Part shown: positions 1-64,000 of the stretch, in pieces
How the letters are laid out: every line of letters starts with the position of its first letter
How positions within the stretch are numbered: position 1 is the first letter of the stretch
NCBI GenBank assembly: GCA_937868765.1
Contig: CALMNL010000002.1
Span: 1 to 64,000, forward strand
DNA length: 64,000 nucleotides
Direction: 5' to 3'
Origin: an uncultured Desulfatitalea sp.
GTDB taxonomy: Bacteria > Desulfobacterota > Desulfobacteria > Desulfobacterales > Desulfosarcinaceae
Made by a program: the position numbers and the translations under genes
The notes under the pieces: generated by a model
Database searches by the model: none
The model's input: only the letters and a program-made list of their open reading frames with translations
Told to the model about the DNA's origin: nothing

Positions 1-880
1 CGGCGGAGGCGATTTCGGTCAGTTCGATGACCACTTCTTCCTCGGCTTCTTCCCCTGCGGGGGGCGTCAGGGCGCCCGGCGGCGTATACCCGGCGGCGGC
101 CATTTCCTCAGCGGAGGCGATTTCGGTCAGTTCGATGACCTCTTCTTCTGCTTCCATTTCGATGGCTGTTTCGAGCAGGCTCGGCGGTTCCTGGTTGAGG
201 ATCTCCATGACCTCCGGTGTCGCCGGGACGTGTTCTTCGGCGGGCGCCGGCGCCGGCTCCATCTCGTTGGAAGGCATCAGATCGATGGGGTGGACGACTT
301 CGGTAAGTTCCAGCGCGTCGTCAGACTTCAGGTCTTCCAGGGAAGATATCTTCTCTTCGACCACCGGCGCATGCTTCGGTGCATCCGCCATCAAAGGCGC
401 GGGTTCCGGGTCGGCGGGCCTGTCTTCAAAATCCAGGAGGGGTTCGATCCTGGGCGCCTCTTCCGGGGCGGTTTCGGCCTCTTCCAGGCTGAGCGGCGCT
501 GCGATGATGGTGTCGTCCCAGTCGCCGATCGGCTTGGGCGCCTCCACTTTCAGGTCCTTTTCGCTGGGGGCGGGTTCCACCCTGGGGCCGCGCATCTGCT
601 CCGCCTTGCTCTGGATGAGATCGAAGGCGGCGTCCACATCCGATTCGATTCCCTTTTGGCGGGATACTTTGGCACTGAAAGGCGACGACGAGGTGCGGGC
701 CACGATCGGTTTGGGGGGCGCCGGCACGGGGCCGCCCGGGGAGGAGAGCACTTGCGTGAGATCAATGATTTTGCCCCGGGTGGCGGAGATGACCTCCAAC
801 TCGGGCGTCAGTTCTATGATCCGATCGGTCGGGGAAGAACTGTCCTTGGGTTGGGGTGGTACTTTCTTGGAATCTTCCAT
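1..880 (-). CDS. Acidic, proline-rich protein with repeated IELT-type motifs (C-terminus off window)
   Basis: This minus-strand frame starts at ATG 880 (MEDSKKVPP), behind a G-rich stretch that could act as a ribosome-binding site, and stays open to the window edge (293 codons seen). The protein is very rich in Glu, Ala and Pro and has no visible membrane segment or enzyme domain. A short motif recurs: RIIELT, KIIDLT, ALELTEVV, then VIELTEIAS twice. The last two copies lie in a DNA direct repeat (positions 3-32 and 111-140). The pattern suggests a disordered protein with several short linear binding motifs. I do not recognise a family and assign no function. It is divergent from rsmE. Confidence 0.7.
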   Translation of the reverse strand, partial: MEDSKKVPPQPKDSSSPTDRIIELTPELEVISATRGKIIDLTQVLSSPGGPVPAPPKPIVARTSSSPFSAKVSRQKGIESDVDAAFDLIQSKAEQMRGPRVEPAPSEKDLKVEAPKPIGDWDDTIIAAPLSLEEAETAPEEAPRIEPLLDFEDRPADPEPAPLMADAPKHAPVVEEKISSLEDLKSDDALELTEVVHPIDLMPSNEMEPAPAPAEEHVPATPEVMEILNQEPPSLLETAIEMEAEEEVIELTEIASAEEMAAAGYTPPGALTPPAGEEAEEEVVIELTEIASA

Positions 881-1249
881 AAATCCCCCGGCTTTGTTAT
901 ATAAGTCGCACGCCTCGGAGGGGTGCCGCCGGACCGGCTACCGGCATGCGGATGATGTCGCCGCGAATCCAATGTGCTGCGCCATCCATGCCGGGCGTGG
1001 TTTCTCCCTCCAACCCCGCCAAAGGTTTCCCGGCAGGCGTGCAGGCGCGATGGCCGCAGGCCGAATTTTGGCTACAGGCGTACTGCTTCAGCCCTTGCAA
1101 GCTAACATAGGGGGGTGGGGCTGTCAAGCAGTTTGCAAGTTAAGATATTTAATCAATTAAGAAAATATGAGATGATCGGCGCCTAAAAAAAGTAAAGTGT
1201 CCGTCGCCGCGGCAGCCGGCCGGCACACGCACCCGCAAAAGGACCCGCC
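881..1249. promoter_or_regulatory. Divergent intergenic region with possible minus-strand promoter and repeated TTGCAAG boxes
   Basis: This gap separates the IELT-motif gene (minus) from rsmE (plus). On the minus strand a perfect TTGACA lies at 1127-1122, but the -10 at the right distance (TAGCTT) is weak. TTGCAAG-[CT]-TAA occurs twice, at 1095 and 1133, 38 bases apart on the same strand, which could be a regulator site. No RNA gene was recognised. Confidence 0.25.
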
Positions 1250-2008
1250 ATGCGTCGTTTTTTCATAGCCCCGGACCAGATTCTTCAGGCACATCCCCGG
1301 CTCGGCGAGGAAGATGCCCGACATGTGCGCACGGTGCTGCGCCTCCAGCCCGGTGCGCCCGTCGTGGTGTTCGATGGCACCGGTGCCGAATACGAGGCCC
1401 GCATCGACGCCATCGATGCCAGAGGTGTGACCCTGGCCCTGCTTCAGCGCCTGATATCCGAAAGCGAATCACCCTTGGAGATCACCCTGGCCCAGGGCTA
1501 CCTGAAAGACAAGAAGATGGACGAATTGGTGCGCCGGCTCACCGAATTGGGGGTGGCCCACTGGCTGCCGTTCATGGCCCGGCGGTCGGTGCCCAGTCCG
1601 GACGAAAGGCGTGGCCAGGCGCGGCACCAACGCTGGCAGAAGATCTCCCTGGAAGCGGTCAAGCAGTGCCGCCGCAACCGGCCCATGACCATCTCGAGCC
1701 CGGTCTCTTTCAGCGAAGCCCTGGCCGCCGCCGCGTCATGCGATTTGAAGCTTTTTTTCTGGGAAGGCCCCGAGACGCAGCCGCTCCACCGACCCGTGGG
1801 CCGGTCCGCGCCCGCCAGGGTTTTCATCATGATCGGCCCGGAAGGGGGCTTCGCCCCGGACGAGCAGCAAGCTGCCCGGGCCCAAGGATTTCAAATGGTC
1901 GGCATGGGGCCGCGCATCCTGCGCGCCGAAACGGCGGCCGTGACGGCCTGCGCCCTGGCCCAATTTCTTTTCGGAGACATGGGGCAAAATGTTCTTGACA
2001 AATTATAG
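1250..2008 (+). CDS. rsmE: 16S rRNA (uracil-1498-N3)-methyltransferase RsmE
   Basis: 252 aa, the usual length for RsmE, a SPOUT-class enzyme that methylates U1498 of 16S rRNA using S-adenosylmethionine. The N-terminal part has the PUA-like start MRRFFIAPDQ and a GEEDARHVRTVLR-like segment. The C-terminal knot carries the family signature MIGPEGGFAPDE followed by LRAETA, which form the SAM pocket. The ATG at 1250 follows AAAAGGA at a good distance. It stands alone between a divergent gene and tRNA-Phe. The assignment rests on motif recognition and is secure. Confidence 0.95.
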   Translation: MRRFFIAPDQILQAHPRLGEEDARHVRTVLRLQPGAPVVVFDGTGAEYEARIDAIDARGVTLALLQRLISESESPLEITLAQGYLKDKKMDELVRRLTELGVAHWLPFMARRSVPSPDERRGQARHQRWQKISLEAVKQCRRNRPMTISSPVSFSEALAAAASCDLKLFFWEGPETQPLHRPVGRSAPARVFIMIGPEGGFAPDEQQAARAQGFQMVGMGPRILRAETAAVTACALAQFLFGDMGQNVLDKL

Positions 2009-2064
2009 ACGGGTTTAATAAGTAGGCGCTTTCAATTCAGCAGCCTACCGGCTTTACGGTTTGT

Positions 2065-2140
2065 GCCGAGGTAGCTCAGTCGGTAGAGCAGGGGACTGAA
2101 AATCCCCGTGTCGGCGGTTCGATTCCGTCCCTCGGCACCA
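2065..2140 (+). tRNA. tRNA-Phe (GAA)
   Basis: A complete 76-base cloverleaf can be folded by eye. The acceptor stem GCCGAGG pairs with CCTCGGC, the D arm is GCTC/GAGC, and the anticodon stem GGGGA/TCCCC encloses loop CTGAAAA (anticodon GAA). The T arm is GGCGG/CCGTC with TTCGATT, followed by discriminator A and an encoded CCA. It marks the left edge of the AT-richer accessory zone. Confidence 0.97.
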
Positions 2141-2146
2141 TAAAAG

Positions 2147-2187
2147 ACAGGGGTTTGCGGGTAACACTGCAACCCCTGTTTTTATTT
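2147..2187 (+). terminator. Rho-independent terminator after tRNA-Phe
   Basis: ACAGGGGTT-TGC pairs with GCA-ACCCCTGT across a short loop and is followed by TTTTTATTT. It lies 6 bases after the CCA end of the tRNA. Confidence 0.85.
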
Positions 2188-2227
2188 CCCCGCCAGAAGA
2201 AAACGGGCGATGTGTAAAACGCCGCGA

Positions 2228-2310
2228 GGTTTGAAACCACGTGCCGGATGGTTTGAAACCGCGTTAAGGGGGCCTTAAAGGTCTGTTTGAGGTCTTGTGG
2301 ATGGTTTGAA
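2228..2310. repeat. GGTTTGAA repeats beside the tRNA
   Basis: The 11-base palindrome GGTTTGAAACC occurs at 2228-2238 and 2250-2260. A shorter ATGGTTTGAA copy follows at 2301-2310, preceded by GG as in the second copy. The repeats lie between the tRNA terminator and the first accessory gene. I cannot tell whether they are remnants of an attachment or integration site. Confidence 0.4.
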
Positions 2311-2368
2311 CAAAACGCTGTGGGGCGGCATGCTCCTCGCCATCCCAACCAGCGACTGGTAGGATCAT

Positions 2369-3118
2369 TTATGATTGCAGTAGTCCCTGCAAATCGAACT
2401 TCATCCCTGCACCAACTAATTCCTGAGCTAACTTTGTGCGCCAGCCTCCCTGACTATCTAATTCTATGAATAGGACACCATGAAGGTCCGAAGGGACTTC
2501 GACTCCGGGTTTGAACAAACCACACACTCGACGGCGACCTATTTTTCCCGTAAAATACCCCAGTTCTAAAATTACATTTTGCCTTGCTCGCTTGCATAAT
2601 TTATCGGGTGAAGAAGCACTAGCACCAACATCATCTGGTGTTAGAAGCACAACAGCATAACCAACGTCGGTATGTGCCTCAAATTTTTCAATGATTGTCC
2701 GACCTTCATTCGCCTGTTCGTGCAAAATTACAGGTGTTAGTTGTAGCTTCTCGAGAAAACGCGCCACATATTCCCTGGCACTAACATCGTGGCCGTGCAC
2801 TAAAAAGACCTTCTTTGAATTAACGGTACACTGTGTATTGGCTATCTTTTCTTTATGTGTTGATGCAGGATCAAGTGTGCTTCGAGACAAAGTCAAGGCA
2901 AGCCCCTCAAGGTGCCCTACTTGACGATCAAGGTATTCATTCCAGAAAAGTTGTGGATTATCTCCGGCCAATTCCGACACATCTTTTGCCGTTTGGGCAC
3001 CGATTGCGATCTTTAAAAACGATAATATTTGACGAAGCCAACTCTGATAATGATCACTATTCTTGAGATTCCACGCAGCATCGATGAAAGCCGTCAACCT
3101 CTCTGCTACTTCCTTCAT
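2369..3118 (-). CDS. TIR-like nucleotide-binding domain protein (Cap12/Pycsar-effector type)
   Basis: 249 aa. The N-terminal 110 residues are helical and not recognised. From about residue 120 the protein matches the predicted nucleotide-binding TIR-like family (the DUF associated with CBASS and Pycsar effectors): KKVFLVHGHD at the first strand, then VILHEQANEGRTIIEKFE, VVLLTPDDVG and RARQNVILELGYFTGKIGR, which carries the conserved Glu. Family members are proposed or shown to consume NAD during phage defence. It is the last gene of the cassette cluster, and no convincing attC follows it. There is no cyclase gene nearby, so a stand-alone mode or a partner elsewhere is implied. Start ATG 3118, 25 bases after an attC 3' box. 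Confidence 0.75.
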   Translation of the reverse strand: MKEVAERLTAFIDAAWNLKNSDHYQSWLRQILSFLKIAIGAQTAKDVSELAGDNPQLFWNEYLDRQVGHLEGLALTLSRSTLDPASTHKEKIANTQCTVNSKKVFLVHGHDVSAREYVARFLEKLQLTPVILHEQANEGRTIIEKFEAHTDVGYAVVLLTPDDVGASASSPDKLCKRARQNVILELGYFTGKIGRRRVCGLFKPGVEVPSDLHGVLFIELDSQGGWRTKLAQELVGAGMKFDLQGLLQS

Positions 3119-3142
3119 CTATCAATCTCCCTAATTTTTGCG

Positions 3143-3205
3143 CTCTAACTTGCTGCTGTGGGGCGCGCGGCTTTTTTGCGCGCCCCCACCAGCAGATTGT
3201 CAGGT
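3143..3205 (-). other. attC-like recombination site (Abi_C / TIR cassette junction)
   Basis: On the minus strand the 5' box ACCTGAC overlaps the TGA stop of the Abi_C gene and the 3' box is GTTAGAG. Between them, ATCTGCTGGTGGGGGCGCGC can pair imperfectly with GCGCGCCCCACAGCAG around an AAAAAAGCC loop. The bulged hairpin is typical of folded attC substrates. The boxes deviate by one base each from the RYYYAAC/GTTRRRY consensus. Confidence 0.65.
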
Positions 3206-3952
3206 TTTGATGCGCTCATTGAATGTTGAAATTAAAAATAGGCAAAGCGCCCCGGAAAGATTGACTGCGAGCTCTGCATGACGTGGTGCAGGGCGTGCAG
3301 GAGCTTTGCCTTTGCCATGTGCGTCACCAAGCCTGTTGCGTAGTGTGCCTAAACCATTAACCACGGCGGAGCAGCCACCGAGGATTTGCTTGAATACGTC
3401 TTCAGTGTGCTGGTTTGGCGACAGCGAAAGTTCGTTAGCAGTTAGCTTGTAAAGTTCGTGGAGTTCAATTTTGTTGCTGCTGTATGGGATGTTCTTCTCA
3501 TCAAGGATGTGCTTACAGACAGTTTCAAGTAGCGTTCGTGCTGCGGTTATTGCTCCCTCTGGATCGCTTGTGCGCCGCTCAAGTGCACGCTGCCAAGCGC
3601 CATGAACCCCCTCCGTATCGAATTGCTTTAATACCTGAGATGTTGATTGATCAAGTGGGGCTTTGTTTTTACCTTCCAAGAAATCGAGAATAGGAGTGAA
3701 CTCTTGCCAGATGTATGCCCGACGTTCGGCATAGGTCCCATATTTGTTTTTAATAAATGGCCAAAATTGGTCCAATTCGCGGTTTGTTCTGATGAATGAA
3801 GGCAAAAGCTGCTTGTATTCTGGATTCTCTAACAAATAACGCCTCAGAGCCGTATAGTCGGCACTTCTTGCTTGTTGCCCTGTAGAAATTGATATAAGCA
3901 TGTTTTGCAAGGCTCGAACACGCTCAATATCGTTCACAAACTCGTCAAGCAC
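3200..3952 (-). CDS. Abortive-infection C-terminal (Abi_C) domain protein
   Basis: 250 aa, starting at GTG 3952 behind AAGGAG. The C-terminal 100 residues match the Abi_C domain: AARTLLETVCKHILDE early in the domain, then LGTLRNRLGDAHGKGK and RHAELAVNLSGALCLFLI at the end. The N-terminal part (to about residue 120) is helical and unassigned. Abi_C proteins occur in phage-resistance loci and are thought to act in cell suicide or growth arrest; the biochemical activity is unknown. The gene sits in the integron-like cluster next to a TIR-like gene and an HNH gene, which supports a defence role by association. Confidence 0.75.
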   Translation of the reverse strand: MLDEFVNDIERVRALQNMLISISTGQQARSADYTALRRYLLENPEYKQLLPSFIRTNRELDQFWPFIKNKYGTYAERRAYIWQEFTPILDFLEGKNKAPLDQSTSQVLKQFDTEGVHGAWQRALERRTSDPEGAITAARTLLETVCKHILDEKNIPYSSNKIELHELYKLTANELSLSPNQHTEDVFKQILGGCSAVVNGLGTLRNRLGDAHGKGKAPARPAPRHAELAVNLSGALCLFLISTFNERIKT

Positions 3953-3976
3953 AGATAAAGCTCCTTAAAACGCAGC

Positions 3977-4025
3977 AAATAACCGGTGCAAATGGAGCGC
4001 AGCGGAATTTGCATCCGAGTTAATT
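3977..4025 (-). other. attC-like recombination site (HNH / Abi_C cassette junction)
   Basis: On the minus strand AATTAAC overlaps the TAA stop of the HNH gene and the partner box is GTTATTT. Inside, CGGATGCAAAT pairs with ATTTGCACCG with one bulged T, around CCGCTGCGCTCC. This short bulged hairpin is of the type seen in environmental gene cassettes. Confidence 0.65.
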
Positions 4026-4802
4026 TGTTTGTTGGGCTTTTCCTTTGTCGGTTTCCTCAAAATTTACTTTCATGATTTCCTGATTCTCTTTCCGAAGAAT
4101 CCTTAAAATTGCAATAGGCCAGTTCGATGGCTCAGGTTGAATTCCACCTTCAAGAATTCTTACTTCTCGTCCTCCGAATACGAAGAAGCCGGACTCTTCA
4201 AGTTCCTGAAGCGATTTCGTCAGGCTAAAAGCTATTTGCACTCGATCACTCGATTCGAGTTCATCTATTAAATCACCCCAGTCCTGCACTGTCTGCAGGA
4301 ATCCACCAACAAGATCGACTTCGTCCTGAGATTTTAACTCTTCATGATCAAAGGAATATCCCATTGAATTGGATATGATATCAAGCACCTCTTTTCCAGT
4401 TGTTAAACGAGCAAGAAAAGGTGGAATATTTTGCTTAACCCTTCTGACTCTGATTGGTTTTGTTTTCTGATTTTTCTCAAGCCTCTGGGAAACCCAAACT
4501 TCATGATTCGTTTTCATTTGGCGAAGGTAGTCAGTTGTATAAGTGGCTGACTGGTCATCAACCATCTTATGATGAACCCTGCAAAGAAGTATCACATTCT
4601 CATAAGAATCTAGTTTATCTTCAGGATACGATGGATCGTGTCGTGGTCCGTTAGGTTTGGCCGATATTATATGGCATTCATCCGCAATCACAGATTCGTC
4701 ATCTTGCTCAGTCGAGTCTATTACCAATTCATTCTTGCATATAGAGCATCGGTTTCCAGATCGCCCCCAAAGAATCTTTCTTGTTTTATCACTTATCGAC
4801 AT
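4020..4802 (-). CDS. HNH endonuclease-type protein
   Basis: 260 aa. The first 100 residues are an HNH/zinc-finger nuclease module: CSIC (Cys19, Cys22), then DECHIISAKPNGPRHDP, the Asn-containing SYENVILLCRVHHKMVDD, and a linker TDYLRQMKTNHEVWV of the kind that often ends such domains. The C-terminal 150 residues show no domain I know. HNH proteins with this kind of N-terminus occur as stand-alone restriction or defence nucleases and as toxin-like cassette genes. It lies between two attC-like sites. Nuclease activity is inferred from the motif only. Confidence 0.8.
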   Translation of the reverse strand: MSISDKTRKILWGRSGNRCSICKNELVIDSTEQDDESVIADECHIISAKPNGPRHDPSYPEDKLDSYENVILLCRVHHKMVDDQSATYTTDYLRQMKTNHEVWVSQRLEKNQKTKPIRVRRVKQNIPPFLARLTTGKEVLDIISNSMGYSFDHEELKSQDEVDLVGGFLQTVQDWGDLIDELESSDRVQIAFSLTKSLQELEESGFFVFGGREVRILEGGIQPEPSNWPIAILRILRKENQEIMKVNFEETDKGKAQQTN

Positions 4803-4815
4803 TTCTTATTCTCAA

Positions 4816-4882
4816 GCCCAACGTAGGCTTCAGCGGGAGCGGCCGCTTTTTGGCCGCGATCTGATGAAAGCCAAGGTTATAT
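4816..4882 (-). other. attC-like recombination site (membrane-protein / HNH cassette junction)
   Basis: On the minus strand the site runs from ATATAAC to GTTGGGC, the latter a perfect GTTRRRY core. The inner arms CTTGGCTTTCA and TGAAGCC, then GCGGCC and GGCCGC, can pair with bulges around an AAAAA loop. It begins at the TAA stop of the upstream gene and ends 13 bases before the HNH start. This is the best of the three sites. Confidence 0.72.
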
Positions 4883-5154
4883 TAAGATTTTTTCTTTTTC
4901 TTTTTTCCGATATTTGACCCTAATTCGAAATCGAGTAGATCGGTTCTATCGAATGCTCTCATTGCCCTTTGTTGATCCCTGTATCCGAAATTTTTATGCT
5001 TATTCGGTGGAGAATATACGCCATATATTATGAAGCTCGTAAGCGCACCAATTACGATTGCCGGATATGCCGGTTTACCGTAAGCCCAAAGAATGGTCGA
5101 GGACAATACTGTTAATAATGCTATTCCTATTAGAATGGCTTTCTTTCGATTCAT
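4882..5154 (-). CDS. Small membrane protein of the cassette cluster
   Basis: 90 aa. Two hydrophobic segments (about residues 5-25 and 30-47) are followed by a polar tail ending in a run of lysines (GKKKKKKS). No family recognised. It is AT-rich like the neighbouring cassettes, starts at ATG 5154 and stops at the 5' box of an attC-like site, so it is probably the first intact cassette gene seen here. Possible roles, such as a small membrane toxin or a defence accessory, are speculative. Confidence 0.5.
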   Translation of the reverse strand: MNRKKAILIGIALLTVLSSTILWAYGKPAYPAIVIGALTSFIIYGVYSPPNKHKNFGYRDQQRAMRAFDRTDLLDFELGSNIGKKKKKKS

Positions 5155-5449
5155 GGCATTAATATAACATTGTTACTCACCGGATACGGATAACTTCAAA
5201 AAGGCGGTCCGTCTTCCAGTTTTGAATCAAATGGATTTTAACATAGCTTTTGCGGATTCTTGTTTCTTGGCTATCATAGTGCTCCGAATAATCAAGAAAT
5301 AATTAATGCGGACACAAGCTATCCGCTGTCTCGCTATTCGGCGAAAAAGCCGGTTTTGCCCCCGGTCCGGGTTGCCCATCGTATTTACGGATAATTTCGT
5401 TGGAAATTCCCAATGCAGAGCAACTGAGATCGGCTAAACAGAATATTTT

Positions 5450-6207
5450 TTAATTATTCGTGATAACCAATTCACGCCCGCTGATGCATCTTTTTTGGGC
5501 AACACTATAGCTCAACCCTACGGGCTTCAATTTAAAGCCACCGAATACCCTTCTCATCTCAGGGTGGTCGTTGATGCTCAAAACAAAATCGGATTTAAGG
5601 CAGGACAAGATCTTGGCGAGGTCTTCAAAATCGGCCAGCTCAAAATTGTAATTGTAATAAGGGGCTTTGTAATAAGGCGGGTCCAGATAAAAAAAGGCCC
5701 CGGGCTTGTCATACGTCTTTAAAAAATCCTTCCAATTAAGATGCTCGATCGTAACCCCGGCCAATCTTAGGTGAACCTCAGATAGCTCCTCCTCGATGCG
5801 CAGCAGATTAATCCGCGGCCGGCTCATCGGTGACGCTCCATAGGTTCGACCCCGCACCCGCCCAGCAAAACACAACCGTTGCAGGTAATAGTACCGGGCC
5901 GCCCGCTGGATGTCGGTGAAGCCGCCGGCGGTCTGCTGGTGCTTCCAATCCTCGAACCATTCCCGCGATGCCAGCAGCCATTTAAACTGCCTTAAAAACT
6001 CCTCCAAATGGTTTTGAAGCACCCGGTAAAAGCAGACCAGGTCACCTCCAGATCTTTGATGAATTCGTATTTGGAGGGCTCTTTTCGAAAAATCACCCAG
6101 GCGGCCCCTGCGAATACCTCGCAATAGGCCTTGTGCGGGGGCATCATGTCGATGATGGTTTGGGCCAGTTTGGACTTGCCGCCGATGTAGGCTAAAGGGC
6201 TGTTCAC
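5450..6207 (-). pseudogene. D12-class adenine-specific DNA methyltransferase, frameshifted
   Basis: Two frames together make a Dam-like D12-class N6-adenine methyltransferase. The first (GTG 6207) gives MNSPLAYIGGKSKLAQ and YCEVFAGAAWVIF, the SAM-binding motif I. After KYEFIKDLE near 6048 the match continues in the next frame with GDLVCFYRVLQNHLEEF, then AFFYLDPPYYK (catalytic DPPY) and a normal C-terminus. One missing base in the GGAGGTGAC stretch would explain the shift. Such methylases are common in phages and mobile elements. Either the gene is dead or the assembly has a one-base error. Confidence 0.75.
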
Positions 6208-6312
6208 GGGTAACGCCTTGTTCCGGTGCGGACGGAGGTGCTATTGGCCCCTTACTCTGCCCGAGCACAGAGGTCGTTCGTTAGGATGTGGGGCTGCCCT
6301 ATACAGCTCCGC

Positions 6313-6344
6313 GCCTCCCGGGAAGTCCCAGCTTCCCAGGAGGC
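6313..6344 (-). terminator. Strong hairpin after the M14 peptidase gene
   Basis: Arms of 13 bases (GCCTCCTGGGAAG and CTTCCCGGGAGGC on the minus strand, one wobble pair) lie 14 bases beyond the stop codon at 6358. There is no T run, so it may be a weak terminator or an RNA-stabilising structure. Confidence 0.4.
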
Positions 6345-6357
6345 GGCCTCAATCCAT

Positions 6358-7641
6358 TTATTGAAAAGCTCCGGACTTATTTGAGGGAGATACTTGGCCG
6401 GTGTGTTGCAAGTTAATTTTGGAGCTGTTTTCCATGACCTCAATGATCGATTGGATCACAACGGCACCGCCGGTCTCCCGTTGGGTAACCGTTGGATATG
6501 CACCGGATTCCATCGTATAAAGGCCCCCCTCAATTCCCAAGGCGTGGTACCCGTAAGATTCGATCTGGCCGCGCCGAAAATTGGTGTTGTAGCCGGTGAC
6601 CATGTTGAAGGCAGAATCGAGCAGATAGTTGGCCACATCGTTGGTGTTGAGCGCGACGACAATGGCATCGAGGTCGGACACAACCCAGTTGTCATCAGTT
6701 GCATCGTAAACCATGCGCGGCTTTGAATAGTTGTTGGCGTGGAGGTCAAAACACACGGTCACATAGGCGTGGACCTCCGCGATCTTCGAATGGATTAGAA
6801 ACGTTTCCGGGGGTTCGGTGGCGCTGTCCGGCCCCAGAACATCCCAACCGCGATTGCCATCCAGTCCGGAGTCAAACGATCGAAAGCGGCCGGCATACAC
6901 ACCGTCGGGGTTAGTCATGGGGAAGACGTGTAAAATGGATTTCCTGCGCAAGGTCACCGCGTCCGGGGCATCTGAAAGAATCCACTCCATGAAACCGCGC
7001 ATGGAATGCGAGGCCTGTGGTTCTCCTGGGTGGGACCGGCCGGTGATCACCATCTCGAAACGATTGGTGTAGTATCCCGGCTCCTCGATGAGCATGTAGT
7101 AAACGCTTCGGCCGCCCTGAGAATGCGTGACGCCACCGTAGGACAGGGCCGACACCTGGCAAAAGGCGCTGGCGTCCCAGTCGGCCACGTCCGCCACCAG
7201 GTCCGAATAGGTATAGGGATGGTCCATAGCCACGTAGACCGTATTCGCGGCCATCATCGGCAAAGTGAATTGCAGGACGTCGCCGCTATATGAGTTGATG
7301 GAGGAAAGTCGGTACCAGGTTTTCTGATCATATGAGTACACCGGCCGGATGGCGCTATGCGTACCCGTCCAATAAGGCCCTCCGGATCGAGTGTTATTAA
7401 AGTTTACCCGCACCACAGGCGTTGCACCATCCACATCGGATAAACTGAAATAGAACCAATCGCCCCAGGAGGTTGCAGCCGGAGAGGGGTCGCACTCGGT
7501 AATCACATTAAAAGTGCCGACAGGGTCCTCGAAACTGGCGGCGTGCACGCCATTGCCGCCCTCGAAACTGCTATCTATGGCAGCAGCGTCGATGCTGCAC
7601 GGAGAAATGATTAGCAGTGCAATAAGCAGATATCTAATCAC
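6358..7641 (-). CDS. Secreted M14-family zinc carboxypeptidase-like protein
   Basis: 427 aa from GTG 7641; an in-frame TTG at 7659 is possible but lacks as good a ribosome site. A signal peptide (MIRYLLIALLIISPCSIDAAA) is followed by a beta-rich N-terminal domain of the type found in cytosolic-carboxypeptidase-like M14 enzymes. The catalytic domain then carries GRSHPGEPQASHSMRG (zinc ligands His and Glu), FPMTNPDGVYAGRFR and the third ligand in CFDLHANN. The expected role is trimming C-terminal residues of extracellular or periplasmic peptides. The start overlaps the TAG end of the degraded frame upstream, suggesting translational coupling with the CAP-domain gene. Confidence 0.8.
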   Translation of the reverse strand: MIRYLLIALLIISPCSIDAAAIDSSFEGGNGVHAASFEDPVGTFNVITECDPSPAATSWGDWFYFSLSDVDGATPVVRVNFNNTRSGGPYWTGTHSAIRPVYSYDQKTWYRLSSINSYSGDVLQFTLPMMAANTVYVAMDHPYTYSDLVADVADWDASAFCQVSALSYGGVTHSQGGRSVYYMLIEEPGYYTNRFEMVITGRSHPGEPQASHSMRGFMEWILSDAPDAVTLRRKSILHVFPMTNPDGVYAGRFRSFDSGLDGNRGWDVLGPDSATEPPETFLIHSKIAEVHAYVTVCFDLHANNYSKPRMVYDATDDNWVVSDLDAIVVALNTNDVANYLLDSAFNMVTGYNTNFRRGQIESYGYHALGIEGGLYTMESGAYPTVTQRETGGAVVIQSIIEVMENSSKINLQHTGQVSPSNKSGAFQ

Positions 7642-7858
7642 GCGGATCCCGCCCTTCAAAGGCCACTCCGAAGCGCAAGGCGGCGCCGGAGAGAAAATCC
7701 AATGATCCTGAAGGCACTTCGGTCAAGGCAATTTCGCCGGACCATGTACCGGCCTACAGATGATCTGAGATGTCATAGTAGCCGATCAGGTTCGCCCCGC
7801 TGAACAAGACCGTCCAGACATACAGACCTTCGACTCTCTCTTCCGGGGCGCTCCTCAT
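7634..7858 (-). pseudogene. Small frame interrupted by an in-frame TAG between CAP and M14 genes
   Basis: Beginning at ATG 7858, which overlaps the TGA of the CAP-domain gene, one frame reads [19 protein letters not shown] then SGANLIGYYDISDHL, a TAG at 7756-7754, then AGTWSGEIALTEV and SGAALRFGVAFEGRD, ending with TAG at 7636-7634. Both halves look like real beta-rich protein and the second overlaps the M14 start. The parts probably form one roughly 74-residue reading unit broken by a nonsense codon, or the displaced C-terminus of a longer protein. I recognise no family. Confidence 0.4.
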
Positions 7859-9030
7859 GTTCGCATGGGTGGCCGTCCCAGGATATCGATAAAACATCCG
7901 CTGCCACCGCCATCACCACTGCCATCACTGCTGCCACTGCCGGTGTCGTCGGAAGGCGAATCGCCGTCGTCCGGCGGCGGGGAGAGGTCGTCGGCAAGCA
8001 GATCCAGAAGAAGACTTTGAGCGGCGATGGTCACCGAACGGGTGACATCGCCGCTCAAGGTTGCGCCGCTGAAGGTGACCGTGTAGGTGCCGGGGGCGAG
8101 GATGGGAAAGGCATAGCCGCCGCTGTCGGCGGTGACAGCGAAGTACTGCCCCTGGTCCGGCCGAACGGTGATCCCCTCGAGCCCTTCGCCGGGATCATAC
8201 ATGTCGTTGCCGTTGGCATCGGCCCACACCGTGCCCACCAGGAAGCGGTTGTAATGCGCGGCGTTGAGCGTGTCGGCCCGGCAGTAATTGCCGGTGACGA
8301 CCAGGTCGCCTTTGGATTTGGCCACTGCGGCGATGCCCACATTGGTATAATCGCCATCGATGGACATCACGGCCATGCGATGGCCCCGGCCCGTCTGCAT
8401 GCCGGTGCCGTCGGTGCCGCCCCAGTCGATATTGAAGGCCGCATGGGCGTTGAGGGCCGATGCGGCATAGGCGAAGACATTGCCCCGGGCGGCCGTGTAG
8501 ACAAAACCGGCATCGGCAATAGCCTCGAATTGGCCATCGTGATCCTGGGCGTCGCGGGCGATGAGATCCAGCGTGTGCGCCTCGGCGGCGGCATAGAGCC
8601 GAGCGTCGAAAGCCGCCGGCGGTTTGGCCGCGTATTGGCCGAATTCCGCCTGGAGTTGCGGCAGGTTCACGTCGAAATAATCCCGTCCCCCGGCCACGTC
8701 TTCCAGGGGGGTGGTTGCCAGCCACACCCCTTCCTGGTCCGGGTTGGCCCGTGCCCGGTTCATCAGCCAGAGCATCTGCTGTTCGTTGTCGTCCGGGTGA
8801 AGGTTGTCGGCCGTCTTGTGCAGGGTCCATTCGGTGGCGGCCGCGGCCCGCAGGGTCGGCTGCGCCGAATCCGTGGCGGCCTCGCCCCGGAGCACCCGCT
8901 TGGGCGGATCGGGTGGTGGGGCTGCGGGCGGCGGATCCTGGGCAAGCGCTGGCTTTCCAAAAGAAAGAGGGGTCAGCAGGAAAAATGTGCACAAAATGTA
9001 AAGCGGACGACGGATTTTTCTCAACCGCAT
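7855..9030 (-). CDS. Secreted CAP (SCP-like) domain protein with SdrD/CarboxypepD-like repeat
   Basis: 391 aa from ATG 9030 behind GAGGTGAAGAAG. A signal peptide (ending FGKPALA) and a proline-rich linker lead to a CAP domain (about residues 65-245) with [46 protein letters not shown] and a GRGHRMAVM core. A single prealbumin-like or SdrD_B-like domain follows ([34 protein letters not shown]). The C-terminus is a Ser/Gly/Asp-rich tail ending [11 protein letters not shown], which resembles the CFI-box sorting tails of deltaproteobacterial surface proteins but is cut short. Function unknown; extracellular location is inferred. Confidence 0.8.
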
Positions 9031-9315
9031 CTTCTTCACCTCTTCGGGTGTCAAGGGGCGCTCGACAGCGGGAATGCCGGGACGGCCGCGCAGATGCATG
9101 ATTGGATCGTCCCCTGGCAGCGGGCGGCACTGGGAATCAGGAGCGCATGCCGGCTGAAAGCTATCAAAGAGCATGCCAGACCCGGGGGGATTTTGAAATG
9201 GCATTTTTTGTGCTTGTCGTACCATCATGATGCAGTGCCACCGGTCATGCCGCAGCTGCTGGCAGACACCCCGAACCGGATGCCGCCTGGGCTGTCGCCA
9301 AAAGGAGATTTCGAT

Positions 9316-9735
9316 TTGAGAAGCGGTTGGTTCAGACCGTGCGAGCGGGTGGGGCGGTGGGGCGCCCTCGGCGTGATATTGCTGGTCATGGCCTGTGCCG
9401 GCCAGCCGCCTGCACCGCCCCCGCCGCCTGCGGCGCAATTCCAGCAGAGCGGGTTGGCCAGCGTCTATGCGCAGCGCCTGCACGGCCGGCGGACGGCCAG
9501 CGGCGAACGTTACGACCGTCACGCCTTCACGGCCGCCCACCGCCATTTGCCTTTCGGCACGCTGGTGAAGGTCGTCAACCTGAAAAACGGTCGCGAGGTG
9601 AAGGTGCGCATCAATGATCGCGGACCGTATCGCAAGGGACGGATCATCGACTTGTCCTATGCCGCGGCCAAGCAACTGGAAATGCTCAGGGAGGGTGTGA
9701 CGCATGTGAAAATCAACGCTTTACACCCCGAGTGA
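9316..9735 (+). CDS. rlpA: RlpA-like septal ring lytic transglycosylase lipoprotein
   Basis: 139 aa. The start is taken as TTG 9316, seven bases after AAAGGAG; upstream in-frame codons belong to a long antisense frame. The lipobox VMAC predicts lipid anchoring. The mature part is a double-psi beta-barrel with [41 protein letters not shown] and the catalytic-type [20 protein letters not shown]. RlpA cleaves denuded peptidoglycan glycan strands at septa. There is no SPOR domain, so this is the short form. Confidence 0.88.
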
Positions 9736-9838
9736 TCGTGTTTATAAGACATCCTTGAAATCCCTCCCAAAATTCATTGGCGATCCAATCACAGATCGCA
9801 TACCCTTTGGCGGGCAGCCAAAAGAAAGGAAGACGAAC

Positions 9839-10291
9839 ATGGCGGGTATGATCAAGGAGTTTAAAGAGTTCGCGATGCGTGGCAATGTGGTGGACATGGC
9901 CGTCGGTATCATCATCGGCGCGGCCTTCGGCGCCATCGTGCAATCCCTGGTGGCCGATGTCATCATGCCGCCCATCGGGTTTGTGCTGGGCAACGTGGAT
10001 TTCTCCAATCTCTTCCTCACTATTAAGGACGGCGCCGTGGCCGGACCGTATGCCTCCCTGGCCGAAGCCCAGAAAGCGGGCGCCGTGACGATCAACTACG
10101 GCATGTTCGCCAACAAGATTATCAGCTTCATTATCGTGGCCTTCGCGGTGTTCATGCTGGTGCGCGGTATGAACAAACTGATCAAGAAGGAAAAGCCCGC
10201 GGAGACCACCAAGGATTGCCCGCGCTGCTTCACCAGTATCCCCCTCAAGGCGCAGCGTTGCCCCAATTGCACCTCGGAACTGAACGCCTGA
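9839..10291 (+). CDS. mscL: Large-conductance mechanosensitive channel MscL with C-terminal zinc ribbon
   Basis: 150 aa from ATG 9839, behind AAAGGAAGACGAAC. The N-terminus MIKEFKEFAMRGNVVDMAVG and the pore helix IIIGAAFGAIVQSLVADVIMPPIG are diagnostic. A periplasmic loop and a second membrane helix (ISFIIVAFAVFMLVRGMNKL) follow. After the second helix the sequence ends in CPRC (127, 130) and CPNC (141, 144), a zinc-ribbon pair in the place of the usual charged cytoplasmic helix. The channel releases solutes at high membrane tension; the ribbon could alter gating or assembly, which is inference. Confidence 0.93.
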   Translation: MAGMIKEFKEFAMRGNVVDMAVGIIIGAAFGAIVQSLVADVIMPPIGFVLGNVDFSNLFLTIKDGAVAGPYASLAEAQKAGAVTINYGMFANKIISFIIVAFAVFMLVRGMNKLIKKEKPAETTKDCPRCFTSIPLKAQRCPNCTSELNA

Positions 10292-10319
10292 TCGCCGGTG
10301 CCGGAACGTTTTATGACCC

Positions 10320-10349
10320 GGATCGGGGGGATGGCGATCCCTCCGATCC
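10320..10349. terminator. Hairpin between mscL and the convergent kinase gene
   Basis: GGATCGGGGGGAT pairs with ATCCCTCCGATCC around GGCG. It lies between two convergent genes and could serve either strand. It has no T run, so strength is uncertain. Confidence 0.5.
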
Positions 10350-10386
10350 AGGTGCCTTGCTTTCCTTCGAAGCCAGGAATTGACGG

Positions 10387-13146
10387 TTATCCTTTATTCT
10401 TCGCCCTGGACTCCTCCAGAATGCTCTTAATCTTCAGTGAAAGCTCGGAAATATTATACGGCTTTTGAATGAAGCCATTGCAGCCCCTTTTCAAGATCCT
10501 GTCCGCCTGGCCATTGATGGCATATCCGCTGCACAGAAGCGCCGGCATATTCGGACGGATCTCGCGGATGCCATCGAATATCGCGCCACCATCCATTCCC
10601 GGGATAATCATGTCGATCATCACCAGATCGATCTCATTGCCCATGTCCGCGATCACTTTGACGGCTTCCTGACCGTCCGTGCACGCCAAGACACGGTAGC
10701 CCAATCGCTCCAGCATGGCCCGGCCGACATCGATAATCATCTGCTCATCGTCGATCAGAAGGATGGTGGCCGATCCCTGGACGAGTTGTGCTTCGGTGGG
10801 GATCTCCCGATCTGCTTCTTTATCGGATGCCGGCAGATAGATATTGAACGTGGTTCCGTGGCCTGCTTCGCTGTACACCGTAATCATGCCGCCGTGATTC
10901 TTGATGATGCCGTAGGCGGAGGCCAGCCCCAGGCCGGTTCCGCGCCCCTTTTCCTTGGTCGTGAAGAACGGGTCGAAAATTTGCAGACGAATGGCTTCGC
11001 TCATGCCACAACCGGTATCCGTGACCGAAACCTTGACGTAGCGCCCCGGTCTGGTCTCATGGGCTTGGCAATAGGCCTCATCCAGCCGGACCACCTTCGT
11101 TTCCAGAAACAGCTCTCCGCCCTCAGGGGGCATGGCCTGCCATGCATTGATATACATATTCAGGAGCACTTGTTCGATTTGTCCCCTGTCCGCGTCCACT
11201 ACCGGCGGCGATGCCTGACATTTGGTATGGATTCGGATCTCTTTCTTGGTTCGCCCGAACATGGTGGCGCTGCTTTGCACCAGTTCATTCATGTCGATGG
11301 GTCTGACCTCGTATTTGCCACCCCTGGCGAAACCCAGCAGTTGCTGGGTGAGCTGTGTCGCACTGCGGATGTATTCTTCTATGGCACGGATCTGTTCCCG
11401 ATGGGGGTGGGCAGCGTTCAAGTCCATGGAAATCAAGGATGCGCGGCCCTGCATGCCCATGAGCAGATTGTTGAAGTCGTGCGCAATCCCTCCGGCAAGC
11501 GTTCCGATCGCCTCGAATTTCTGGATCTGCAAGAGTTTCAGGGCCGTCAGTTTGTTTTCAGTAATGTCCCGCGTGATGGAAATCAGGTGCAGCACACCCT
11601 GCAGGGAGATGACCCTGGCCGACATCAAGCCGGTGAGCAGGGCACCGTCTTTCCTTTGGAATTGCGCTTCGAGGTTTTGGTAATACCCCTTTTCTTGAAG
11701 GCCGCGGATCAACTTTTGCCGGTCCGCCGGATCATGCCATATATTCAGGTCCAGGGAGGTCCGGCCGATAACCTCCTGCCGGGAATAACCGGTGGTGCGG
11801 GTGAACCCCTCATTGATGTCGATGTAGAGACCGTCCTCGAAACGGGTGATGCTCACTGCGTCCGGGCTGGAGTCAAATGTCAGGCGGAATTTCTCCTCGC
11901 TTTCCCGCAACGCATCCTCGGTTATCTTGCGTTGGGTGATGTCACGGGATACGGCGACGATTTCCACGGGCTTGCCCTCCTTGTCGCGCAAAAAGGAGAG
12001 GCTGACTTCCATCCAGATGACGGAGCCGTCCTTCTTGTATTCTTCCAGTTCCATGGTCCGCGTTCGGTCGGGATCGGCCGTTCCGCTGGTCTCCAACAGC
12101 AGCTCTTCCTGGAATGCGGCAATGGCCTTCTTCATGGAATCGGGGGTCAAGACCTCTTCGAGCTTCTGCGCCATGGCTTCTGGAACGCTGAACCCGCGGA
12201 CGCGCAGGCTGGCTGGGCTCACGTAGGTAAACTGCAGGTTCATATCCAGGATCGATATCAGATCAGCCGTGTTCTCGGCGATCAGGCGATATCTTTTTTC
12301 ATTCTCCCGAAGGGCCTCTTCCGCTCGAATTCGTTTTGAAATGTCAATCCCCACGCCCAATAGATAAGCCTTTCCGGCAAGCTCCAAGCGGGCGCCGGTC
12401 AAGAGAAAAGGAATCGATCCGCCGGTTTTGGTCAAGAGGGGCGATTCGATCATACTCTCGCCTTTTTCCATTGCCATTTCCACGGCACTAAGCACCGCCT
12501 TTTTTGCATCCGGTAAGGGCCACTCCAGGATTGACCGGTTCTTGATCTCGCCGGGGCCGAAGCCCAAAAGGGTCTCATGATTCTTATTCCAGCGCACCAG
12601 GCGCAACTCGGGGTAAGCGTAAAGGTAGAAAATACCCGGCAGGCTGTCGAGCAGCCTTTTCATGAGCAGCTGTTCCTGCAGCAGCGCTTCCTCTGCCCGC
12701 TTGCCGTCTGTGATGTCGCGCCAAATGCAATGATACACATGACGCGTTTCAAGATGGATCACCTGCGCCGTCACATGCACATGCCTGATTTCACCATCCC
12801 TGGTGCGCTGGAGCGTCTCAAAACTATCGAACCCGTTTTTCAGTATTTCCTGAATATGGGCTGTGGTCTCTTCGGCCGTTTCCTTCGCCTCGATATCCGA
12901 CACGCGCAATTGGGCAAACTCATCTCGGGTATATCCCAGCTGCCGGCAGACCTGATCGTTGAAATCGATGGGCCGGGCGCTTTCAGGGTCTATGGTCACC
13001 ACACCATCTGTTCCGTGCAGAAAGAAGGCGCGATAGTAACGCTCCGATTCCTTTAGCGCCTTTTCCCTCCTGAGAGCGGATTCCAGTTCTTTCGAGACCT
13101 CTCTCAATTTTTGTTCTAATTCTTCGTAAGTCGGTTTCTTGTTCAC
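10387..13146 (-). CDS. Multi-PAS hybrid sensor histidine kinase with C-terminal receiver
   Basis: 919 aa, starting at GTG 13146 behind GGAG. An N-terminal coiled coil ([19 protein letters not shown]) is followed by about four PAS domains (near residues 36-150, 160-275, 280-405, 415-535), then HisKA with [13 protein letters not shown]. The ATPase domain has [18 protein letters not shown] and [16 protein letters not shown]. The receiver at the C-terminus has phospho-acceptor Asp in [11 protein letters not shown]. No membrane segment is visible, so it should be a cytoplasmic sensor of redox state or a ligand through PAS. No dedicated regulator adjoins it; it precedes the divergent arsR-hgcAB operon. 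Confidence 0.9.
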
Positions 13147-13459
13147 AGAAGATTTCTCCAGTCGCTACAAGCTGAAGCGAGTCTTTCTACCGGGCTGTCA
13201 AAATACATTTTCCAAAAATAAGCCTCTGACGTGAAATTGATAGGAAGGCATTCAGCCATTGTTTGGCCTCCTCCCCCGGCAAAACTATAACATATTAAAT
13301 TCATGTAACAAATTATCGCCCGTTTTTTTGCCTTTCTTTAAGAAATTGGACTATCGTGGAAATGACGGCGCCTGGGCGGGACTTGGGAAACGGTTTTTCT
13401 GATATTTCGAGAACATCCCCTAATATCTGACGAAACGGCACTTGACCGACACTTTGATT

Positions 13460-13503
13460 TTGACAGTCATGCTCAAATCGTTTATCGTCGATCAACGATT
13501 TGA
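13460..13503 (+). promoter_or_regulatory. Promoter and ArsR-type operator of arsR-hgcAB
   Basis: TTGACA (13460-13465), 17 bases, then TATCGT (13483-13488) form a sigma70-type promoter. A perfect inverted repeat, TCAAATCGTT (13473-13482) and AACGATTTGA (13494-13503) separated by 11 bases, covers the -10 region. Binding of the ArsR protein here would block RNA polymerase. The remaining part of the 13147-13524 gap shows nothing else I can name. Confidence 0.7.
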
Positions 13504-13524
13504 TCTGACGGAAAGGAGCCCGGT

Positions 13525-13833
13525 TTGAGCACCGCTTTGAATCCCCAAGCGACCCTGGCCGCGCCCATGGACAGCGAACGCTTTGCCGCCATATGCAGGG
13601 CCCTGTCCCATCCGGCGCGGGTACGCATCGTAGACCATCTCAGGACCATGCAGCAGTGCATCTGCGGCCAGATCGTAGAGGTGCTGCCGCTGGCCCAATC
13701 CACCGTCAGCCAGCACCTGAAAATTTTAAAAGCCTCCGGCCTGGTCAAAGGGACCATCGAAGGCCCCCGGACCTGCTACTGCCTGGATGGTGGCGTGCTG
13801 GCCCAATTCAAGGATATGGTCAAGCGATTATGA
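13525..13833 (+). CDS. ArsR/SmtB-family metalloregulator of hgcAB
   Basis: 102 aa, TTG start at 13525 behind GAAAGGAG. It is a winged-helix ArsR/SmtB repressor: CRALSHPARVRIVDHLR, then QCICGQI with Cys45 and Cys47 at the position of the alpha-3 metal site, and LAQSTVSQHLKILKASGLV as recognition helix. A second pair, Cys84 and Cys86 (CYC), lies on the wing. It is the first gene of an operon, 26 bases before hgcA. ArsR-like genes upstream of hgcAB are known in other mercury methylators. Ligand (arsenite, Hg or another metal) is not determined by the sequence. Confidence 0.88.
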   Translation: MSTALNPQATLAAPMDSERFAAICRALSHPARVRIVDHLRTMQQCICGQIVEVLPLAQSTVSQHLKILKASGLVKGTIEGPRTCYCLDGGVLAQFKDMVKRL

Positions 13834-13859
13834 CCTGAAAGGAAGAAGAGAAAGCTGAA

Positions 13860-14999
13860 ATGGAAATGTTGCCCATCTACCGGCCGCCGGCTGCTCATGC
13901 CGACGAGCCTTGCTGCGGTCCGCCGGCCGGCCCGCCCAGCAGCCCGGACGAGCGTCCCGGTTATTCGCTGTGCCGATTTGTGGAACGATTCATCCCCACG
14001 CCGGTCGGTCCTGTGCCGTGCGTCAAGACCGTATTGGATCGTCAGGATCAGCTGGGGCGCCTGCGGGTGCGGCTGGGTTACGGCCGCAACGACTACAAGG
14101 TGGCCCCCGGGCTCTATGCCACTGGAGATCCCGACGCCGATGCGCCCGTGTTGGTGACGGCCAACTACAAGCTGACTTTTGATCATCTGCGGGTTGCGTT
14201 GTCCCGAATCGATGCATGGATTCTGGTGCTGGATACCCGGGGCATCAACGTGTGGTGCGCGGCCGGCAAGGGGAGTTTCGGCACCGGGGAGTTGGTCCAT
14301 CGTGTCCAGATGACCGGCCTGGCCAAGGTGGTGCGCCACCGACGCCTGATTCTGCCTCAACTGGGTGCCACCGGGGTGGCCGGACACTGGGTGCGGCAGG
14401 CGTGCGGTTTCGAAGTGGTGTGGGGGCCGGTGCGGGCCGGGGACATCAACGCCTTTCTGGCGTCCGGGAAATGTGATCGGGCCGGCATGCGGGCGGTGAG
14501 CTTCACGCTGGGCGAACGCCTGGCGCTGGTGCCGGTGGAGATCTCCTTGCTGCGCAAGTACCTGCTCTGGGCGCTGCTGGCCATCGGCGTGGTGTCGGGT
14601 ATCGGCCCAGCCCTATTCTCTTGGTCCGCCGCCTGGCAGCGCGGGGTGCTGGCCATCGCGGCCGTGGTGGCAGGCATCGCCGCCGGCTGCGTGGCGGTTC
14701 CGCTGTGTCTGCCCTGGCTGCCGGGGCGCGCGTTTGCGCTGAAAGGCACTATCGCCGGCCTGATTCTGGGCGGGTTGATGGTTGCGCGGCTGTGGGCCAA
14801 TCCCTGGATCACACCATGGGGTGCAGTGGCGTTGCTGCTGATGGCAACCGCAGTGAGTTCTTTCCTGGCCATGAATTTCACCGGATCCACGCCTTTCACG
14901 TCGCCATCGGGCGTGGAAAAAGAGATGCGCCGGGCCATCCCCCTGCAAGCGGCCGCCATGCTGCTGGCGGCCGGGTTATGGGTCGGGGCGGCGTTTTAA
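13860..14999 (+). CDS. hgcA: Mercury methylation corrinoid protein HgcA
   Basis: 379 aa. HgcA transfers a methyl group from a corrinoid cofactor to Hg(II), making methylmercury. The diagnostic cap-helix motif NVWCAAGK is at residues 130-137, with Cys133 as predicted lower ligand of cobalt. It sits in a corrinoid-binding fold of about residues 50-230 (VLVTANYKLTFDHLR, WILVLDTRGI). The C-terminal third (about 235-379) has four to five hydrophobic helices, the membrane anchor typical of HgcA. The N-terminus carries an unusual CCG (Cys18, Cys19) in a proline-rich tail. It is followed by hgcB 29 bases later. Confidence 0.96.
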   Translation: MEMLPIYRPPAAHADEPCCGPPAGPPSSPDERPGYSLCRFVERFIPTPVGPVPCVKTVLDRQDQLGRLRVRLGYGRNDYKVAPGLYATGDPDADAPVLVTANYKLTFDHLRVALSRIDAWILVLDTRGINVWCAAGKGSFGTGELVHRVQMTGLAKVVRHRRLILPQLGATGVAGHWVRQACGFEVVWGPVRAGDINAFLASGKCDRAGMRAVSFTLGERLALVPVEISLLRKYLLWALLAIGVVSGIGPALFSWSAAWQRGVLAIAAVVAGIAAGCVAVPLCLPWLPGRAFALKGTIAGLILGGLMVARLWANPWITPWGAVALLLMATAVSSFLAMNFTGSTPFTSPSGVEKEMRRAIPLQAAAMLLAAGLWVGAAF

Positions 15000-15028
15000 C
15001 GGTTCGATCAAACCATCGGATTTGGAAG

Positions 15029-15319
15029 ATGAAAGCTCTGCGTTACCTCGAAGATGTGGTCACATTGGCCTTGGTCGATGAAAAATGTGTGGGGTGCGGG
15101 ATCTGCACCCAGGTGTGCCCCCATGGTGTTTTGGCCCTCGACGGCCGCAAGGTGTCCATCGCGGACATCAATGGGTGTATGGAGTGCGGTGCCTGTGCCC
15201 GCAACTGCCCCACCGAGGCCTTGACGGTGACGCCGGGGGTGGGGTGCGCCAGCTACATCATCCAGACCTGGATCAAGGGCAAGGAGAAAGCGGCCTGTGG
15301 AAGCAGCGGATGCTGCTGA
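15029..15319 (+). CDS. hgcB: Mercury methylation ferredoxin HgcB
   Basis: 96 aa. HgcB is the small 2[4Fe-4S] protein that reduces the HgcA corrinoid and may pass Hg(II) to it. Two full CxxCxxCxxxCP clusters are present (Cys20, 23, 26, 30 and Cys50, 53, 56, 60). Cys73 (GVGCA), strictly conserved in HgcB, and the C-terminal Cys95-Cys96 pair are both there. Start ATG 15029 gives the typical length. The gene converges on a hybrid kinase with only 10 bases between the stop codons. Confidence 0.95.
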   Translation: MKALRYLEDVVTLALVDEKCVGCGICTQVCPHGVLALDGRKVSIADINGCMECGACARNCPTEALTVTPGVGCASYIIQTWIKGKEKAACGSSGCC

Positions 15320-15329
15320 CGCCTCGGCC

Positions 15330-17342
15330 TCATCCGCCCGCACGGCCGGCGCCGTCGAGTACTTCGCGCACCGTCACCCCCAGCTTCTGGCGTACCAGCG
15401 GTTTCATGATCAAGCCATCGATGCCCAATCTCGCCATCATTTCCGGCGTCACCTTCTGACTGTAGCCGGTGCAGATCACGATGGGAATGTCCGGTCGGAC
15501 GGCACGGCATTTTTCGGCGAAGACATCACCGGTCATCCGGGGCATGGTCATATCGGTCATGACCAGATCAAAGGCACGAGGCTGCTGTTCGAAGTGCGAC
15601 AGCGCTTCCACGCTGTCGGTGTAGATCGTCACCCGGTATCCCAATCGCGCCAGAATTTCCTTGGCCAGATCGGCCAGAGGCGCTTCGTCGTCCACGAAAA
15701 GAATCCGCTCCCGGCCAAGGGGTATGAATTCCTGGCTGATTGCCTGGGGCGCCTTGGGTTGGGCGACGATGGGCAGATAGACGCTGAAGACGGCGCCCTG
15801 CCCCGCACGGCTGGACACCTTGACGGCGCCGCCGCAGCCGCGCACGATCCCCTGGACCACCGCCAGGCCCATGCCCGTTCCCTCGCCTTTTTCTTTGGTC
15901 GTGAAATAGGGATCGAAGATCCGGTCGATGACCAGGGGATCGATGCCATGGCCGGTATCGCCAACCTCCATCTTCAGGTACCGGCCGGGGCAAAGACCGG
16001 TGAGCTGATCGCAGCCGTCGGCAAGCACCTCCTCTTCGAGCAGCGCCACCCGCAGGCGGCCGCCGCTGTCGCGCATGGCATGGCTGGCATTGGTGCACAG
16101 ATTCATGATGACCTGGTGGATCTGGATCGGATCCGCGCACACGATGGCATCGCTGCGGACATCCACCTGGATATCGATGGTGGCGGGCAGGGAGGGCCGC
16201 AGCAGTTTGAGCGCCTCTTTGATGATCGGCTGGATCTGGATGGGCTTGGATTCGGTTTCGGTCTGGCGGCTGAAGGTCAGGATCTGTTGCACCAGGTCGC
16301 GCGCCCTCTGGCCGGCGCGCAGCACCTGCCCGATAAAGGTGGGATTGGAACGGCCGTGGTTGGCATCGTCCAGCGCCAGCTCCGAATAGCCCAGGATGGC
16401 GGAAAGAATGTTGTTGAAATCGTGGGCGATGCCGCCGGCCAGAGTACCGATGGCCTCCATTTTCTGGGCCTGGCGCAACCGGGTTTCGTTTTCCATGCGT
16501 TCCCGTTCCAACAATTTGACGGCACTGATGTCCGTGGCCACGTGCAGGCGCACGATGCGGCCGTCGGCCCATCGGATGGCCCGATCGTGGTGCAGAAACC
16601 AGCGTGTCCGCGCCTTGTTGGTTCCCTCCCATACCAGCACGCCTTTGGGCTGGCCATTTTCATCCAGCAATTGGGCCGGCGTGCCGTGCTGAGAGGGGCC
16701 GTCCTGACTGTAAAGGTCCTGCCAGCAGTTCGACGCGGCGCTGCCCGCGAACATGTCGCGCATGTGGCGATTCATGAATATCACCTCATTGCCGGTCATG
16801 TCCGCGGCATAGATGACGGCGTCGATGCTGTCCAGCACGGTGAGCAGGGTGTGGTGGGCTTCGCGCAGGGCGTTTTCCTTGAAGACGCTGGCCGTGACAT
16901 CGGACATGACATGGATGAAGCCGTCGAGCCGGCCCTCGTGATCGAAACGGGGGTCGATGGTGACGTCGATCCAGCGGTGGTTATGCTCGATCAGGGTGTT
17001 GTGCCGCTTCAAAAAGGTGCGAACCTGATGGCAGGGGCAGTTGGCCGGGGGGCCGTCGGTGCCGTGTACCAGTTCCCAGCAGTGGCGCCCCACGGCTTCG
17101 GCTTCGCTGCACCCCACCAGCCGGCCCATGGCCCGATTCATGCGCACGATGCGGTGGTCGGCATCGAGAACCGAGATGGCATCGGCGATGGCGTCGAAGG
17201 TAACTTGCCACTGGGCCGCCGCCTCCTGGAGTTCGGCTTCCCGTTGCCGAACCGCCTCCAGTTCGGCTTGCAGCGTTTCCGCCTGCCGGGGCAGATCGTC
17301 CGGGTTGTCCTGGGATGGCATGGCCGAAGGGGGGGTCGTCAT
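15330..17342 (-). CDS. PAS hybrid histidine kinase with C-terminal receiver
   Basis: 670 aa from ATG 17342. A coiled coil (about residues 15-45) leads to a first PAS domain with FDAIADAISVLDADHRIVR and an unusual Cys-rich loop GPPANCPCHQV. A second PAS (LLTVLDSIDAVIYAADMTG) and a PAS-like segment with PAC tail follow. HisKA has [15 protein letters not shown], the ATPase DTGHGIDPLVIDRIFDPYF and GTGMGLAVV, and the receiver DLVMTDMTMPRMTG. The Cys-rich PAS type often senses redox or metals, which is inference. It has no transmembrane segment and converges on hgcB. Confidence 0.9.
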   Translation of the reverse strand: MTTPPSAMPSQDNPDDLPRQAETLQAELEAVRQREAELQEAAAQWQVTFDAIADAISVLDADHRIVRMNRAMGRLVGCSEAEAVGRHCWELVHGTDGPPANCPCHQVRTFLKRHNTLIEHNHRWIDVTIDPRFDHEGRLDGFIHVMSDVTASVFKENALREAHHTLLTVLDSIDAVIYAADMTGNEVIFMNRHMRDMFAGSAASNCWQDLYSQDGPSQHGTPAQLLDENGQPKGVLVWEGTNKARTRWFLHHDRAIRWADGRIVRLHVATDISAVKLLERERMENETRLRQAQKMEAIGTLAGGIAHDFNNILSAILGYSELALDDANHGRSNPTFIGQVLRAGQRARDLVQQILTFSRQTETESKPIQIQPIIKEALKLLRPSLPATIDIQVDVRSDAIVCADPIQIHQVIMNLCTNASHAMRDSGGRLRVALLEEEVLADGCDQLTGLCPGRYLKMEVGDTGHGIDPLVIDRIFDPYFTTKEKGEGTGMGLAVVQGIVRGCGGAVKVSSRAGQGAVFSVYLPIVAQPKAPQAISQEFIPLGRERILFVDDEAPLADLAKEILARLGYRVTIYTDSVEALSHFEQQPRAFDLVMTDMTMPRMTGDVFAEKCRAVRPDIPIVICTGYSQKVTPEMMARLGIDGLIMKPLVRQKLGVTVREVLDGAGRAGG

Positions 17343-17622
17343 CTCGTCCTCACTCTGTCGCGATATCGGATACGACGATGTCCTGTTGAAGCGGGTTGGG
17401 ACATCTCATGTCGCGGTGGTGCAAGCGTCTTGAGCCGGTTTTCGGTAGAATAACGAAAAGATGCGCAGGCCGGGAGGTGGAAATTGGAAATGCCGGGGCC
17501 GGTTCGGTAGCGGTCAGACATGATGACAGCAACCTACCACAGGGTCGCGTGACGCGCAACCAACCGATGGTTGCCCTTTTAACCGTTCTGATTTATCAGC
17601 CGGCTCAGTCGGAGAATCGGTG

Positions 17623-18333
17623 ATGAACCCCACTATCGAGATCCTGCATCAGATCCAGGGCGCTTCGCGGGCACGCGGCATCGCGGTGGTCATAGATGTT
17701 CTGCGCGCTTTTTCCACTGCCTGCTATCTTGCCGCGGCCGGGGTGGGGCACATCTGGGCGACATCCGACCGTGCCTCGGCCCTGCGTGTTGCCCAGACGC
17801 ACGGACCCGCCGTGCTGGTCGGCGAGCGCCGGGGGCGCCGCATCCCCGGGTTCGATCTTGGAAACTCGCCCAGCCGGCTTTGCGGCATGTCGCTGGCGGA
17901 CCGGACAGTGATCTTTACCACCTCCAACGGCACCCGCGGATTGGCCGCGGCATGCGCTGCCGACGAGATTCTGGCCGGCAGCTTCGTCAATGCCGGTGCG
18001 CTGGTGGCCTACCTGCGCGGTCGCAGGGCCCGGCATGTCAGTCTGGTGTGCATGGGCAGCGGCGGGAGGCCGGCCCTGGAGGACACCCTTTGTGCTCTTT
18101 ATTTGAGGGCGGCACTGCTGCACCGGCCCCTCTCTTTTCCCCTGCTGCGGGCGGCCATTGTGCGCGGTTCCGGGGCCGCCGCCTTCATGCGCGGCGATTG
18201 CCCGGACATGCCTCTCCAGGATCTGGCCCTGTGTCTGGCGATCGATCGTTTTGATTTTGTGTTGCGCGCTGTCCGGAACCCCGCCGGGTTGATCGCCCTG
18301 GAGCGAGTGACGGCCCCGGCGGCTGGTTCCTGA
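17623..18333 (+). CDS. comB: 2-phosphosulfolactate phosphatase family protein (ComB-like)
   Basis: 236 aa from ATG 17623 (a GTG directly before it is also possible), behind GTCGGAG. Family motifs are AVVIDVLRAFSTACYLAAAG, VGERRGRRIPGFDLGNSPS and VIFTTSNGTRGLAAA. ComB hydrolyses 2-phosphosulfolactate to sulfolactate in coenzyme M synthesis in methanogens. Bacteria often carry comB alone, with an unclear substrate, and no comA or comC is seen here. Given the organosulfur exporter families further on, a sulfonate role is possible but unproven. Confidence 0.85.
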   Translation: MNPTIEILHQIQGASRARGIAVVIDVLRAFSTACYLAAAGVGHIWATSDRASALRVAQTHGPAVLVGERRGRRIPGFDLGNSPSRLCGMSLADRTVIFTTSNGTRGLAAACAADEILAGSFVNAGALVAYLRGRRARHVSLVCMGSGGRPALEDTLCALYLRAALLHRPLSFPLLRAAIVRGSGAAAFMRGDCPDMPLQDLALCLAIDRFDFVLRAVRNPAGLIALERVTAPAAGS

Positions 18334-18545
18334 AATTCGCCAGACAAGTCCGCCACCCCCAAGCATTATCGTAATTTCTTCTATCCCACCGCCATCACAG
18401 CGATTTCAAAATTGTAAGATTCGAGAAAGTCACGCGTAATGCGGCCTATGGTATTCTAATGTCGAAAGAATTCAAAAATACAGCGGGTTGCCCGGAAAAA
18501 CCCGGCATTCGCCGACCAATGGCGCCAGCTCGAAGGGAGGAAGAT

Positions 18546-18947
18546 ATGCGGTTAATACTAGGTGCGAGCCTCATTTCATCGGGTGTCTTCACGCTATGCA
18601 TCGTGATGCTGGCAGCACGCAACCCACGCAAACCGGCATGGGCTTCGGAACGGTGGGTAGCCAACTGCCACAGCATCATCATTTTGATGTTTCTGTCGTT
18701 CGGCCTGTTTTGCATGTTGCCGGACTTGTTCAAACTGGCGACCGATGGCATGACCGATCCGCTGTCCATCCTGGCTTCGGCCGGAATTCTTCTCGCCACA
18801 ATCGTCGGGGTGAAGGCCCTGAAACTGAAAAAGCGGCTGGCCGTGTACGAAGCCCAGGCCGCAGCCATCGACATGACACGAAAGGTCGCCGCCGTTTCTC
18901 CAGGAAGCGATCCGGCACAGGAGTACTTACCCCACAAGGCGGCATGA
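18546..18947 (+). CDS. Small membrane protein of unknown function
   Basis: 133 aa from ATG 18546, which follows GGAGGAAGAT; a longer in-frame start at 18459 lacks a ribosome site. Three hydrophobic helices are visible (LILGASLISSGVFTLCIVML, SIIILMFLSFGLFCMLPDLF and LSILASAGILLATIVGV), followed by a basic, Ala-rich cytoplasmic tail. No family recognised. It lies between comB and the convergent permease, with no obvious functional partner. Confidence 0.65.
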   Translation: MRLILGASLISSGVFTLCIVMLAARNPRKPAWASERWVANCHSIIILMFLSFGLFCMLPDLFKLATDGMTDPLSILASAGILLATIVGVKALKLKKRLAVYEAQAAAIDMTRKVAAVSPGSDPAQEYLPHKAA

Positions 18948-18997
18948 TACCCTGCGGCGGAAATCAGGACCAAAGCCCATGGCCTGCTGGATCCAGT

Positions 18998-20248
18998 TTA
19001 CATCCAGACCAATTGCAGCAGCAAATGGGCGGCCGCTACCGCCGAAACCGAAAAAGGAATACTCAACTTGAAGTAGCGGCCCAAAGGGACTTTGACGCCG
19101 TGCTTTTCCAAAATGCCGCATGCAAAGACATTGGCGGTGGCCCCCACGGGTGTGATATTGCCGCCGATCCCCGTGCCTATGAGCATACCGTACAAAAACG
19201 GCCAAGCCTCGATGCCGAAAGAGGCCGCCAGATTCTGACATACCGGTATCATCAGGATCGTGTAGGGCACATTGTCCATGAACGAAGACAGCGCCACTGA
19301 AACCCAGATCAGGAAGGCCATCATGACTGCGGGATGGTCGATCCCCGAGCGGATCACCAGATCAGCGAAATCCTTGAGCAGGCCCGAAGCGTTGAGCGCA
19401 TGGATAACGACAAAAACGCCCATGATGAAGAAAAAGGAGTTCCAGTCGAACTCCACTACCATTTCCCTGAAATCACTTCTTCCCATATAAAGGGCGATAA
19501 GCCCCACTGCAAGGCCCACGATCCCGGGGCGCAGGCCGAACTCCGGCCCGATGGCCAGCGCCGCGACTCCCGATACGAATAAAATGGAGGCGCCTTTGGT
19601 GGTGACGATGGATTCCGCTTCCACGGTGACCGGCTTTTTCATGCTGCGGAACTGTATCAGCAGGACCGCCATGGCCACCGCCACCCCCAGCAGGGTGATG
19701 GTGCCAAGGCCGATCTTTTCCTGGAACCAATAGAAGTCCAACGGTTTCATGCCGGTCTCCATGGCCAGGATGATCGAGGGCGGATCGGCCACCATGGTCA
19801 AGGTGGTTACTACGTTGGAACTGATGGCGATGGCCACCAGGTAGGGCAGAAGATCGCTCTGCATGCGCCTGCTCACGGCGATGGCCACCGGCGCCATCAT
19901 CAGGACCACGCCCACGTTTTCCATGAAGGCCGACAGGAAGGCCGTCAAGGCGCACAGGGCGAAGATGACGTACTTTTCAACCTTGATGTGGGTCAGGATG
20001 CGGTTGGAGATCAACTCGGGCATGCGGCTTTTCATGAAGACAAACGAGACCATCATGAAACCCCAGTAAATACCGAGGACATCCCACTTGACGGCCTTGA
20101 GCAGGGCCTCGGCAGGAGTCAAGACCCCTACCGCCAGCAGTATGGCTGCCGCACCTAACGAGGCATATGCGATTTTGATCTTCCGGCTTAAGGCAAGGGT
20201 ATAGCAAGCTATGAATACAACTAGAACAACGAGTTTGGATATTTCCAT
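18998..20248 (-). CDS. SLC13/ArsB/NhaD-type permease
   Basis: 416 aa, about eleven membrane helices. The start is set at ATG 20248 (MEISKLVVLVVFIACYTLAL). Ion-transporter superfamily features are two inverted repeats with re-entrant hairpins: FLSAFMENVGVVLMMAPVAIA with VADPPSIILAMETG in the first, and SSFMDNVPYTILMIPVC with IGTGIGGNITPVGATANVFA in the second. This places it with ArsB, CitMHS and NhaD proteins. Substrate could be arsenite, Na+/H+ or a carboxylate; the sequence does not settle it. Confidence 0.85.
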   Translation of the reverse strand: MEISKLVVLVVFIACYTLALSRKIKIAYASLGAAAILLAVGVLTPAEALLKAVKWDVLGIYWGFMMVSFVFMKSRMPELISNRILTHIKVEKYVIFALCALTAFLSAFMENVGVVLMMAPVAIAVSRRMQSDLLPYLVAIAISSNVVTTLTMVADPPSIILAMETGMKPLDFYWFQEKIGLGTITLLGVAVAMAVLLIQFRSMKKPVTVEAESIVTTKGASILFVSGVAALAIGPEFGLRPGIVGLAVGLIALYMGRSDFREMVVEFDWNSFFFIMGVFVVIHALNASGLLKDFADLVIRSGIDHPAVMMAFLIWVSVALSSFMDNVPYTILMIPVCQNLAASFGIEAWPFLYGMLIGTGIGGNITPVGATANVFACGILEKHGVKVPLGRYFKLSIPFSVSAVAAAHLLLQLVWM

Positions 20249-20513
20249 TGAATGCAGGCCTTTCAGGCGGCCTGGACGATGCACCCAACGATTACCACTT
20301 CGAACAGAGGATGCAATCCAAGTGAAACGCGCCGCGCGGTTGGCAAAGGGGAGTCAGGCCTCCTATGGCACGGAGGCGGCTACCGCGCCGAGCGCGCGGA
20401 AAGCTCGGTGTGGCAATGGTATGAGGAGTGCTATGTGCAAGTGGTTACAGGCAAAAATCAACGACCCTCCCGTTTCGGCAGCGGCGTCAGAACGATTTTC
20501 GATCCCATCGGTT

Positions 20514-20852
20514 TCAGTACTCTGAGAAAGGGTGCAGGCCGTATATGGCCCGGGCCCTGTCGCACAAAGGGTTGCCGCCGGTGCTGGGATCCCAGCTGGC
20601 TTCGAAGCGGCGGCAGGCCAATGGTCGGCGTTCATAAATAGCGCAGGCGACATTGTCGCCCAATTTTCCCGTCAACGCCGCGCAACGTTTGCGGAACGTT
20701 TCGGTTCCCTTCATGAACCGTCGATGGCCGCGGGTTGTCACCGTCAATGCGACGGGTACCACACCCCCGGGCTGGTCTTCGGTCTCCGAAGATTCCACCG
20801 TTACTTTGTAAAGCGCGCAGCAGACACCACAACTCACACACGGATTGTGCAT
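20514..20852 (-). CDS. YkgJ-family cysteine cluster protein
   Basis: 112 aa. The start MHNPCVSCGVCCALYKV at 20852 is chosen because it follows GGGGGAGCGA and puts the CxxCGxCC cluster at the N-terminus as in the family. A second group of cysteines (RCAAL, ACAIYERRPLACRRFE, NPLCDRA) completes the UPF0153/YkgJ pattern, a putative zinc or iron-sulfur binding fold. Role unknown. It is transcribed in the same direction as the kinase-regulator pair upstream but separated by about 115 bases. Confidence 0.85.
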   Translation of the reverse strand: MHNPCVSCGVCCALYKVTVESSETEDQPGGVVPVALTVTTRGHRRFMKGTETFRKRCAALTGKLGDNVACAIYERRPLACRRFEASWDPSTGGNPLCDRARAIYGLHPFSEY

Positions 20853-20921
20853 TCGCTCCCCCCGCTTTGCATAGGTTCCAGCAAAATTTAGCAAGGGAGC
20901 GTTACCCGGACCTTACATGGT

Positions 20922-20941
20922 CATTACAGTTTTGTAATGGG
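20922..20941. promoter_or_regulatory. Palindrome upstream of the YkgJ-type gene
   Basis: CATTACA-GTTT-TGTAATG is a perfect palindrome with a four-base centre. It resembles, with one extra central base, the TTTACA-N3-TGTAAA elements at 23229 and 25193. It may be a regulator site. Confidence 0.35.
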
Positions 20942-20966
20942 GGATTCTTTTCGGGCGCAATGGCCG

Positions 20967-21353
20967 TCAAGGCAGGACGGGTTGCGATTTGCCGAGGGCT
21001 GCGCCGATTTTTTCCAGCAGGTCTTCGAATTTGACCGGTTTGAGCAAATAGTCGAACGCGCCCAGGCGCATGCCCTCCATGCTGGTCTCCAGCGAGGCGT
21101 GGCCGGTGAGCAGGATCACCTGGGCCAGGGGATGGCGCTGGCGGATTTCCCGCAGAGTTTCCATGCCGTCCATGGCGCCCGGCATTTTGATGTCGAGGAG
21201 GATGACATCGAAGGTGCGTTCGTTCAGCAGGGCCAGCGCCGCTTCGCCGCTGGGCACCCCCCGGGCCTCCATCTTGCGTCTGGTCAGACGGTTCACCAGG
21301 GTTTCCATGAAGTCGATTTCATCGTCAACCACCAGCACGCTGTAAGTCGGCAT
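20967..21353 (-). CDS. Receiver-only response regulator
   Basis: 128 aa, a single CheY-like receiver domain: VLVVDDEIDF (acidic pair), VILLDIKMPGAMDGMETL (phospho-acceptor Asp), ILLTGHAS and DYLLKPVKFEDLL (Lys). It has no output domain. It lies 16 bases downstream of the Cache kinase ending at 21370, with GAGGACC before its ATG, so the two form an operon and a phosphorelay pair. Such regulators act by protein contacts or by passing phosphate on. Confidence 0.92.
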   Translation of the reverse strand: MPTYSVLVVDDEIDFMETLVNRLTRRKMEARGVPSGEAALALLNERTFDVILLDIKMPGAMDGMETLREIRQRHPLAQVILLTGHASLETSMEGMRLGAFDYLLKPVKFEDLLEKIGAALGKSQPVLP

Positions 21354-21369
21354 GGTTTGGTCCTCATTT

Positions 21370-23037
21370 CTATTTCTTCTCAGGCAGCACCACCGGCAGG
21401 TTCACGCGGAAGATGGTGCCTTTGCCAGGCTCGCTCTCGAAGGTGATGGTGCCCCCCAGTTTTTCGATGATGCTGTAGCTGATGGAGAGCCCCAGCCCTG
21501 TGCCGCGGCCGTTGGCCTTGGTAGTGAAGAACGGGTCGAAGATGTTGCGCTGGTACTCTTTGGGAATGCCAGGCCCGTCGTCCTTGACCGAGACCAGGAT
21601 GCGGTTGTCTTCGAGGGCGGTGGCGACTTCGATGTTGCCGTTGCTGCCGATGGCATCGATGGCATTGTTGATCAGGTTCAGCATTACCTGCTGCAGCTTG
21701 GCGTGGTCGCTGGCAATCACCGGCAGCGAGGGATGGTAGCGTTTGTGAATGTTGATATTGTTGGTGCGGGCGTGGTTGGCCAGAAGTTCGATGGTCTGGT
21801 CCACCACGCGGTTGATTTCCACATCGTCCAGGCGCGGTTCCATGCGCCGGGCGAAGCCCAGCATGTTGTGGGTGATTTTGCGGGCCCGCTCAACATGCTC
21901 TTCGATTTTGGCCACCGCAGAAAAGTACTCCTCGGCGTTGGGGCTTTGGCGGAACTCCTCTTCTTCCAGAAGATCCTTCATCCAGCCTGCCTTTTCGCCG
22001 ATGACCGCCAGTGGATTGTTGATTTCGTGGGCAATGCCTGTGGCCATTTTACCCAGGGCGGCCATCTTGTCCGCTTGTACCAGCTGGGCGCTCATGGCAT
22101 CAAGTTCTTTCTGGACCGCTGCCAGGTGGCGCACCACGATATGGGCGATGAACACGGTGGTGATGACGATGGCCAGCACCCCCAGGGCCACGATGGTGAC
22201 GGCCGTGTTGCGGGTGTGCACCAATCCTCCTACCTCATCGTCCGTGCGCTGTCGGATCACCAGGAGCCAGTTTTTGCTCTTGAGCCAGCTGCCGGCGTAG
22301 TAGTACGTGACCCTGCCTGAGCTGTCCTTGGAGACCGTGGTAACGCCCTGGCTGAAACGTTTGGGGTCCATGCCCGAGCCTTCCAGAATCTGGCCGTCGA
22401 AACGGGGTTGGGTTTGATACACGCCGTTCTGGTTGACGATGAAAGCATCCCCCATGCGCCCGGCCTGGGCCGTACGTACCATCTGGTTGAGCATTTCCAG
22501 ATCGATGGTGGCGCGCAAAATCCACTGGTGTTCTCCGGTGCGGCCGCGCACGGCGATGATGATATGGGGGAAGAGGCGAAACCCCATGTAGACATCGCTG
22601 ACGTATTTCCCCTTGGCCATTACTTCGCTGAACCATGGCTGCTGCTCGTAGTTGAATCCCTTCAGATTGAAGGGCCCCACGTACGAGACGTGCAGGCCGG
22701 AGGCGTCGATGACCCCCAGGTCCACCAGGCCCAGCATGTCGCTGCGGCGGTTCAGGGTTTCGAAGAGTCTTTCGAGGAACTCCTGCCGGGACATTTCGTC
22801 AAAGCTGTGCCTTTCGACCAGGATGCCCAGCAGGTTGGTGCGTTCGCGCAGGAATACATCCACCACGCTGCTCTGGGAGTTGGCCAGCAGGCGCATTTGG
22901 TCTTCGATGCGCGCTTCGTGAGCGCGTTCGAACTGATTGTAGATGGCACCCCCCAGGAGAACCAGAGGGGTGATGGCCACCACCAGGGTCAGCCCGATAA
23001 TTTGCAGCCTGAGTCGTCTGTAGATTAGGCGTTCCAT
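21370..23037 (-). CDS. Cache-domain membrane sensor histidine kinase
   Basis: 555 aa, starting at ATG 23037, which fits a sigma54-type promoter 57 bases upstream. The first helix (LQIIGLTLVVAITPLVLLGG) and a second near residue 300 (TIVALGVLAIVITTVFIAHI) bracket a double-Cache sensor with ANSQSSVVDVFLRERTNLL, GVYQTQPRF and YYYAGSWLKSKNWLLVI. The kinase core has [53 protein letters not shown]. It senses a periplasmic small molecule (ligand unknown) and should phosphorylate the receiver protein encoded next. Confidence 0.92.
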   Translation of the reverse strand: MERLIYRRLRLQIIGLTLVVAITPLVLLGGAIYNQFERAHEARIEDQMRLLANSQSSVVDVFLRERTNLLGILVERHSFDEMSRQEFLERLFETLNRRSDMLGLVDLGVIDASGLHVSYVGPFNLKGFNYEQQPWFSEVMAKGKYVSDVYMGFRLFPHIIIAVRGRTGEHQWILRATIDLEMLNQMVRTAQAGRMGDAFIVNQNGVYQTQPRFDGQILEGSGMDPKRFSQGVTTVSKDSSGRVTYYYAGSWLKSKNWLLVIRQRTDDEVGGLVHTRNTAVTIVALGVLAIVITTVFIAHIVVRHLAAVQKELDAMSAQLVQADKMAALGKMATGIAHEINNPLAVIGEKAGWMKDLLEEEEFRQSPNAEEYFSAVAKIEEHVERARKITHNMLGFARRMEPRLDDVEINRVVDQTIELLANHARTNNINIHKRYHPSLPVIASDHAKLQQVMLNLINNAIDAIGSNGNIEVATALEDNRILVSVKDDGPGIPKEYQRNIFDPFFTTKANGRGTGLGLSISYSIIEKLGGTITFESEPGKGTIFRVNLPVVLPEKK

Positions 23038-23093
23038 ATGAGCGGTTATGGCCCCTTGTTGAATTTCCTGCCGAAAAAATCCGCTTACCCATA

Positions 23094-23109
23094 TGCATGA
23101 GTTGCGCCA
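23094..23109 (-). promoter_or_regulatory. Sigma54-type promoter of the 23037 kinase operon
   Basis: TGGCGCAACTCATGCA on the minus strand has the invariant GG and GC ten bases apart (-24/-12). It is divergent from the sigma54 promoter at 23346, with a shared palindrome (23229-23243) between them. Confidence 0.55.
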
Positions 23110-23228
23110 GAGATGTTTTGTGCCGCCAGGTAACGGCTCAACGGCCTGCACAGCGCAGAACGGCTTCCTTTCAGGGAAAATATCGGTCGACCCTCGGTCC
23201 GGTGCGCCTCGTCCCCCTTGCGCAGCCG

Positions 23229-23243
23229 TTTACAGCCTGTAAA
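23229..23243. promoter_or_regulatory. Putative enhancer (activator) site TTTACA-N3-TGTAAA
   Basis: TTTACAGCCTGTAAA is a perfect palindrome followed by AAAGGTTGACA. It lies about 120 bases from each of two divergent sigma54-type promoters. The same element with the same kind of right flank recurs at 25193-25207. Confidence 0.55.
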
Positions 23244-23345
23244 AAAGGTTGACATGGCCTTGGGCCGCCGGGTGGCGCGCCTTCTGCGTCAGATGCACAA
23301 CTTCATGTATTGAAAGGTTTTTGCCATATCCGCCGCCAGGCTCCG

Positions 23346-23361
23346 TGGCACGGGCCTTGCT
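23346..23361 (+). promoter_or_regulatory. Sigma54 promoter of the 23424 kinase gene
   Basis: TGGCACGGGCCTTGCT matches the consensus TGGCACG-N4-TTGC(A/T) at every conserved position. The predicted start of transcription is about 50 bases before the ATG. Confidence 0.8.
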
Positions 23362-23423
23362 GATAGCAGCGTTGCCTTCGGCCAGGAAGGTCGCCTTATC
23401 GGCCATTGCAAGGACGGGTTCCC

Positions 23424-25130
23424 ATGACAAGCGACAGCCGGCGTGAGCAGACCGCCGTGAAAAACATGATTCTGGCCAGTATGATCCTGGTGCCCCTGCT
23501 GCCGGTGATCCTGATATTGGGCATCGGCTACTATTACTTTTCTACATCGATGTATGATAGCACAAACGCCAGCATGCGGCGCATCATCACCGACCATGGG
23601 CAGATGATCGAACGTTTCCTGGACGAACGCCGGTCGGATCTGGAGTATGTATTGAATACCCATCCTTTCCAGGAGCTGCAGAGACCCGAACGGCTTCAGG
23701 CGGTGTTCGAAGCCCTGCAGGAAAAATCGCCTGCCTTCGCCGACGTGGGCATCTTCGACGAAAATGGCCTGCATGTAGCCTACAAGGGACCTTATCCGCT
23801 CACCGGTAAAGTGTACAAGGACGCTGCCTGGTTCCAGCACGTGACGGTGCATGGCACCTATATCAGCGACATCTTCCTGGGGTACCGCGATGTGCCCCAT
23901 TTTATCATCGCCATCGCCCGTGCCGAGCAGGGCCGGCCGTGGGTGATCCGGGCCACCATCGACACCCTCTATTTTTCCGAACTTGTCGAAAAGGTGCGCA
24001 TCGGCCGCACCGGCGAGGCCTACATCCTGGATGCCGCAGGGGCTCTGCAGACCAACCGGCGTTCCGGCGGCAAGCTGATGGCGCCTTCGCCGGACAGCCA
24101 TCTGCTGCCCCCGATGGAAGATTCGGTCCAGTCGTTCATCATCACGGATGAGCACGGTGCGAAGTACTGGTATGCCACCTTGGCTCTCAAGCATGGCGAA
24201 TGGCGACTGGTGGTCCGCCGGGCGGTGGCCGATGCCCTTGCCAAGCTGCGAACCGCGGTTTTCCTGACTGTCTTGACCATGGTAATGGGCGGAACGGCCA
24301 TCATCCTGTTGGCTTTTTACTGGACCGGCATGATCTTGCGCCGCATGCAGAGCGCCGATGCGGAACGGCAACGGTTGGGCGAGCAATTGATCCGTGCCGC
24401 GCGTCTGGCCGAACTGGGGCAGATGGCGGCCGGCGTGGCGCATGAAATCAACAATCCCTTGCAGATCATAAAGAGCGAACAGCTTCTCATTGAGATGAAC
24501 CTTGCCGACCTGAAAAAGGCCGGACATCTGCCGCCTTCAGAAACCCTGGCCGAGGTGGAAGAGGGCTTCCAGCAGATCAAGCGGCAAATCGACCGCTGTG
24601 CGCAGATCACTGCGGCGGTGCTTAAATTCGGCCGCCAGGCCACACCCCGGGTGCAGCCCATCGCGTTGCATCAATTCATCCCTGAAGTGGCCGCGTTGGT
24701 GGCCAAAAAGGCCGCCGTGCACGGCATCGCGTTTGAACAGAACATCCCGGAAGAGCTGGCGCCGGTCAGCGCAGATGCGGCCCAGCTGCAGCAGGTGCTC
24801 ATGAACCTGTTCAACAACGCCATGGACGCCATCCTGGAACGCCACGGCGCCAGCGGCGGCCGTCTGGTGGTAAGCGCCGCGGCGCTGGCGGACGATCGGG
24901 TAAAGGTTTCGGTGATGGACAACGGCACCGGCATCAGTCCCGAAAACCAGGAGAAGATCTTCGCGCCCTTCTTCACCACCAAGCCAGTCGGCAAGGGCAC
25001 CGGCTTGGGGTTGTCGGTGTGCTACGGGATCGTCCAGCAGATGGGCGGCAGCATGTCGTTCACCAGCCGGCTGGGCCAGGGGACGGCCATCCACATCGAC
25101 TTGCCCGCGAAAAAGGAGCCCTCGAATTAA
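23424..25130 (+). CDS. Cache-domain membrane sensor histidine kinase
   Basis: 568 aa from ATG 23424. Helix one (MILASMILVPLLPVILILGI) and helix two (TVLTMVMGGTAIILLAFYW) enclose a double-Cache domain (MIERFLDERRSDLEYVL, VGIFDENGLHVAYKGPYPL, RIGRTGEAYILDAAGALQT). The kinase core shows [49 protein letters not shown] and [10 protein letters not shown]. It is a paralogue of the kinases at 21370 and 47790. It is followed by two receiver-only regulators and transcribed from a sigma54 promoter. Confidence 0.92.
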   Translation: MTSDSRREQTAVKNMILASMILVPLLPVILILGIGYYYFSTSMYDSTNASMRRIITDHGQMIERFLDERRSDLEYVLNTHPFQELQRPERLQAVFEALQEKSPAFADVGIFDENGLHVAYKGPYPLTGKVYKDAAWFQHVTVHGTYISDIFLGYRDVPHFIIAIARAEQGRPWVIRATIDTLYFSELVEKVRIGRTGEAYILDAAGALQTNRRSGGKLMAPSPDSHLLPPMEDSVQSFIITDEHGAKYWYATLALKHGEWRLVVRRAVADALAKLRTAVFLTVLTMVMGGTAIILLAFYWTGMILRRMQSADAERQRLGEQLIRAARLAELGQMAAGVAHEINNPLQIIKSEQLLIEMNLADLKKAGHLPPSETLAEVEEGFQQIKRQIDRCAQITAAVLKFGRQATPRVQPIALHQFIPEVAALVAKKAAVHGIAFEQNIPEELAPVSADAAQLQQVLMNLFNNAMDAILERHGASGGRLVVSAAALADDRVKVSVMDNGTGISPENQEKIFAPFFTTKPVGKGTGLGLSVCYGIVQQMGGSMSFTSRLGQGTAIHIDLPAKKEPSN

Positions 25131-25192
25131 AGCAAGGCGATTGTCCCGTCCGCGGCGTCGGGGCGCCGTGCCTGCCAAGCACGCCTGGCGGC

Positions 25193-25207
25193 TTTACAGA
25201 ATGTAAA
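25193..25207. promoter_or_regulatory. Putative enhancer site TTTACA-N3-TGTAAA
   Basis: TTTACAGAATGTAAA is a perfect palindrome followed by AAATTCTGACA, matching the layout of the element at 23229. It lies 107 bases upstream of the sigma54-type promoter at 25315. Confidence 0.55.
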
Positions 25208-25314
25208 AAATTCTGACAGGAAAGGTGCGCCCCGGGACAGCGTTTGTTCGCTTCGCCGGGGGACGAAGATTGTTATTTCGGTCCCTTATCTCTTTTCGGG
25301 CGGAGCCTTCGCGG

Positions 25315-25330
25315 TGGCGTGCGGCTTGCT
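25315..25330 (+). promoter_or_regulatory. Sigma54-type promoter before the 25484 regulator
   Basis: TGGCGTGCGGCTTGCT has the -24 GG and -12 GC with correct spacing. The 25131-25483 gap that contains it holds no other feature I recognise apart from the upstream palindrome. Confidence 0.7.
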
Positions 25331-25483
25331 ATAAGCCGTTAGCTGCCCAAAAGCAGCTGATGGTTGTCTTGTGCCTGAAGGATGCCCTCGATGGGGTCCC
25401 TCGGAAGGTGCGAGACTGCCCTGTGGGTCAAGGCCATCGGGTGGCCGGTCGTTCCCCTGATGCTGTCTTGAAAGGAGTCCCCG

Positions 25484-25876
25484 ATGGAAATGCAGATGGC
25501 CATCATGCTGGTAGACGACGAGGAGCGTTTCCTGGTGACCACGCGCAAACTCTTCGCCCGCATGGGCTATCAGGTCCTGACCGCTTCGGGAGGGGCCGAG
25601 GCGCTGGAGAAGCTGCGTACCAACGAGATCCACGTGGTGGTGCTGGATGTCAAAATGCCCGGCATGGATGGTATCGACACCCTCAAGGAGATCAAGTGTC
25701 GATTCCCCACGGTGGAAGTGATCATGCTTACCGGTCACGCCACCATGGAGTCGGCTATCGAAGGCCTGAAGTCCGGGGCCTGTGACTACTTGATGAAGCC
25801 CACCGATATCCCCGATTTGATCCAGAAGGCCGAGGCGGCCTTCCAGCGCCGCCGGGATCTGGCGGGCAAGCCTTGA
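25484..25876 (+). CDS. Receiver-only response regulator
   Basis: 130 aa, one CheY-like receiver: AIMLVDDEERFLVTTRKLF, VVLDVKMPGMDGIDTLKEI with the Asp, MLTGHATMESA and DYLMKPTDIPDLI. No output domain. It lies downstream of the 23424 kinase but has its own sigma54-type promoter and palindrome. The ATG at 25484 follows GAAAGGAG. It is probably the partner of that kinase or of the sensor genes that follow. Confidence 0.92.
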   Translation: MEMQMAIMLVDDEERFLVTTRKLFARMGYQVLTASGGAEALEKLRTNEIHVVVLDVKMPGMDGIDTLKEIKCRFPTVEVIMLTGHATMESAIEGLKSGACDYLMKPTDIPDLIQKAEAAFQRRRDLAGKP

Positions 25877-25904
25877 GCGATGTCCTGTCGCCGGCCGGCG
25901 CATG

Positions 25905-25923
25905 CCCGGCTTGCCGGGTTTTT
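25905..25923 (+). terminator. Possible Rho-independent terminator
   Basis: CCCGG-CTTG-CCGGG followed by TTTTT, 29 bases after the stop of the 25484 regulator gene. The stem is short. Confidence 0.5.
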
Positions 25924-25998
25924 CGAACTGATTGCGGTGAGGGCACCGGATGATTTTTTCTACCAAAGTGCTTCGGGCATACAGGCTGAGGGGGATAT

Positions 25999-26460
25999 AT
26001 GGGCTACTTCAGCATCTTGATCGTGGATGACGAAGTCGATTTTCTGGAGACCCTTGTCAAACGTCTGCAGAAGCGCAACATCGATACCGTGGGGGTCACC
26101 AGCGGCGAAGAGGCCATCAGGCTCCTGGACAAGCAGCATTTCGACGTAGCGGTGCTGGATATCAAGATGTCCGGCATGGACGGCATCCAAGCCCTGCGCG
26201 AGATGAAACACAAGGCGCCGCTCATGGAAGTGATCCTGCTCACCGGGCATGCTTCCGTGGAAACCAGCATCGAAGGCATGAAGCTGGGGGCCTTCGACTA
26301 TCTGCTCAAACCGGTCAAGTTCGAAGAGTTGCTGGTCAAGATCGGCGAGGCCATAGAGAAGAAGGACCAACACGAGAATAAGATCCGCAAGGCCAGGATC
26401 AAGGATATGATTGGCTTCCCAGGTCGGGCTATCGAGCAGAACAATGGGGGACAGGAGTAA
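25999..26460 (+). CDS. Receiver-only response regulator with short C-terminal tail
   Basis: 153 aa. The receiver (SILIVDDEVDFLETLVKRL, VAVLDIKMSGMDGIQAL, LLTGHASVETS, DYLLKPVKFEELL) is closely similar to the protein encoded at 20967, down to the same alpha-4/beta-5 wording. A 30-residue basic tail (HENKIRKARIKDMIGFPGRA) follows; no output domain. It ends 11 bases before the sensor gene at 26472, so the two are co-transcribed. Confidence 0.92.
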   Translation: MGYFSILIVDDEVDFLETLVKRLQKRNIDTVGVTSGEEAIRLLDKQHFDVAVLDIKMSGMDGIQALREMKHKAPLMEVILLTGHASVETSIEGMKLGAFDYLLKPVKFEELLVKIGEAIEKKDQHENKIRKARIKDMIGFPGRAIEQNNGGQE

Positions 26461-26471
26461 TTTCAGCAGCC

Positions 26472-27551
26472 ATGAAGACGATAGAGATAGGTCTCCTGGG
26501 AAAACATGGCCTGGCGATGCTGGTGGGGGTCGCCATGCTGGTGATCCTGGTTGGCACAGGGGGCAATATCTGGTTCGGGCGCACCGCCGGCCAGATCGCC
26601 AGAGACCAGTTCAACGCAGAGCAACTGGTGGTGGCCCGTAACGTGCGTTACTGGGTCGAACGACAAATGGCTGCGCTGGGCAAAGAGCTCGAACTGCTGG
26701 CCAAGAAGGCCGAGAATGGAGCGTCAGACCCACGGACCTTGCAGCCGCTGCTGCAACCCGCTTTCGAGCGAGTGGTGGGGCTGGGCGTCGACAGGATCGA
26801 ACTGGTCGACCCCCGCCGGCGTGAAAAATATACCTATTATCCCTTCCGCCTGAACCCGGAGCGATCGCCCCTGTCGCCGGATGACGAAGCACCCGAAGTG
26901 GCAGGCCTGTCCAGTGCGGCCGGGAGTTCGCGAATCCGCATCATTGAAACGCTTCCTGCCGGTTCGGACATCCAGTTGACCCTTTCCATGGAGTTGACAA
27001 ACCTCTCGCCGGCCCGGCTTGCATTCCAGGTCAATCTGTCATGGTTCCTGGCGCCCTTTCTCAAGCACATCCGTTCGGGCAAGGACGGATATGCCTGGCT
27101 CCTCGACGATCAGGGCCGTTTTCTATTTCATCCCTACACCGCCTTCACGGGTCGAAGTGCCTTCGATGCGCGCCACCAGCGAGATCCGGGCATCTCGCTG
27201 CAGCGGATTGACACGATCCAGAAGGAGGGCATGCTCAAAGGGCTGGAAGGCACCGGCGCCTACCTTTCGGCCTGGCATCTGGGAATTACCGGGCCCATGG
27301 AAAAGCTGATCGCCTATACGCCGATTACCATTTCCGAATCGCCGCTTCGCAAATGGTCCGTGGCCGTGGTGGCGCCGATGCATGAAATCGGGCCGGCCCT
27401 GGCCAGGATTCATCGGCTGCAGCTCTTTCTGCAGGCCATGGTGCTGCTCGTTGTGTTCAGCGCAGCCGCGGTCGTGTATTTTTTCAGGCTCCGGTGGCAC
27501 CAGCGGCTCGAAGAATGCGAAGCAATCCGGTCGCAGGCATTGAAGCTTTAA
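26472..27551 (+). CDS. Membrane Cache sensor protein without a kinase domain
   Basis: 359 aa. One N-terminal helix (GLAMLVGVAMLVILVGTGG), a periplasmic Cache region and a second helix (LFLQAMVLLVVFSAAAVVYF). It ends within the linker, at the point where kinases normally continue into PAS. It is plainly related to the sensor half of the 36696 kinase (compare GYAWLLDDQGRFLFHPYT with GYAWIIDQRGIFLHHPYT, and KWSVAVVAP-EI-ALARIHRLQL). The family thus supplies a sensor-only version, either truncated by mutation or working by interaction. It lies beside a PEP-synthase-like gene, as does the 36696 gene. Confidence 0.8.
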   Translation: MKTIEIGLLGKHGLAMLVGVAMLVILVGTGGNIWFGRTAGQIARDQFNAEQLVVARNVRYWVERQMAALGKELELLAKKAENGASDPRTLQPLLQPAFERVVGLGVDRIELVDPRRREKYTYYPFRLNPERSPLSPDDEAPEVAGLSSAAGSSRIRIIETLPAGSDIQLTLSMELTNLSPARLAFQVNLSWFLAPFLKHIRSGKDGYAWLLDDQGRFLFHPYTAFTGRSAFDARHQRDPGISLQRIDTIQKEGMLKGLEGTGAYLSAWHLGITGPMEKLIAYTPITISESPLRKWSVAVVAPMHEIGPALARIHRLQLFLQAMVLLVVFSAAAVVYFFRLRWHQRLEECEAIRSQALKL

Positions 27552-27620
27552 AGGCGGTCCCTCCGTCTTCACCAAAGGGACTTTGCCGGGACAAGTGCGA
27601 GATGGCCTGATCGTCCGTTC

Positions 27621-30206
27621 TCATCCGCCAGTCAGGGGAAGGCGGTAGGTTCCTTTGAGGAAAGCCTGCGCGGCGGCTTCCACGCTGGCCTCGGTGTTCA
27701 TCAACATATCCATCTGCCGGGAGAACTGCAGCAACGATCCGAGTCGCTCGACGTGTTTCTCGATAATCCCGCATTCGTACTTCACCAGCCGGGCATCCAC
27801 CTGGTCGCTTTTGACTTCCACGGAGAAATCCATGGCACCCAGAATGCGGGCGATGGCCCGCGCGCGGCGGTTGCGCCGGACCTCGTCGGCCGCGCCGCCT
27901 TTGAAGGAAAAGGTGATGTAGTTCTTGTTGATGTTCTCTGCGCAGCAGCAATCCAGGATGCTGTAGTGGTAGCCGATGCGTGAACTGAAATTGAGATAGT
28001 TGTCCGAAGCAATGGCGTAGCTGCGATCCCCCATGGCCTCGGATTGGGCAGGTGGAGAGAGCAATTGCTCGCTCATCACCGCAAAGAAACCGGACAACGC
28101 GACGGGGCGGGGTTCCGCCTGCATGAATGCTTCGTGCGTCATCCCCTGGATCAGGGCCTTGAGCGGCGTCGAGGCCAGTTTCGTCGGGTGCACCTTTCTT
28201 TGACCGAGCGCCTCTGGGAGTAACGCGCCGCCCAGGTCGATGAGGTACAGATCCACGGGCAGCGGCAGATCCAGCTTGATCGCGTTGCCGTCCTGGCCGG
28301 AAATCGAATCTCCCAGTTGAAACATTTCCGCATAGCACAACTCGTGGGCCACGCGCATGATGTCATGCACCGTCCGGCAGGCTGCGGGGCCGAAATCGGG
28401 CGATTTGGGATCGGCCAGGTGCAGGGGCACGATCAGATCGGCGGTTCGCCGCAATGTTCGGTAGAGGGTCGTATCCTGGAACGCCGGGACGGCAGGCGGC
28501 GCGAGGGCCGTCAGCGGCGGCACCTCTCCTTGATAGACCACCCCCGCATAGGCATCCACGGTCACCCTGCTGCCATGGGCGATCCGGCTGAGGGCGCTCT
28601 TTACTTCCAGAATCGTGGGAACTTTGAATTCCCTGGCCAGGGAAGCCATATGCCCGGTAATGCTTCCCACTTCGGTTACAATCGCCCGGGCCTTGTTCAT
28701 CGCCATGACCAGGCGTGGCGCCGAACGCCGGGCGACCAGAACGGCCCCCTCGGGAAACCGTTGCAGTGCCTCGTCGGACGTCACATGATATGCCGGCCCA
28801 TATCCCACGCCGGGGTAAACGCTGACACCCCCTTCGGCCAATACCCGATAACCCTCATAACGCATTGTGCTTTGTTGGTTTTGCTTCTTGCCCGTGGTGG
28901 GCAGGGGCCGGGTCTGCAGGAGAATCAGGTCGGCCTCGGGGGTCAGGGCCCATTCGATGTCCTGGGGGGTGCCGTAATGGACCTCCAGGCGGATGGCATA
29001 TTCGGCCAGTTGCAGGATTTGTGCGTCGGTGAGGCAGGGCGCGTCCCGCCGGTCCGTCGGCACCGGCGCTTCGCAAAGCCCTGCACCGGCCTGCATGATC
29101 AGCTGGAAAGGCTTGTGAACCACCTGCCGGGTAAGTATCTGGATATGTTTTCGATCGACGACATAAAGATCGGTCGATACCACGCCGTCCACTGCATAGG
29201 GCCCCAGCCCCCACACGGCATTGATGATGATATGGGGGTGCCGGGGATCGGCGGGATCCCGGGAATAGAGCACGCCGCTGGCCACTGAAGGGACCATGCG
29301 CAGGCAGGCCACGCCCATGGCGATATGCGCGTCACGGACCCCCTTGGCCGATCGATACATCATGGCCTGATCGGAATAAAGACTTGCCACGATCCGCCGG
29401 TAGCTCTCCGGCACTTTTTCCACCGGGACGTTCAGGTCGGAACGGTATTGCCCGGCAAACGTCAGTTGACTGTCTTCACCGATGGCACTGCTGCGCATTG
29501 CCAGGCGGCAGACACCGGGCTCGGGTTGCCGAGCCGCCAGTTGGCCGGCGGCCTGCCTCAGGTCCGCTTCCAGCTCCTTGGGCAATGGAGCGGCTTGGAT
29601 CATCTCCCGGATGGCAGCACCCGTTTCCGGGATGCTCGCCTGCGAGCCGGGGGCCGACGTTGCCAACTTGGCCTGTATGGCCTCGCCAAGACCCGCGTGT
29701 GCCATGAAGCGGTCAAACGCCTGGGTGGTGACGGCAAATCCGGCCGGGATGGGTAAATGCAAGACCCCGTGCATTTCGCCCAGATTGGCGTTCTTGCCGC
29801 CGACCCAGTCGACCATCTCCTTGGTGACCCGGTCGTAGGTCAAAACCATGGCCTCGGGCCGCGCCTGGCCGGATTGTCCGATCAACGCCTGAAGGTCGGC
29901 TTCGATCCGCACCAGTACATCCTGCAAAACGGTGTATTTGCCACCCGAAACGGCATCGAGCGCAGCCACCATTCGTTTTGCCTGGGTCATGGCCCGTGAA
30001 GCCTGGGCGCGGATGTAGCTCAGGCCGAATACCCATCGGCCCTGCAGGTTGTCCTCGATGTCGGCAATGATGTTGAGCAGTTCGGTGTTGGCGGCCAACA
30101 GCGCCTTGAAGCCCGCATACCTGGCTTGGAAGGGCTGTGAGGGACCCTTGGAAGAGACCGGCGCCCGCCGTCGATACAGCGCTTTGATAGCATCCAAAAA
30201 GGCCAT
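27621..30206 (-). CDS. PEP-synthase-like phosphotransferase with unusual C-terminal domain
   Basis: 861 aa from ATG 30206 behind GAGGG. After a helical N-terminus (1-115) comes a PPDK/PEP-synthase ATP-binding domain (about 130-440: VGGKNANLGEM, CRLAMRSSAIGEDS, NAVWGLGPYAVDGVVS, LLQTRPLP). A swivelling phosphohistidine domain follows, with catalytic His519 in GSITGHMASLAREFKVPTI. The PEP/pyruvate-binding barrel normally last in this family is absent. Instead residues 580-861 form a domain I do not recognise (NYLNFSSRIGYHYSILDCCC, FKGGAADEVRRNRRARAI). It may phosphorylate a different acceptor, as rifampicin phosphotransferase and phenylphosphate synthase do. Paralogue of 33591. Confidence 0.75.
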   Translation of the reverse strand: MAFLDAIKALYRRRAPVSSKGPSQPFQARYAGFKALLAANTELLNIIADIEDNLQGRWVFGLSYIRAQASRAMTQAKRMVAALDAVSGGKYTVLQDVLVRIEADLQALIGQSGQARPEAMVLTYDRVTKEMVDWVGGKNANLGEMHGVLHLPIPAGFAVTTQAFDRFMAHAGLGEAIQAKLATSAPGSQASIPETGAAIREMIQAAPLPKELEADLRQAAGQLAARQPEPGVCRLAMRSSAIGEDSQLTFAGQYRSDLNVPVEKVPESYRRIVASLYSDQAMMYRSAKGVRDAHIAMGVACLRMVPSVASGVLYSRDPADPRHPHIIINAVWGLGPYAVDGVVSTDLYVVDRKHIQILTRQVVHKPFQLIMQAGAGLCEAPVPTDRRDAPCLTDAQILQLAEYAIRLEVHYGTPQDIEWALTPEADLILLQTRPLPTTGKKQNQQSTMRYEGYRVLAEGGVSVYPGVGYGPAYHVTSDEALQRFPEGAVLVARRSAPRLVMAMNKARAIVTEVGSITGHMASLAREFKVPTILEVKSALSRIAHGSRVTVDAYAGVVYQGEVPPLTALAPPAVPAFQDTTLYRTLRRTADLIVPLHLADPKSPDFGPAACRTVHDIMRVAHELCYAEMFQLGDSISGQDGNAIKLDLPLPVDLYLIDLGGALLPEALGQRKVHPTKLASTPLKALIQGMTHEAFMQAEPRPVALSGFFAVMSEQLLSPPAQSEAMGDRSYAIASDNYLNFSSRIGYHYSILDCCCAENINKNYITFSFKGGAADEVRRNRRARAIARILGAMDFSVEVKSDQVDARLVKYECGIIEKHVERLGSLLQFSRQMDMLMNTEASVEAAAQAFLKGTYRLPLTGG

Positions 30207-30767
30207 GAACCCTCGGTGGGGTTGCAGTCTCCGAAAGACTATCCGCTTGCGGCACGCAACAACAGATCCGCCGCGCCCCCTGCTTCCTTTAGATTGCACG
30301 GCCCGCAGAAGAGACGAACAGATGCCTTATGTGCCGTCTGCTAGAGATCTATCATCCGGGAGGGTGGCAAGCAATGTGCCAACTATGGCGGATTAGCCCT
30401 TTCAGCCGAACGGCAACGGCGGCGGCGCCCAAGGCCTTTATCCGCAATACACCGCCGTGTCCGTTTTTCTTACACCCTGTTAAGCATTTTTCGGGTGCAT
30501 TGTCCGCTTTTTGGAAAAAGTGACTTCAGATCCCGCATCGGCGGCCGTCCGGAGGGCTTCGGGGCAATGGCATAGGAGTTGCTTTGGTGATGCCGTAATC
30601 GATGCGGCCTGACAGGGCCGGAATTCCAGGCGAGGCAAGGTTTGGTCAGAACCTTTAAGATAAAACATAGGCAAAACAGGGACGCCGCAGCGGCTCGTAC
30701 GAAGATGCCGAGGCATCTGTCGGCACAGCACGATCGAGCGGCCCGGGAACAAGGAGGTATCATTCAA
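30207..30767. promoter_or_regulatory. Regulatory region with sigma54 promoter before the TauE/SafE operon
   Basis: TGGCATAGGAGTTGCT at 30568-30583 is a good sigma54 promoter for the operon beginning at 30768. CTTACA-CCC-TGTTAAG at 30469-30484, 84 bases further up, is a near match to the TTTACA-N3-TGTAAA elements. The minus-strand promoter of the PEP-synthase-like gene was not identified. Confidence 0.65.
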
Positions 30768-31064
30768 ATGAAGCGGATTTTAGGACGAATAACGGCGATG
30801 GTCGCGGCGGGCATGCTCTGCATGCCGGCCTGGGTGTGGGCGGCCGGTGAAAAGGCCACCAATATCGTAGTGGTGGCCGACACCCGGCGGGTCACGGGCG
30901 TGATGAAGTATTTTTCCAACCTGTACAACACCAACGTGGTTCTGTTCGCCGTCTGGGCGGTGGTGCTCACGGTGGTCATCGGCTGCACCCTGGGTTTCCT
31001 CATGGATTTCATCATGGAACGCACCGGCCTGGATCTCAAGTCACGCAAGATCATCGAACACTAA
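30768..31064 (+). CDS. Small membrane protein of the TauE/SafE operon
   Basis: 98 aa, ATG 30768 after AAGGAGGT. A cleavable signal or first helix (ITAMVAAGMLCMPAWVWAA) is followed by a short periplasmic stretch, then one membrane helix (VVLFAVWAVVLTVVIGCTLGF) and a charged tail (MERTGLDLKSRKIIEH). No named family. It lies 22 bases before the TauE/SafE gene and is probably an accessory subunit or assembly factor. Confidence 0.75.
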   Translation: MKRILGRITAMVAAGMLCMPAWVWAAGEKATNIVVVADTRRVTGVMKYFSNLYNTNVVLFAVWAVVLTVVIGCTLGFLMDFIMERTGLDLKSRKIIEH

Positions 31065-31086
31065 ACCCTAAGGGAGGAAAAATAGA

Positions 31087-32130
31087 ATGGATGCTTCCTG
31101 GCTGTATATGTTCATGCCCATTGCGGGTGTCAAAATCTTCTGGCCCGGCTTGGTGCTGATCGGTTTCTCGGTAGGCGTGATCGGCGGCTTCTTCGGCATG
31201 GGCGGCGCCTGGATGGTGACCCCGGGCCTCAACATCCTGGGATTCCCCATGGCTTTCGCCATCGGCACCGACATTGCGCATATCGCCGGCAAGTCCATGA
31301 TTTCGACCATCCGGCATTCGAAGTTCGGCAACGTGGATTACAAACTGGGTATCATCATGGTGATCGGCACCATGGGCGGTATCGAGTGCGGCGCGCAGCT
31401 GGTCATGTATCTGGAGCGCCTGGGGCAAGTGGGCCCGGTGGTCCGCTGGGTCTATGTCGTCTTCCTGCTGCTGATCGCCCTCATGGTCTTTTCCGATTAT
31501 GCCAAGGCCCGCAAGAAAAAGAAGATGGGCGAGCAGGCCGGTGAAAAGGGCGTGGAAGGGTTCACCTGGTACAAGACCCTGCACAAAATCAACATTCCCC
31601 CCATGGTGCACTTCAAGACCTCCGGGATTTACTGCTCGGCCTGGCTGCCCATCATGGTCAGCTTCGTCACCGGCGTGCTGGCCGGCTTCCTGGGCATCGG
31701 CGGCGGTCTGCTGCGCATGCCGGCCCTGATTTACTTCATCGGCGCCCCCACCCATGTGGCCGTGGGCACCGACCTGTTCGAGGTCATGATCTCCGGTCTT
31801 TACGGCGCCTTCACCTATACCTTGAAGGGCCGCATCGAGCTGGTGGCGGTTTTCGTAATGCTCACCGGCGCCGCCATCGGCGCCCAGATCGGCACCGTGG
31901 CCACCAAGTACGCCAAGGGGTACGGCATTCGCCTGGCCTTCGGCGCGGCCGTGCTGTGCTGCATGATCTCCATCATCCTCAAGCAGTTCAAGTTCGAGGC
32001 TCCGGCCGCGGTCCTGATCCTGGGCACCATCGGCGTGATCTGTATCTACATCTGTGCGATCATGTTCAAGGGGGCCGCCAACGAACTGCGGGAGAAGAAG
32101 GCCCGCGAAGCCATGGCCAGCAGAGCCTAA
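31087..32130 (+). CDS. TauE/SafE-family sulfite/organosulfonate exporter
   Basis: 347 aa with about eight membrane helices in two repeats. The first repeat has VGVIGGFFGMGGAWMVTPGLNILG, the second TGVLAGFLGIGGGLLRMPALIYF and GTDLFEVMISGLYGAF. These glycine-rich motifs define the TauE/SafE (DUF81) family of anion exporters for sulfite, sulfoacetate and related compounds. In a sulfate-reducer-like context it may move sulfite or another sulfur oxyanion; substrate and direction are inference. It is the second gene of a sigma54-type operon. Confidence 0.88.
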   Translation: MDASWLYMFMPIAGVKIFWPGLVLIGFSVGVIGGFFGMGGAWMVTPGLNILGFPMAFAIGTDIAHIAGKSMISTIRHSKFGNVDYKLGIIMVIGTMGGIECGAQLVMYLERLGQVGPVVRWVYVVFLLLIALMVFSDYAKARKKKKMGEQAGEKGVEGFTWYKTLHKINIPPMVHFKTSGIYCSAWLPIMVSFVTGVLAGFLGIGGGLLRMPALIYFIGAPTHVAVGTDLFEVMISGLYGAFTYTLKGRIELVAVFVMLTGAAIGAQIGTVATKYAKGYGIRLAFGAAVLCCMISIILKQFKFEAPAAVLILGTIGVICIYICAIMFKGAANELREKKAREAMASRA

Positions 32131-32149
32131 CGGAGGGGAGAAAATTACG

Positions 32150-32485
32150 ATGAAACGCACGACCATTATGACTCTCATGATTTTGGGTTTGGCGCTCTGT
32201 CTGATGGGCACGGCCGTCGCGGCCGAAGTGAGCCAGGGCAAATGCCTGCGCTACGATAAGGAGCGCAAGGTGATCGCCATCGAGGAGTACGACATCAACT
32301 TCAGCAAGGAATTTCCCTTCGGGCACCCCACCGGCACCGAAGCGGAATTCGATGTGGCCACGGCGACGATCGGCATTATGCCGGAACCCGGCGATATCTT
32401 GCGGCTGGCATATAATGTCAAGGACGGCGCCAAAGTCGCCCTGAAAGTGATGAACGTATCCAAGCAGGATCTGCGTAAGAAGTAA
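32150..32485 (+). CDS. Periplasmic small protein of the TauE/SafE operon
   Basis: 111 aa, ATG 32150 after GGAGGGGAG. A clear signal peptide (MTLMILGLALCLMGTAVAA) precedes a beta-rich domain of about 90 residues (CLRYDKERKVIAIEEYDINF, ATIGIMPEPGDILRLAYN). I do not recognise the fold; it could be a small OB-like periplasmic domain. It is in one operon with the exporter, 19 bases apart, so a substrate-capture role is a reasonable guess only. Confidence 0.75.
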   Translation: MKRTTIMTLMILGLALCLMGTAVAAEVSQGKCLRYDKERKVIAIEEYDINFSKEFPFGHPTGTEAEFDVATATIGIMPEPGDILRLAYNVKDGAKVALKVMNVSKQDLRKK

Positions 32486-32575
32486 AAGCAGCAATGCCGG
32501 GGGGCGGGTGTCCGGGCCCATGGACCTGCCGGCCGCCCTCCCCCGGCGACCCATCTCCAGGAAAGGATCCGAACC

Positions 32576-32812
32576 ATGTTTGAACCGCGGCAGATCGCTC
32601 CCGAGGATAGACTCAACAAAAAGCAACGCTGGGTGGCCGTGGCCATGAACCTGCTCCTGCTGGCGGAACTCACCCTGGCCATATATCTGGGGCAGCAGGA
32701 CCCCGAAAACCTGACGGCCATCTTTCTGCGTACCTTTATCCCCCTGGCAATCGTTACCGTGGCGGCGGCTCGTTTCTCCATGCGGCGTCTGCAAACCCGG
32801 GCGGTTTCCTGA
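32576..32812 (+). CDS. Small two-helix membrane protein
   Basis: 78 aa. Two hydrophobic segments (VAVAMNLLLLAELTLAIYL and FIPLAIVTVAAARF) with a basic C-terminus. ATG 32576 follows AAAGGATCCGAACC. No family recognised. Same direction as the exporter operon, about 90 bases downstream of it, and 2 bases before the next gene. Confidence 0.7.
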   Translation: MFEPRQIAPEDRLNKKQRWVAVAMNLLLLAELTLAIYLGQQDPENLTAIFLRTFIPLAIVTVAAARFSMRRLQTRAVS

Positions 32813-32814
32813 AA

Positions 32815-33624
32815 TTGATTAAACGAGCCACCATGCTGCAAAGACTCCCCCCGCGCCGGTCTGTTCACCGCTTCGGGCTGATTATCGGCACTCTTTTTCT
32901 ACTCTCCGTGCTCGATACATTCGTTTCCGGCCACCTGGAAGATCCTCGCACCATCCGGGCATTGCCCGACACGCGCCATGCCGTCAACGGCACTTTGGAC
33001 GTGACGGTGGACGGTATCTCGCAATTGACGTACCGCGGGGACGTGCCTGGGATCGTGCTGACGTTTCTGGACCTGCGCGGTCGGATCTGGCGTGGAGAAC
33101 TGCGGGTGGCGTTGCCGGTTCAGTCAGGCGACTACCGGATTCGGATCCTCAACCGGCAACAACCGTCGGTCGACGCCGCCCCTGCCTTGCGGGTGTTGGT
33201 TTTTGAAACCCCCGGGGCCCTGAATGCCAGCTATCCATCGATCTGCCGCAAGGTGCTGGGAATCTCCCCCTGGTGGGTCGTGGTGATTACCTTCCCGCCC
33301 CTGGTTTGTGCCTTGCTCCTTGCTTATCTTCACTCCTCCCAGCGCGAGTCCGATTTAGAGCGGCAAGGGATTTACCCCATCGTGAAGCTGGCCCGGCGCA
33401 AGGACCACTGGGAGGTGGGGATCGGCCTGCATGGGGAACAGAAGCTTTTCGCCGGGGATCTGTTGCGGTTGTTGAACACCCAGCTGGAGCCGGTGGGAGA
33501 ACTGCGCATCCGCTCGGTGAAGGGCGGCCTTGCCAGCGCCGAGCTGGATCTTTCCGTCGAAATCGCCCCTGCCTATTATGTTCAGAAATCCTACGGTCCA
33601 TCCTTTCCCGGATCGAGCGTGTAA
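32815..33624 (+). CDS. Membrane-anchored protein of the TauE/SafE operon
   Basis: 269 aa counted from TTG 32815 (ATG 32833 is an alternative; neither has a clear ribosome site). An N-terminal helix (FGLIIGTLFLLSVLDTFVSG), a periplasmic beta-rich domain to about residue 150, a second helix (WWVVVITFPPLVCALLLAYL) and a cytoplasmic beta-rich domain (YPIVKLARRKDHWEVGIGL). No domain name can be given. Its end overlaps the convergent PEP-synthase-like gene by 34 bases. Position suggests it is part of the exporter system. Confidence 0.65.
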   Translation: MIKRATMLQRLPPRRSVHRFGLIIGTLFLLSVLDTFVSGHLEDPRTIRALPDTRHAVNGTLDVTVDGISQLTYRGDVPGIVLTFLDLRGRIWRGELRVALPVQSGDYRIRILNRQQPSVDAAPALRVLVFETPGALNASYPSICRKVLGISPWWVVVITFPPLVCALLLAYLHSSQRESDLERQGIYPIVKLARRKDHWEVGIGLHGEQKLFAGDLLRLLNTQLEPVGELRIRSVKGGLASAELDLSVEIAPAYYVQKSYGPSFPGSSV

Positions 33625-36224
33625 TTTCCCTTCAGGAAGCATTCGGCCAGTTTGTCCACAAGCAATTCGCTGCTCATCAGCATATCCATCTGTCGGGTGT
33701 AGATCAGCAGGCGTCCGAGCAGATCGAGCTGCCGCTTGATATGGGGGGCTTCATGCTTTTCGATGCGGGCGGTTACGCGATCGGTCACGGTGGTCACTTT
33801 GAAATTGCTTTCAACCAGTACCTTCTCGATGAGCCGGGCCCGCCGGTTGCGCCGCAGCGGATCGGCGGCCCCCCCTTTGAACTGGAAGTTGATATAATTC
33901 TTGACGGACGTCTGGCCGCAGTAGCAATCCAGGATGCTGTAATGGTATCCCACCCGGGAGCTGAAATTCAGATAGCGGTCCGAAATGATGGCATAACTGC
34001 GATCGCCGAAGCGTTCGGCACCCATTCTCGGTGGCGAGAGCCACTGGTTGGTCATCACCGATGCCAGGCCGCCCAGGTGAATCGGCCGGGGACCCTGGCA
34101 TTGGAGGTCTTCGCACAACATGCCCTCGAGCAACGCTGCGAGCGGTGCCGATACAATTTCCGGGATCGTCACCCTGGAAACCTGGGTGGCATCCACGGTA
34201 AGGCCGCCGCCGAGGTCGATGAGAAACAGATCGATGGGGATATTGGCTTTGAGCCGCACCGAAAGCTGGGCGCGATCCGTCACCAGATCGCCGAGTTGGA
34301 AGATCTCTTCATAGGATTTCTCGTGAATGAAACGCATGATGTCATGAATGGTAAGACAATGTTGCGGAGAAAAATTGGCGGATCTGGGATCGGTCAGGTT
34401 CAGGGGCACGATGAGATCGGCCCTCCGTCGCAGCGCCTGATAGGTGGGGGTGTTGCGCATGATACCGGTGGGCTGAAATCCGGACTCGATCAATTCGGGC
34501 ACCCGGCCGGCGTAAACCCTTGCGTTGAAGGCGTCGATGGTGATCTCGGCGCCGGTGGGGATGATGGCCGTCCGGTTGCCCATGTTCAAGATGGTCGGGA
34601 TCATATACTCCCTGGCAAGAGAGGCCATGTGACCGGTGATGTTGCCGGATTCAGCCAGAATCGCCCGGGCCTTGGGCATGGCGATGACCAGATGGGCCGA
34701 AGCATGGGAGGACACCAGAATACTGCCGTCCGGAAAATTGGCCAGATCCGTATCGGTGCGCACATGATAGGCCGGGCCGCAGCCGATGCCGGGACAGGCG
34801 ATGTCGCCCCCCTCCAGCAATACCGAATACCCGACGATGGGGGTGGTTTGCAGTTTGCCGCCGGCCGTCATTGCATCCACATGCAGCGGCCGCGTTTGCA
34901 GAATGACGATGCGGCCCTGGGCGTCCAGGGCCCACTCCACGTCCTGGGGGCGGCCGAAGTGTTGTTCGAGCCGTATTCCATGCGCTGCGAGCAGCTGCGC
35001 CTGTGCTTCGGTCAGGCATGGGCGTTGCTGGTCGTCCGGCGGTACCGCCTCATCCAGCAGATCGCCGCTGGCAAGGGCTGTTAGGCGGGCGGCCTTGGTG
35101 GCGATCCTGGATTCAAGGAGGCGGGGGACGGCATCCTTGCTGAAAATGTAAGTGTCCGGGGACACGACCCCATCCACTGCGTACGGGCCCAGGCCCCAGA
35201 CCGCATTGATCAGGATGTGGTTCTCCAGGGGGTTGATGGGGTTGCGGGTGTACATCACCCCGCTGGTCTGGGCTTCGATCATCTCCTGGCAAGCCACGGC
35301 CATGGCCGCGGCCTGGAACGGGATGGCCATGTGAAGGCGATATGAAATGGCGTGGGCCGTGAAAAGACTGGCGACGATCTTCTTGTACGTTTCGGCGATC
35401 CGATCCGCAGGCACATTCAACACGGTGAGATACTGCCCGGCGAAGGATATCGCGCTGTCCTCGCCGATGGCGCTGCTGCGCAGGGCGATATTGACCGATC
35501 CGGACCGGCGGCCGGCCAGTCGATCCATCAGACGCTCATGGGCAGCGTGGATGGCGTCGGCGAGTTCAGGCGGGACTTGGGCATCGAGCAGCTTCTGCTG
35601 GATCTCTTCGCTGACCTGCAGAATGGTCTCGGCTTCGATGATATCCGCTTTGCTTTTCAAGCGCTGGATCACCTCGTCGAGTGCGTTGGCTTTGATAAAG
35701 TATTGGAAAGCACTGGTCGTTACGGCAAACCCGTCGGGCGTCGGCAGCCCGAGCAGATTGCGCAGTTCGCCGATGTTGGCATTTTTGGCCCCCACCCACT
35801 CCACATTATCTTGATCGATGCGTTCGTACTCGGCCACGAAGCCCGTCTCTTCCGGCCGCAGATCGACAGCGGTGCCCATATCGATTTTGATTTTGCGGTG
35901 AATGTCGTCCAAGGCCTTTTTCAAGAGCACGTAGGGGTGTCCGGACATGTTCTCCAGGCATTGAATCATGCGGGCACAGTGAAAAATGCTGCGCATGGTC
36001 TGGGCTTCGATGTAGGAACTGCCGAAAACCGTCTGGCCGTGAAGCTTGAGCTCGATATCCGATACGATCTTGAGCAATTCGGTATTGGATTCCAGCAGGG
36101 TCTTGAAATTGGAGTACTTGGTCCGGAAAGCCCGCATCATCTGTTCGCGCGTATCTTCCGACAATCGCCTGGGGCGGAACAAGGACCGCCATCGGTGCAA
36201 AATAGTTTTCACAGCAAGTTCCAT
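33591..36224 (-). CDS. PEP-synthase-like phosphotransferase with unusual C-terminal domain (second copy)
   Basis: 877 aa. Same order as the 27621 protein: helical N-terminus, ATP-binding domain (VGAKNANIGELRNLLGLPTP, NIALRSSAIGEDSAISFAG, NAVWGLGPYAVDGVVSPD), phosphohistidine domain with GNITGHMASLAREYMIPTI, then the unassigned C-terminal domain (YLNFSSRVGYHYSILDCYC, FKGGAADPLRRNRRAR) in place of the PEP barrel. The two copies share this whole layout, so they arose by duplication or family expansion. This copy is divergent from the 36696 kinase; the other is next to the kinase-less sensor of the same family. Confidence 0.75.
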   Translation of the reverse strand: MELAVKTILHRWRSLFRPRRLSEDTREQMMRAFRTKYSNFKTLLESNTELLKIVSDIELKLHGQTVFGSSYIEAQTMRSIFHCARMIQCLENMSGHPYVLLKKALDDIHRKIKIDMGTAVDLRPEETGFVAEYERIDQDNVEWVGAKNANIGELRNLLGLPTPDGFAVTTSAFQYFIKANALDEVIQRLKSKADIIEAETILQVSEEIQQKLLDAQVPPELADAIHAAHERLMDRLAGRRSGSVNIALRSSAIGEDSAISFAGQYLTVLNVPADRIAETYKKIVASLFTAHAISYRLHMAIPFQAAAMAVACQEMIEAQTSGVMYTRNPINPLENHILINAVWGLGPYAVDGVVSPDTYIFSKDAVPRLLESRIATKAARLTALASGDLLDEAVPPDDQQRPCLTEAQAQLLAAHGIRLEQHFGRPQDVEWALDAQGRIVILQTRPLHVDAMTAGGKLQTTPIVGYSVLLEGGDIACPGIGCGPAYHVRTDTDLANFPDGSILVSSHASAHLVIAMPKARAILAESGNITGHMASLAREYMIPTILNMGNRTAIIPTGAEITIDAFNARVYAGRVPELIESGFQPTGIMRNTPTYQALRRRADLIVPLNLTDPRSANFSPQHCLTIHDIMRFIHEKSYEEIFQLGDLVTDRAQLSVRLKANIPIDLFLIDLGGGLTVDATQVSRVTIPEIVSAPLAALLEGMLCEDLQCQGPRPIHLGGLASVMTNQWLSPPRMGAERFGDRSYAIISDRYLNFSSRVGYHYSILDCYCGQTSVKNYINFQFKGGAADPLRRNRRARLIEKVLVESNFKVTTVTDRVTARIEKHEAPHIKRQLDLLGRLLIYTRQMDMLMSSELLVDKLAECFLKGNYTLDPGKDGP

Positions 36225-36695
36225 GAAAGTTTACGGCCTGTCAGCCGGTTTTACACTTTGATCGAAAAGCGCCATGGCTCTGTCCCGCACTCAATGCCGG
36301 GAAAGCCTTTCATTGTCAAAGGGTATTGCCTCAATCGACTTCCAGGGCCTCGCGGCAATGGAAGGGGAGCTTGGTAACTTGCTTTATAAAAAGGCAAAAA
36401 ATGGGCCAACGGAAAGAAGGACCGCCCAATTGCGTTTTTGGTTTGTTGTCCATGGGATAGACTGATCCTGCACCTGAGGCGCCGCCGGGTTTGGCGTATT
36501 CTTTGCTTTACAGCCCGTGCAGCAGGGGGCGCGCGATAGCGGAAGGAACCGGTGCCCAAATGGGCTGGATAAGGCAGACGGTGTGCGGGAAGAGACTCAA
36601 TCAGCAATGGACCTGACGACGATGGGGAATGATATCTGGCCTGATCCCCGATGCGGAGCTTGAAATCATGTGGCTTTGGGTGGGTGGTGGTTTAA
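36225..36695 (+). promoter_or_regulatory. Regulatory region with sigma54 promoter of the 36696 kinase
   Basis: TGGCGTATTCTTTGCT at 36492-36507 is a close consensus sigma54 promoter, 189 bases before the ATG, leaving a long leader. No TTTACA-N3-TGTAAA palindrome was found in this gap. The promoter of the divergent PEP-synthase-like gene was not identified. Confidence 0.65.
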
Positions 36696-38843
36696 ATGGA
36701 TACTCTGGGAAAGATTAAACCGCAGAAGACAATTTTGATGCTGGTGATCTGCGTGACCATGGTCATGGTCGTATTCGGGATCGTCATCGGTCTATGGGCC
36801 GGCCGGGAAACAAAACAAGCGCTTGCCCACCGGTTCAATGAAGGGCAGTTGGCGATCGCCCGTAGCATCCGTTCCCAGGTCGAACGGGACTTTCGGCTGC
36901 TGGCGCGGGAGATTAAGGCCCTGGCTCGGCAGCTGGGGTCGGATCAAGCCCTTACCGAAGAAATGCCATACGCTGTGCGAGAGGCATTCAAGCATGTCAT
37001 GGAAAACGGCGTCGGTAAAATGGAACTGCTTGATTTGCGCAACCGCCGGACAATCATTTTTGTGCCGTATATGCGCCTGGCCGCTGAACCTCTGGATTCA
37101 AAGACCTGGGCGCATTTGTCGATCCCGGTCTATCCGGAGGATTACGACCCGTGGGTTTCGGAGCCCTATGTTGAAAACGGGGAACCGATGCTGAAAATGG
37201 CGACCCTGCTGCCAAATGACCATCGCCGGGCACTAGTGTTTCATATCCACATCAGCTGGTTCATCAGTGGCGCCGTCAAAGAAATTCGCTCCGGGAAAAC
37301 CGGTTATGCCTGGATCATAGATCAAAGAGGCATCTTTCTCCACCACCCCTACACGGATTACATCGGCAAAGACGCCTTCAGCGCCCGGGGCGATGCGTTC
37401 AAAGAGCATTCGTTCGTAAGAATCAACCAGATTCAACGCGAGGGTATGCTAAAGGGCCATGAAGGCATGGGCACATACTCTTCCGTATGGCACAGGGGCG
37501 TCACCGGAGAAATTCAAAAACTGATTGCCTATACACCTATTAAGATTTCAAGCCGCCCTCTGCAGAACTGGTCGGTGGCCGTGGTCGCACCAGTGTTCGA
37601 AATCGAGGCGGCACTTACCAGGATCCACCGGCTGCAATTACTCTTGCAGGGGGCAGTTTTTCTTTTCGTGCTTACCTCGGGCGGATTGGTGTTGTGGTTC
37701 CAGATGCGTTGGTCCCGGCGGCTAGAAGAGTTGGTGACAGCCAGAACTCAGGCGCTCAAGCGCTCGGAAGAGAAATATCGCAGTCTGGTAGAAAGCGCGG
37801 AAGATTTCATCTTCACGGTGGACGGAAAGGGCCGGTTGCTGTCGGTCAACAGTTACACGGCTGTGAGTTTCGGCGGTACGCCCGAAGAGTTCCTGGGCCA
37901 GGGGCTCGCACGACTTTTTACACCCCGGATCGCCGACCGGCAGATCCAAATAATCAGCACCGTTTATGAGAGCGGTAAAAGTGTGCGGGATGAATTTGAG
38001 CTGAACGTGGGCCGGACGCCTCTCTGGATCAGTGCCAATTTCATGCCTTTGAAAAATGAAGCCGGTCAGATGGATGCGGTGCTCTGCATTGCCCGGGACA
38101 TTACCGAAAATAAACGACTGGAACGGTTCCTGATCAACGCCGAAAAACTGGCTTCCCTTGGGACGCTGGCGGCCGGCGTGGCCCACGAGATCAACAACCC
38201 CCTGGGCGTGATGCTGGGGTTTTGCGATCTGCTCGTACGCAAGAAAATGCCGGGCAGCCAGGAATACGAGGACCTGAAAATTATCGAGCGTCAGGGTATG
38301 CACTGCAAGCAGATCGTGGAAAATTTGCTGAGCTTTGCCAGAGTGGGACAGGAGAAGACCGCCGATACAGACCTGAATGAATGTCTGGGCGAGATCATTA
38401 AAGTGGTCCAGCACAGTTTGACAATGAAAGGCATTGATTTGCATACCGAGTTTACGGAATCGTTGCCCAAAGTGCGCGGCGACGACCGGCAGTTGCAGCA
38501 GGTCTTTTTGAACCTGCTTAACAACGCAGCCGCGGCCATGCCCCGGGGCGGCCCCATTCATATCCGAACCGCAGTGGTGGCCGGGGGACAGCGAGTGGCG
38601 GTTCGGGTGGAGGACGATGGCATGGGGATCGCACCGGAAAACATCGATCATATCTTCGAGCCATTCTTTACTACCAAGCCGGAAGGCGAGGGCACCGGGC
38701 TTGGGTTGTTCGTCAGTTACGGCATCATCAACAAATACGGCGGCACCATTATCTGCGAGAGCCCGACCTGTCATAATGGGACGGGAGCGAAAGGCACCAC
38801 CTTTATGGTGGAGCTGCCGGTACACATGGGAGAAGAGAAATGA
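36696..38843 (+). CDS. Cache and PAS membrane sensor histidine kinase
   Basis: 715 aa. Helix one (TILMLVICVTMVMVVFGIVI), a periplasmic Cache domain (to about residue 300) with GYAWIIDQRGIFLHHPYTDY, helix two (LLLQGAVFLFVLTSGGLVLW), one PAS domain (YRSLVESAEDFIFTVDGKGR) and the kinase core ([60 protein letters not shown]). Its stop overlaps the start of the sigma54 activator gene by four bases (ATGA), so they form a coupled two-component pair. Confidence 0.93.
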   Translation: MDTLGKIKPQKTILMLVICVTMVMVVFGIVIGLWAGRETKQALAHRFNEGQLAIARSIRSQVERDFRLLAREIKALARQLGSDQALTEEMPYAVREAFKHVMENGVGKMELLDLRNRRTIIFVPYMRLAAEPLDSKTWAHLSIPVYPEDYDPWVSEPYVENGEPMLKMATLLPNDHRRALVFHIHISWFISGAVKEIRSGKTGYAWIIDQRGIFLHHPYTDYIGKDAFSARGDAFKEHSFVRINQIQREGMLKGHEGMGTYSSVWHRGVTGEIQKLIAYTPIKISSRPLQNWSVAVVAPVFEIEAALTRIHRLQLLLQGAVFLFVLTSGGLVLWFQMRWSRRLEELVTARTQALKRSEEKYRSLVESAEDFIFTVDGKGRLLSVNSYTAVSFGGTPEEFLGQGLARLFTPRIADRQIQIISTVYESGKSVRDEFELNVGRTPLWISANFMPLKNEAGQMDAVLCIARDITENKRLERFLINAEKLASLGTLAAGVAHEINNPLGVMLGFCDLLVRKKMPGSQEYEDLKIIERQGMHCKQIVENLLSFARVGQEKTADTDLNECLGEIIKVVQHSLTMKGIDLHTEFTESLPKVRGDDRQLQQVFLNLLNNAAAAMPRGGPIHIRTAVVAGGQRVAVRVEDDGMGIAPENIDHIFEPFFTTKPEGEGTGLGLFVSYGIINKYGGTIICESPTCHNGTGAKGTTFMVELPVHMGEEK

Positions 38844-40234
38844 CGGGCCGAATCCTGATTGTCGATGACGAAGCCGATATGCTGCTGCTTTTGAAGCGCA
38901 TCCTCGAAGAAGAGAGTACCCACGAAGTGGTCACCGAACCGGACCCCGGCAAGGCCCTGGAACGCTTCAGCCAATCGCCCTTCGACCTGGTGGTTACCGA
39001 TCTTAAGATGCCGAAAATGGACGGCATCCGTTTTCTGGAGGCGATCAAAAAAATTCGAGCCGATGTGGCGGTGGTGATCATGACCGCATTTGCGACCATT
39101 GAAACGGCCGTGGAAGCCACACGCAAGGGGGCGTATGATTACATCACCAAGCCCTTTCGTCGCGAACGCATCCTGATGACCGTCGAGAAGGTCATGCAGT
39201 GGCAGGCCATCATGCAGGAGAACCAGGCCTTGCGCGATGCCCTGGCCGAAAAGAAGGGATTCGCCGCACTCATAGGCGCCAGTCCGGCCATGCAGTCGAT
39301 CTTCGAGCGGATCCGGCAAGTCGCGCCGACCATGGCGACGGTATTGATCACGGGCCCCAGCGGGACCGGCAAGGAGTTGGTGGCCCGGGCCATCCACGAG
39401 CACAGCCGCCGGGGGCAGCGCAAGATGGTGACCATAAACTGCACAGCCATTCCAGAGCATGTACTGGAGAGCGAACTGTTCGGTCATGTGAAGGGCGCCT
39501 TTACCGGCGCTTGGCAGGACAAAAAGGGATTGGTGGAAGAGGCCCATGAAGGTACTTTGTTCCTGGATGAGATCGGGGACCTGAGCCCCACCTTGCAAAC
39601 CAAACTATTGCGGTTACTCCAGGAAGGGGAGTACAAGCCTGTGGGCAGTGTGACCACACGCAAGGCCGATTTGCGCTTTATCGCCGCTACCAATCACGAT
39701 CTGAAGTCAGACCTGGAGGCAAAGAGTTTTCGTGAAGATTTGTACTACCGGCTCAACGTGATCCGATTCGAGCTGCCGCCCCTCAAGGAACGCCCCCAGG
39801 ACATTCAGTTGTTGAGCTACCACTTTCTGGAGAAGTACGCCCGCCTCAACCAGAAAGGGATACGGGAGATTTCTCCGGACGCGTTGAGAGCCCTGATGGC
39901 CCAGGATTTCCCTGGAAATGTGCGTGAACTGGAGAACGTCATTGAACGCGGTGTTATTTTCTGCCGAGACGATACGCTGCGCATGCGCGATCTTTTCCTG
40001 GAAGGCGTCGAAAAACCTCGGGAACCCGATCCCGACGGCGAAATTATCCAACTGCCCTTCAAAGAGGCTAAGGACCGCATGACCGACAAGTTCCACCGCC
40101 AATACGTCCAGGCGCTGCTACAGGCCAACCATGGCAACGTCAGCCGGGCCGCCGAACAAGCTGGCATCCAGCGGCAGTACTTCCACCGCTTGATGAAAGA
40201 GACCGGCATCGAATCCGACGGTTTCAAGCTATAA
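38840..40234 (+). CDS. NtrC-family sigma54-dependent response regulator
   Basis: 464 aa. Receiver (1-120) with LIVDDEADM and Asp54 in TDLKMPKMDG; AAA+ domain with Walker A GPSGTGKE, the sigma54-contacting GAFTGA loop, Walker B TLFLDEIGDLS and sensor region RFIAATNHDL; C-terminal Fis-type helix-turn-helix (NHGNVSRAAEQAGIQRQYFH). Phosphorylated by the kinase encoded just before it, the protein would activate sigma54 promoters. Several such promoters lie in this window, so it is the natural candidate for their activator, though that is not shown. Confidence 0.95.
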   Translation: MTGRILIVDDEADMLLLLKRILEEESTHEVVTEPDPGKALERFSQSPFDLVVTDLKMPKMDGIRFLEAIKKIRADVAVVIMTAFATIETAVEATRKGAYDYITKPFRRERILMTVEKVMQWQAIMQENQALRDALAEKKGFAALIGASPAMQSIFERIRQVAPTMATVLITGPSGTGKELVARAIHEHSRRGQRKMVTINCTAIPEHVLESELFGHVKGAFTGAWQDKKGLVEEAHEGTLFLDEIGDLSPTLQTKLLRLLQEGEYKPVGSVTTRKADLRFIAATNHDLKSDLEAKSFREDLYYRLNVIRFELPPLKERPQDIQLLSYHFLEKYARLNQKGIREISPDALRALMAQDFPGNVRELENVIERGVIFCRDDTLRMRDLFLEGVEKPREPDPDGEIIQLPFKEAKDRMTDKFHRQYVQALLQANHGNVSRAAEQAGIQRQYFHRLMKETGIESDGFKL

Positions 40235-40253
40235 AAAGGGAAAGACAGAAAAC

Positions 40254-40643
40254 TCACCTGAAGGTCCTATACGCCCATCCAACGCAAAGCAACGCCGCGG
40301 CGATCCATATGCCGATTATGACCGCTGCGGCGGCACGACCCTTCGGCATCCCACCCGAGGCCTTGTCCTGCACACGTTCCCGGCATTCCACGAGGACCGA
40401 AGGGGGCAGCATTTTGATTACCAAAGCGATTCCCGCAGGGATGAGGACCAGATCGTCCAGATAGCCTATTATCGGCACAAAATCAGGGATCAGATCGATG
40501 GGGCTGAAGGCATATGCAACGATGGCGGCGCCGAGCAGTTTAGCATACCACGGCGTTCTCGGATCGCGCACAGCCAGATAGAGGGCCATGGTTTCGGCCT
40601 TAAGCCGCCGAGCACGATCCTTTAGTCTTTGAAAGAAGGTCAT
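40254..40643 (-). CDS. DUF1232 (YkvA-like) membrane protein
   Basis: 129 aa; ATG 40643 (MTFFQRLKDRARRLK) is preferred as it has GGAGTTAG upstream. The DUF1232 core is TPWYAKLLGAAIVAYAFSPIDLIPDFVP followed by IGYLDDLVLIPAGIALV, a short amphipathic-membrane domain of unknown role. A second hydrophobic helix ends the protein (AAAAVIIGIWIAAALLCVGWA). It converges on the sigma54 activator gene with only a 19-base gap. Confidence 0.88.
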   Translation of the reverse strand: MTFFQRLKDRARRLKAETMALYLAVRDPRTPWYAKLLGAAIVAYAFSPIDLIPDFVPIIGYLDDLVLIPAGIALVIKMLPPSVLVECRERVQDKASGGMPKGRAAAAVIIGIWIAAALLCVGWAYRTFR

Positions 40644-40696
40644 GGCGTCTAACTCCAACTCCAGGGTTCGGTGCAACCCGGCGCGACGAGAGCGTT

Positions 40697-40978
40697 CTAT
40701 CGGTCCTTCTCAATATGGGTCGGCCGGTTCCCATCGGTAGTGAACGATGAAGTACTCGGCGGCAAGTGCAATCCGAGGTGACGCAGGGCATCCTCGAGAC
40801 GGAGGTGGCCGATGACGCCATACCGACCCGACACGGCGATACGGGACAGATCTTTTTTCAGCATCAATTCCACGGCACGCATGACCGGATCGGTCAGGCC
40901 GACGCAAGGGGTCGATGGAACTCCTTCGACCAGCGGCCGTACGATTTCTCCGACCTTTCTGCTTTGCGTCAGTTTCAT
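40697..40978 (-). CDS. Small CBS-domain protein
   Basis: 93 aa from ATG 40978 after GAGGGATACC. It contains about one CBS motif pair: VGEIVRPLVEGVPSTPCVGL, then DPVMRAVELMLKKDLSRIAV and GVIGHLRLEDALRHLGL. CBS domains bind adenine nucleotides; a lone one would need to dimerise. The ending GHLRLEDALRHL resembles the CBS part of the response regulator at 43181 (GVIRLRDVLRYL). Confidence 0.7.
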   Translation of the reverse strand: MKLTQSRKVGEIVRPLVEGVPSTPCVGLTDPVMRAVELMLKKDLSRIAVSGRYGVIGHLRLEDALRHLGLHLPPSTSSFTTDGNRPTHIEKDR

Positions 40979-41474
40979 GGTATCCCTCGGGTTTCTCCAG
41001 TTGAAGGTTGGCGCTGCTTGCCTCAGAACCTGACACTGCAATGAAAATGCCAGAATGCCGAGGGGGTTGGCTGCTCAGGATCGGTTCAGGACCGATAGCG
41101 CCGCCGTATGGAGCCAATCCGCGTGCTCCCAGCAACAAACTGGTGTTATCGCACGAATCCTGCGGCCCAAAACCTTTCCCTCCTCAAAGGAAGGCCTCGG
41201 TCCAAGTGTCTTCCGTCGGAAGTCATCGACGTGCGGGAGTGTCCACCACCGGGTGTCGATCGCTGTCGGGCACTCGTCCAGGATAACCTGGCCTGGCCCC
41301 AATTCGATTGAATTCCAGTCATCTGCAGGTATCCGAGGCCGTTTGCCAAGCTTGGCATATCTTTTGTTTATGCGATGACTAACCATACAGGCATTGGAAA
41401 GGAGACGGTCCCCTTAATTTCGGTAGATGAAGCTTTTTGACATAGACAATCGGTTATAGCAAAGGAGGTCATGC
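40979..41474 (+). promoter_or_regulatory. Regulatory region before the second TauE/SafE operon
   Basis: TGGCATATCTTTTGTT at 41353-41368 is a sigma54-like promoter with GT instead of GC at -12. A perfect 14-base palindrome TGCCAAG-CTTGGCA (41344-41357) overlaps its -24 element. The rest of the gap shows no gene I can support. Confidence 0.45.
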
Positions 41475-42515
41475 ATGCAAAACGTAAAAGTGGAAGAGAA
41501 AAAACTCGGCTGGGAAGTGTCCCGGGAGCTGGATCAAAAACCCATCATGGAACGCCTGGTGCCCAATTGGCAGCATGTCAAGGCGGCCGTGGTGGGCGTC
41601 GTCGTATTCTTCATTCTCTTTCTGGTGGGCACCTGGCTGGCCGGCAATCCTTTTGAAGCCACCGTGCGCATGCCCTCCAAGTACGTGGTGGAACATGGCC
41701 TGATGGGCAACGAATGGTCCATCCTCTGGAGTGTCGTTTTGATCGCGGCATTCTTCGAATTCATGGACGCGTCGGCCGGCATGGGCTTCGGCACCGCTCT
41801 GACCCCGTTGCTGCTTATGCTCGGCTTCGATCCCAAGCAGATTGTGCCGGTGGTCATGATCCAGCAGGGAGCTGCCGGTCTGGTGGGCGCCTTCCTGCAC
41901 CGGGAATTCGAGAACGTGGAGTGGAAATTCAAACCCATGAGCGAAACCATCAAGCTCGCGATGATCATCGTCATCTCGGGCGTAATCTTCAATATAATCT
42001 CCATTGTGGGCGTCTACAAGATCTTCCAGGTGGACAAGATCTGGATCAAAGCTTACGTGGCGCTCTTGCTGCTCATGATGGGTGTCACTTCCCTGTTCCA
42101 GTCCAAGAAGGAACGGCCTTACAAACCGGGCAAGATGGTATTTTGGGCCTCCCTGGCAGGCTTCAACAAGGGCGTGGGTGGCGGCGGATATGGACCGGTG
42201 GTGACCATCGGCGGCATGATGGCCGGTGTGCCGGTGAAGAGCATGATGGCCGTGACCGCCATCAGCGAAGGATCGGTGAGCACCTGCTCGGTAATCGTCT
42301 GGTTGCTGATGCTGGGCAGCGGCGTGACCATCGACTACATCCTGCTGCCGAGCTTCATGCTGGCCACCATGTTTTCGGCCGTGGCCGCGCCATATATGAC
42401 CCGGGTATTCCCCGAGAAAATCTGGAAGGTGGTCGTCCCGGGCTACTGCCTGTGCCTGACGGGTTACGCCTTCTGGAAACTGATTCCGGACATTGTCAAG
42501 CGGTTGGCCGGCTAA
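41475..42515 (+). CDS. TauE/SafE-family exporter (second, divergent type)
   Basis: 346 aa, ATG 41475 behind AAAGGAGGT. About eight membrane helices with FFEFMDASAGMGFGTALTPL in the first repeat and SLAGFNKGVGGGGYGPVVTI in the second, both characteristic of TauE/SafE proteins. A 35-residue charged N-terminal cytoplasmic tail is unusual. It differs clearly from the 31087 protein, so the two probably handle different anions. It opens a run of same-strand genes including regulators and a deacetylase fusion. Confidence 0.88.
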   Translation: MQNVKVEEKKLGWEVSRELDQKPIMERLVPNWQHVKAAVVGVVVFFILFLVGTWLAGNPFEATVRMPSKYVVEHGLMGNEWSILWSVVLIAAFFEFMDASAGMGFGTALTPLLLMLGFDPKQIVPVVMIQQGAAGLVGAFLHREFENVEWKFKPMSETIKLAMIIVISGVIFNIISIVGVYKIFQVDKIWIKAYVALLLLMMGVTSLFQSKKERPYKPGKMVFWASLAGFNKGVGGGGYGPVVTIGGMMAGVPVKSMMAVTAISEGSVSTCSVIVWLLMLGSGVTIDYILLPSFMLATMFSAVAAPYMTRVFPEKIWKVVVPGYCLCLTGYAFWKLIPDIVKRLAG

Positions 42516-42558
42516 TCTGAGCAATGGGCCGCGCACGGGCGCGCGGTTATGCAGCCAG

Positions 42559-42586
42559 GCCGGGCCCCACTCCGGTGGGGCCCGGC
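42559..42586 (+). terminator. Strong GC hairpin after the second TauE/SafE gene
   Basis: GCCGGGCCCCAC and GTGGGGCCCGGC are perfect 12-base arms around TCCG, 43 bases after the stop codon. No T run follows, so it may be an RNA-stabilising or partial terminator element inside the operon. Confidence 0.6.
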
Positions 42587-42644
42587 CGCAACAGTAGAAA
42601 ACGAAAAACGGGAATCTCAATACCAAATAAACCGAGAGGAAAGT

Positions 42645-43139
42645 ATGAACCCAGGGCCATATTCTTCATCTGGCAATCAATTTCGAAAAGGCTTTATCCA
42701 GAGCCGCATGCAGAACTTCGGCCTGACCATGATCGTCATGGGGGCCAGTTTCGGACTTTACTACCTCGGCCTTTTCGGCACCGTGGATGGGCCTCTGCGA
42801 CCGGCGCGCATCGGTGATCAATTGGCGGCGGCCGGGTTTACCAACCGGCATCTGCTCCTCATCATGCTGGGCTGCATGGGCATTGCCATCGTCTGGAACT
42901 GGATCTACAATGCCCTCTGTCGGCTGATGAACTGGCGCATGACTTGCGCCTGCCGGAGTGATGCCGGGGGTGGCTTTTGCACGGCGTCGGCGCGGCGCGA
43001 GAGGGCGGGGCGTTACGTGTGCGCCGAAGGACATGTTCGACCCGATGCCCGTTTCCATCCTGTGGCCAAAGGAACGGTGGGTCACTTCATGTGGATGATG
43101 TTCGCCATCTTCAGCGCCATCCTGATCTACCTGACCTGA
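42645..43139 (+). CDS. Membrane protein with cytoplasmic cysteine cluster
   Basis: 164 aa from ATG 42645 after GAGAGGAAAGT. Helices at LTMIVMGASFGLYYLGLFG, LLLIMLGCMGIAIVWNWIY and a C-terminal FMWMMFAIFSAILIYLT. Between the last two lies a cysteine-rich loop (MTCACRSDAGGGFCTASA then YVCAEGHV) that could bind zinc or an iron-sulfur centre. No family recognised. It is probably an accessory of the TauE/SafE exporter. Confidence 0.7.
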   Translation: MNPGPYSSSGNQFRKGFIQSRMQNFGLTMIVMGASFGLYYLGLFGTVDGPLRPARIGDQLAAAGFTNRHLLLIMLGCMGIAIVWNWIYNALCRLMNWRMTCACRSDAGGGFCTASARRERAGRYVCAEGHVRPDARFHPVAKGTVGHFMWMMFAIFSAILIYLT

Positions 43140-43180
43140 ATCGCCGGCAGTTTGTATTCGCCGCTCAAGGAGTTAACGTC

Positions 43181-44056
43181 GTGCAGGCCGCCCATATCCT
43201 ACTGGTCGATGACGAAGAACGCTTTGCCCGGAACCTGGCAAAGATCCTCGAAAGGTGTGGTTTTCGGGTGGATGTGGCTTTCGATGGCGCCCAGGCGCTG
43301 AGGCTGCTGGGCAACGGAAGCACCCCCGGAGTCGTGGTCCTGGACGTGCGCATGCCCGACATGAATGGCATCGAGACGCTTCGGCGTATCAAACAGATCG
43401 ACGGTGATATTCAAGTGATCATGCTCACCGGCCACGCTTCGCTGGATGACGGTATGGAAGCCGTGCGCGCGGGGGCCTTCGATTATCTCCAAAAGCCCTA
43501 CGACATCGAAGATTTGATCGTGAAAATCAAGTCCGCCAGAGATGTGGGCCGGATCAAGCGCCATCCCCTTTTATGGCCCCGAACCAAAGCCGGCGAGATC
43601 ATATTGTCCGGATTCATCCCCCTGCTTCCGGACGACCCGGTCGCCATGGCGGTGGCCGTCTTCGAGCGCTACCGCAATGGAGAGGGCGCCCAGATGCTTT
43701 TCGTGGCCGATGAACGTCAACATCTCCACGGGTTGCTCACCAAGCGCGACATCCTCGATTGCCTGTCCCGGCGCCATCCTTCCGTGGAGATGAACTGGGA
43801 GTGGGTCCGGTGTCATCGGGAAGAGCTGCCGGCCGTGACGCTCAAGCAATTGATGCGCGGGCCGGTGGAGACGGTGGCCTTCGCGACCCCCTTGGACGAG
43901 ACCGCGGCGCATATGCTTCGCCATCGCTACGACAGCATCCCGGTCATCGCCGACGGCGCAGTGCTCGGCGTCATCCGTCTCAGGGATGTGCTGCGATACC
44001 TGCCCGACGATAAAGAGGCCGGCGCTGACACGGCAATTGACGAAGGCGGCGCTTGA
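43181..44056 (+). CDS. Response regulator with receiver and paired CBS domains
   Basis: 291 aa, GTG 43181 behind CAAGGAG. The receiver (1-120) has ILLVDDEERFARNLAKIL, VVVLDVRMPDMNGIETL, MLTGHASLDDG and DYLQKPYDIEDLI. Residues 140-280 form a CBS pair: AVAVFERYRNGEGAQMLFVA with HLHGLLTKRDILDCL, and MRGPVETVAFATPLDETAAH with SIPVIADGAVLGVIRLRDVL. Phosphorylation and adenine-nucleotide binding would thus be read by one protein, a rare combination. It is followed by the kinase-like gene at 44131. Confidence 0.85.
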   Translation: MQAAHILLVDDEERFARNLAKILERCGFRVDVAFDGAQALRLLGNGSTPGVVVLDVRMPDMNGIETLRRIKQIDGDIQVIMLTGHASLDDGMEAVRAGAFDYLQKPYDIEDLIVKIKSARDVGRIKRHPLLWPRTKAGEIILSGFIPLLPDDPVAMAVAVFERYRNGEGAQMLFVADERQHLHGLLTKRDILDCLSRRHPSVEMNWEWVRCHREELPAVTLKQLMRGPVETVAFATPLDETAAHMLRHRYDSIPVIADGAVLGVIRLRDVLRYLPDDKEAGADTAIDEGGA

Positions 44057-44130
44057 TGCTCTAATCGTTGCATGCAAGAAACCGCAGGCATCAATGGGGC
44101 GGAGAGCAGGCGGTAATCCAAGGGGGGAGC

Positions 44131-45162
44131 ATGAACCGCTATGCACATCTATACAGGAAGGGGCAGCCCAACGACTACCCCTATTACCGGCCGGTATGGC
44201 GAAAGGCGGTGCTGATTCTGCTGACGGCGGCCTTCGTCCCGCCACTTCTCATCGGCGGCGCTATCGCCTTTTACGCCATGACTGCGGGCGGCACCCCCAC
44301 CCTGGCGTTGCTGCACACCCAGCTGGTGGCGCACCAGCGCGCGGCCGTGGTGGTGGCGGCGCTCTTCTTCGTCTGTGTCGTGATCCTGACCGCCACCGTG
44401 CTCTCCACCACCGGGCGCCTGGTGGCCTTGCTCGAGGCCAAGGGGCGCAGCGTACGCATGCTCGATAAGCAGTTGCGCCGCACCAGTTATCTGGCCGCTT
44501 CCATGGAACTCTCTCTGGGGTTCTTCGAGGAACTCAAGGATATTCTGGCCAACATCGATATGGCCGCCCAATGTTTGGCCGCCCAGACCGGAGATCCTGC
44601 GCCGTCCGAACCTTGCGAAACCGTGGATCAGATCACCCGTGAAGCATCCCGCGGGCACCTGCTGATCCAGAGGTTCTTGCACTTTGTGCGCAACGACGAA
44701 CCCATTGTCAGTGAAGTGGACCTTAATGCATTGCTGGGGGATCTGCTCGCTTTCCTGAAAAAAGAACTGGAGAGGCGCAGCATCCGCGTGGTTTGTGACT
44801 ACCAGGTGCCGCTCGACCCGGTTCGCAGCGACCGGAGCAAGCTGCGCCAGGTGTTTCAGAATCTGCTGCTCAACGCCATGGCTGCCCTGGAAAAGGGAGG
44901 CTGCATCGAGCTGGTCACGCGCTGCGTCGACGCCCGCGTCATGGTATCGATCCGCGATGATGGCCCAGGCATCGCAGCAGCCGACCAGGAGAAGATCTTC
45001 GAGCCCTTCTACACGACCAAGTCCCAGGGCACCGGGTTGGGGCTGCCTATCTGCCGTACCCTTCTCGATCCGTTGGAAGGCACGCTGCGGGTCGATTCCC
45101 AACCCGGCCAAGGCGCCGCCTTTATCGTTGAACTGCCTTGCCGTATGCGGGTCCAAGGCTGA
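44131..45162 (+). CDS. Kinase-like protein lacking the phospho-acceptor histidine
   Basis: 343 aa, ATG 44131 after AGGGGGGAGC. Two membrane helices (AVLILLTAAFVPPLLIGGAI and VVAALFFVCVVILTATVL) with only a small periplasmic loop. The dimerisation region aligns with the nearby kinases (TSYLAASMELSLGFFEELKDIL against [22 protein letters not shown] in length and pattern), but the His position is Glu133 and the Asn-Pro is gone. The ATPase domain is intact (NLLLNAMAALE, DDGPGIAAADQEKIFEPFY, GTGLGLPICR). It may act as a regulator or ATP sensor, not as a classical kinase. Confidence 0.8.
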   Translation: MNRYAHLYRKGQPNDYPYYRPVWRKAVLILLTAAFVPPLLIGGAIAFYAMTAGGTPTLALLHTQLVAHQRAAVVVAALFFVCVVILTATVLSTTGRLVALLEAKGRSVRMLDKQLRRTSYLAASMELSLGFFEELKDILANIDMAAQCLAAQTGDPAPSEPCETVDQITREASRGHLLIQRFLHFVRNDEPIVSEVDLNALLGDLLAFLKKELERRSIRVVCDYQVPLDPVRSDRSKLRQVFQNLLLNAMAALEKGGCIELVTRCVDARVMVSIRDDGPGIAAADQEKIFEPFYTTKSQGTGLGLPICRTLLDPLEGTLRVDSQPGQGAAFIVELPCRMRVQG

Positions 45163-45186
45163 AAAACCATCGGCTCACGCGCCGGC

Positions 45187-45201
45187 GGAGGTAGCGCCTC
45201 C
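45187..45201 (+). promoter_or_regulatory. Hairpin that could mask the ribosome site of the GNAT-deacetylase gene
   Basis: The Shine-Dalgarno GGAGG (45187-45191) can pair with CCTCC (45197-45201) around TAGCG, 12 bases before the ATG at 45204. Pairing would hide the ribosome site. Confidence 0.35.
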
Positions 45202-45203
45202 CC

Positions 45204-47537
45204 ATGCTCAAACGCGAATTACTTAAACAGGCCATCGACGCCATCGCCGCCCGGGACCCCGAGATCGGTTACTCCCTGGCCGAGCTTTTTGGTACGGGCC
45301 GCATCGATGTGCCCGCGGAGAAGCCCGCCGCAGACGATCCTCAGACATTCTTCTTTACTTTTGACCACCAGCGGGTGGCGGTGGACAAAAACAGCTTTTT
45401 CAACGACGGTTTGGCCGCAGTGGAGCAGCCGCTGTTGCTCAAGTACGGCGAGACGGCCAAAAAAATGGCCTTGTCCGCATCCAATGGCAAGGCGCCTTAT
45501 GCCACGGCCGGCCAGGCCATCCGCGAGGCCGGATTGCGCCTGCTGGTGCGCCACGAGGTCATCCGTGCGCTGCGCCAGCTCGATCTCCAGGGCACCGACC
45601 CTGACCAAGGCGTGCAGACCCAAGCCCGACAAGTTCTCGAAGGGCTGCTGAGCGATACGCCGGAGGAGGCGTTGCCCAAGGACGGCGAGGACCCCCGGGT
45701 CCTTTTTCAGGGCGCGGTGAATTCCGACGACCCGGCCTTTTTCATGCCGTTGCCGCTTACCCGTATGACCTTGATGCAGGTGGCCGATGAACAACTGCCT
45801 TTTTTCAGCGTACGATTCGTACTGCGTTGCCTGCGCAACGGCACAGCACCGCAGCTGTTTGCCTGCCTGGTGAAGGGGGCCGTGGCGGGTCTCGTCTTCC
45901 TCCGATTCAGGACCACCTTCTTCTCCAGGGGGATGGAGATCAAGTACATCGCCTCTGCGCAACAAAGGGCGAACGGGGAGCTCCGGGCACACCCCGTGCA
46001 TCGCGGGGTGGGGACCTTCCTGGTGGCCGGAACCTGGCTGCTCTGGAAGAAATACTTCCCGGCGATACGCGAAATCCTGCTGGATTCAGAAATTCAGGCC
46101 TCCGGCTTCTATGAAAGCATCGGATTTGAAAGACGCCGGCCTTATGTATACTCCCTGGTCCGGCCCAGCGGTCGTCTGACCTATGCCCTGGCCGTGATGG
46201 TGGACCGCAGCCGAAGCGTGCCGCCGACCGTCGTCCGAGAGATGGCTGCCGTGATCAAGGATCAGGTACGATGGCTGGCCCGTGCCAAGTCGGTCGATCC
46301 GCGCCGTGGCATGGTCCTGCACTTTCTCACGTTATGCCTGTTGTCGCGCTCACGGCCCGATCTGGCGCGCGACGCGGCCCAATGCCTGCTCAAATTTAAA
46401 CGGCGCATTCCCGAAGCCGACGAACTGCTGGAGATGGGAACGACCCATGGCCGCATTTCGCTGGTGGACGTCCGGCCTACGGCGACCGCGCCGTTGCTGG
46501 TGTTCAAGGACAGCGCCATGCAAGCCCATTTGCAGGGCATCTTCCACCTTGAGAGCGCCAATCGCCTCAAGGCGCTGGACGAGGTGTTGGCGGCGGAGGC
46601 GATGGCGGGCTGTTGGAAGCTGCTGGCCGGACGGCAGGCCGAAAAGGAAGCCCTGGCCTGGGTCCATACCCCGGACCATATAGCGCGCATCGCCGCCACC
46701 GCGGGCCGGAAATTATACGCTATCGACCTGGATACCCAGACCACCGCGGCATCTTATGATGTCGCTTGTCTGGCCGTCGGGGGTATCTTCAATCTCCTGG
46801 ATGCGGTCATGGCCGGTCCCTCCCGCAGGGGCTTCGCGGCTATACGTCCGCCGGGGCACCACGCCGAACCCGACAAGGCCATGGGGTTTTGCCTTTTCAA
46901 CAATGCGGCCCTGGCCGCCTGCTACCTGAAACACGCCCACGGTCTGCGGCGGGTGATGATCGTGGATATCGACGCCCACCACGGCAACGGCACCCAGGCT
47001 GCCTTCCTTCGCAGCCGTGAGGTGCTCTTCTTTTCCTTGCACCAGTTCCCCTGCTATCCTGGCACGGGCAATTTCGGCGAGGTGGGTTCGGGACCGGGAG
47101 AGGGGTACAGCGTCAATGTGCCCCTGGACAAAGGCATGGGCGACGCCGAGTTCGTGCAGGCCATCCGGATGCTGGCCGAGCCCCTGGCCAGGGCCTTTGA
47201 ACCGGAGATGATCCTGGTATCGTGCGGATTCGATCTTTCCCAGCACGACCGCCTGGCGGCTCTCAAGGGCACGCCAGCCGGCTATGCCATGCTTACACGC
47301 CAGCTCTGTCGCCTGGCCGATGCTGTCTGCGGCGGCCGTATCGCCTTTATCCTCGAGGGCGGGTACAGCGTCCGCGGTATCGAGGAGTGCGGCCGCAGCG
47401 TGATCCAGGAGCTGTGCGACCTGCCGTCGGCGGCAGCGCAGCAGCTGGATGCCGTGCGCCGGACGTCCGGCCCCTTCGCCACACTCCAGAAGAGTATCGC
47501 CATCCACACGAAGTATTGGTCGATACTAAAAAGATAG
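45204..47537 (+). CDS. GNAT acetyltransferase-like and histone-deacetylase-family fusion protein
   Basis: 777 aa. Residues about 180-320 look like a GNAT domain: PVHRGVGTFLVAGTW as the acetyl-CoA loop and EIQASGFYESIGFERRRPYV as motif B. Residues 440-760 are a class II-type HDAC/acetylpolyamine amidohydrolase: RPPGHHAEPDKAMGFCLFNN (His552-His553 dyad), IVDIDAHHGNGT (Asp590, His592 zinc ligands), SCGFDLSQHD (Asp677) and LEGGYS (Tyr721). The catalytic set looks complete. The first 170 residues are unassigned. One chain could both add and remove acetyl groups, on proteins or small amines; substrates are unknown. It follows regulators and precedes a Cache kinase. Confidence 0.8.
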   Translation: MLKRELLKQAIDAIAARDPEIGYSLAELFGTGRIDVPAEKPAADDPQTFFFTFDHQRVAVDKNSFFNDGLAAVEQPLLLKYGETAKKMALSASNGKAPYATAGQAIREAGLRLLVRHEVIRALRQLDLQGTDPDQGVQTQARQVLEGLLSDTPEEALPKDGEDPRVLFQGAVNSDDPAFFMPLPLTRMTLMQVADEQLPFFSVRFVLRCLRNGTAPQLFACLVKGAVAGLVFLRFRTTFFSRGMEIKYIASAQQRANGELRAHPVHRGVGTFLVAGTWLLWKKYFPAIREILLDSEIQASGFYESIGFERRRPYVYSLVRPSGRLTYALAVMVDRSRSVPPTVVREMAAVIKDQVRWLARAKSVDPRRGMVLHFLTLCLLSRSRPDLARDAAQCLLKFKRRIPEADELLEMGTTHGRISLVDVRPTATAPLLVFKDSAMQAHLQGIFHLESANRLKALDEVLAAEAMAGCWKLLAGRQAEKEALAWVHTPDHIARIAATAGRKLYAIDLDTQTTAASYDVACLAVGGIFNLLDAVMAGPSRRGFAAIRPPGHHAEPDKAMGFCLFNNAALAACYLKHAHGLRRVMIVDIDAHHGNGTQAAFLRSREVLFFSLHQFPCYPGTGNFGEVGSGPGEGYSVNVPLDKGMGDAEFVQAIRMLAEPLARAFEPEMILVSCGFDLSQHDRLAALKGTPAGYAMLTRQLCRLADAVCGGRIAFILEGGYSVRGIEECGRSVIQELCDLPSAAAQQLDAVRRTSGPFATLQKSIAIHTKYWSILKR

Positions 47538-47706
47538 GGGGACATTCCCAAGAATCCATGACCGTCTTTCCTGCTGGACAGCCATTGTCCACTGTTGGGA
47601 GACAGTGTGGCCATGCCGGTATCCGACTTCGGGCGAAATCTCTTATATCCAGCTGAATAAATGGTTGTAAATAATTCGTTCCGATTCATGACAACGGTCG
47701 GGCCGC

Positions 47707-47722
47707 TGGCATGCTTATTGAA
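47707..47722 (+). promoter_or_regulatory. Sigma54-like promoter before the 47790 kinase
   Basis: TGGCATGCTTATTGAA keeps the -24 TGGCA and the TTG of -12 but has GA in place of GC. It sits 68 bases before the preferred ATG at 47790, which supports that start. Confidence 0.4.
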
Positions 47723-47789
47723 CTATTGCTTATCGATCTGCCTGGAGGAGCAGGGCGCGATCTTCGATATAAAAGGAGCCTGTGCCGGT

Positions 47790-49550
47790 ATGACGAATAC
47801 TGATATCAACAACGCAACAATCGCTTCGGGCACCATCCCGAACACCCGGCGTGAAGAGCAGTACAAACGGTTTTTTCGCCGCTTTGTGTTCCTGACCCTG
47901 GTCAGCTCCCTGTTGCCGCTCCTGCTGGTGGGATGGGGCATCAACATTCATTACACCCGCTTTGCGCGCGAACGTCTGACGGAGAAGTTCAATCGCGAGG
48001 TGGAAAACCACCATCGCGCCATCGAGTTGTTTTTCAAGGAGCAAAGCTCCAGACTGCAATTGATCGCCCGCACCCACAGCAAAGAGTATTTACGCCAGCC
48101 AGGCAATCTGAACAAAGTCTTCGAGTTGATCAATCATGATTACCCAACCCTGACCGATATCGGCCTCATCGACCATACCGGGCGGCACCTGGCCTATGTG
48201 GGACCCTACGACCTGATGGACAAGAACTATGCCGATACTTTCTGGTTCAAGCAGGTGCTGCAAAAAGGGCTCTTCATCAGCGATATGTTTCTGGGGTTTC
48301 GTCGCGAGCCGCATTTCATCATGGCCGTGACCTCTTCGGACAACGGCGAGCCCTGGATTTTGCGAACCACCATCAACACCGAGACCTTTCGTGCCCTGGT
48401 GGAGAACGTGCGCATCGGAAAAAGCGGGGAAGTTTACCTGCTCAACAGCGACGGGCTCTACCAGACCACCCCCCGCTTCGGCGGGTCGATCATGGAACCG
48501 GCACCGCTGCCGGCCGTGGTCGACCACGAAGGCATCGACCTGCGTTTCGTGACCCAGGACTATCCTGGCCGAACCAGCCCATCTCCCCGCAGGATTGTCT
48601 GCAGCGTCTGGCTCAAGGAACCGCGCTGGCTGCTCGTGGTGACCCAATCTTACGACGAAGCCTTCAACGCCGTAAATCACGCCAATTATGCAGTATCGGT
48701 CTTTCTGCTGATCAGCGGCCTGACCATACTGATCGTCGCCGTGCTGGTGACCCGCCACATGCTTGCCATGATCCGCCGGCGCGACCAGGAGAGCGATCGC
48801 CTGAACCAGCAGCTCATGCAGACCAGCAAACTGGCCTCCATTGGCGAGCTTTCGGCCGGCGTGGCCCACGAGATCAACAATCCCCTGGCGATCATTTCCA
48901 CCGAACGGCAAATCCTGATGGATTGTATGGGGCAAATCCCGGAGATGAGTCCCTCTTTCAAAGAGCAGTTCAACGACTCCATGTCCCAGATCGACATCCA
49001 GATCCAGCGCTGCAAACGCATCACCCACAATCTGCTGCGGTTTTCACGTCGTACTCAATCGGTGATGGAGACGGTCCATTTGAATGCTTTTATTCTTGAA
49101 GTGGTGGACCTGATGGAGCGTGAGGCCCAGGCCACCGGAATCAAATTCGTCACCACCTTGGAGCCGGAACTGCCGGTGATGATCTCGGACCCTTCGCAGT
49201 TGCAGCAGCTCTTTTTAAACCTGATCACCAATGCCATTGATGCGCACGATGGCAAGCCTTATGGTCGCATCGATATCGCCACATCTGTGGCGGGCGATGG
49301 CCAGGAAGTGCGGCTGAGCATCGGCGACACCGGTTGCGGCATTGCCCGGGAACACCTGGAAAAGATCTTCGATCCGTTTTTTACCACCAAACCCGTCGGT
49401 AAGGGAACCGGACTGGGTCTTTCCATTTGCTTCAGCATCATTCAACGGCTGGGCGGCCGGATCGACGTCCATAGCGAATCCGGTCAAGGCACGCGCTTTG
49501 ACATATTCTTGCCATTGCGCCCCCCGGCGGAACTTATGCAGTATAACTAA
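47790..49550 (+). CDS. Cache-domain membrane sensor histidine kinase
   Basis: 586 aa from ATG 47790 (AGGAG upstream); an earlier ATG at 47661 would give a poor N-terminus. Helix one ([20 protein letters not shown]), double-Cache domain ([54 protein letters not shown]), helix two ([19 protein letters not shown]), kinase core ([60 protein letters not shown]). Paralogue of the 21370 and 23424 kinases. It is followed by its probable partner, the receiver protein at 49596. Confidence 0.92.
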
Positions 49551-49595
49551 CCCGCAGGCCGTGCGGCGACCCTGCACCCAAAGGAGGACCAGGCG

Positions 49596-50057
49596 ATGAT
49601 AGGCTCTAAAATACTTCTTGTGGACGATGAAGAGATCTTTTCCCGCAATATGGCCAAACTTCTGACGACGAGGGGGTACCAGGTCACAGCCGTCAACGGC
49701 GGTGACGCCGCCATCCGGACCCTGGCCGAGCACCCGGTGGATGTGATCGTGCTCGACCTGAAGATGCCCGGCATGGACGGATTGACCACCTTGAAAGAGA
49801 TCCAAAAGCTCGGTCTCTTCACCCAGACCCTGATACTCACCGGTCACGGATCAATCGATTCGGCCCTGGAGGCCATGAAGCTGGGGGCTTACGACTACCT
49901 GACCAAGCCGTGTAATGTCGAAGAACTGGTAGCCAAGATCCAGGGGGCCTGGCACAAGAAGGATAGCACCGTCAAACACGAGAGCCGGGAGAAGGCCCAG
50001 AAGGTCGCCGGCGCGCCCACGGCTTTCTTCGAAGTTTTCCCTTCCAAAAAGCGCTGA
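49596..50057 (+). CDS. Receiver-only response regulator
   Basis: 153 aa. One receiver: KILLVDDEEIFSRNMAKLL, VIVLDLKMPGMDGLTTL (phospho-acceptor Asp), LILTGHGSIDSA and DYLTKPCNVEELV. A 30-residue charged tail follows, with no output domain. ATG 49596 follows AAAGGAGG. Forms a pair with the 47790 kinase, 45 bases upstream. Confidence 0.92.
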   Translation: MIGSKILLVDDEEIFSRNMAKLLTTRGYQVTAVNGGDAAIRTLAEHPVDVIVLDLKMPGMDGLTTLKEIQKLGLFTQTLILTGHGSIDSALEAMKLGAYDYLTKPCNVEELVAKIQGAWHKKDSTVKHESREKAQKVAGAPTAFFEVFPSKKR

Positions 50058-50376
50058 GTCATGTCGGAAAACATGGGACTCGGAGGCGGCGGCAACCCAT
50101 CTCGCGCCCGCGGAGGCCGGCCGCGGCGAGGATGTGCCGCCGCAATCCCGGCTACGGGTCGCCCCCGCCACGCTGACACCACCGATTTTTCATGCACCCT
50201 CCCATCGCCTGTGCGGGTTGGCAGCCTGCTAAGGCGGGCGCACCGAGATTTTCTCCCCGAAAAGAATGACCTTGCAACGGGATTGTGGATTTCATAACAT
50301 GGGATGCTGCAACAGTATCCGGTTACCCGCACCCCCGTTGGCCTGCCTTATGATACCCCTTCTGCGAGCCTGGTAG
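50058..50376. other. Intergenic region without recognised features
   Basis: 319 bases between a receiver gene and a hybrid kinase. I see no coding frame with support, no RNA gene and no convincing promoter; it is GC-rich in the first half. Confidence 0.5.
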
Positions 50377-52404
50377 ATGCCGTTGCGCGTGGGACAGATC
50401 CTTACCCGAACGGAACAGGCGATGGACAAAAGCCCGACAGTGAACGTGATACCTGAAAAAAGCATCCCCGGTGATTCGCCGCCCCTGGAGCGATCCGACT
50501 TTCAGACACTCTTCGACCGGGCGCCTATCGGTATCTTTCGTACCACCTCTGCGGGGCAAGTGCGCTACGTAAATGCGTGCATGGCCGCCATGGTCGGCGC
50601 CGCCTCTCCCCAAGAGGCCATGGCACGATTTTCCGATCTTTCGAAACAGTTGTATGCCGATCCGGCGCGCAGGCGTGATTTCGTCCGACAAATATCCCGG
50701 AATGGAGAAGTCCAGGGCTTCGAATACGAGGCCGTGCGGCTCGACGGGGAACACCGTTGGCTTTCCATGAGCGCCCGGATCAGCGAGCGTTGTCCCGACG
50801 GCACGGTGGTGATCGATGGGTTCACCGTCGACATAACCGAAATCAAGGCAATGGAAAAGGCCTTGCGCGAGAGCGAACAGCGATTCAGAAGCGCCTTCGA
50901 CAATTCCTCCTTCGGCCGGACGATGACCTTGCCCGATGGCCGCTTGAACCGTGTCAACAAGGCCCTCTGCGAAATGCTGGGGCGTGACGCCCGGACCCTG
51001 GCGAATATGAAAATCGCCGATATCACCCATCCCGACGACCTGGCCGGCAGCCTGGCGTTGGTGCAGCAGATGCTCGACGGACAGTCGGCCGTCCGCAGGA
51101 CGCAAAAGCGTTACGTGCATGCCGACGGAAGGATGGTGTGGGGGGATGTCAGTGTCATCCTGATCCGAGATGAGGCCGGCCAGCCCGTCCATTTTCTGAC
51201 CGAAATGGTAGACATCACCGAACAGAAGCAGGCCGAACAGAAGAATATCGAACTCGAACGGCAATTGAACCATGCCCAGAAAATGGAGGCGGTCGGGCGA
51301 TTGGCGGGCGGTGTGGCCCATGATTTCAACAATCTGTTGTCCATCATTCTCGGATACGCTGAAACCATGCTCGAGGAGTTGCCGGAAGGCCATCCCCTGG
51401 GCGAATCGTTGAAGGAGATTTCCGACGCCGGCGGCCGGGCCAAACAACTGACCCGGCAACTGCTGGCCTTCAGCCGCAAGCAGACCCTGGAGCTGGTTCA
51501 CATCGATGTCAACGCGGTGGTGACCGGTTTCGAAAAACTGCTGCGCCGGGTGATCGGGGAGGACATCGATCTGAAGCTGACGCTCTCCTCCACGGCGCTT
51601 TTGGTCAAGGCCGATGTGTCACGCATAGAACAGGTGTTGATGAACCTGGCGGTCAATGCCCGGGATGCCATGCCCCGGGGCGGCTGCCTGACCATCGAGA
51701 CGGCCATGGTGCGATCACCCCAATCCCTTGGAATGGCCACGCTCCCATCGGCCTCCGGGCCTTACGCCAGGATCGTGGTCAGCGACACCGGCATGGGAAT
51801 GGATCGGGAGACGTTGCAGCGGGTCTTCGAGCCGTTTTTCACCACCAAGGGCAAAGACCAGGGCACCGGTTTGGGGTTGGCCACCAGCTACGGCATCGTT
51901 CATCAACATGGGGGCAGCATCGAGGTGCACAGCGCGCCTGGAAAGGGTGCCCGCTTCACGATCCTGCTGCCGTTGTCGGATGCCGGCCCGGCCCAGAAAG
52001 GCCACGGATCGGAGGCACGGGCGCCGCACGCCGTGGCGGCCACCATCCTGGTGGTGGAAGATGATCCATCGGTGCGCAAACTGGCCGTCAGCATCCTTCG
52101 CAAGAAAGGGTACCGCATTCTTGAACCCGCGGATGTGCATGATGCAGTGGCGCTCGCCTCAGACCCAACAGTTCCCATCGATCTTCTGCTCACCGATGTG
52201 GTGATGCCCGGGATGATGGGGCCGGAGGTGTATGCCAAGGTGGCGGCATACCATCCAAACCTTCGGGTGCTCTACATGTCGGGGCATACTTACAATGTGC
52301 TTTCCCAGCATGGCATTCCCGAGGACGAGGCGCATCTGATCCAAAAACCGTTTTCCGTCAAAGGTCTGGTGGACAAGGTCCATGCGGTCTTGCAGGCATT
52401 TTGA
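50377..52404 (+). CDS. PAS hybrid histidine kinase with C-terminal receiver
   Basis: 675 aa from ATG 50377; ATG 50422 (MDKSPTVNVIPEKS) is an equally possible start. Two PAS domains (DFQTLFDRAPIGIFRTTSAG; RFRSAFDNSSFGRTMTLPDG with a PAC tail) precede HisKA ([20 protein letters not shown]), the ATPase (NLAVNARDAMP, DTGMGMDRETLQRVFEPFF, GTGLGLATSYG) and a receiver (ILVVEDDPSVRKLAVSILR, DLLLTDVVMPGMMG). No membrane segment. It resembles the cytoplasmic hybrid kinases at 10387 and 15330. Confidence 0.9.
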   Translation: MPLRVGQILTRTEQAMDKSPTVNVIPEKSIPGDSPPLERSDFQTLFDRAPIGIFRTTSAGQVRYVNACMAAMVGAASPQEAMARFSDLSKQLYADPARRRDFVRQISRNGEVQGFEYEAVRLDGEHRWLSMSARISERCPDGTVVIDGFTVDITEIKAMEKALRESEQRFRSAFDNSSFGRTMTLPDGRLNRVNKALCEMLGRDARTLANMKIADITHPDDLAGSLALVQQMLDGQSAVRRTQKRYVHADGRMVWGDVSVILIRDEAGQPVHFLTEMVDITEQKQAEQKNIELERQLNHAQKMEAVGRLAGGVAHDFNNLLSIILGYAETMLEELPEGHPLGESLKEISDAGGRAKQLTRQLLAFSRKQTLELVHIDVNAVVTGFEKLLRRVIGEDIDLKLTLSSTALLVKADVSRIEQVLMNLAVNARDAMPRGGCLTIETAMVRSPQSLGMATLPSASGPYARIVVSDTGMGMDRETLQRVFEPFFTTKGKDQGTGLGLATSYGIVHQHGGSIEVHSAPGKGARFTILLPLSDAGPAQKGHGSEARAPHAVAATILVVEDDPSVRKLAVSILRKKGYRILEPADVHDAVALASDPTVPIDLLLTDVVMPGMMGPEVYAKVAAYHPNLRVLYMSGHTYNVLSQHGIPEDEAHLIQKPFSVKGLVDKVHAVLQAF

Positions 52405-52602
52405 GTTGCCGAAACGGCCGATCGGGTCTGCAGCTATCCGTCAACTTTTTGCCGATCACCGGCAGTAAATGCCCGGTACCCATCGCATGCGACCCTTATA
52501 AAAAATTATAAAGATTTAAAATGATAGGTAATTTAAAAATTGGGGCGCTGGAATGAAAATTGCTATTTCCCTGGTGAGCGTTGATGCGCAACAGGAGCGC
52601 CC

Positions 52603-53400
52603 ATGGTATCGAAGGCCAGCTGGACCATTCAGGACTATTTCAAACAAGCCGGTGTATCCCTTGATGGGGCCCGCCGCAGGAGCGTATCGCAGACGTCGCT
52701 GAAAGGTTCGGAAAACGACTTTTCCCGTATTCTGGCAGGGGCCCACGCCCGTGCTCAGAGAGAGGGGGCTGCTGCGGGTGGCGCCCGGACCATTGCCGAT
52801 TACCGTAAAGCGCCGGTGGCAGCCAAAGCCCCGATGGCCCGGGCACCCGTGGTGCCACGAGCTGCGACCGAACCGCCCGCCTTTGCCGCCGTTGCAGCGC
52901 CAGCGATTACTGCCGCTGGCATCGGCGCAACCGATTCCCAATCCTCGGCTGGGACCGATACGCCGGCGCCGGCCTCGTTCCAGGTCCCATCCGTCTCCAG
53001 GCAGGGGCCAACCGAATCTGTCAATCGTCAGATCAATGAATGCATCGAGAAAGCCGCAGCGGATTACCGCCTGCCGGCCGAACTGATCCGCGGTGTGATA
53101 CAGGCCGAATCCAACTTCCAGGTGAGCGCCCAATCACCGGCCGGCGCCCAGGGGCTGATGCAGCTCATGCCGGCCACGGCCCGGGAACTGGGGGTCGACG
53201 ACCCCTTCGATATCCGGCAGAACATCGACGGCGGTGCACGCTATCTGCGCCAGATGCTCGACCTGTTCGACGGCGACGTGAAACAGGCGCTTTCGGCTTA
53301 CAACGCCGGCCCGGGAACCGTGATGAAGTACGACGGGCAGGTGCCTTATCCGGAGACCCGCAATTATGTGCGCAAAGTGATGCGTTACGCCAGAAGCTGA
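52603..53400 (+). CDS. SLT-type lytic transglycosylase with disordered N-terminus
   Basis: 265 aa, ATG 52603 after AGGAGCGCCC. Residues 1-140 are Ala/Pro-rich and disordered, with no signal peptide. Residues about 145-265 are a Slt/MltC-type transglycosylase domain: LPAELIRGVIQAESNFQ with the catalytic Glu, SPAGAQGLMQLMPATARELG, DIRQNIDGGARYLRQML, ALSAYNAGPGTVMKY. It cleaves glycan strands of peptidoglycan. Lack of a signal suggests export by another route, for example flagellar or type III; that is inference. Confidence 0.87.
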   Translation: MVSKASWTIQDYFKQAGVSLDGARRRSVSQTSLKGSENDFSRILAGAHARAQREGAAAGGARTIADYRKAPVAAKAPMARAPVVPRAATEPPAFAAVAAPAITAAGIGATDSQSSAGTDTPAPASFQVPSVSRQGPTESVNRQINECIEKAAADYRLPAELIRGVIQAESNFQVSAQSPAGAQGLMQLMPATARELGVDDPFDIRQNIDGGARYLRQMLDLFDGDVKQALSAYNAGPGTVMKYDGQVPYPETRNYVRKVMRYARS

Positions 53401-53403
53401 GCG

Positions 53404-53919
53404 CTAAAGCAACTCTTTGACCGCCGAGATCACCGTCTCATAATTGGGTTCACTGCTCACCTCTTTGACCAGTTGCTGATAGCGCACCACCCCCTGGCGA
53501 TCGAGCACCAGCACGGCCCTGGCCAGCAGACGCAACTCGCTGATCAGCAGGCCGGTGGCCTGGCCGAAATCGGCTTTGCGATAGTCGGAAAGGGTGACCA
53601 CATTGCTCACGCCGGCCGCGCCGCACCAGCGCTTCTGGGCAAATGGCAGATCCACGCTCACCGTAAGGACCATCACGTCCTTGCCCAATCCGGTGGCCTC
53701 CATGTTGAAGCGCCGAGTCTGCACATCGCATACAGATGTGTCCAGGGATTGTACTACAGAGAGAACCACTACCTTGCCGCGAAAATCGGAAAGTTTGACC
53801 GGCCTCATATTATTGTCGATGAGCATCGTATCGGGGATGGTTTCTCCGATTTGGATCGGACGGCCTGCCAGATTCCAGGGCTTGCCGTGAATCGTGACGA
53901 CATTCTGTTGTTCGCTCAT
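53404..53919 (-). CDS. tpx: Thiol peroxidase Tpx
   Basis: 171 aa, full length for the atypical 2-Cys peroxiredoxin Tpx, a periplasmic or cytoplasmic reducer of hydrogen and lipid peroxides using thioredoxin. Peroxidatic Cys64 lies in SLDTSVCDVQTRRFN and resolving Cys99 in FAQKRWCGA. The start ATG 53919 follows AAAGGAAAAAC. It converges on the transglycosylase gene with 3 bases between the stop codons and is relevant to oxygen stress in an anaerobe. Confidence 0.95.
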   Translation of the reverse strand: MSEQQNVVTIHGKPWNLAGRPIQIGETIPDTMLIDNNMRPVKLSDFRGKVVVLSVVQSLDTSVCDVQTRRFNMEATGLGKDVMVLTVSVDLPFAQKRWCGAAGVSNVVTLSDYRKADFGQATGLLISELRLLARAVLVLDRQGVVRYQQLVKEVSSEPNYETVISAVKELL

Positions 53920-54115
53920 TGTTTTTCCTTTCGATGTTTAAGATTGAATTTACAACCTTTATTTTTGGTTCTCCAATTCAAGCGCGATGGCTAACCATAA
54001 GGCGGTGACTTATGAATGCAAGCCCGACGAGCGGCAGGGCATCTTTTACCTTGACTCGGCCGGCCAAATGGCGTAGCTGAAATGGGCATATGCTCATAAC
54101 CGGCCGGAGACGAAG

Positions 54116-54454
54116 ATGCCCCGCCCCAGGAAATGCAGAATCATCCACACCGAACCGCAGGTCACCTATTTCAAGCCGCGGGGGGTGCCGCTAAGGGATC
54201 TGGCCGAAGTGGAACTGCCTATGGAAGGTTTCGAGGCCATTCGTCTGGCGGACCACGAAGGGCTCCATCACGCGGCGGCGGCCCGGCGAATGCGTGTTTC
54301 CCGCCAGACCTTCGGACGCATCCTGCAGGCGGCGCGGGCTGCGGTGGCCCGGGCCCTGGTGGAAGGCATGGCCTTGCGAATTCACGGCGGCGACTATCGC
54401 GCCGGGCGGGGCCCAACGGCAGACCAAGATGCCGGCGTGCCGGGCCCTGCATGA
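54116..54454 (+). CDS. DUF134-family protein
   Basis: 112 aa, ATG 54116 after GGAGACGAAG. MPRPRKCRII at the start, then FKPRGVPLRDLAEVELPMEG and FEAIRLADHEGLHHAAAARR with a helix-turn-helix-like RMRVSRQTFGRILQAAR segment, is the DUF134 pattern. These small basic proteins are probably DNA-binding and typically lie next to NifB/NifX-type cofactor proteins, as here. Confidence 0.88.
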   Translation: MPRPRKCRIIHTEPQVTYFKPRGVPLRDLAEVELPMEGFEAIRLADHEGLHHAAAARRMRVSRQTFGRILQAARAAVARALVEGMALRIHGGDYRAGRGPTADQDAGVPGPA

Positions 54455-54547
54455 ACCCGGGCGCCAAGCAGTGCGCCGCAAAAACATGTTCCGCCCTCAC
54501 ATCGGGCGGATCGCTCAAAGAAAATCGTTCAAGAAAGGACAGGCAGA

Positions 54548-54931
54548 ATGAGTTCAACGGTCATTGCGATTCCATCGGAAAATCCCGGCGGCCTGGAGGC
54601 CCCTCTGGGCGCCCACTTCGGTCATTGTGATCTCTACACGATCGTGGCGGTGCAAAATGGCGCCATCGCCGATGTACACGTGGTTCCCAATGTGGCCCAC
54701 CAGCAGGGCGGTTGTCTGGCGCCGGTCCAGTTTCTGGCCGGCCAGGGGGTGCAACAGTTGATCGCCGGCGGTATGGGGTTGCGTCCCCTGATGGGATTCA
54801 ACCAGATGGGTATTCAGGTGCTGCATGGCGGCGATGCCCGAACCGTGGGCGAAGCGGTACAAGCAGCCATCGCAGGCAAGCTCGCCCAGTTCCAGCAGAT
54901 GCAGACCTGCGGTGGCTGCGGAGGGCACTGA
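54548..54931 (+). CDS. NifX/NifB-like (dinitrogenase iron-molybdenum cofactor family) protein
   Basis: 127 aa, ATG 54548 after GAAAGGACA. The family core is VIAIPSENPGG, LGAHFGHCDLYTIV, AHQQGGCLAPVQFLAGQGVQ and LIAGGMGLRPLMGFNQMGI. A Cys-rich C-terminal tail (QMQTCGGCGGH) suggests metal binding. Proteins of this type bind iron-sulfur or Fe-Mo intermediates; outside nitrogenase loci their role is unclear. The tandem with DUF134 (93 bases apart) is common in anaerobes. Confidence 0.85.
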   Translation: MSSTVIAIPSENPGGLEAPLGAHFGHCDLYTIVAVQNGAIADVHVVPNVAHQQGGCLAPVQFLAGQGVQQLIAGGMGLRPLMGFNQMGIQVLHGGDARTVGEAVQAAIAGKLAQFQQMQTCGGCGGH

Positions 54932-55172
54932 ACTTCAGCCTGGAGCGCGCTCTCTTCAACCCATCCCCGCCTTCACTCCAATTTTTGTTCATGACCGCAG
55001 TGCGGTGGAGAAGAAAGCGCGCTATTTCTTCTTCTCGAAGGTAGGCTTCCGCCGCCGAGCAGACACTTCCTGTCGGCGCTTGACTTCCGAAGACTTCGAG
55101 CATGTCGGACAGCTTTTTGCAGCTGCAGTCAGGAAAGCACTGCATTATGGGAGCGGATCGGGACTGGATCGG

Positions 55173-57893
55173 TCAGGGGGTCAGTACCACCTTCAACGCT
55201 TCGCTGATGTCCTGGATGCGGTAGGGCTTCTGGACCGCCTGCCGGAACCCGAACGAGGCGTAGTCGGCCATGATGGGGTCGTTGGAATAGCCGCTGGAAA
55301 CGATGGCTTTGACGTTGGGGTCGATGGTGTGGAGTTGTTTGACGGCCTCTTTGCCGCCCATGGCCCCCGGCACGGTGAGGTCCAGGATGACGGCATCGAA
55401 GGGCAGGCCTCCGGCCAGGGCCTCCTGGTAGATCCGGACGGCTTCTTCTCCATTCCTTGCGCTGGTCACTTCGTACCCGATGAGGCTGAGCATCTCCTGG
55501 GCCAGCTCGCGGATGAATTCCTCGTCGTCCATCACCAGTATTCTTCCACTGCCGCGGCTCGGCGGCCTTTCGACTTCCACCTCCGCCATCTGGGCCGCGG
55601 AGGCGGCCGGCAGGTAAATGTGGAAGGTGGTCCCCACCCCCAGCTGCGAATCCACGGTGATGCGGCCTTTATGTTTGTCGATGATGGCGTAGACCACCGC
55701 CAGCCCCAGGCCGCTGCCTTTCTGCTTGGTGGTGAAATAGGGGTCGAAGATGCTGGAGATATGCTGCTTCTTGATGCCCATGCCCTGGTCCTGGACGCTC
55801 AATTTGATGTAGTCGCCCGCCGGCAGCGCCAGGTCATTGTTGGCCGCCAGTTGGGCACGGTCTCCCACCATGCGGATGGTGCCGCCCTCGGGCATGGCCT
55901 GCATGGCATTGAGCACCAGGTTGTGGATCACCTGGGCGATCTGGCCTTCATCCACATCGGCGTGCAACAGGCCTCCCGCAAAGTGAAATTCGCACCTGGC
56001 CTGGGAGCCGCGGGAGGCGAAACCGGCCGCCTCTTGGACCAGGGCGGTGAGTTCGGTGGTGCGCTTGATGGGCGCGCCGCCCTTGGCGAAGGTGAGCAAC
56101 TGCTGGGTCAGTTCCTTGGCGCGCAGGGCGGCCTTTTCCATCTCCTGCATGCGGCCGTAGGCGCGATCCGTTGGCGTGAGATCCAGTTTGGCCAAAGAGA
56201 GATTGCCGATGATCCCGGATAGAAAGTTGTTAAAATCGTGGGCGATTCCGCCCGCCAGCATGCCCAGGGATTCGAGCTTTTCGATTTTCTGGATTTCCCT
56301 GGCCATATTGCGGGTTTCGGTGACATCGCGGAAGACCACCACCACGCCGATGATCCGCCCCGAGTCGTCCTGAATGGGGGCGGCTTTCTGGGATATGAGG
56401 GCTTCTCGGCCGCTCTGGCCGATCAGCAGGCTGTCTTTGGAGAACACGGGAATGCTGTCGTTTTCCAGGATGGATTTTTCCGGGCCGGGCAGCGGCTTTC
56501 GCTCCTCGGGGTCCACGATGTGCAACACCGCTGACAGCGGTTGTCCCAGGGCATCCCTTTCGCTCCAGCCGGTGAGCCGCTGCCCGACGGGGTTGATCAG
56601 GGTCACCAGGCCGGCCCGGTCGGTGGTGATCACGCCGTCGCCGATACTGCGCAATGTGACGGATAAGCGCTCCTTTTCGGCGTTCAGGGCCGCCTGGGCC
56701 GCCTTGCGTTCGCGGATGTCCCGGGAGACGCCCAGCACCTTCACCGCACGTCCCTGTTCATCCCGGATAAAGCGCGTCCGGGCTTCGGTCCAGATGGCGC
56801 TGCCATCCTTGCATGGCTGCTGCAACTCGTCGATGCGCGAACGGTCGGGGTCGACCCCCGGCTGGCCGTCCCTGGCCAGTTCCTCGGCCAAGGCGCCGCG
56901 GATCCGCTGCAACGATTCGGGGGTCAACTGCGCTTCCACGGGCATGGCGATGGACTCTTCCGGTGTATATCCGCGCAACGTCTTGATCGAAGGGCTGACG
57001 TAGTCGAAGCGCATGCTGGCGATGTCGAAGACCCAAATGGCATCGGATGCATTTTCAGCCAGCAACCGGTAGCGCTGCTCGGAAGCGCGCAGTTCGGCCG
57101 TGCTGGCTTCTATCTTGCGCTTGGATTCCCGCAATTGCTTATTGGCCGCATCCAGGTCCGCGGCCAGCTGCATCACCTGCCCGTACTTTTCCTGGATGGT
57201 GCGGTTGGCCTCCAACAGGTCTTCGATGGCCTGGCGATAGGCGTCCGGCTGGCCGAAAAGGCGATGCCACCAGGGGGGACGGGCCCTGGCGCCGAAGTGA
57301 ACCCGGTAGACGCAGGCCTTTTCGCCGTAGACAGGGTTGTCCGGCCAGCGCCGCCGGCCGTATTTCTCCTGCCGGACCTGGCAGTTGAGCTCTTCCACGT
57401 GGGCTTCGGGCAAGCCGAAGACAGTGGGAATTCCCGCCAGGATGCCGCGCGTATAATCACAATCATGTCGCGTTTTTTGTTCGGGGTCATGGTAGCGGTC
57501 TTCCAGAACCACCCAGGAAGGGCCGATTTCGCGGATATGGACATCGCCGCAAAGCTTGAGCAGGCGGTTGTATTTGGAGGCCTGGGCATAGATCAGGCGG
57601 GGCGTGCCCAGGAGCCGTATCAGGTGATCCAGAAAACCCAGGGAGCGGAATCGCTCGGAGGCCAGGGTCATTTTATAGACGGCTTCGGAATCCCCCAGGA
57701 GGGTGATCATGCGCTGGTAAAGGATTTGCAGCAGCGCATGGGAGATCCAGTTGTGGACGTCGCTCAAATAGACCTCGTCCACCGGCAACCCCTCGAGCAG
57801 GTTGCCCAGCGAGCCATGGTTGCACTCGCGCACGTACATGAGTAACGTGCGCGAAATGCGGCAACTGATCTCTCGTTTCTGGGATGCTTCCAT
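55173..57893 (-). CDS. PAS hybrid histidine kinase with C-terminal receiver
   Basis: 906 aa from ATG 57893, five bases after the PilZ gene ends. The first 230 residues form an unassigned helical module (LMYVRECNHGSLGNLLEGLP, FGARARPPWWHRLFG) resembling heme-NO-binding-like or GGDEF-free adenylate sensor fronts, but no name can be supported. Then a coiled coil, three PAS domains (YRLLAENASDAIWVFDI; LSVTLRSIGDGVITTDRAGL; a PAC tail), HisKA ([20 protein letters not shown]), ATPase (NLVLNAMQAMP, DQGMGIKKQHISSIFDPYF) and receiver (LVMDDEEFIRELAQEML, VILDLTVPGAMGG). Likely co-transcribed with pilZ. Confidence 0.88.
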   Translation of the reverse strand: MEASQKREISCRISRTLLMYVRECNHGSLGNLLEGLPVDEVYLSDVHNWISHALLQILYQRMITLLGDSEAVYKMTLASERFRSLGFLDHLIRLLGTPRLIYAQASKYNRLLKLCGDVHIREIGPSWVVLEDRYHDPEQKTRHDCDYTRGILAGIPTVFGLPEAHVEELNCQVRQEKYGRRRWPDNPVYGEKACVYRVHFGARARPPWWHRLFGQPDAYRQAIEDLLEANRTIQEKYGQVMQLAADLDAANKQLRESKRKIEASTAELRASEQRYRLLAENASDAIWVFDIASMRFDYVSPSIKTLRGYTPEESIAMPVEAQLTPESLQRIRGALAEELARDGQPGVDPDRSRIDELQQPCKDGSAIWTEARTRFIRDEQGRAVKVLGVSRDIRERKAAQAALNAEKERLSVTLRSIGDGVITTDRAGLVTLINPVGQRLTGWSERDALGQPLSAVLHIVDPEERKPLPGPEKSILENDSIPVFSKDSLLIGQSGREALISQKAAPIQDDSGRIIGVVVVFRDVTETRNMAREIQKIEKLESLGMLAGGIAHDFNNFLSGIIGNLSLAKLDLTPTDRAYGRMQEMEKAALRAKELTQQLLTFAKGGAPIKRTTELTALVQEAAGFASRGSQARCEFHFAGGLLHADVDEGQIAQVIHNLVLNAMQAMPEGGTIRMVGDRAQLAANNDLALPAGDYIKLSVQDQGMGIKKQHISSIFDPYFTTKQKGSGLGLAVVYAIIDKHKGRITVDSQLGVGTTFHIYLPAASAAQMAEVEVERPPSRGSGRILVMDDEEFIRELAQEMLSLIGYEVTSARNGEEAVRIYQEALAGGLPFDAVILDLTVPGAMGGKEAVKQLHTIDPNVKAIVSSGYSNDPIMADYASFGFRQAVQKPYRIQDISEALKVVLTP

Positions 57894-57898
57894 ATCTT

Positions 57899-58282
57899 CT
57901 ATGCATACTGCCCGCGCGTCATGCGTTCGGTGTCCACAAATTTTTTCAGCTGCTGACGGACACCATCGGTGATCTCCACGAAGCGGCAGCCTACCGAGAC
58001 ATAGCCCGGCTGGCCAAGGGCTTTGACCCAGCGGACCTCGCTCTTGATGTCTTCCAGAAAAGCCAGGCGTGCCCCGCCGATGATGTTGCACAGTACCATC
58101 TGGTCGTTTTCCTTGAGCTTGTCCTGCATCTTCTCGGGGACCGCCAGATTGACCCCGCCCGCGCTCAGATTGACGATGGCCGCGGAAAAGGATTGGCCGT
58201 CGGACAACTTGAACTGCCCGAAGTAACCATCATCCAGTTTCAGGCTCAGTCTGGGGTATTGCCGCTTTTCTTCTGACTGCAT
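57899..58282 (-). CDS. PilZ-domain c-di-GMP-binding protein
   Basis: 127 aa, ATG 58282 behind AAAAGGAG. PilZ motif EKRQYPRLSLKLD (RxxxR type) and NLSAGGVNLAV (D/NxSxxG) bind cyclic di-GMP; the later RWVKALGQPGYVSVGCRFVE completes the barrel. It lies 13 bases after the DAHP synthase-prephenate dehydratase gene and 5 bases before the hybrid kinase, so all three appear to be one transcript. Confidence 0.88.
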   Translation of the reverse strand: MQSEEKRQYPRLSLKLDDGYFGQFKLSDGQSFSAAIVNLSAGGVNLAVPEKMQDKLKENDQMVLCNIIGGARLAFLEDIKSEVRWVKALGQPGYVSVGCRFVEITDGVRQQLKKFVDTERMTRGQYA

Positions 58283-58295
58283 GCTTGGACTCCTT

Positions 58296-60164
58296 TTAAT
58301 AGCTGCCTAGGATTCTAAGAAAATCGGTCTTGCGGGTGATTCTGGCCAGGGGCTCGCGAAATTCCGGTCTCTGCGCATCGGCCTCGATGTCCGCGTAGAA
58401 CATGTACTGCCAGGGTTGACCGTGGATAGGTCTGGATTCGAGTTTGACCAGGTTGATCTTATGATCGGCGAAGACTTTCATTACTTCGAACAGTGCTCCG
58501 GGGCGATGTACGGTTGAGAAGACAATCGATGACTTGTTTTTGGGGCGATCCGTCAGGGGCAGTCTGCCAATTATCACAAATCGTGTAAAATTGCGAGGAT
58601 TGGTTTCGATGCCTTCGGCGATGATGGCCATCCCGTGGGACTCGGCCGCTTCGCGGCTGCCGATGGCCGCTTGCCCGGAACCGGGGTGTTCGCGCAATTG
58701 GCGCACCGCGCCGGTGGTGGCGTTGACCGTGGAGAGTTGCCAGGTGGGATAGCGATCCAGGAACGACCGGCACTGCAGCATGGCGGCCTCACTGGACCAG
58801 ACCCGCCGGATCTCCTCCAGGCGGGTGCCGGGGGCGGCGATCAGGTGGTGGATGATGCGCAGGTAGAGTTCGCCCACGATCTTCAAATCATATTCCAGCA
58901 GCAGGTCGTAGTTCTCATGGATGCTGCCGGTCAGGGTGTTCTCCAGCGGGATTACCCCCACCTGCGCCTCGCCGTTGGCCACGGCCTCAAAAATGGCCCG
59001 GAAGGAAGGGCGCGATGCCATGGGGCCGTCTCCGCCCAGGTACTGACGGGTGGCGATGTGGCTGAAACTGCCCGGTTCCCCCAGGTAGGCGGCCACGGCC
59101 GGCGGGGTCGCGCTCGACGGCTGCGGCCGGGCGGCTTTGGCCAGGTAGTCGAAATCCAGCTGCTTGCCCACCACCGGGGCGATGACATAGATGTCCCGGG
59201 CCAATTGGCCGAACTGCCCGGGATAGAGGCTCTGGGGGCCGTCCGAGAGGGCTTTGTCCGGATCGCAATGCACCTCTACCATCAGGCCGTCGGCCCCGGC
59301 GGCCACGGCCGCCCGGGCCATGGGGGCCACCTTCTCGCGCAGGCCGGTGGCATGGCTGGGGTCCACCACCACGGGCAGATGGGTCAGTTTTCTGAGCACC
59401 GGAATGGCCGACAGGTCCAGGGTGTTGCGGGTATAGGGTTCGTAGGTGCGGATGCCCCGTTCGCACAGCACCACCTGGTCGTTGCCTTCGGCCAGGATGT
59501 ATTCGGCCGACATGAGCCACTCTTCGATGGTGGACGCCAGACCGCGCTTGAGCAATACCGGCTTGCCCAGGCGGCCCGCACATTTGAGCAGCTCGAAATT
59601 CTGCATGTTGCGCGCACCGACCTGGATCATGTCCACATATTTCTTCATCAGATCGGCCTGGTTGATGGAAGTGATTTCGGTGACCACCGGCATGCCGGTT
59701 TCCTGTCGCACCTCGGCCAGGATCTTGAGCCCCTCCTCCTCCAGTCCCTGGAACGAGTAGGGGGAGGTGCGCGGTTTGAAGGCGCCGCCGCGGAAGATCA
59801 CGGCGCCGTACCGCTTTACTTCGCGGGCGGTGGTCAGCGCCTGCGCCAGGCTTTCGATGGCGCACGGACCGGCGATCAGGACGACCCGCTGGCCGCCGAT
59901 GGTGATGGGGCCCACCTTTACCTGGGAATCCTGCGGGTGCCACTGGCGGCCCACCAGCTTGAACTTGCCCTCCATGGGAACCACTTCGGCCACCCCGTCC
60001 ATGGCGGCCACCTGCCCGGGATCCAGGTCTCCCCGCCCCAGGGCCGCGATCACGGTCTGGCCGGCGCCGTTCATCTCTCGAACCACACAACCCTTGCGGT
60101 ACAACTCGGCCCGGATCCGTTGTTTGATCTCTTCGGTCACATCCTGCTTCAGTACGACGATCAT
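58296..60164 (-). CDS. Fused DAHP synthase and prephenate dehydratase
   Basis: 622 aa. Residues 1-70 are the ferredoxin-like regulatory domain of AroF-type enzymes ([20 protein letters not shown]). Residues about 95-340 are the type I-beta DAHP synthase barrel ([52 protein letters not shown]). Residues 355-535 are prephenate dehydratase ([40 protein letters not shown]), followed by an ACT domain with a [11 protein letters not shown] region. The chain thus combines the first shikimate step and a phenylalanine-specific step. Expression is controlled by the Phe attenuator upstream. Confidence 0.93.
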
Positions 60165-60200
60165 GGTGCCTCTCCTTTTCCATGGCGTTGAAAATGAAAT

Positions 60201-60233
60201 GGCCCCGCGGAAGGTTCCCTTCTCCGCGGGGCC
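60201..60233 (-). other. Second leader hairpin before the DAHP synthase fusion gene
   Basis: GGCCCCGCGGA pairs perfectly with TCCGCGGGGCC in the mRNA, ending 37 bases before the ATG at 60164. It follows the terminator. It could be an additional pause, a Rho-independent stop with a weak tail (ATTTCATTTTC), or an mRNA stabiliser. Confidence 0.5.
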
Positions 60234-60237
60234 ATCA

Positions 60238-60342
60238 ATAAAAAAACCCCGGGTGAAGGTTTGATCTCCACCCGGGGTCGTTAGCTGGTTTTAGGCGCTA
60301 CACCACCGGATGGATGCTTCTAAAGCTAAAAAAGAAGCATCC
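60238..60342 (-). promoter_or_regulatory. Phenylalanine attenuator (pause hairpin, antiterminator, terminator)
   Basis: Pause hairpin: GGATGCTTCT with AGAAGCATCC (60342-60333 and 60321-60312), lying over the Phe codons. Terminator: CCCCGGGTG with CACCCGGGG (60277-60269 and 60255-60247), then seven T residues. Antiterminator: TCCATCCGG, which starts within the 3' arm of the pause hairpin, can pair with CCGGGTGGA, which includes the terminator 5' arm. Stalling of ribosomes at Phe codons would thus prevent termination, the classical attenuation layout. Confidence 0.88.
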
Positions 60343-60387
60343 GCTGAAAAACAGGACCGTGGTATGCATGATGTGTTCGGCCATCAT
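60298..60387 (-). CDS. Phenylalanine leader peptide of the aromatic operon
   Basis: A 29-codon frame starts at ATG 60387 behind AAAGGCGCCG and ends at TAG 60300-60298. The peptide begins MMAEHIMHTT and has VLFFSGCFFFSFRS in its second half, so six of 14 residues there are Phe, followed by IHPVV. Ribosome stalling at these codons when Phe-tRNA is scarce would let the antiterminator form. A frame this short is easily missed by gene finders. Confidence 0.85.
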   Translation of the reverse strand: MMAEHIMHTTVLFFSGCFFFSFRSIHPVV

Positions 60388-60419
60388 CGGCGCCTTTGCT
60401 ATCCTTTCGATTGGCTATC

Positions 60420-60449
60420 TGTATACATCCATGCATTTTAAAAAGTCAA
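60420..60449 (-). promoter_or_regulatory. Promoter of the Phe-attenuated operon
   Basis: TTGACT (60449-60444), 18 bases, TATACA (60425-60420) on the minus strand. The expected transcript start lies about 25 bases before the leader peptide ATG. Confidence 0.6.
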
Positions 60450-60479
60450 GTGCCGGATGCAACCGGGACTGACGCCGGT

Positions 60480-61931
60480 TCATTTGCGCCAATAGGCGGG
60501 CACCAGGAATATCAGGATTGTGAATATTTCCAATCGTCCCAGTAACATGCACCAGATCAACAGCCACTTGGCGGCGTGGGGCAGGTGCGCGTAGTTGTCC
60601 GCAGGGCCGACGCTGCCGAAACCCGGTCCCACGTTGCCGATAGCGGTGGCCACGGCCGTAAGGGAGGTGACAAAATCGACCCCCAGTCCGCCCAGAATGA
60701 TGGCCGAAGCGATGAACAAGCCGATGTAGAGCAAGAGAAAGCCGAGCACGCTGCGCATGACATCGTCGGCCACCGGCTTTCCGCCGATCTTGATGGTACT
60801 CACCGCCCGAGGGTGCAGCAGCAGGAAGAGTTCCCGGTAGCAATATTTGAAGCAGAGAATGATGCGCAGACATTTCATGCCCCCACCGGTCGATCCGGCC
60901 GAAGCCCCCAGAAACATGCAGGTCAGCAGGATGATCTGGGACATGGCCGGCCACAGTTCGTAATTCGCCGTCGCATAGCCGGTGGTGGTGATGATCGAAG
61001 TGACTTGGAAGGCCCCGTAGCGAAGGGCTTCGCCGAGGGAGTCATATACGCCATGGCGGAAAAGGTCCAGGGTTACCAGGAGGACGAAGAGGCCCACGAT
61101 GGCCAGGAAGAAGCGGCACTCCCCATCTTTCCAGAACGCCAGCGGCCGTCCGCGCAGCATTTGATAATGCAAAGAGAAATTGATGCCGGCCATGAGCATG
61201 AAGAAGACAATCACCACGTCCAGATAAAGGCTGTCGAAATGGGCGATCGATGCATTCCGGGTGGAGAAACCGCCCGTCGGCATGGTGGTGAAGGCGTGGC
61301 AGACGGCATTGAAAAAGCTCATGCCGCCCAGCATGAGCAAGATGATCTGGGCCAGGGAGAACAGGGCATACACCTTCCAGAGGATGAGGGCCGTATCCCG
61401 GATGCGGGGCTTGAGCTTGTCGGGCACCGGGCTGGGGACCTCCGCCTTGTATAGCTGCATGCCGCCGACACCCAGAAAGGGCAGAATGGCGATGGAAAGC
61501 ACGATGATGCCCATGCCGCCCAGCCACTGGATAAAACTGCGCCACATCAGCAAACCTTTGGACGTGGATTCGATATCGGTGAGAATGGAGGCGCCGGTGG
61601 TCGTAAAGCCGCTCACCGATTCGAAAAGGGCATCCACGAAGCTGACAGATTCGCTGCCCATAAAGAAGGGCAACGCGCCGAAAGCGCCGGCCGCGGCCCA
61701 ACCGGCGGTCACGATGGCCATGCCTTCGCTTTGCCGCATGATTTCCTCGCGTCGCTTTCGGAAAAGCAGGAAGAGCAGCAGTCCCACGAGAACCGTTACG
61801 CCCATGGATTTGAGCAGCGGCGCCACGCTTTCGTCGCCATAGTAAAGGCCGAAGGTCAGAGGCAGGAGCATGCTCAAACCGATGAAAACGATCAGGGTCC
61901 CCACGACATACAGGATATAGCGCCACCGCAT
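60480..61931 (-). CDS. trkH: TrkH-type potassium uptake protein
   Basis: 483 aa. The K+-selective pore needs four P-loops, all visible: SVSGFTTTGASIL, TTMPTGGFSTRN, SIITTTGYATANYE and AIGNVGPGFGSVG. Eight or more membrane helices surround them. Length matches TrkH. Its ATG overlaps the trkA TGA by one base (TGATG), so the two subunits are translated together. Uptake of potassium is driven by membrane potential and gated by TrkA. Confidence 0.95.
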   Translation of the reverse strand: MRWRYILYVVGTLIVFIGLSMLLPLTFGLYYGDESVAPLLKSMGVTVLVGLLLFLLFRKRREEIMRQSEGMAIVTAGWAAAGAFGALPFFMGSESVSFVDALFESVSGFTTTGASILTDIESTSKGLLMWRSFIQWLGGMGIIVLSIAILPFLGVGGMQLYKAEVPSPVPDKLKPRIRDTALILWKVYALFSLAQIILLMLGGMSFFNAVCHAFTTMPTGGFSTRNASIAHFDSLYLDVVIVFFMLMAGINFSLHYQMLRGRPLAFWKDGECRFFLAIVGLFVLLVTLDLFRHGVYDSLGEALRYGAFQVTSIITTTGYATANYELWPAMSQIILLTCMFLGASAGSTGGGMKCLRIILCFKYCYRELFLLLHPRAVSTIKIGGKPVADDVMRSVLGFLLLYIGLFIASAIILGGLGVDFVTSLTAVATAIGNVGPGFGSVGPADNYAHLPHAAKWLLIWCMLLGRLEIFTILIFLVPAYWRK

Positions 61932-63295
61932 CAGAAGTACTCCAACTTGACGGCCAGTAATTTCTCGACGCCGCTGATGGCGCGCCGCTGGGCGAAAACG
62001 ATGACATGGTCGTTGGGTTCGACGACGCTGTCGCCGGTGGGGATGATGATTTGATCGCCCCGAATGATAGCGGCCAGTATAGCGCCCCTGGGAAAGGAGA
62101 TCCGCCGCAGGGGGATGCCCACGATATCGGAGGTCTCCAGGGCCACGGCTTCCATGACTTCGGCCTGTTCGCCCTTCAACGAGACGGCCGACAGCACCTT
62201 GCCGCGGCGGATATGCTGGAGAATGGTATTGATGGCGGACAGGCGCGGGCTGACCACCTGCTCGATACCGATGGCCTTCATCAAAGGCAGGTAGCTGAAT
62301 TTGCTTATTTTAATAATGGCCTTGGCCGCACCCAGACTCGTGGCCAGCAGGGAGGACAGTATGTTCGTCTCTTCGTCGTTGGTCAGGGTGATCACCACGT
62401 CGATGTCGCTGATGTTCTCCTCATTGAGCAACGTGTGGTCGGTGGCATCGCCCTGCAGCACCACCGTCTTGTCCAGCTTTTCGGACAATTCTGCGCAGCG
62501 CAAGGCATTTCTTTCGATGATCTTGCAGTAAATGGACTGCGACTCCAGCCGCGTGGCCAGGCGATACCCGATGCGGCCGCCACCGACGATCAGCACGCGT
62601 TTTAACGGCTTGGCCCGCTTATCGAAGATCGCCAGGATTTCGGATAACTGCTTCTGTTCGCAGATGAAGTAAATCAAATCCCCGGGCAGCAGCTGGTCCT
62701 TGCCGGTGGGAATGATCACCTCTTCTTCGCGAACGATGACGGCGATGAGCAGCCGCCGATGGCCGATCTTTTGCGGCAGCTCCGTCAGGCGCAACCCGGC
62801 CAGCCGCGCGTTGCGGTCCAGGTAGACGCCCACGAATCGGATGCGGCCATCGGCGAATTCGCCGACATCGACGGCGCCGGGAACACGCATCAGCCGCTCG
62901 ATGGTCTTGACCACCTCGATTTCCGGGTTGATCACCGTGTCGATGTGCGGCGGCTGGCGGCGGAAGGTCTCGTGATAGGGATCGAAATCCGCACCGCGAA
63001 TGCGGGCGATCTTCTTGGTGGTTGGCGAAAGCATGTCGGCCACCAGGCAGGCCACCAGGTTGGTTTCGTCCTGATTGGTGACGGCCAGTAAAATTTCGGC
63101 TTTACGGATGCCGGCTTCTTCGAGGACCGCGGGGCTGCTGCCGCTGCCGGCGATGGTCTGCACATCGGTATTCTCCGAAACCCGCCGAAGGGCATCCATG
63201 TTTTTATCGACCACCACCACATCTTTGTTTTCAAGCGCCAGGCGACTTGCGATATGGTAGCCGACCTCTCCCGCCCCTACGATCACGATTTTCAA
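61931..63295 (-). CDS. trkA: TrkA potassium channel regulatory subunit
   Basis: 454 aa from TTG 63295 (LKIVIVGAGEVGYH), preceded by GGGAG; upstream in-frame codons give an implausible N-terminus. Two RCK units, each a Rossmann nucleotide-binding fold followed by a TrkA-C domain: IVIVGAGEVGYHIASRLALE with GSGSSPAVLEEAGI, and VLIVGGGRIGYRLATRLESQ with QGDATDHTLLNEE. TrkA binds NAD(H) and ATP and opens TrkH. Confidence 0.95.
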   Translation of the reverse strand: MKIVIVGAGEVGYHIASRLALENKDVVVVDKNMDALRRVSENTDVQTIAGSGSSPAVLEEAGIRKAEILLAVTNQDETNLVACLVADMLSPTTKKIARIRGADFDPYHETFRRQPPHIDTVINPEIEVVKTIERLMRVPGAVDVGEFADGRIRFVGVYLDRNARLAGLRLTELPQKIGHRRLLIAVIVREEEVIIPTGKDQLLPGDLIYFICEQKQLSEILAIFDKRAKPLKRVLIVGGGRIGYRLATRLESQSIYCKIIERNALRCAELSEKLDKTVVLQGDATDHTLLNEENISDIDVVITLTNDEETNILSSLLATSLGAAKAIIKISKFSYLPLMKAIGIEQVVSPRLSAINTILQHIRRGKVLSAVSLKGEQAEVMEAVALETSDIVGIPLRRISFPRGAILAAIIRGDQIIIPTGDSVVEPNDHVIVFAQRRAISGVEKLLAVKLEYF

Positions 63296-63588
63296 AACGG
63301 ATCTTCTCCCATCGCCGATGATTGGTCCGGCACGGCCGAAGAAACCCCGTCCGAACACGGAGCCGAACTTACTATACCCTTCCAAGAGCTGTCAAATTAT
63401 TGGGGCGGCCACCCGCCATTCGTAAAAAAAGCGCTTGTGCTCGTCCGAGCGAATCTAATACTATACAATTATTGTCTCACCGAATTCCTCAAAACCTGCG
63501 CTTTTTCACTTCTAATCGGCTTATCTGCCCTCATTCTGGCAATTGACCCGGGATTCGACGGCACATAACGCCTCAAGGGGAAAGGATC

Positions 63589-64000
63589 ATGGCATCGGAA
63601 ATACCGTTAACCCTCCGTAAATTTCTGGCGCCCGAGATCGTTTACGGCGAGGGGGCCCTGGAACTGGCCGGACAACATGCCCTGAACCTGGGGGCGACCA
63701 AGGTCCTGGTGGTCTCCGATCCGGGGGTGCAAGCCGTCGGATGGACCGCGAAGGTCGAGCAGAGCCTGCGGCAATCCCGCCTTTCCTTTGTCACCTTCAC
63801 GGGCGTTACCCCGAACCCCAGGGATTACGAGGTGATGGCCGGCGCCGAGGTTTACAAAAAAGAGGGTTGCGATCTGATCATCGCCGTGGGCGGCGGCAGT
63901 CCCATGGATTGCGCCAAAGGCATCGGCGTGGTGGCCGGCAATCCCCGCTTCATCACCGAGTTCGAAGGGGTGGACGAAGTGCCCGAGCCGGGCCCGCCTT
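63589..64000 (+). CDS. Iron-containing alcohol dehydrogenase (C-terminus off window)
   Basis: 137 codons from ATG 63589, after GGGGAAAGGATC, open to the window edge. LRKFLAPEIVYGEGALELAG is the usual start of the Fe-ADH family and VGGGSPMDCAKGIGVVAG its NAD-binding motif. The family oxidises or reduces alcohols and aldehydes with NAD(P) and a divalent iron; the metal-binding His residues lie beyond the window. Substrate cannot be predicted here. It is divergent from trkA. Confidence 0.92.
   Translation, partial: MASEIPLTLRKFLAPEIVYGEGALELAGQHALNLGATKVLVVSDPGVQAVGWTAKVEQSLRQSRLSFVTFTGVTPNPRDYEVMAGAEVYKKEGCDLIIAVGGGSPMDCAKGIGVVAGNPRFITEFEGVDEVPEPGPP

Follow-up and report, generated by a model that had tools for sequence, protein, structure and literature searches.

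How methylmercury genes are switched on matters in practice, and the 64-kb stretch of DNA analysed here (the window), from a sulfate-reducer-like bacterium, raises the question in a definite form. An ArsR-type gene, hgcR, stands directly before the mercury-methylation genes hgcA and hgcB, and an inverted repeat is laid over the promoter ahead of all three. Does HgcR control hgcAB from that site, and to what would it respond?

The hgcR-hgcA-hgcB operon

The complete operon spans 13525-15319 on the + strand of the window, and its features are as follows.

13460..13465, + strand: -35 hexamer TTGACA (read from the sequence and its relatives)
13473..13503, + strand: outer inverted repeat TCAAATCGTT-N11-AACGATTTGA, the operator of an earlier note on this DNA (flank covariation)
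13477..13481, + strand: left (third) half-site ATCGT, h1
13483..13488, + strand: -10 hexamer TATCGT, containing the second half-site ATCGT, h2 (13484-13488)
13484..13499, + strand: putative operator core ATCGT-N6-ACGAT (h2 plus h3)
13510..13518, + strand: putative ribosome-binding site GGAAAGGAG for hgcR
13525..13833, + strand: hgcR, putative ArsR/SmtB-type repressor gene (102 aa; Cys45/Cys47/Cys86)
13860..14999, + strand: hgcA, mercury-methylation corrinoid protein gene (379 aa; NF040863)
15029..15319, + strand: hgcB, ferredoxin gene with two 4Fe-4S motifs (96 aa; NF040864)

hgcR runs from a TTG start at 13525, with GGAAAGGAG 6 bases 5' of it, to a stop at 13833, and the ATG at 13567 is a possible alternative start. 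hgcA begins with ATG at 13860, 26 bases beyond hgcR, and hgcB with ATG at 15029, 29 bases beyond hgcA. The earlier note had described a complete hgcAB operon with an ArsR-type gene 26 bases before hgcA, and both parts of this description hold: HgcA and HgcB exceed the cut-offs of their NCBIfam equivalogs (425.7 bits against 275 for NF040863, and 125.2 bits against 99 for NF040864, respectively). The residues that it had named are all present as well. HgcA has the cap helix NVWCAAGK with Cys133, in keeping with the family motif N(V/I)WCA(A/S)GK, and its hydropathy profile indicates hydrophobic segments toward the C-terminus. HgcB has cysteines at 20/23/26/30 and 50/53/56/60, forming the two 4Fe-4S motifs, then at 73 and 90, and the terminal Cys95-Cys96 pair. 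The host genome (5.36 Mb, 18 contigs) contains one hgcA at E <= 1e-30, and a second HgcA-like match (67.4 bits) lies below the cut-off. From the identity of the genes, methylation of Hg(II) by HgcAB is predicted for the host. Neither the operon nor its ArsR departs from kinds already known.

Upstream of the operon (9300-10291) lie the coding end for a lytic transglycosylase (RlpA-like, DPBB_1) and mscL. By eye, an mscL-like gene (L011) or an RlpA-like gene (L007) was also seen immediately 5' of hgcA in two other loci, both without hgcR. Genes for PAS-histidine kinases with receiver domains lie on the opposite strand on both sides of the operon (10387-13146 and 15330-17342, both - strand). At the Rfam gathering score, no family was found in the host's metK-ahcY locus (L148), in a second locus described below (L146) or in L001, which is window 11973-15003; on this ground, the idea of an RNA leader or riboswitch was set aside.

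A conserved putative operator covers the -10 box

TTGACA and TATCGT are 17 bases apart, and the repeat, with its perfect 10+10 arms, overlaps this promoter; the promoter (13460-13488) overlapped by a palindrome (13473-13503) that had been noted earlier is indeed there. The repeat is unique in the 5.36-Mb genome at up to 3 mismatches. The window has perfect 10+10 repeats with spacers of 3-20 bases at about seven separate places, so that a bare repeat is weak evidence and the weight of the operator must come from comparison.

We compared 13 hgcA loci of the family and the best 80 of 576 HgcA relatives (93 in total, 89 after removal of 4 duplicates), a sample chosen by likeness to the HgcA of the window and by family, and not an even one. 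In 39 of the 89 loci, the window included, an ArsR of the HgcR kind is encoded on the strand of hgcA no more than 1500 bases upstream; none was found in 43, and 7 had less than 300 bases upstream. First, the core ATCGT-N6-ACGAT was found at 9-10 of its 10 bases, covering the -10 box, in 38 of the 39 hgcR-hgcA promoters, compared with 2 of the 43 loci without hgcR (L041 and L045) and 31 of 3900 shuffled hgcR promoters. Second, TTGACA is matched at 5/6 bases or better in 37 of the 38 core-bearing promoters, with a spacer to the -10 box of 17 (32 promoters) or 18 bases (6 promoters). The locus L014 has its hgcR frame broken within the HTH region, which may be an assembly error, and an intact promoter-operator. 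In L057, which has hgcR, no core was found within 700 bases. These counts show that the putative operator is conserved beyond chance. Given that 43 of the 82 loci with enough upstream sequence had no adjacent hgcR, control by HgcR is not general for hgcAB.

We also searched 389 genomes of the class for the 40-base pattern TTGACA-N17-TATCGT-N6-ACGAT with at most 1 mismatch. It occurred at 69 places in 68 genomes, and its reversed form was absent among the matches listed. By coordinates, at least 44 of the 69 places stand no more than 3 kb before hgcA, among 150 hgcA places listed. When the other 25 were inspected, 9 more were found to precede hgcA, although the hgcA matches are in pieces in L189 and L194 and in L196 amount to 29.9 bits only before the contig ends. 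Three run to a contig end; of these, L200 has hgcR, and L198 and L211 gave no match. Another three (L207, L208 and L209) stand before an HgcR-like ArsR gene that has a staphylococcal-nuclease homologue behind it, and 10 precede unrelated genes. In total, 53 of the 69 places are linked to hgcA. At the level of genomes, 54 of the 68 with the pattern hold hgcA, which is present at E <= 1e-30 in 176 of the 389 (Fisher p = 4e-10).

A wider regulon in the host genome was considered and rejected. A scan of this genome with 1 mismatch gave 23 forward and 15 reverse matches, of which a minority was inspected; the reversed control gave 2 and 3. The sole other exact TATCGT-N6-ACGAT (C10:55551-55567; L146:2051-2418) precedes a small ORF together with a gene resembling that of methylenetetrahydrofolate reductase, the latter scoring below NCBIfam cut-offs. 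In 9 other genomes of the genus (10/11 hold the gene), at most 7 of the 10 core bases were found in an upstream stretch of up to 480 bases per relative (shorter for L258). Since the core is not kept in these relatives, the site was taken as chance.

Two registers and a third half-site on one side or the other

Beyond the inner half-sites h2 and h3, which are the most conserved of all, a third half-site was found on one side or the other. On the left it is ATCGT, at 4/5 bases or better in 19 of 38 loci and exact in 17, giving ATCGT-N2-ATCGT-N6-ACGAT (left type); on the right it is the mirror-image ACGAT, exact in all of its 11 loci, giving ATCGT-N6-ACGAT-N2-ACGAT (right type). No locus has both and 8 of 38 have neither. 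All 11 right-type loci fall inside one HgcR group of 13 (support 100/99), of Desulfobacula/Desulfotignum type, which also includes L057 (no core) and L076 (3/5). The window is of the left type, and its outer register, h1 with h3, corresponds to the palindrome of the earlier note.

The outer arms were at first dismissed as accidental, being absent from most relatives: flanks pairing over at least 4 bases past the outer half-sites were seen in 3 of 38 loci only, the window among them. We examined their covariation by re-dealing the right flanks among loci 5000 times, a permutation that takes no account of kinship among the loci. For the left-type loci (19 in number), 3.26 of 6 flank pairs were observed in the outer register compared with 2.17 after permutation (0/5000 as high), and 1.63 contiguous pairs compared with 0.60 (2/5000 as high); registers shifted by 1 or 2 showed no excess in these loci. 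The outer register of the 11 right-type loci was mixed, with 5/5000 permutations as high for contiguous pairs and 575/5000 for pairs of six. No clear excess was found by the same tests for the inner register, including the inner flanks of the 8 loci without a third half-site (364/5000 for pairs of six, 4362/5000 for contiguous pairs). An inner register as the sole palindrome was dropped, since the outer flanks covary. The operator proposed earlier is thus partly borne out: it is a conserved site over the promoter whose outer flanks covary, but the part shared with relatives is the inner core, which had not been singled out.

HgcR and its probable effector

HgcR scored 68.2 bits against the general metalloregulator subfamily NF033788 (cut-off 55) and matches Pfam HTH_5; it reached no equivalog cut-off among the NCBIfam families listed. 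Its winged-helix domain and predicted fold are those of ArsR/SmtB proteins, and the solved structures nearest to the model are As(III)-responsive ArsR repressors (6j05 and 6j0e). Together with the other hgcA-linked ArsRs, beside which it groups, it adjoins hgcAB and shares the common operator. HgcR has cysteines at 24, 45, 47, 84 and 86. The Cys45/Cys47 pair had been proposed as the sensor site; both are invariant in all 38 readable relatives, but so is Cys86, which that proposal left out. DSSP assigns strands to 46-47 and 82-87. Cys47 and Cys84/86 would then be strand residues, with Cys45 next to a strand, an arrangement that may bring the thiols together. The CxC pair also occurs in sampled ars-type ArsRs and by itself does not reveal the ligand.

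Most probably, HgcR represses its own hgcR-hgcA-hgcB operon from this site and is released by a thiol-bound effector, the likeliest being As(III) or another thiol-seeking metalloid. We infer the following course, from binding, dimer register and repression to effector, derepression and co-transcription. The three genes would be read as one transcription unit from the promoter at 13460-13488. An HgcR dimer would sit on ATCGT half-sites, one of which falls in the -10 box, using the inner core h2/h3 or the outer pair h1/h3, and would exclude RNA polymerase. An effector binding to the invariant thiols of Cys45, Cys47 and Cys86 would free HgcR from DNA, and hgcR, hgcA and hgcB would then be made together. 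Because the nearest fold is As(III)-responsive and the three cysteines are invariant, sensing of the arsenic type appears likelier than sensing of Hg(II). A response to arsenic in Pseudodesulfovibrio mercurii ND132 is cited in PMC10349881 and PMC13362967.

Also in favour of arsenic, the host's own arsR-permease-acr3 operon has TATCGCCAAATAACGAT upstream of arsR, with 9 of 10 core bases; its acr3 scored 379.1 bits (cut-off 282.8) and its permease lies below the cut-offs of its families. We inspected by eye the upstream regions of seven ars-type arsR genes of relatives: only the right half-site ACGAT was seen in L247, L248 and L255, ATCG-N8-CGAT in L249, and neither half-site in L250, L252 and L254. 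These sequences speak against cross-talk as a rule. Elsewhere in the host genome (L155, G000 C4, about 856-857 kb) an arsR-arsM pair, arsM encoding an arsenite methyltransferase, has a different repeat, TTCGACATATGTCGAA, before arsR.

A different effector, S-adenosylhomocysteine (SAH), would make HgcR a SahR-like sensor through which SAH sets the level of HgcAB, a reading that we regard as unlikely. The abstract of the ND132 paper reportedly describes a regulator of hgcAB that responds both to arsenic and to SAH. Moreover, the methyl donor of HgcAB is given as SAM, with an equal amount of SAH formed (PMC11588087), and delta-proteobacterial SahR is described as an SAH-responsive ArsR-family regulator with a 20-bp palindrome (PMC4239095). 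However, the ArsR-type proteins encoded beside ahcY in related genomes have 303-309 aa (305 in L245 and 309 in L246), those of L245 and L246 combining an ArsR domain with a methyltransferase domain, and sahR of Ensifer is listed with 1023 bases (PMC8877191), whereas HgcR has 102 aa, no methyltransferase match and hgcA as its neighbour. The half-site differs too, the L245 and L246 genes being preceded by ATATCAATAAATCT(A/T)GATAT and not by ATCGT-N6-ACGAT. In addition, the N-domains of four ahcY-linked ArsRs group apart from HgcR (100/97), and the host's own metK-ahcY has neither a sahR between its genes nor an Rfam match.

Thiol groups bind Hg(II) well, and the controlled operon itself acts on Hg(II), so HgcR could sense Hg(II) directly and induce its own methylation system. 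We consider this improbable, more so than SAH sensing: no Hg-specific feature was found in HgcR, its nearest fold belongs to an ArsR that responds to As(III), its operator core is similar to the one before the host's own ars operon, and the published ND132 work speaks of arsenic (as cited in PMC10349881 and PMC13362967). Finally, a palindrome that arose by chance, or a mere promoter feature, with the ArsR gene as a passenger, is a very improbable account of the repeat, since the commonness of such repeats in the window and the coincidence of one half-site with the -10 box are outweighed by the core counts, the covarying outer flanks and the 53 of 69 pattern places that precede hgcA.

A possible regulator at a distance

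In L041, L045 and L210 the promoter and core stand immediately 5' of hgcA, with no hgcR found between. The 40-base pattern precedes hgcA in the genomes G102, G162, G280 and G283, the L041 and L045 promoters being those of G102 and G283. HgcR has its best relative (44-47% identity) encoded away from hgcA in G280, G162 and G102, and the core precedes the gene for this relative at 10/10, 10/10 and 9/10 bases, respectively, without the 17-base promoter spacing. The distant arsR is followed in G162 by a permease gene of ArsP_1 (PF03773, 165.2 bits) and in G280 by a permease gene below the SO_0444 and SaoE cut-offs; in G102 no permease gene was seen in the stretch read after it.

Tentatively, the three-half-site operator might be used either way, and, where hgcA has no hgcR beside it, hgcAB might be controlled by a distant HgcR-like ArsR whose gene adjoins that of an ArsP-family permease and is preceded by this core, a lead that comes from few genomes of one family. 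Against it, the distant ArsRs lack Cys86 and two of the three have lost the second cysteine of the CxC pair, and G283 (79% complete) has only weak HgcR relatives. If such control were true, HgcAB would be part of a regulon for metalloid homeostasis, a setting relevant to its native role.

The operator draws attention to loci where hgcAB would have its regulator elsewhere. It also lets ArsR-controlled hgcAB be recognised from sequence alone, and it offers a DNA probe with which the effects of As(III), Hg(II) and SAH on binding could be compared side by side.

Comparison with known systems

Since an upstream, co-transcribed ArsR is reported to control hgcAB in ND132 (Gionfriddo et al. 2023, cited in PMC10349881, PMC12953829 and PMC13362967), the idea of ArsR control is not new. 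No description of the hgcR operator was found in the literature searched, which did not cover the 2023 ND132 report, and PMC10896945 makes no mention of ArsR, arsenic, a regulator or SAH. A putative transcriptional regulator gene immediately 5' of hgcAB has been reported for 112 genomes (PMC7438021), and hgcR of the window has the same position; the word promoter does not occur in that paper.

HgcR shares its winged-helix fold, its CxC pair and a similar site with the As(III)-responsive ArsRs (6j05 and 6j0e) and with the ArsR of the host's own arsR-acr3 operon. Unlike the latter, it has the invariant Cys86, falls in a separate group and has hgcAB as its neighbour. With SahR it has in common an ArsR-type DNA-binding domain and a palindromic putative operator, but the SahR targets described are SAM-cycle genes (PMC4239095), whereas HgcR adjoins hgcA. 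As in ND132, where the genes are reported as read together, an ArsR-family gene stands directly before hgcAB, and the locus of an uncultured Pseudodesulfovibrio (L052) equals the window in layout, cysteines and operator; the window, in contrast to ND132, belongs to another lineage. What the present comparison of promoters adds is a conserved putative operator that has two registers and whose third half-site can change sides.
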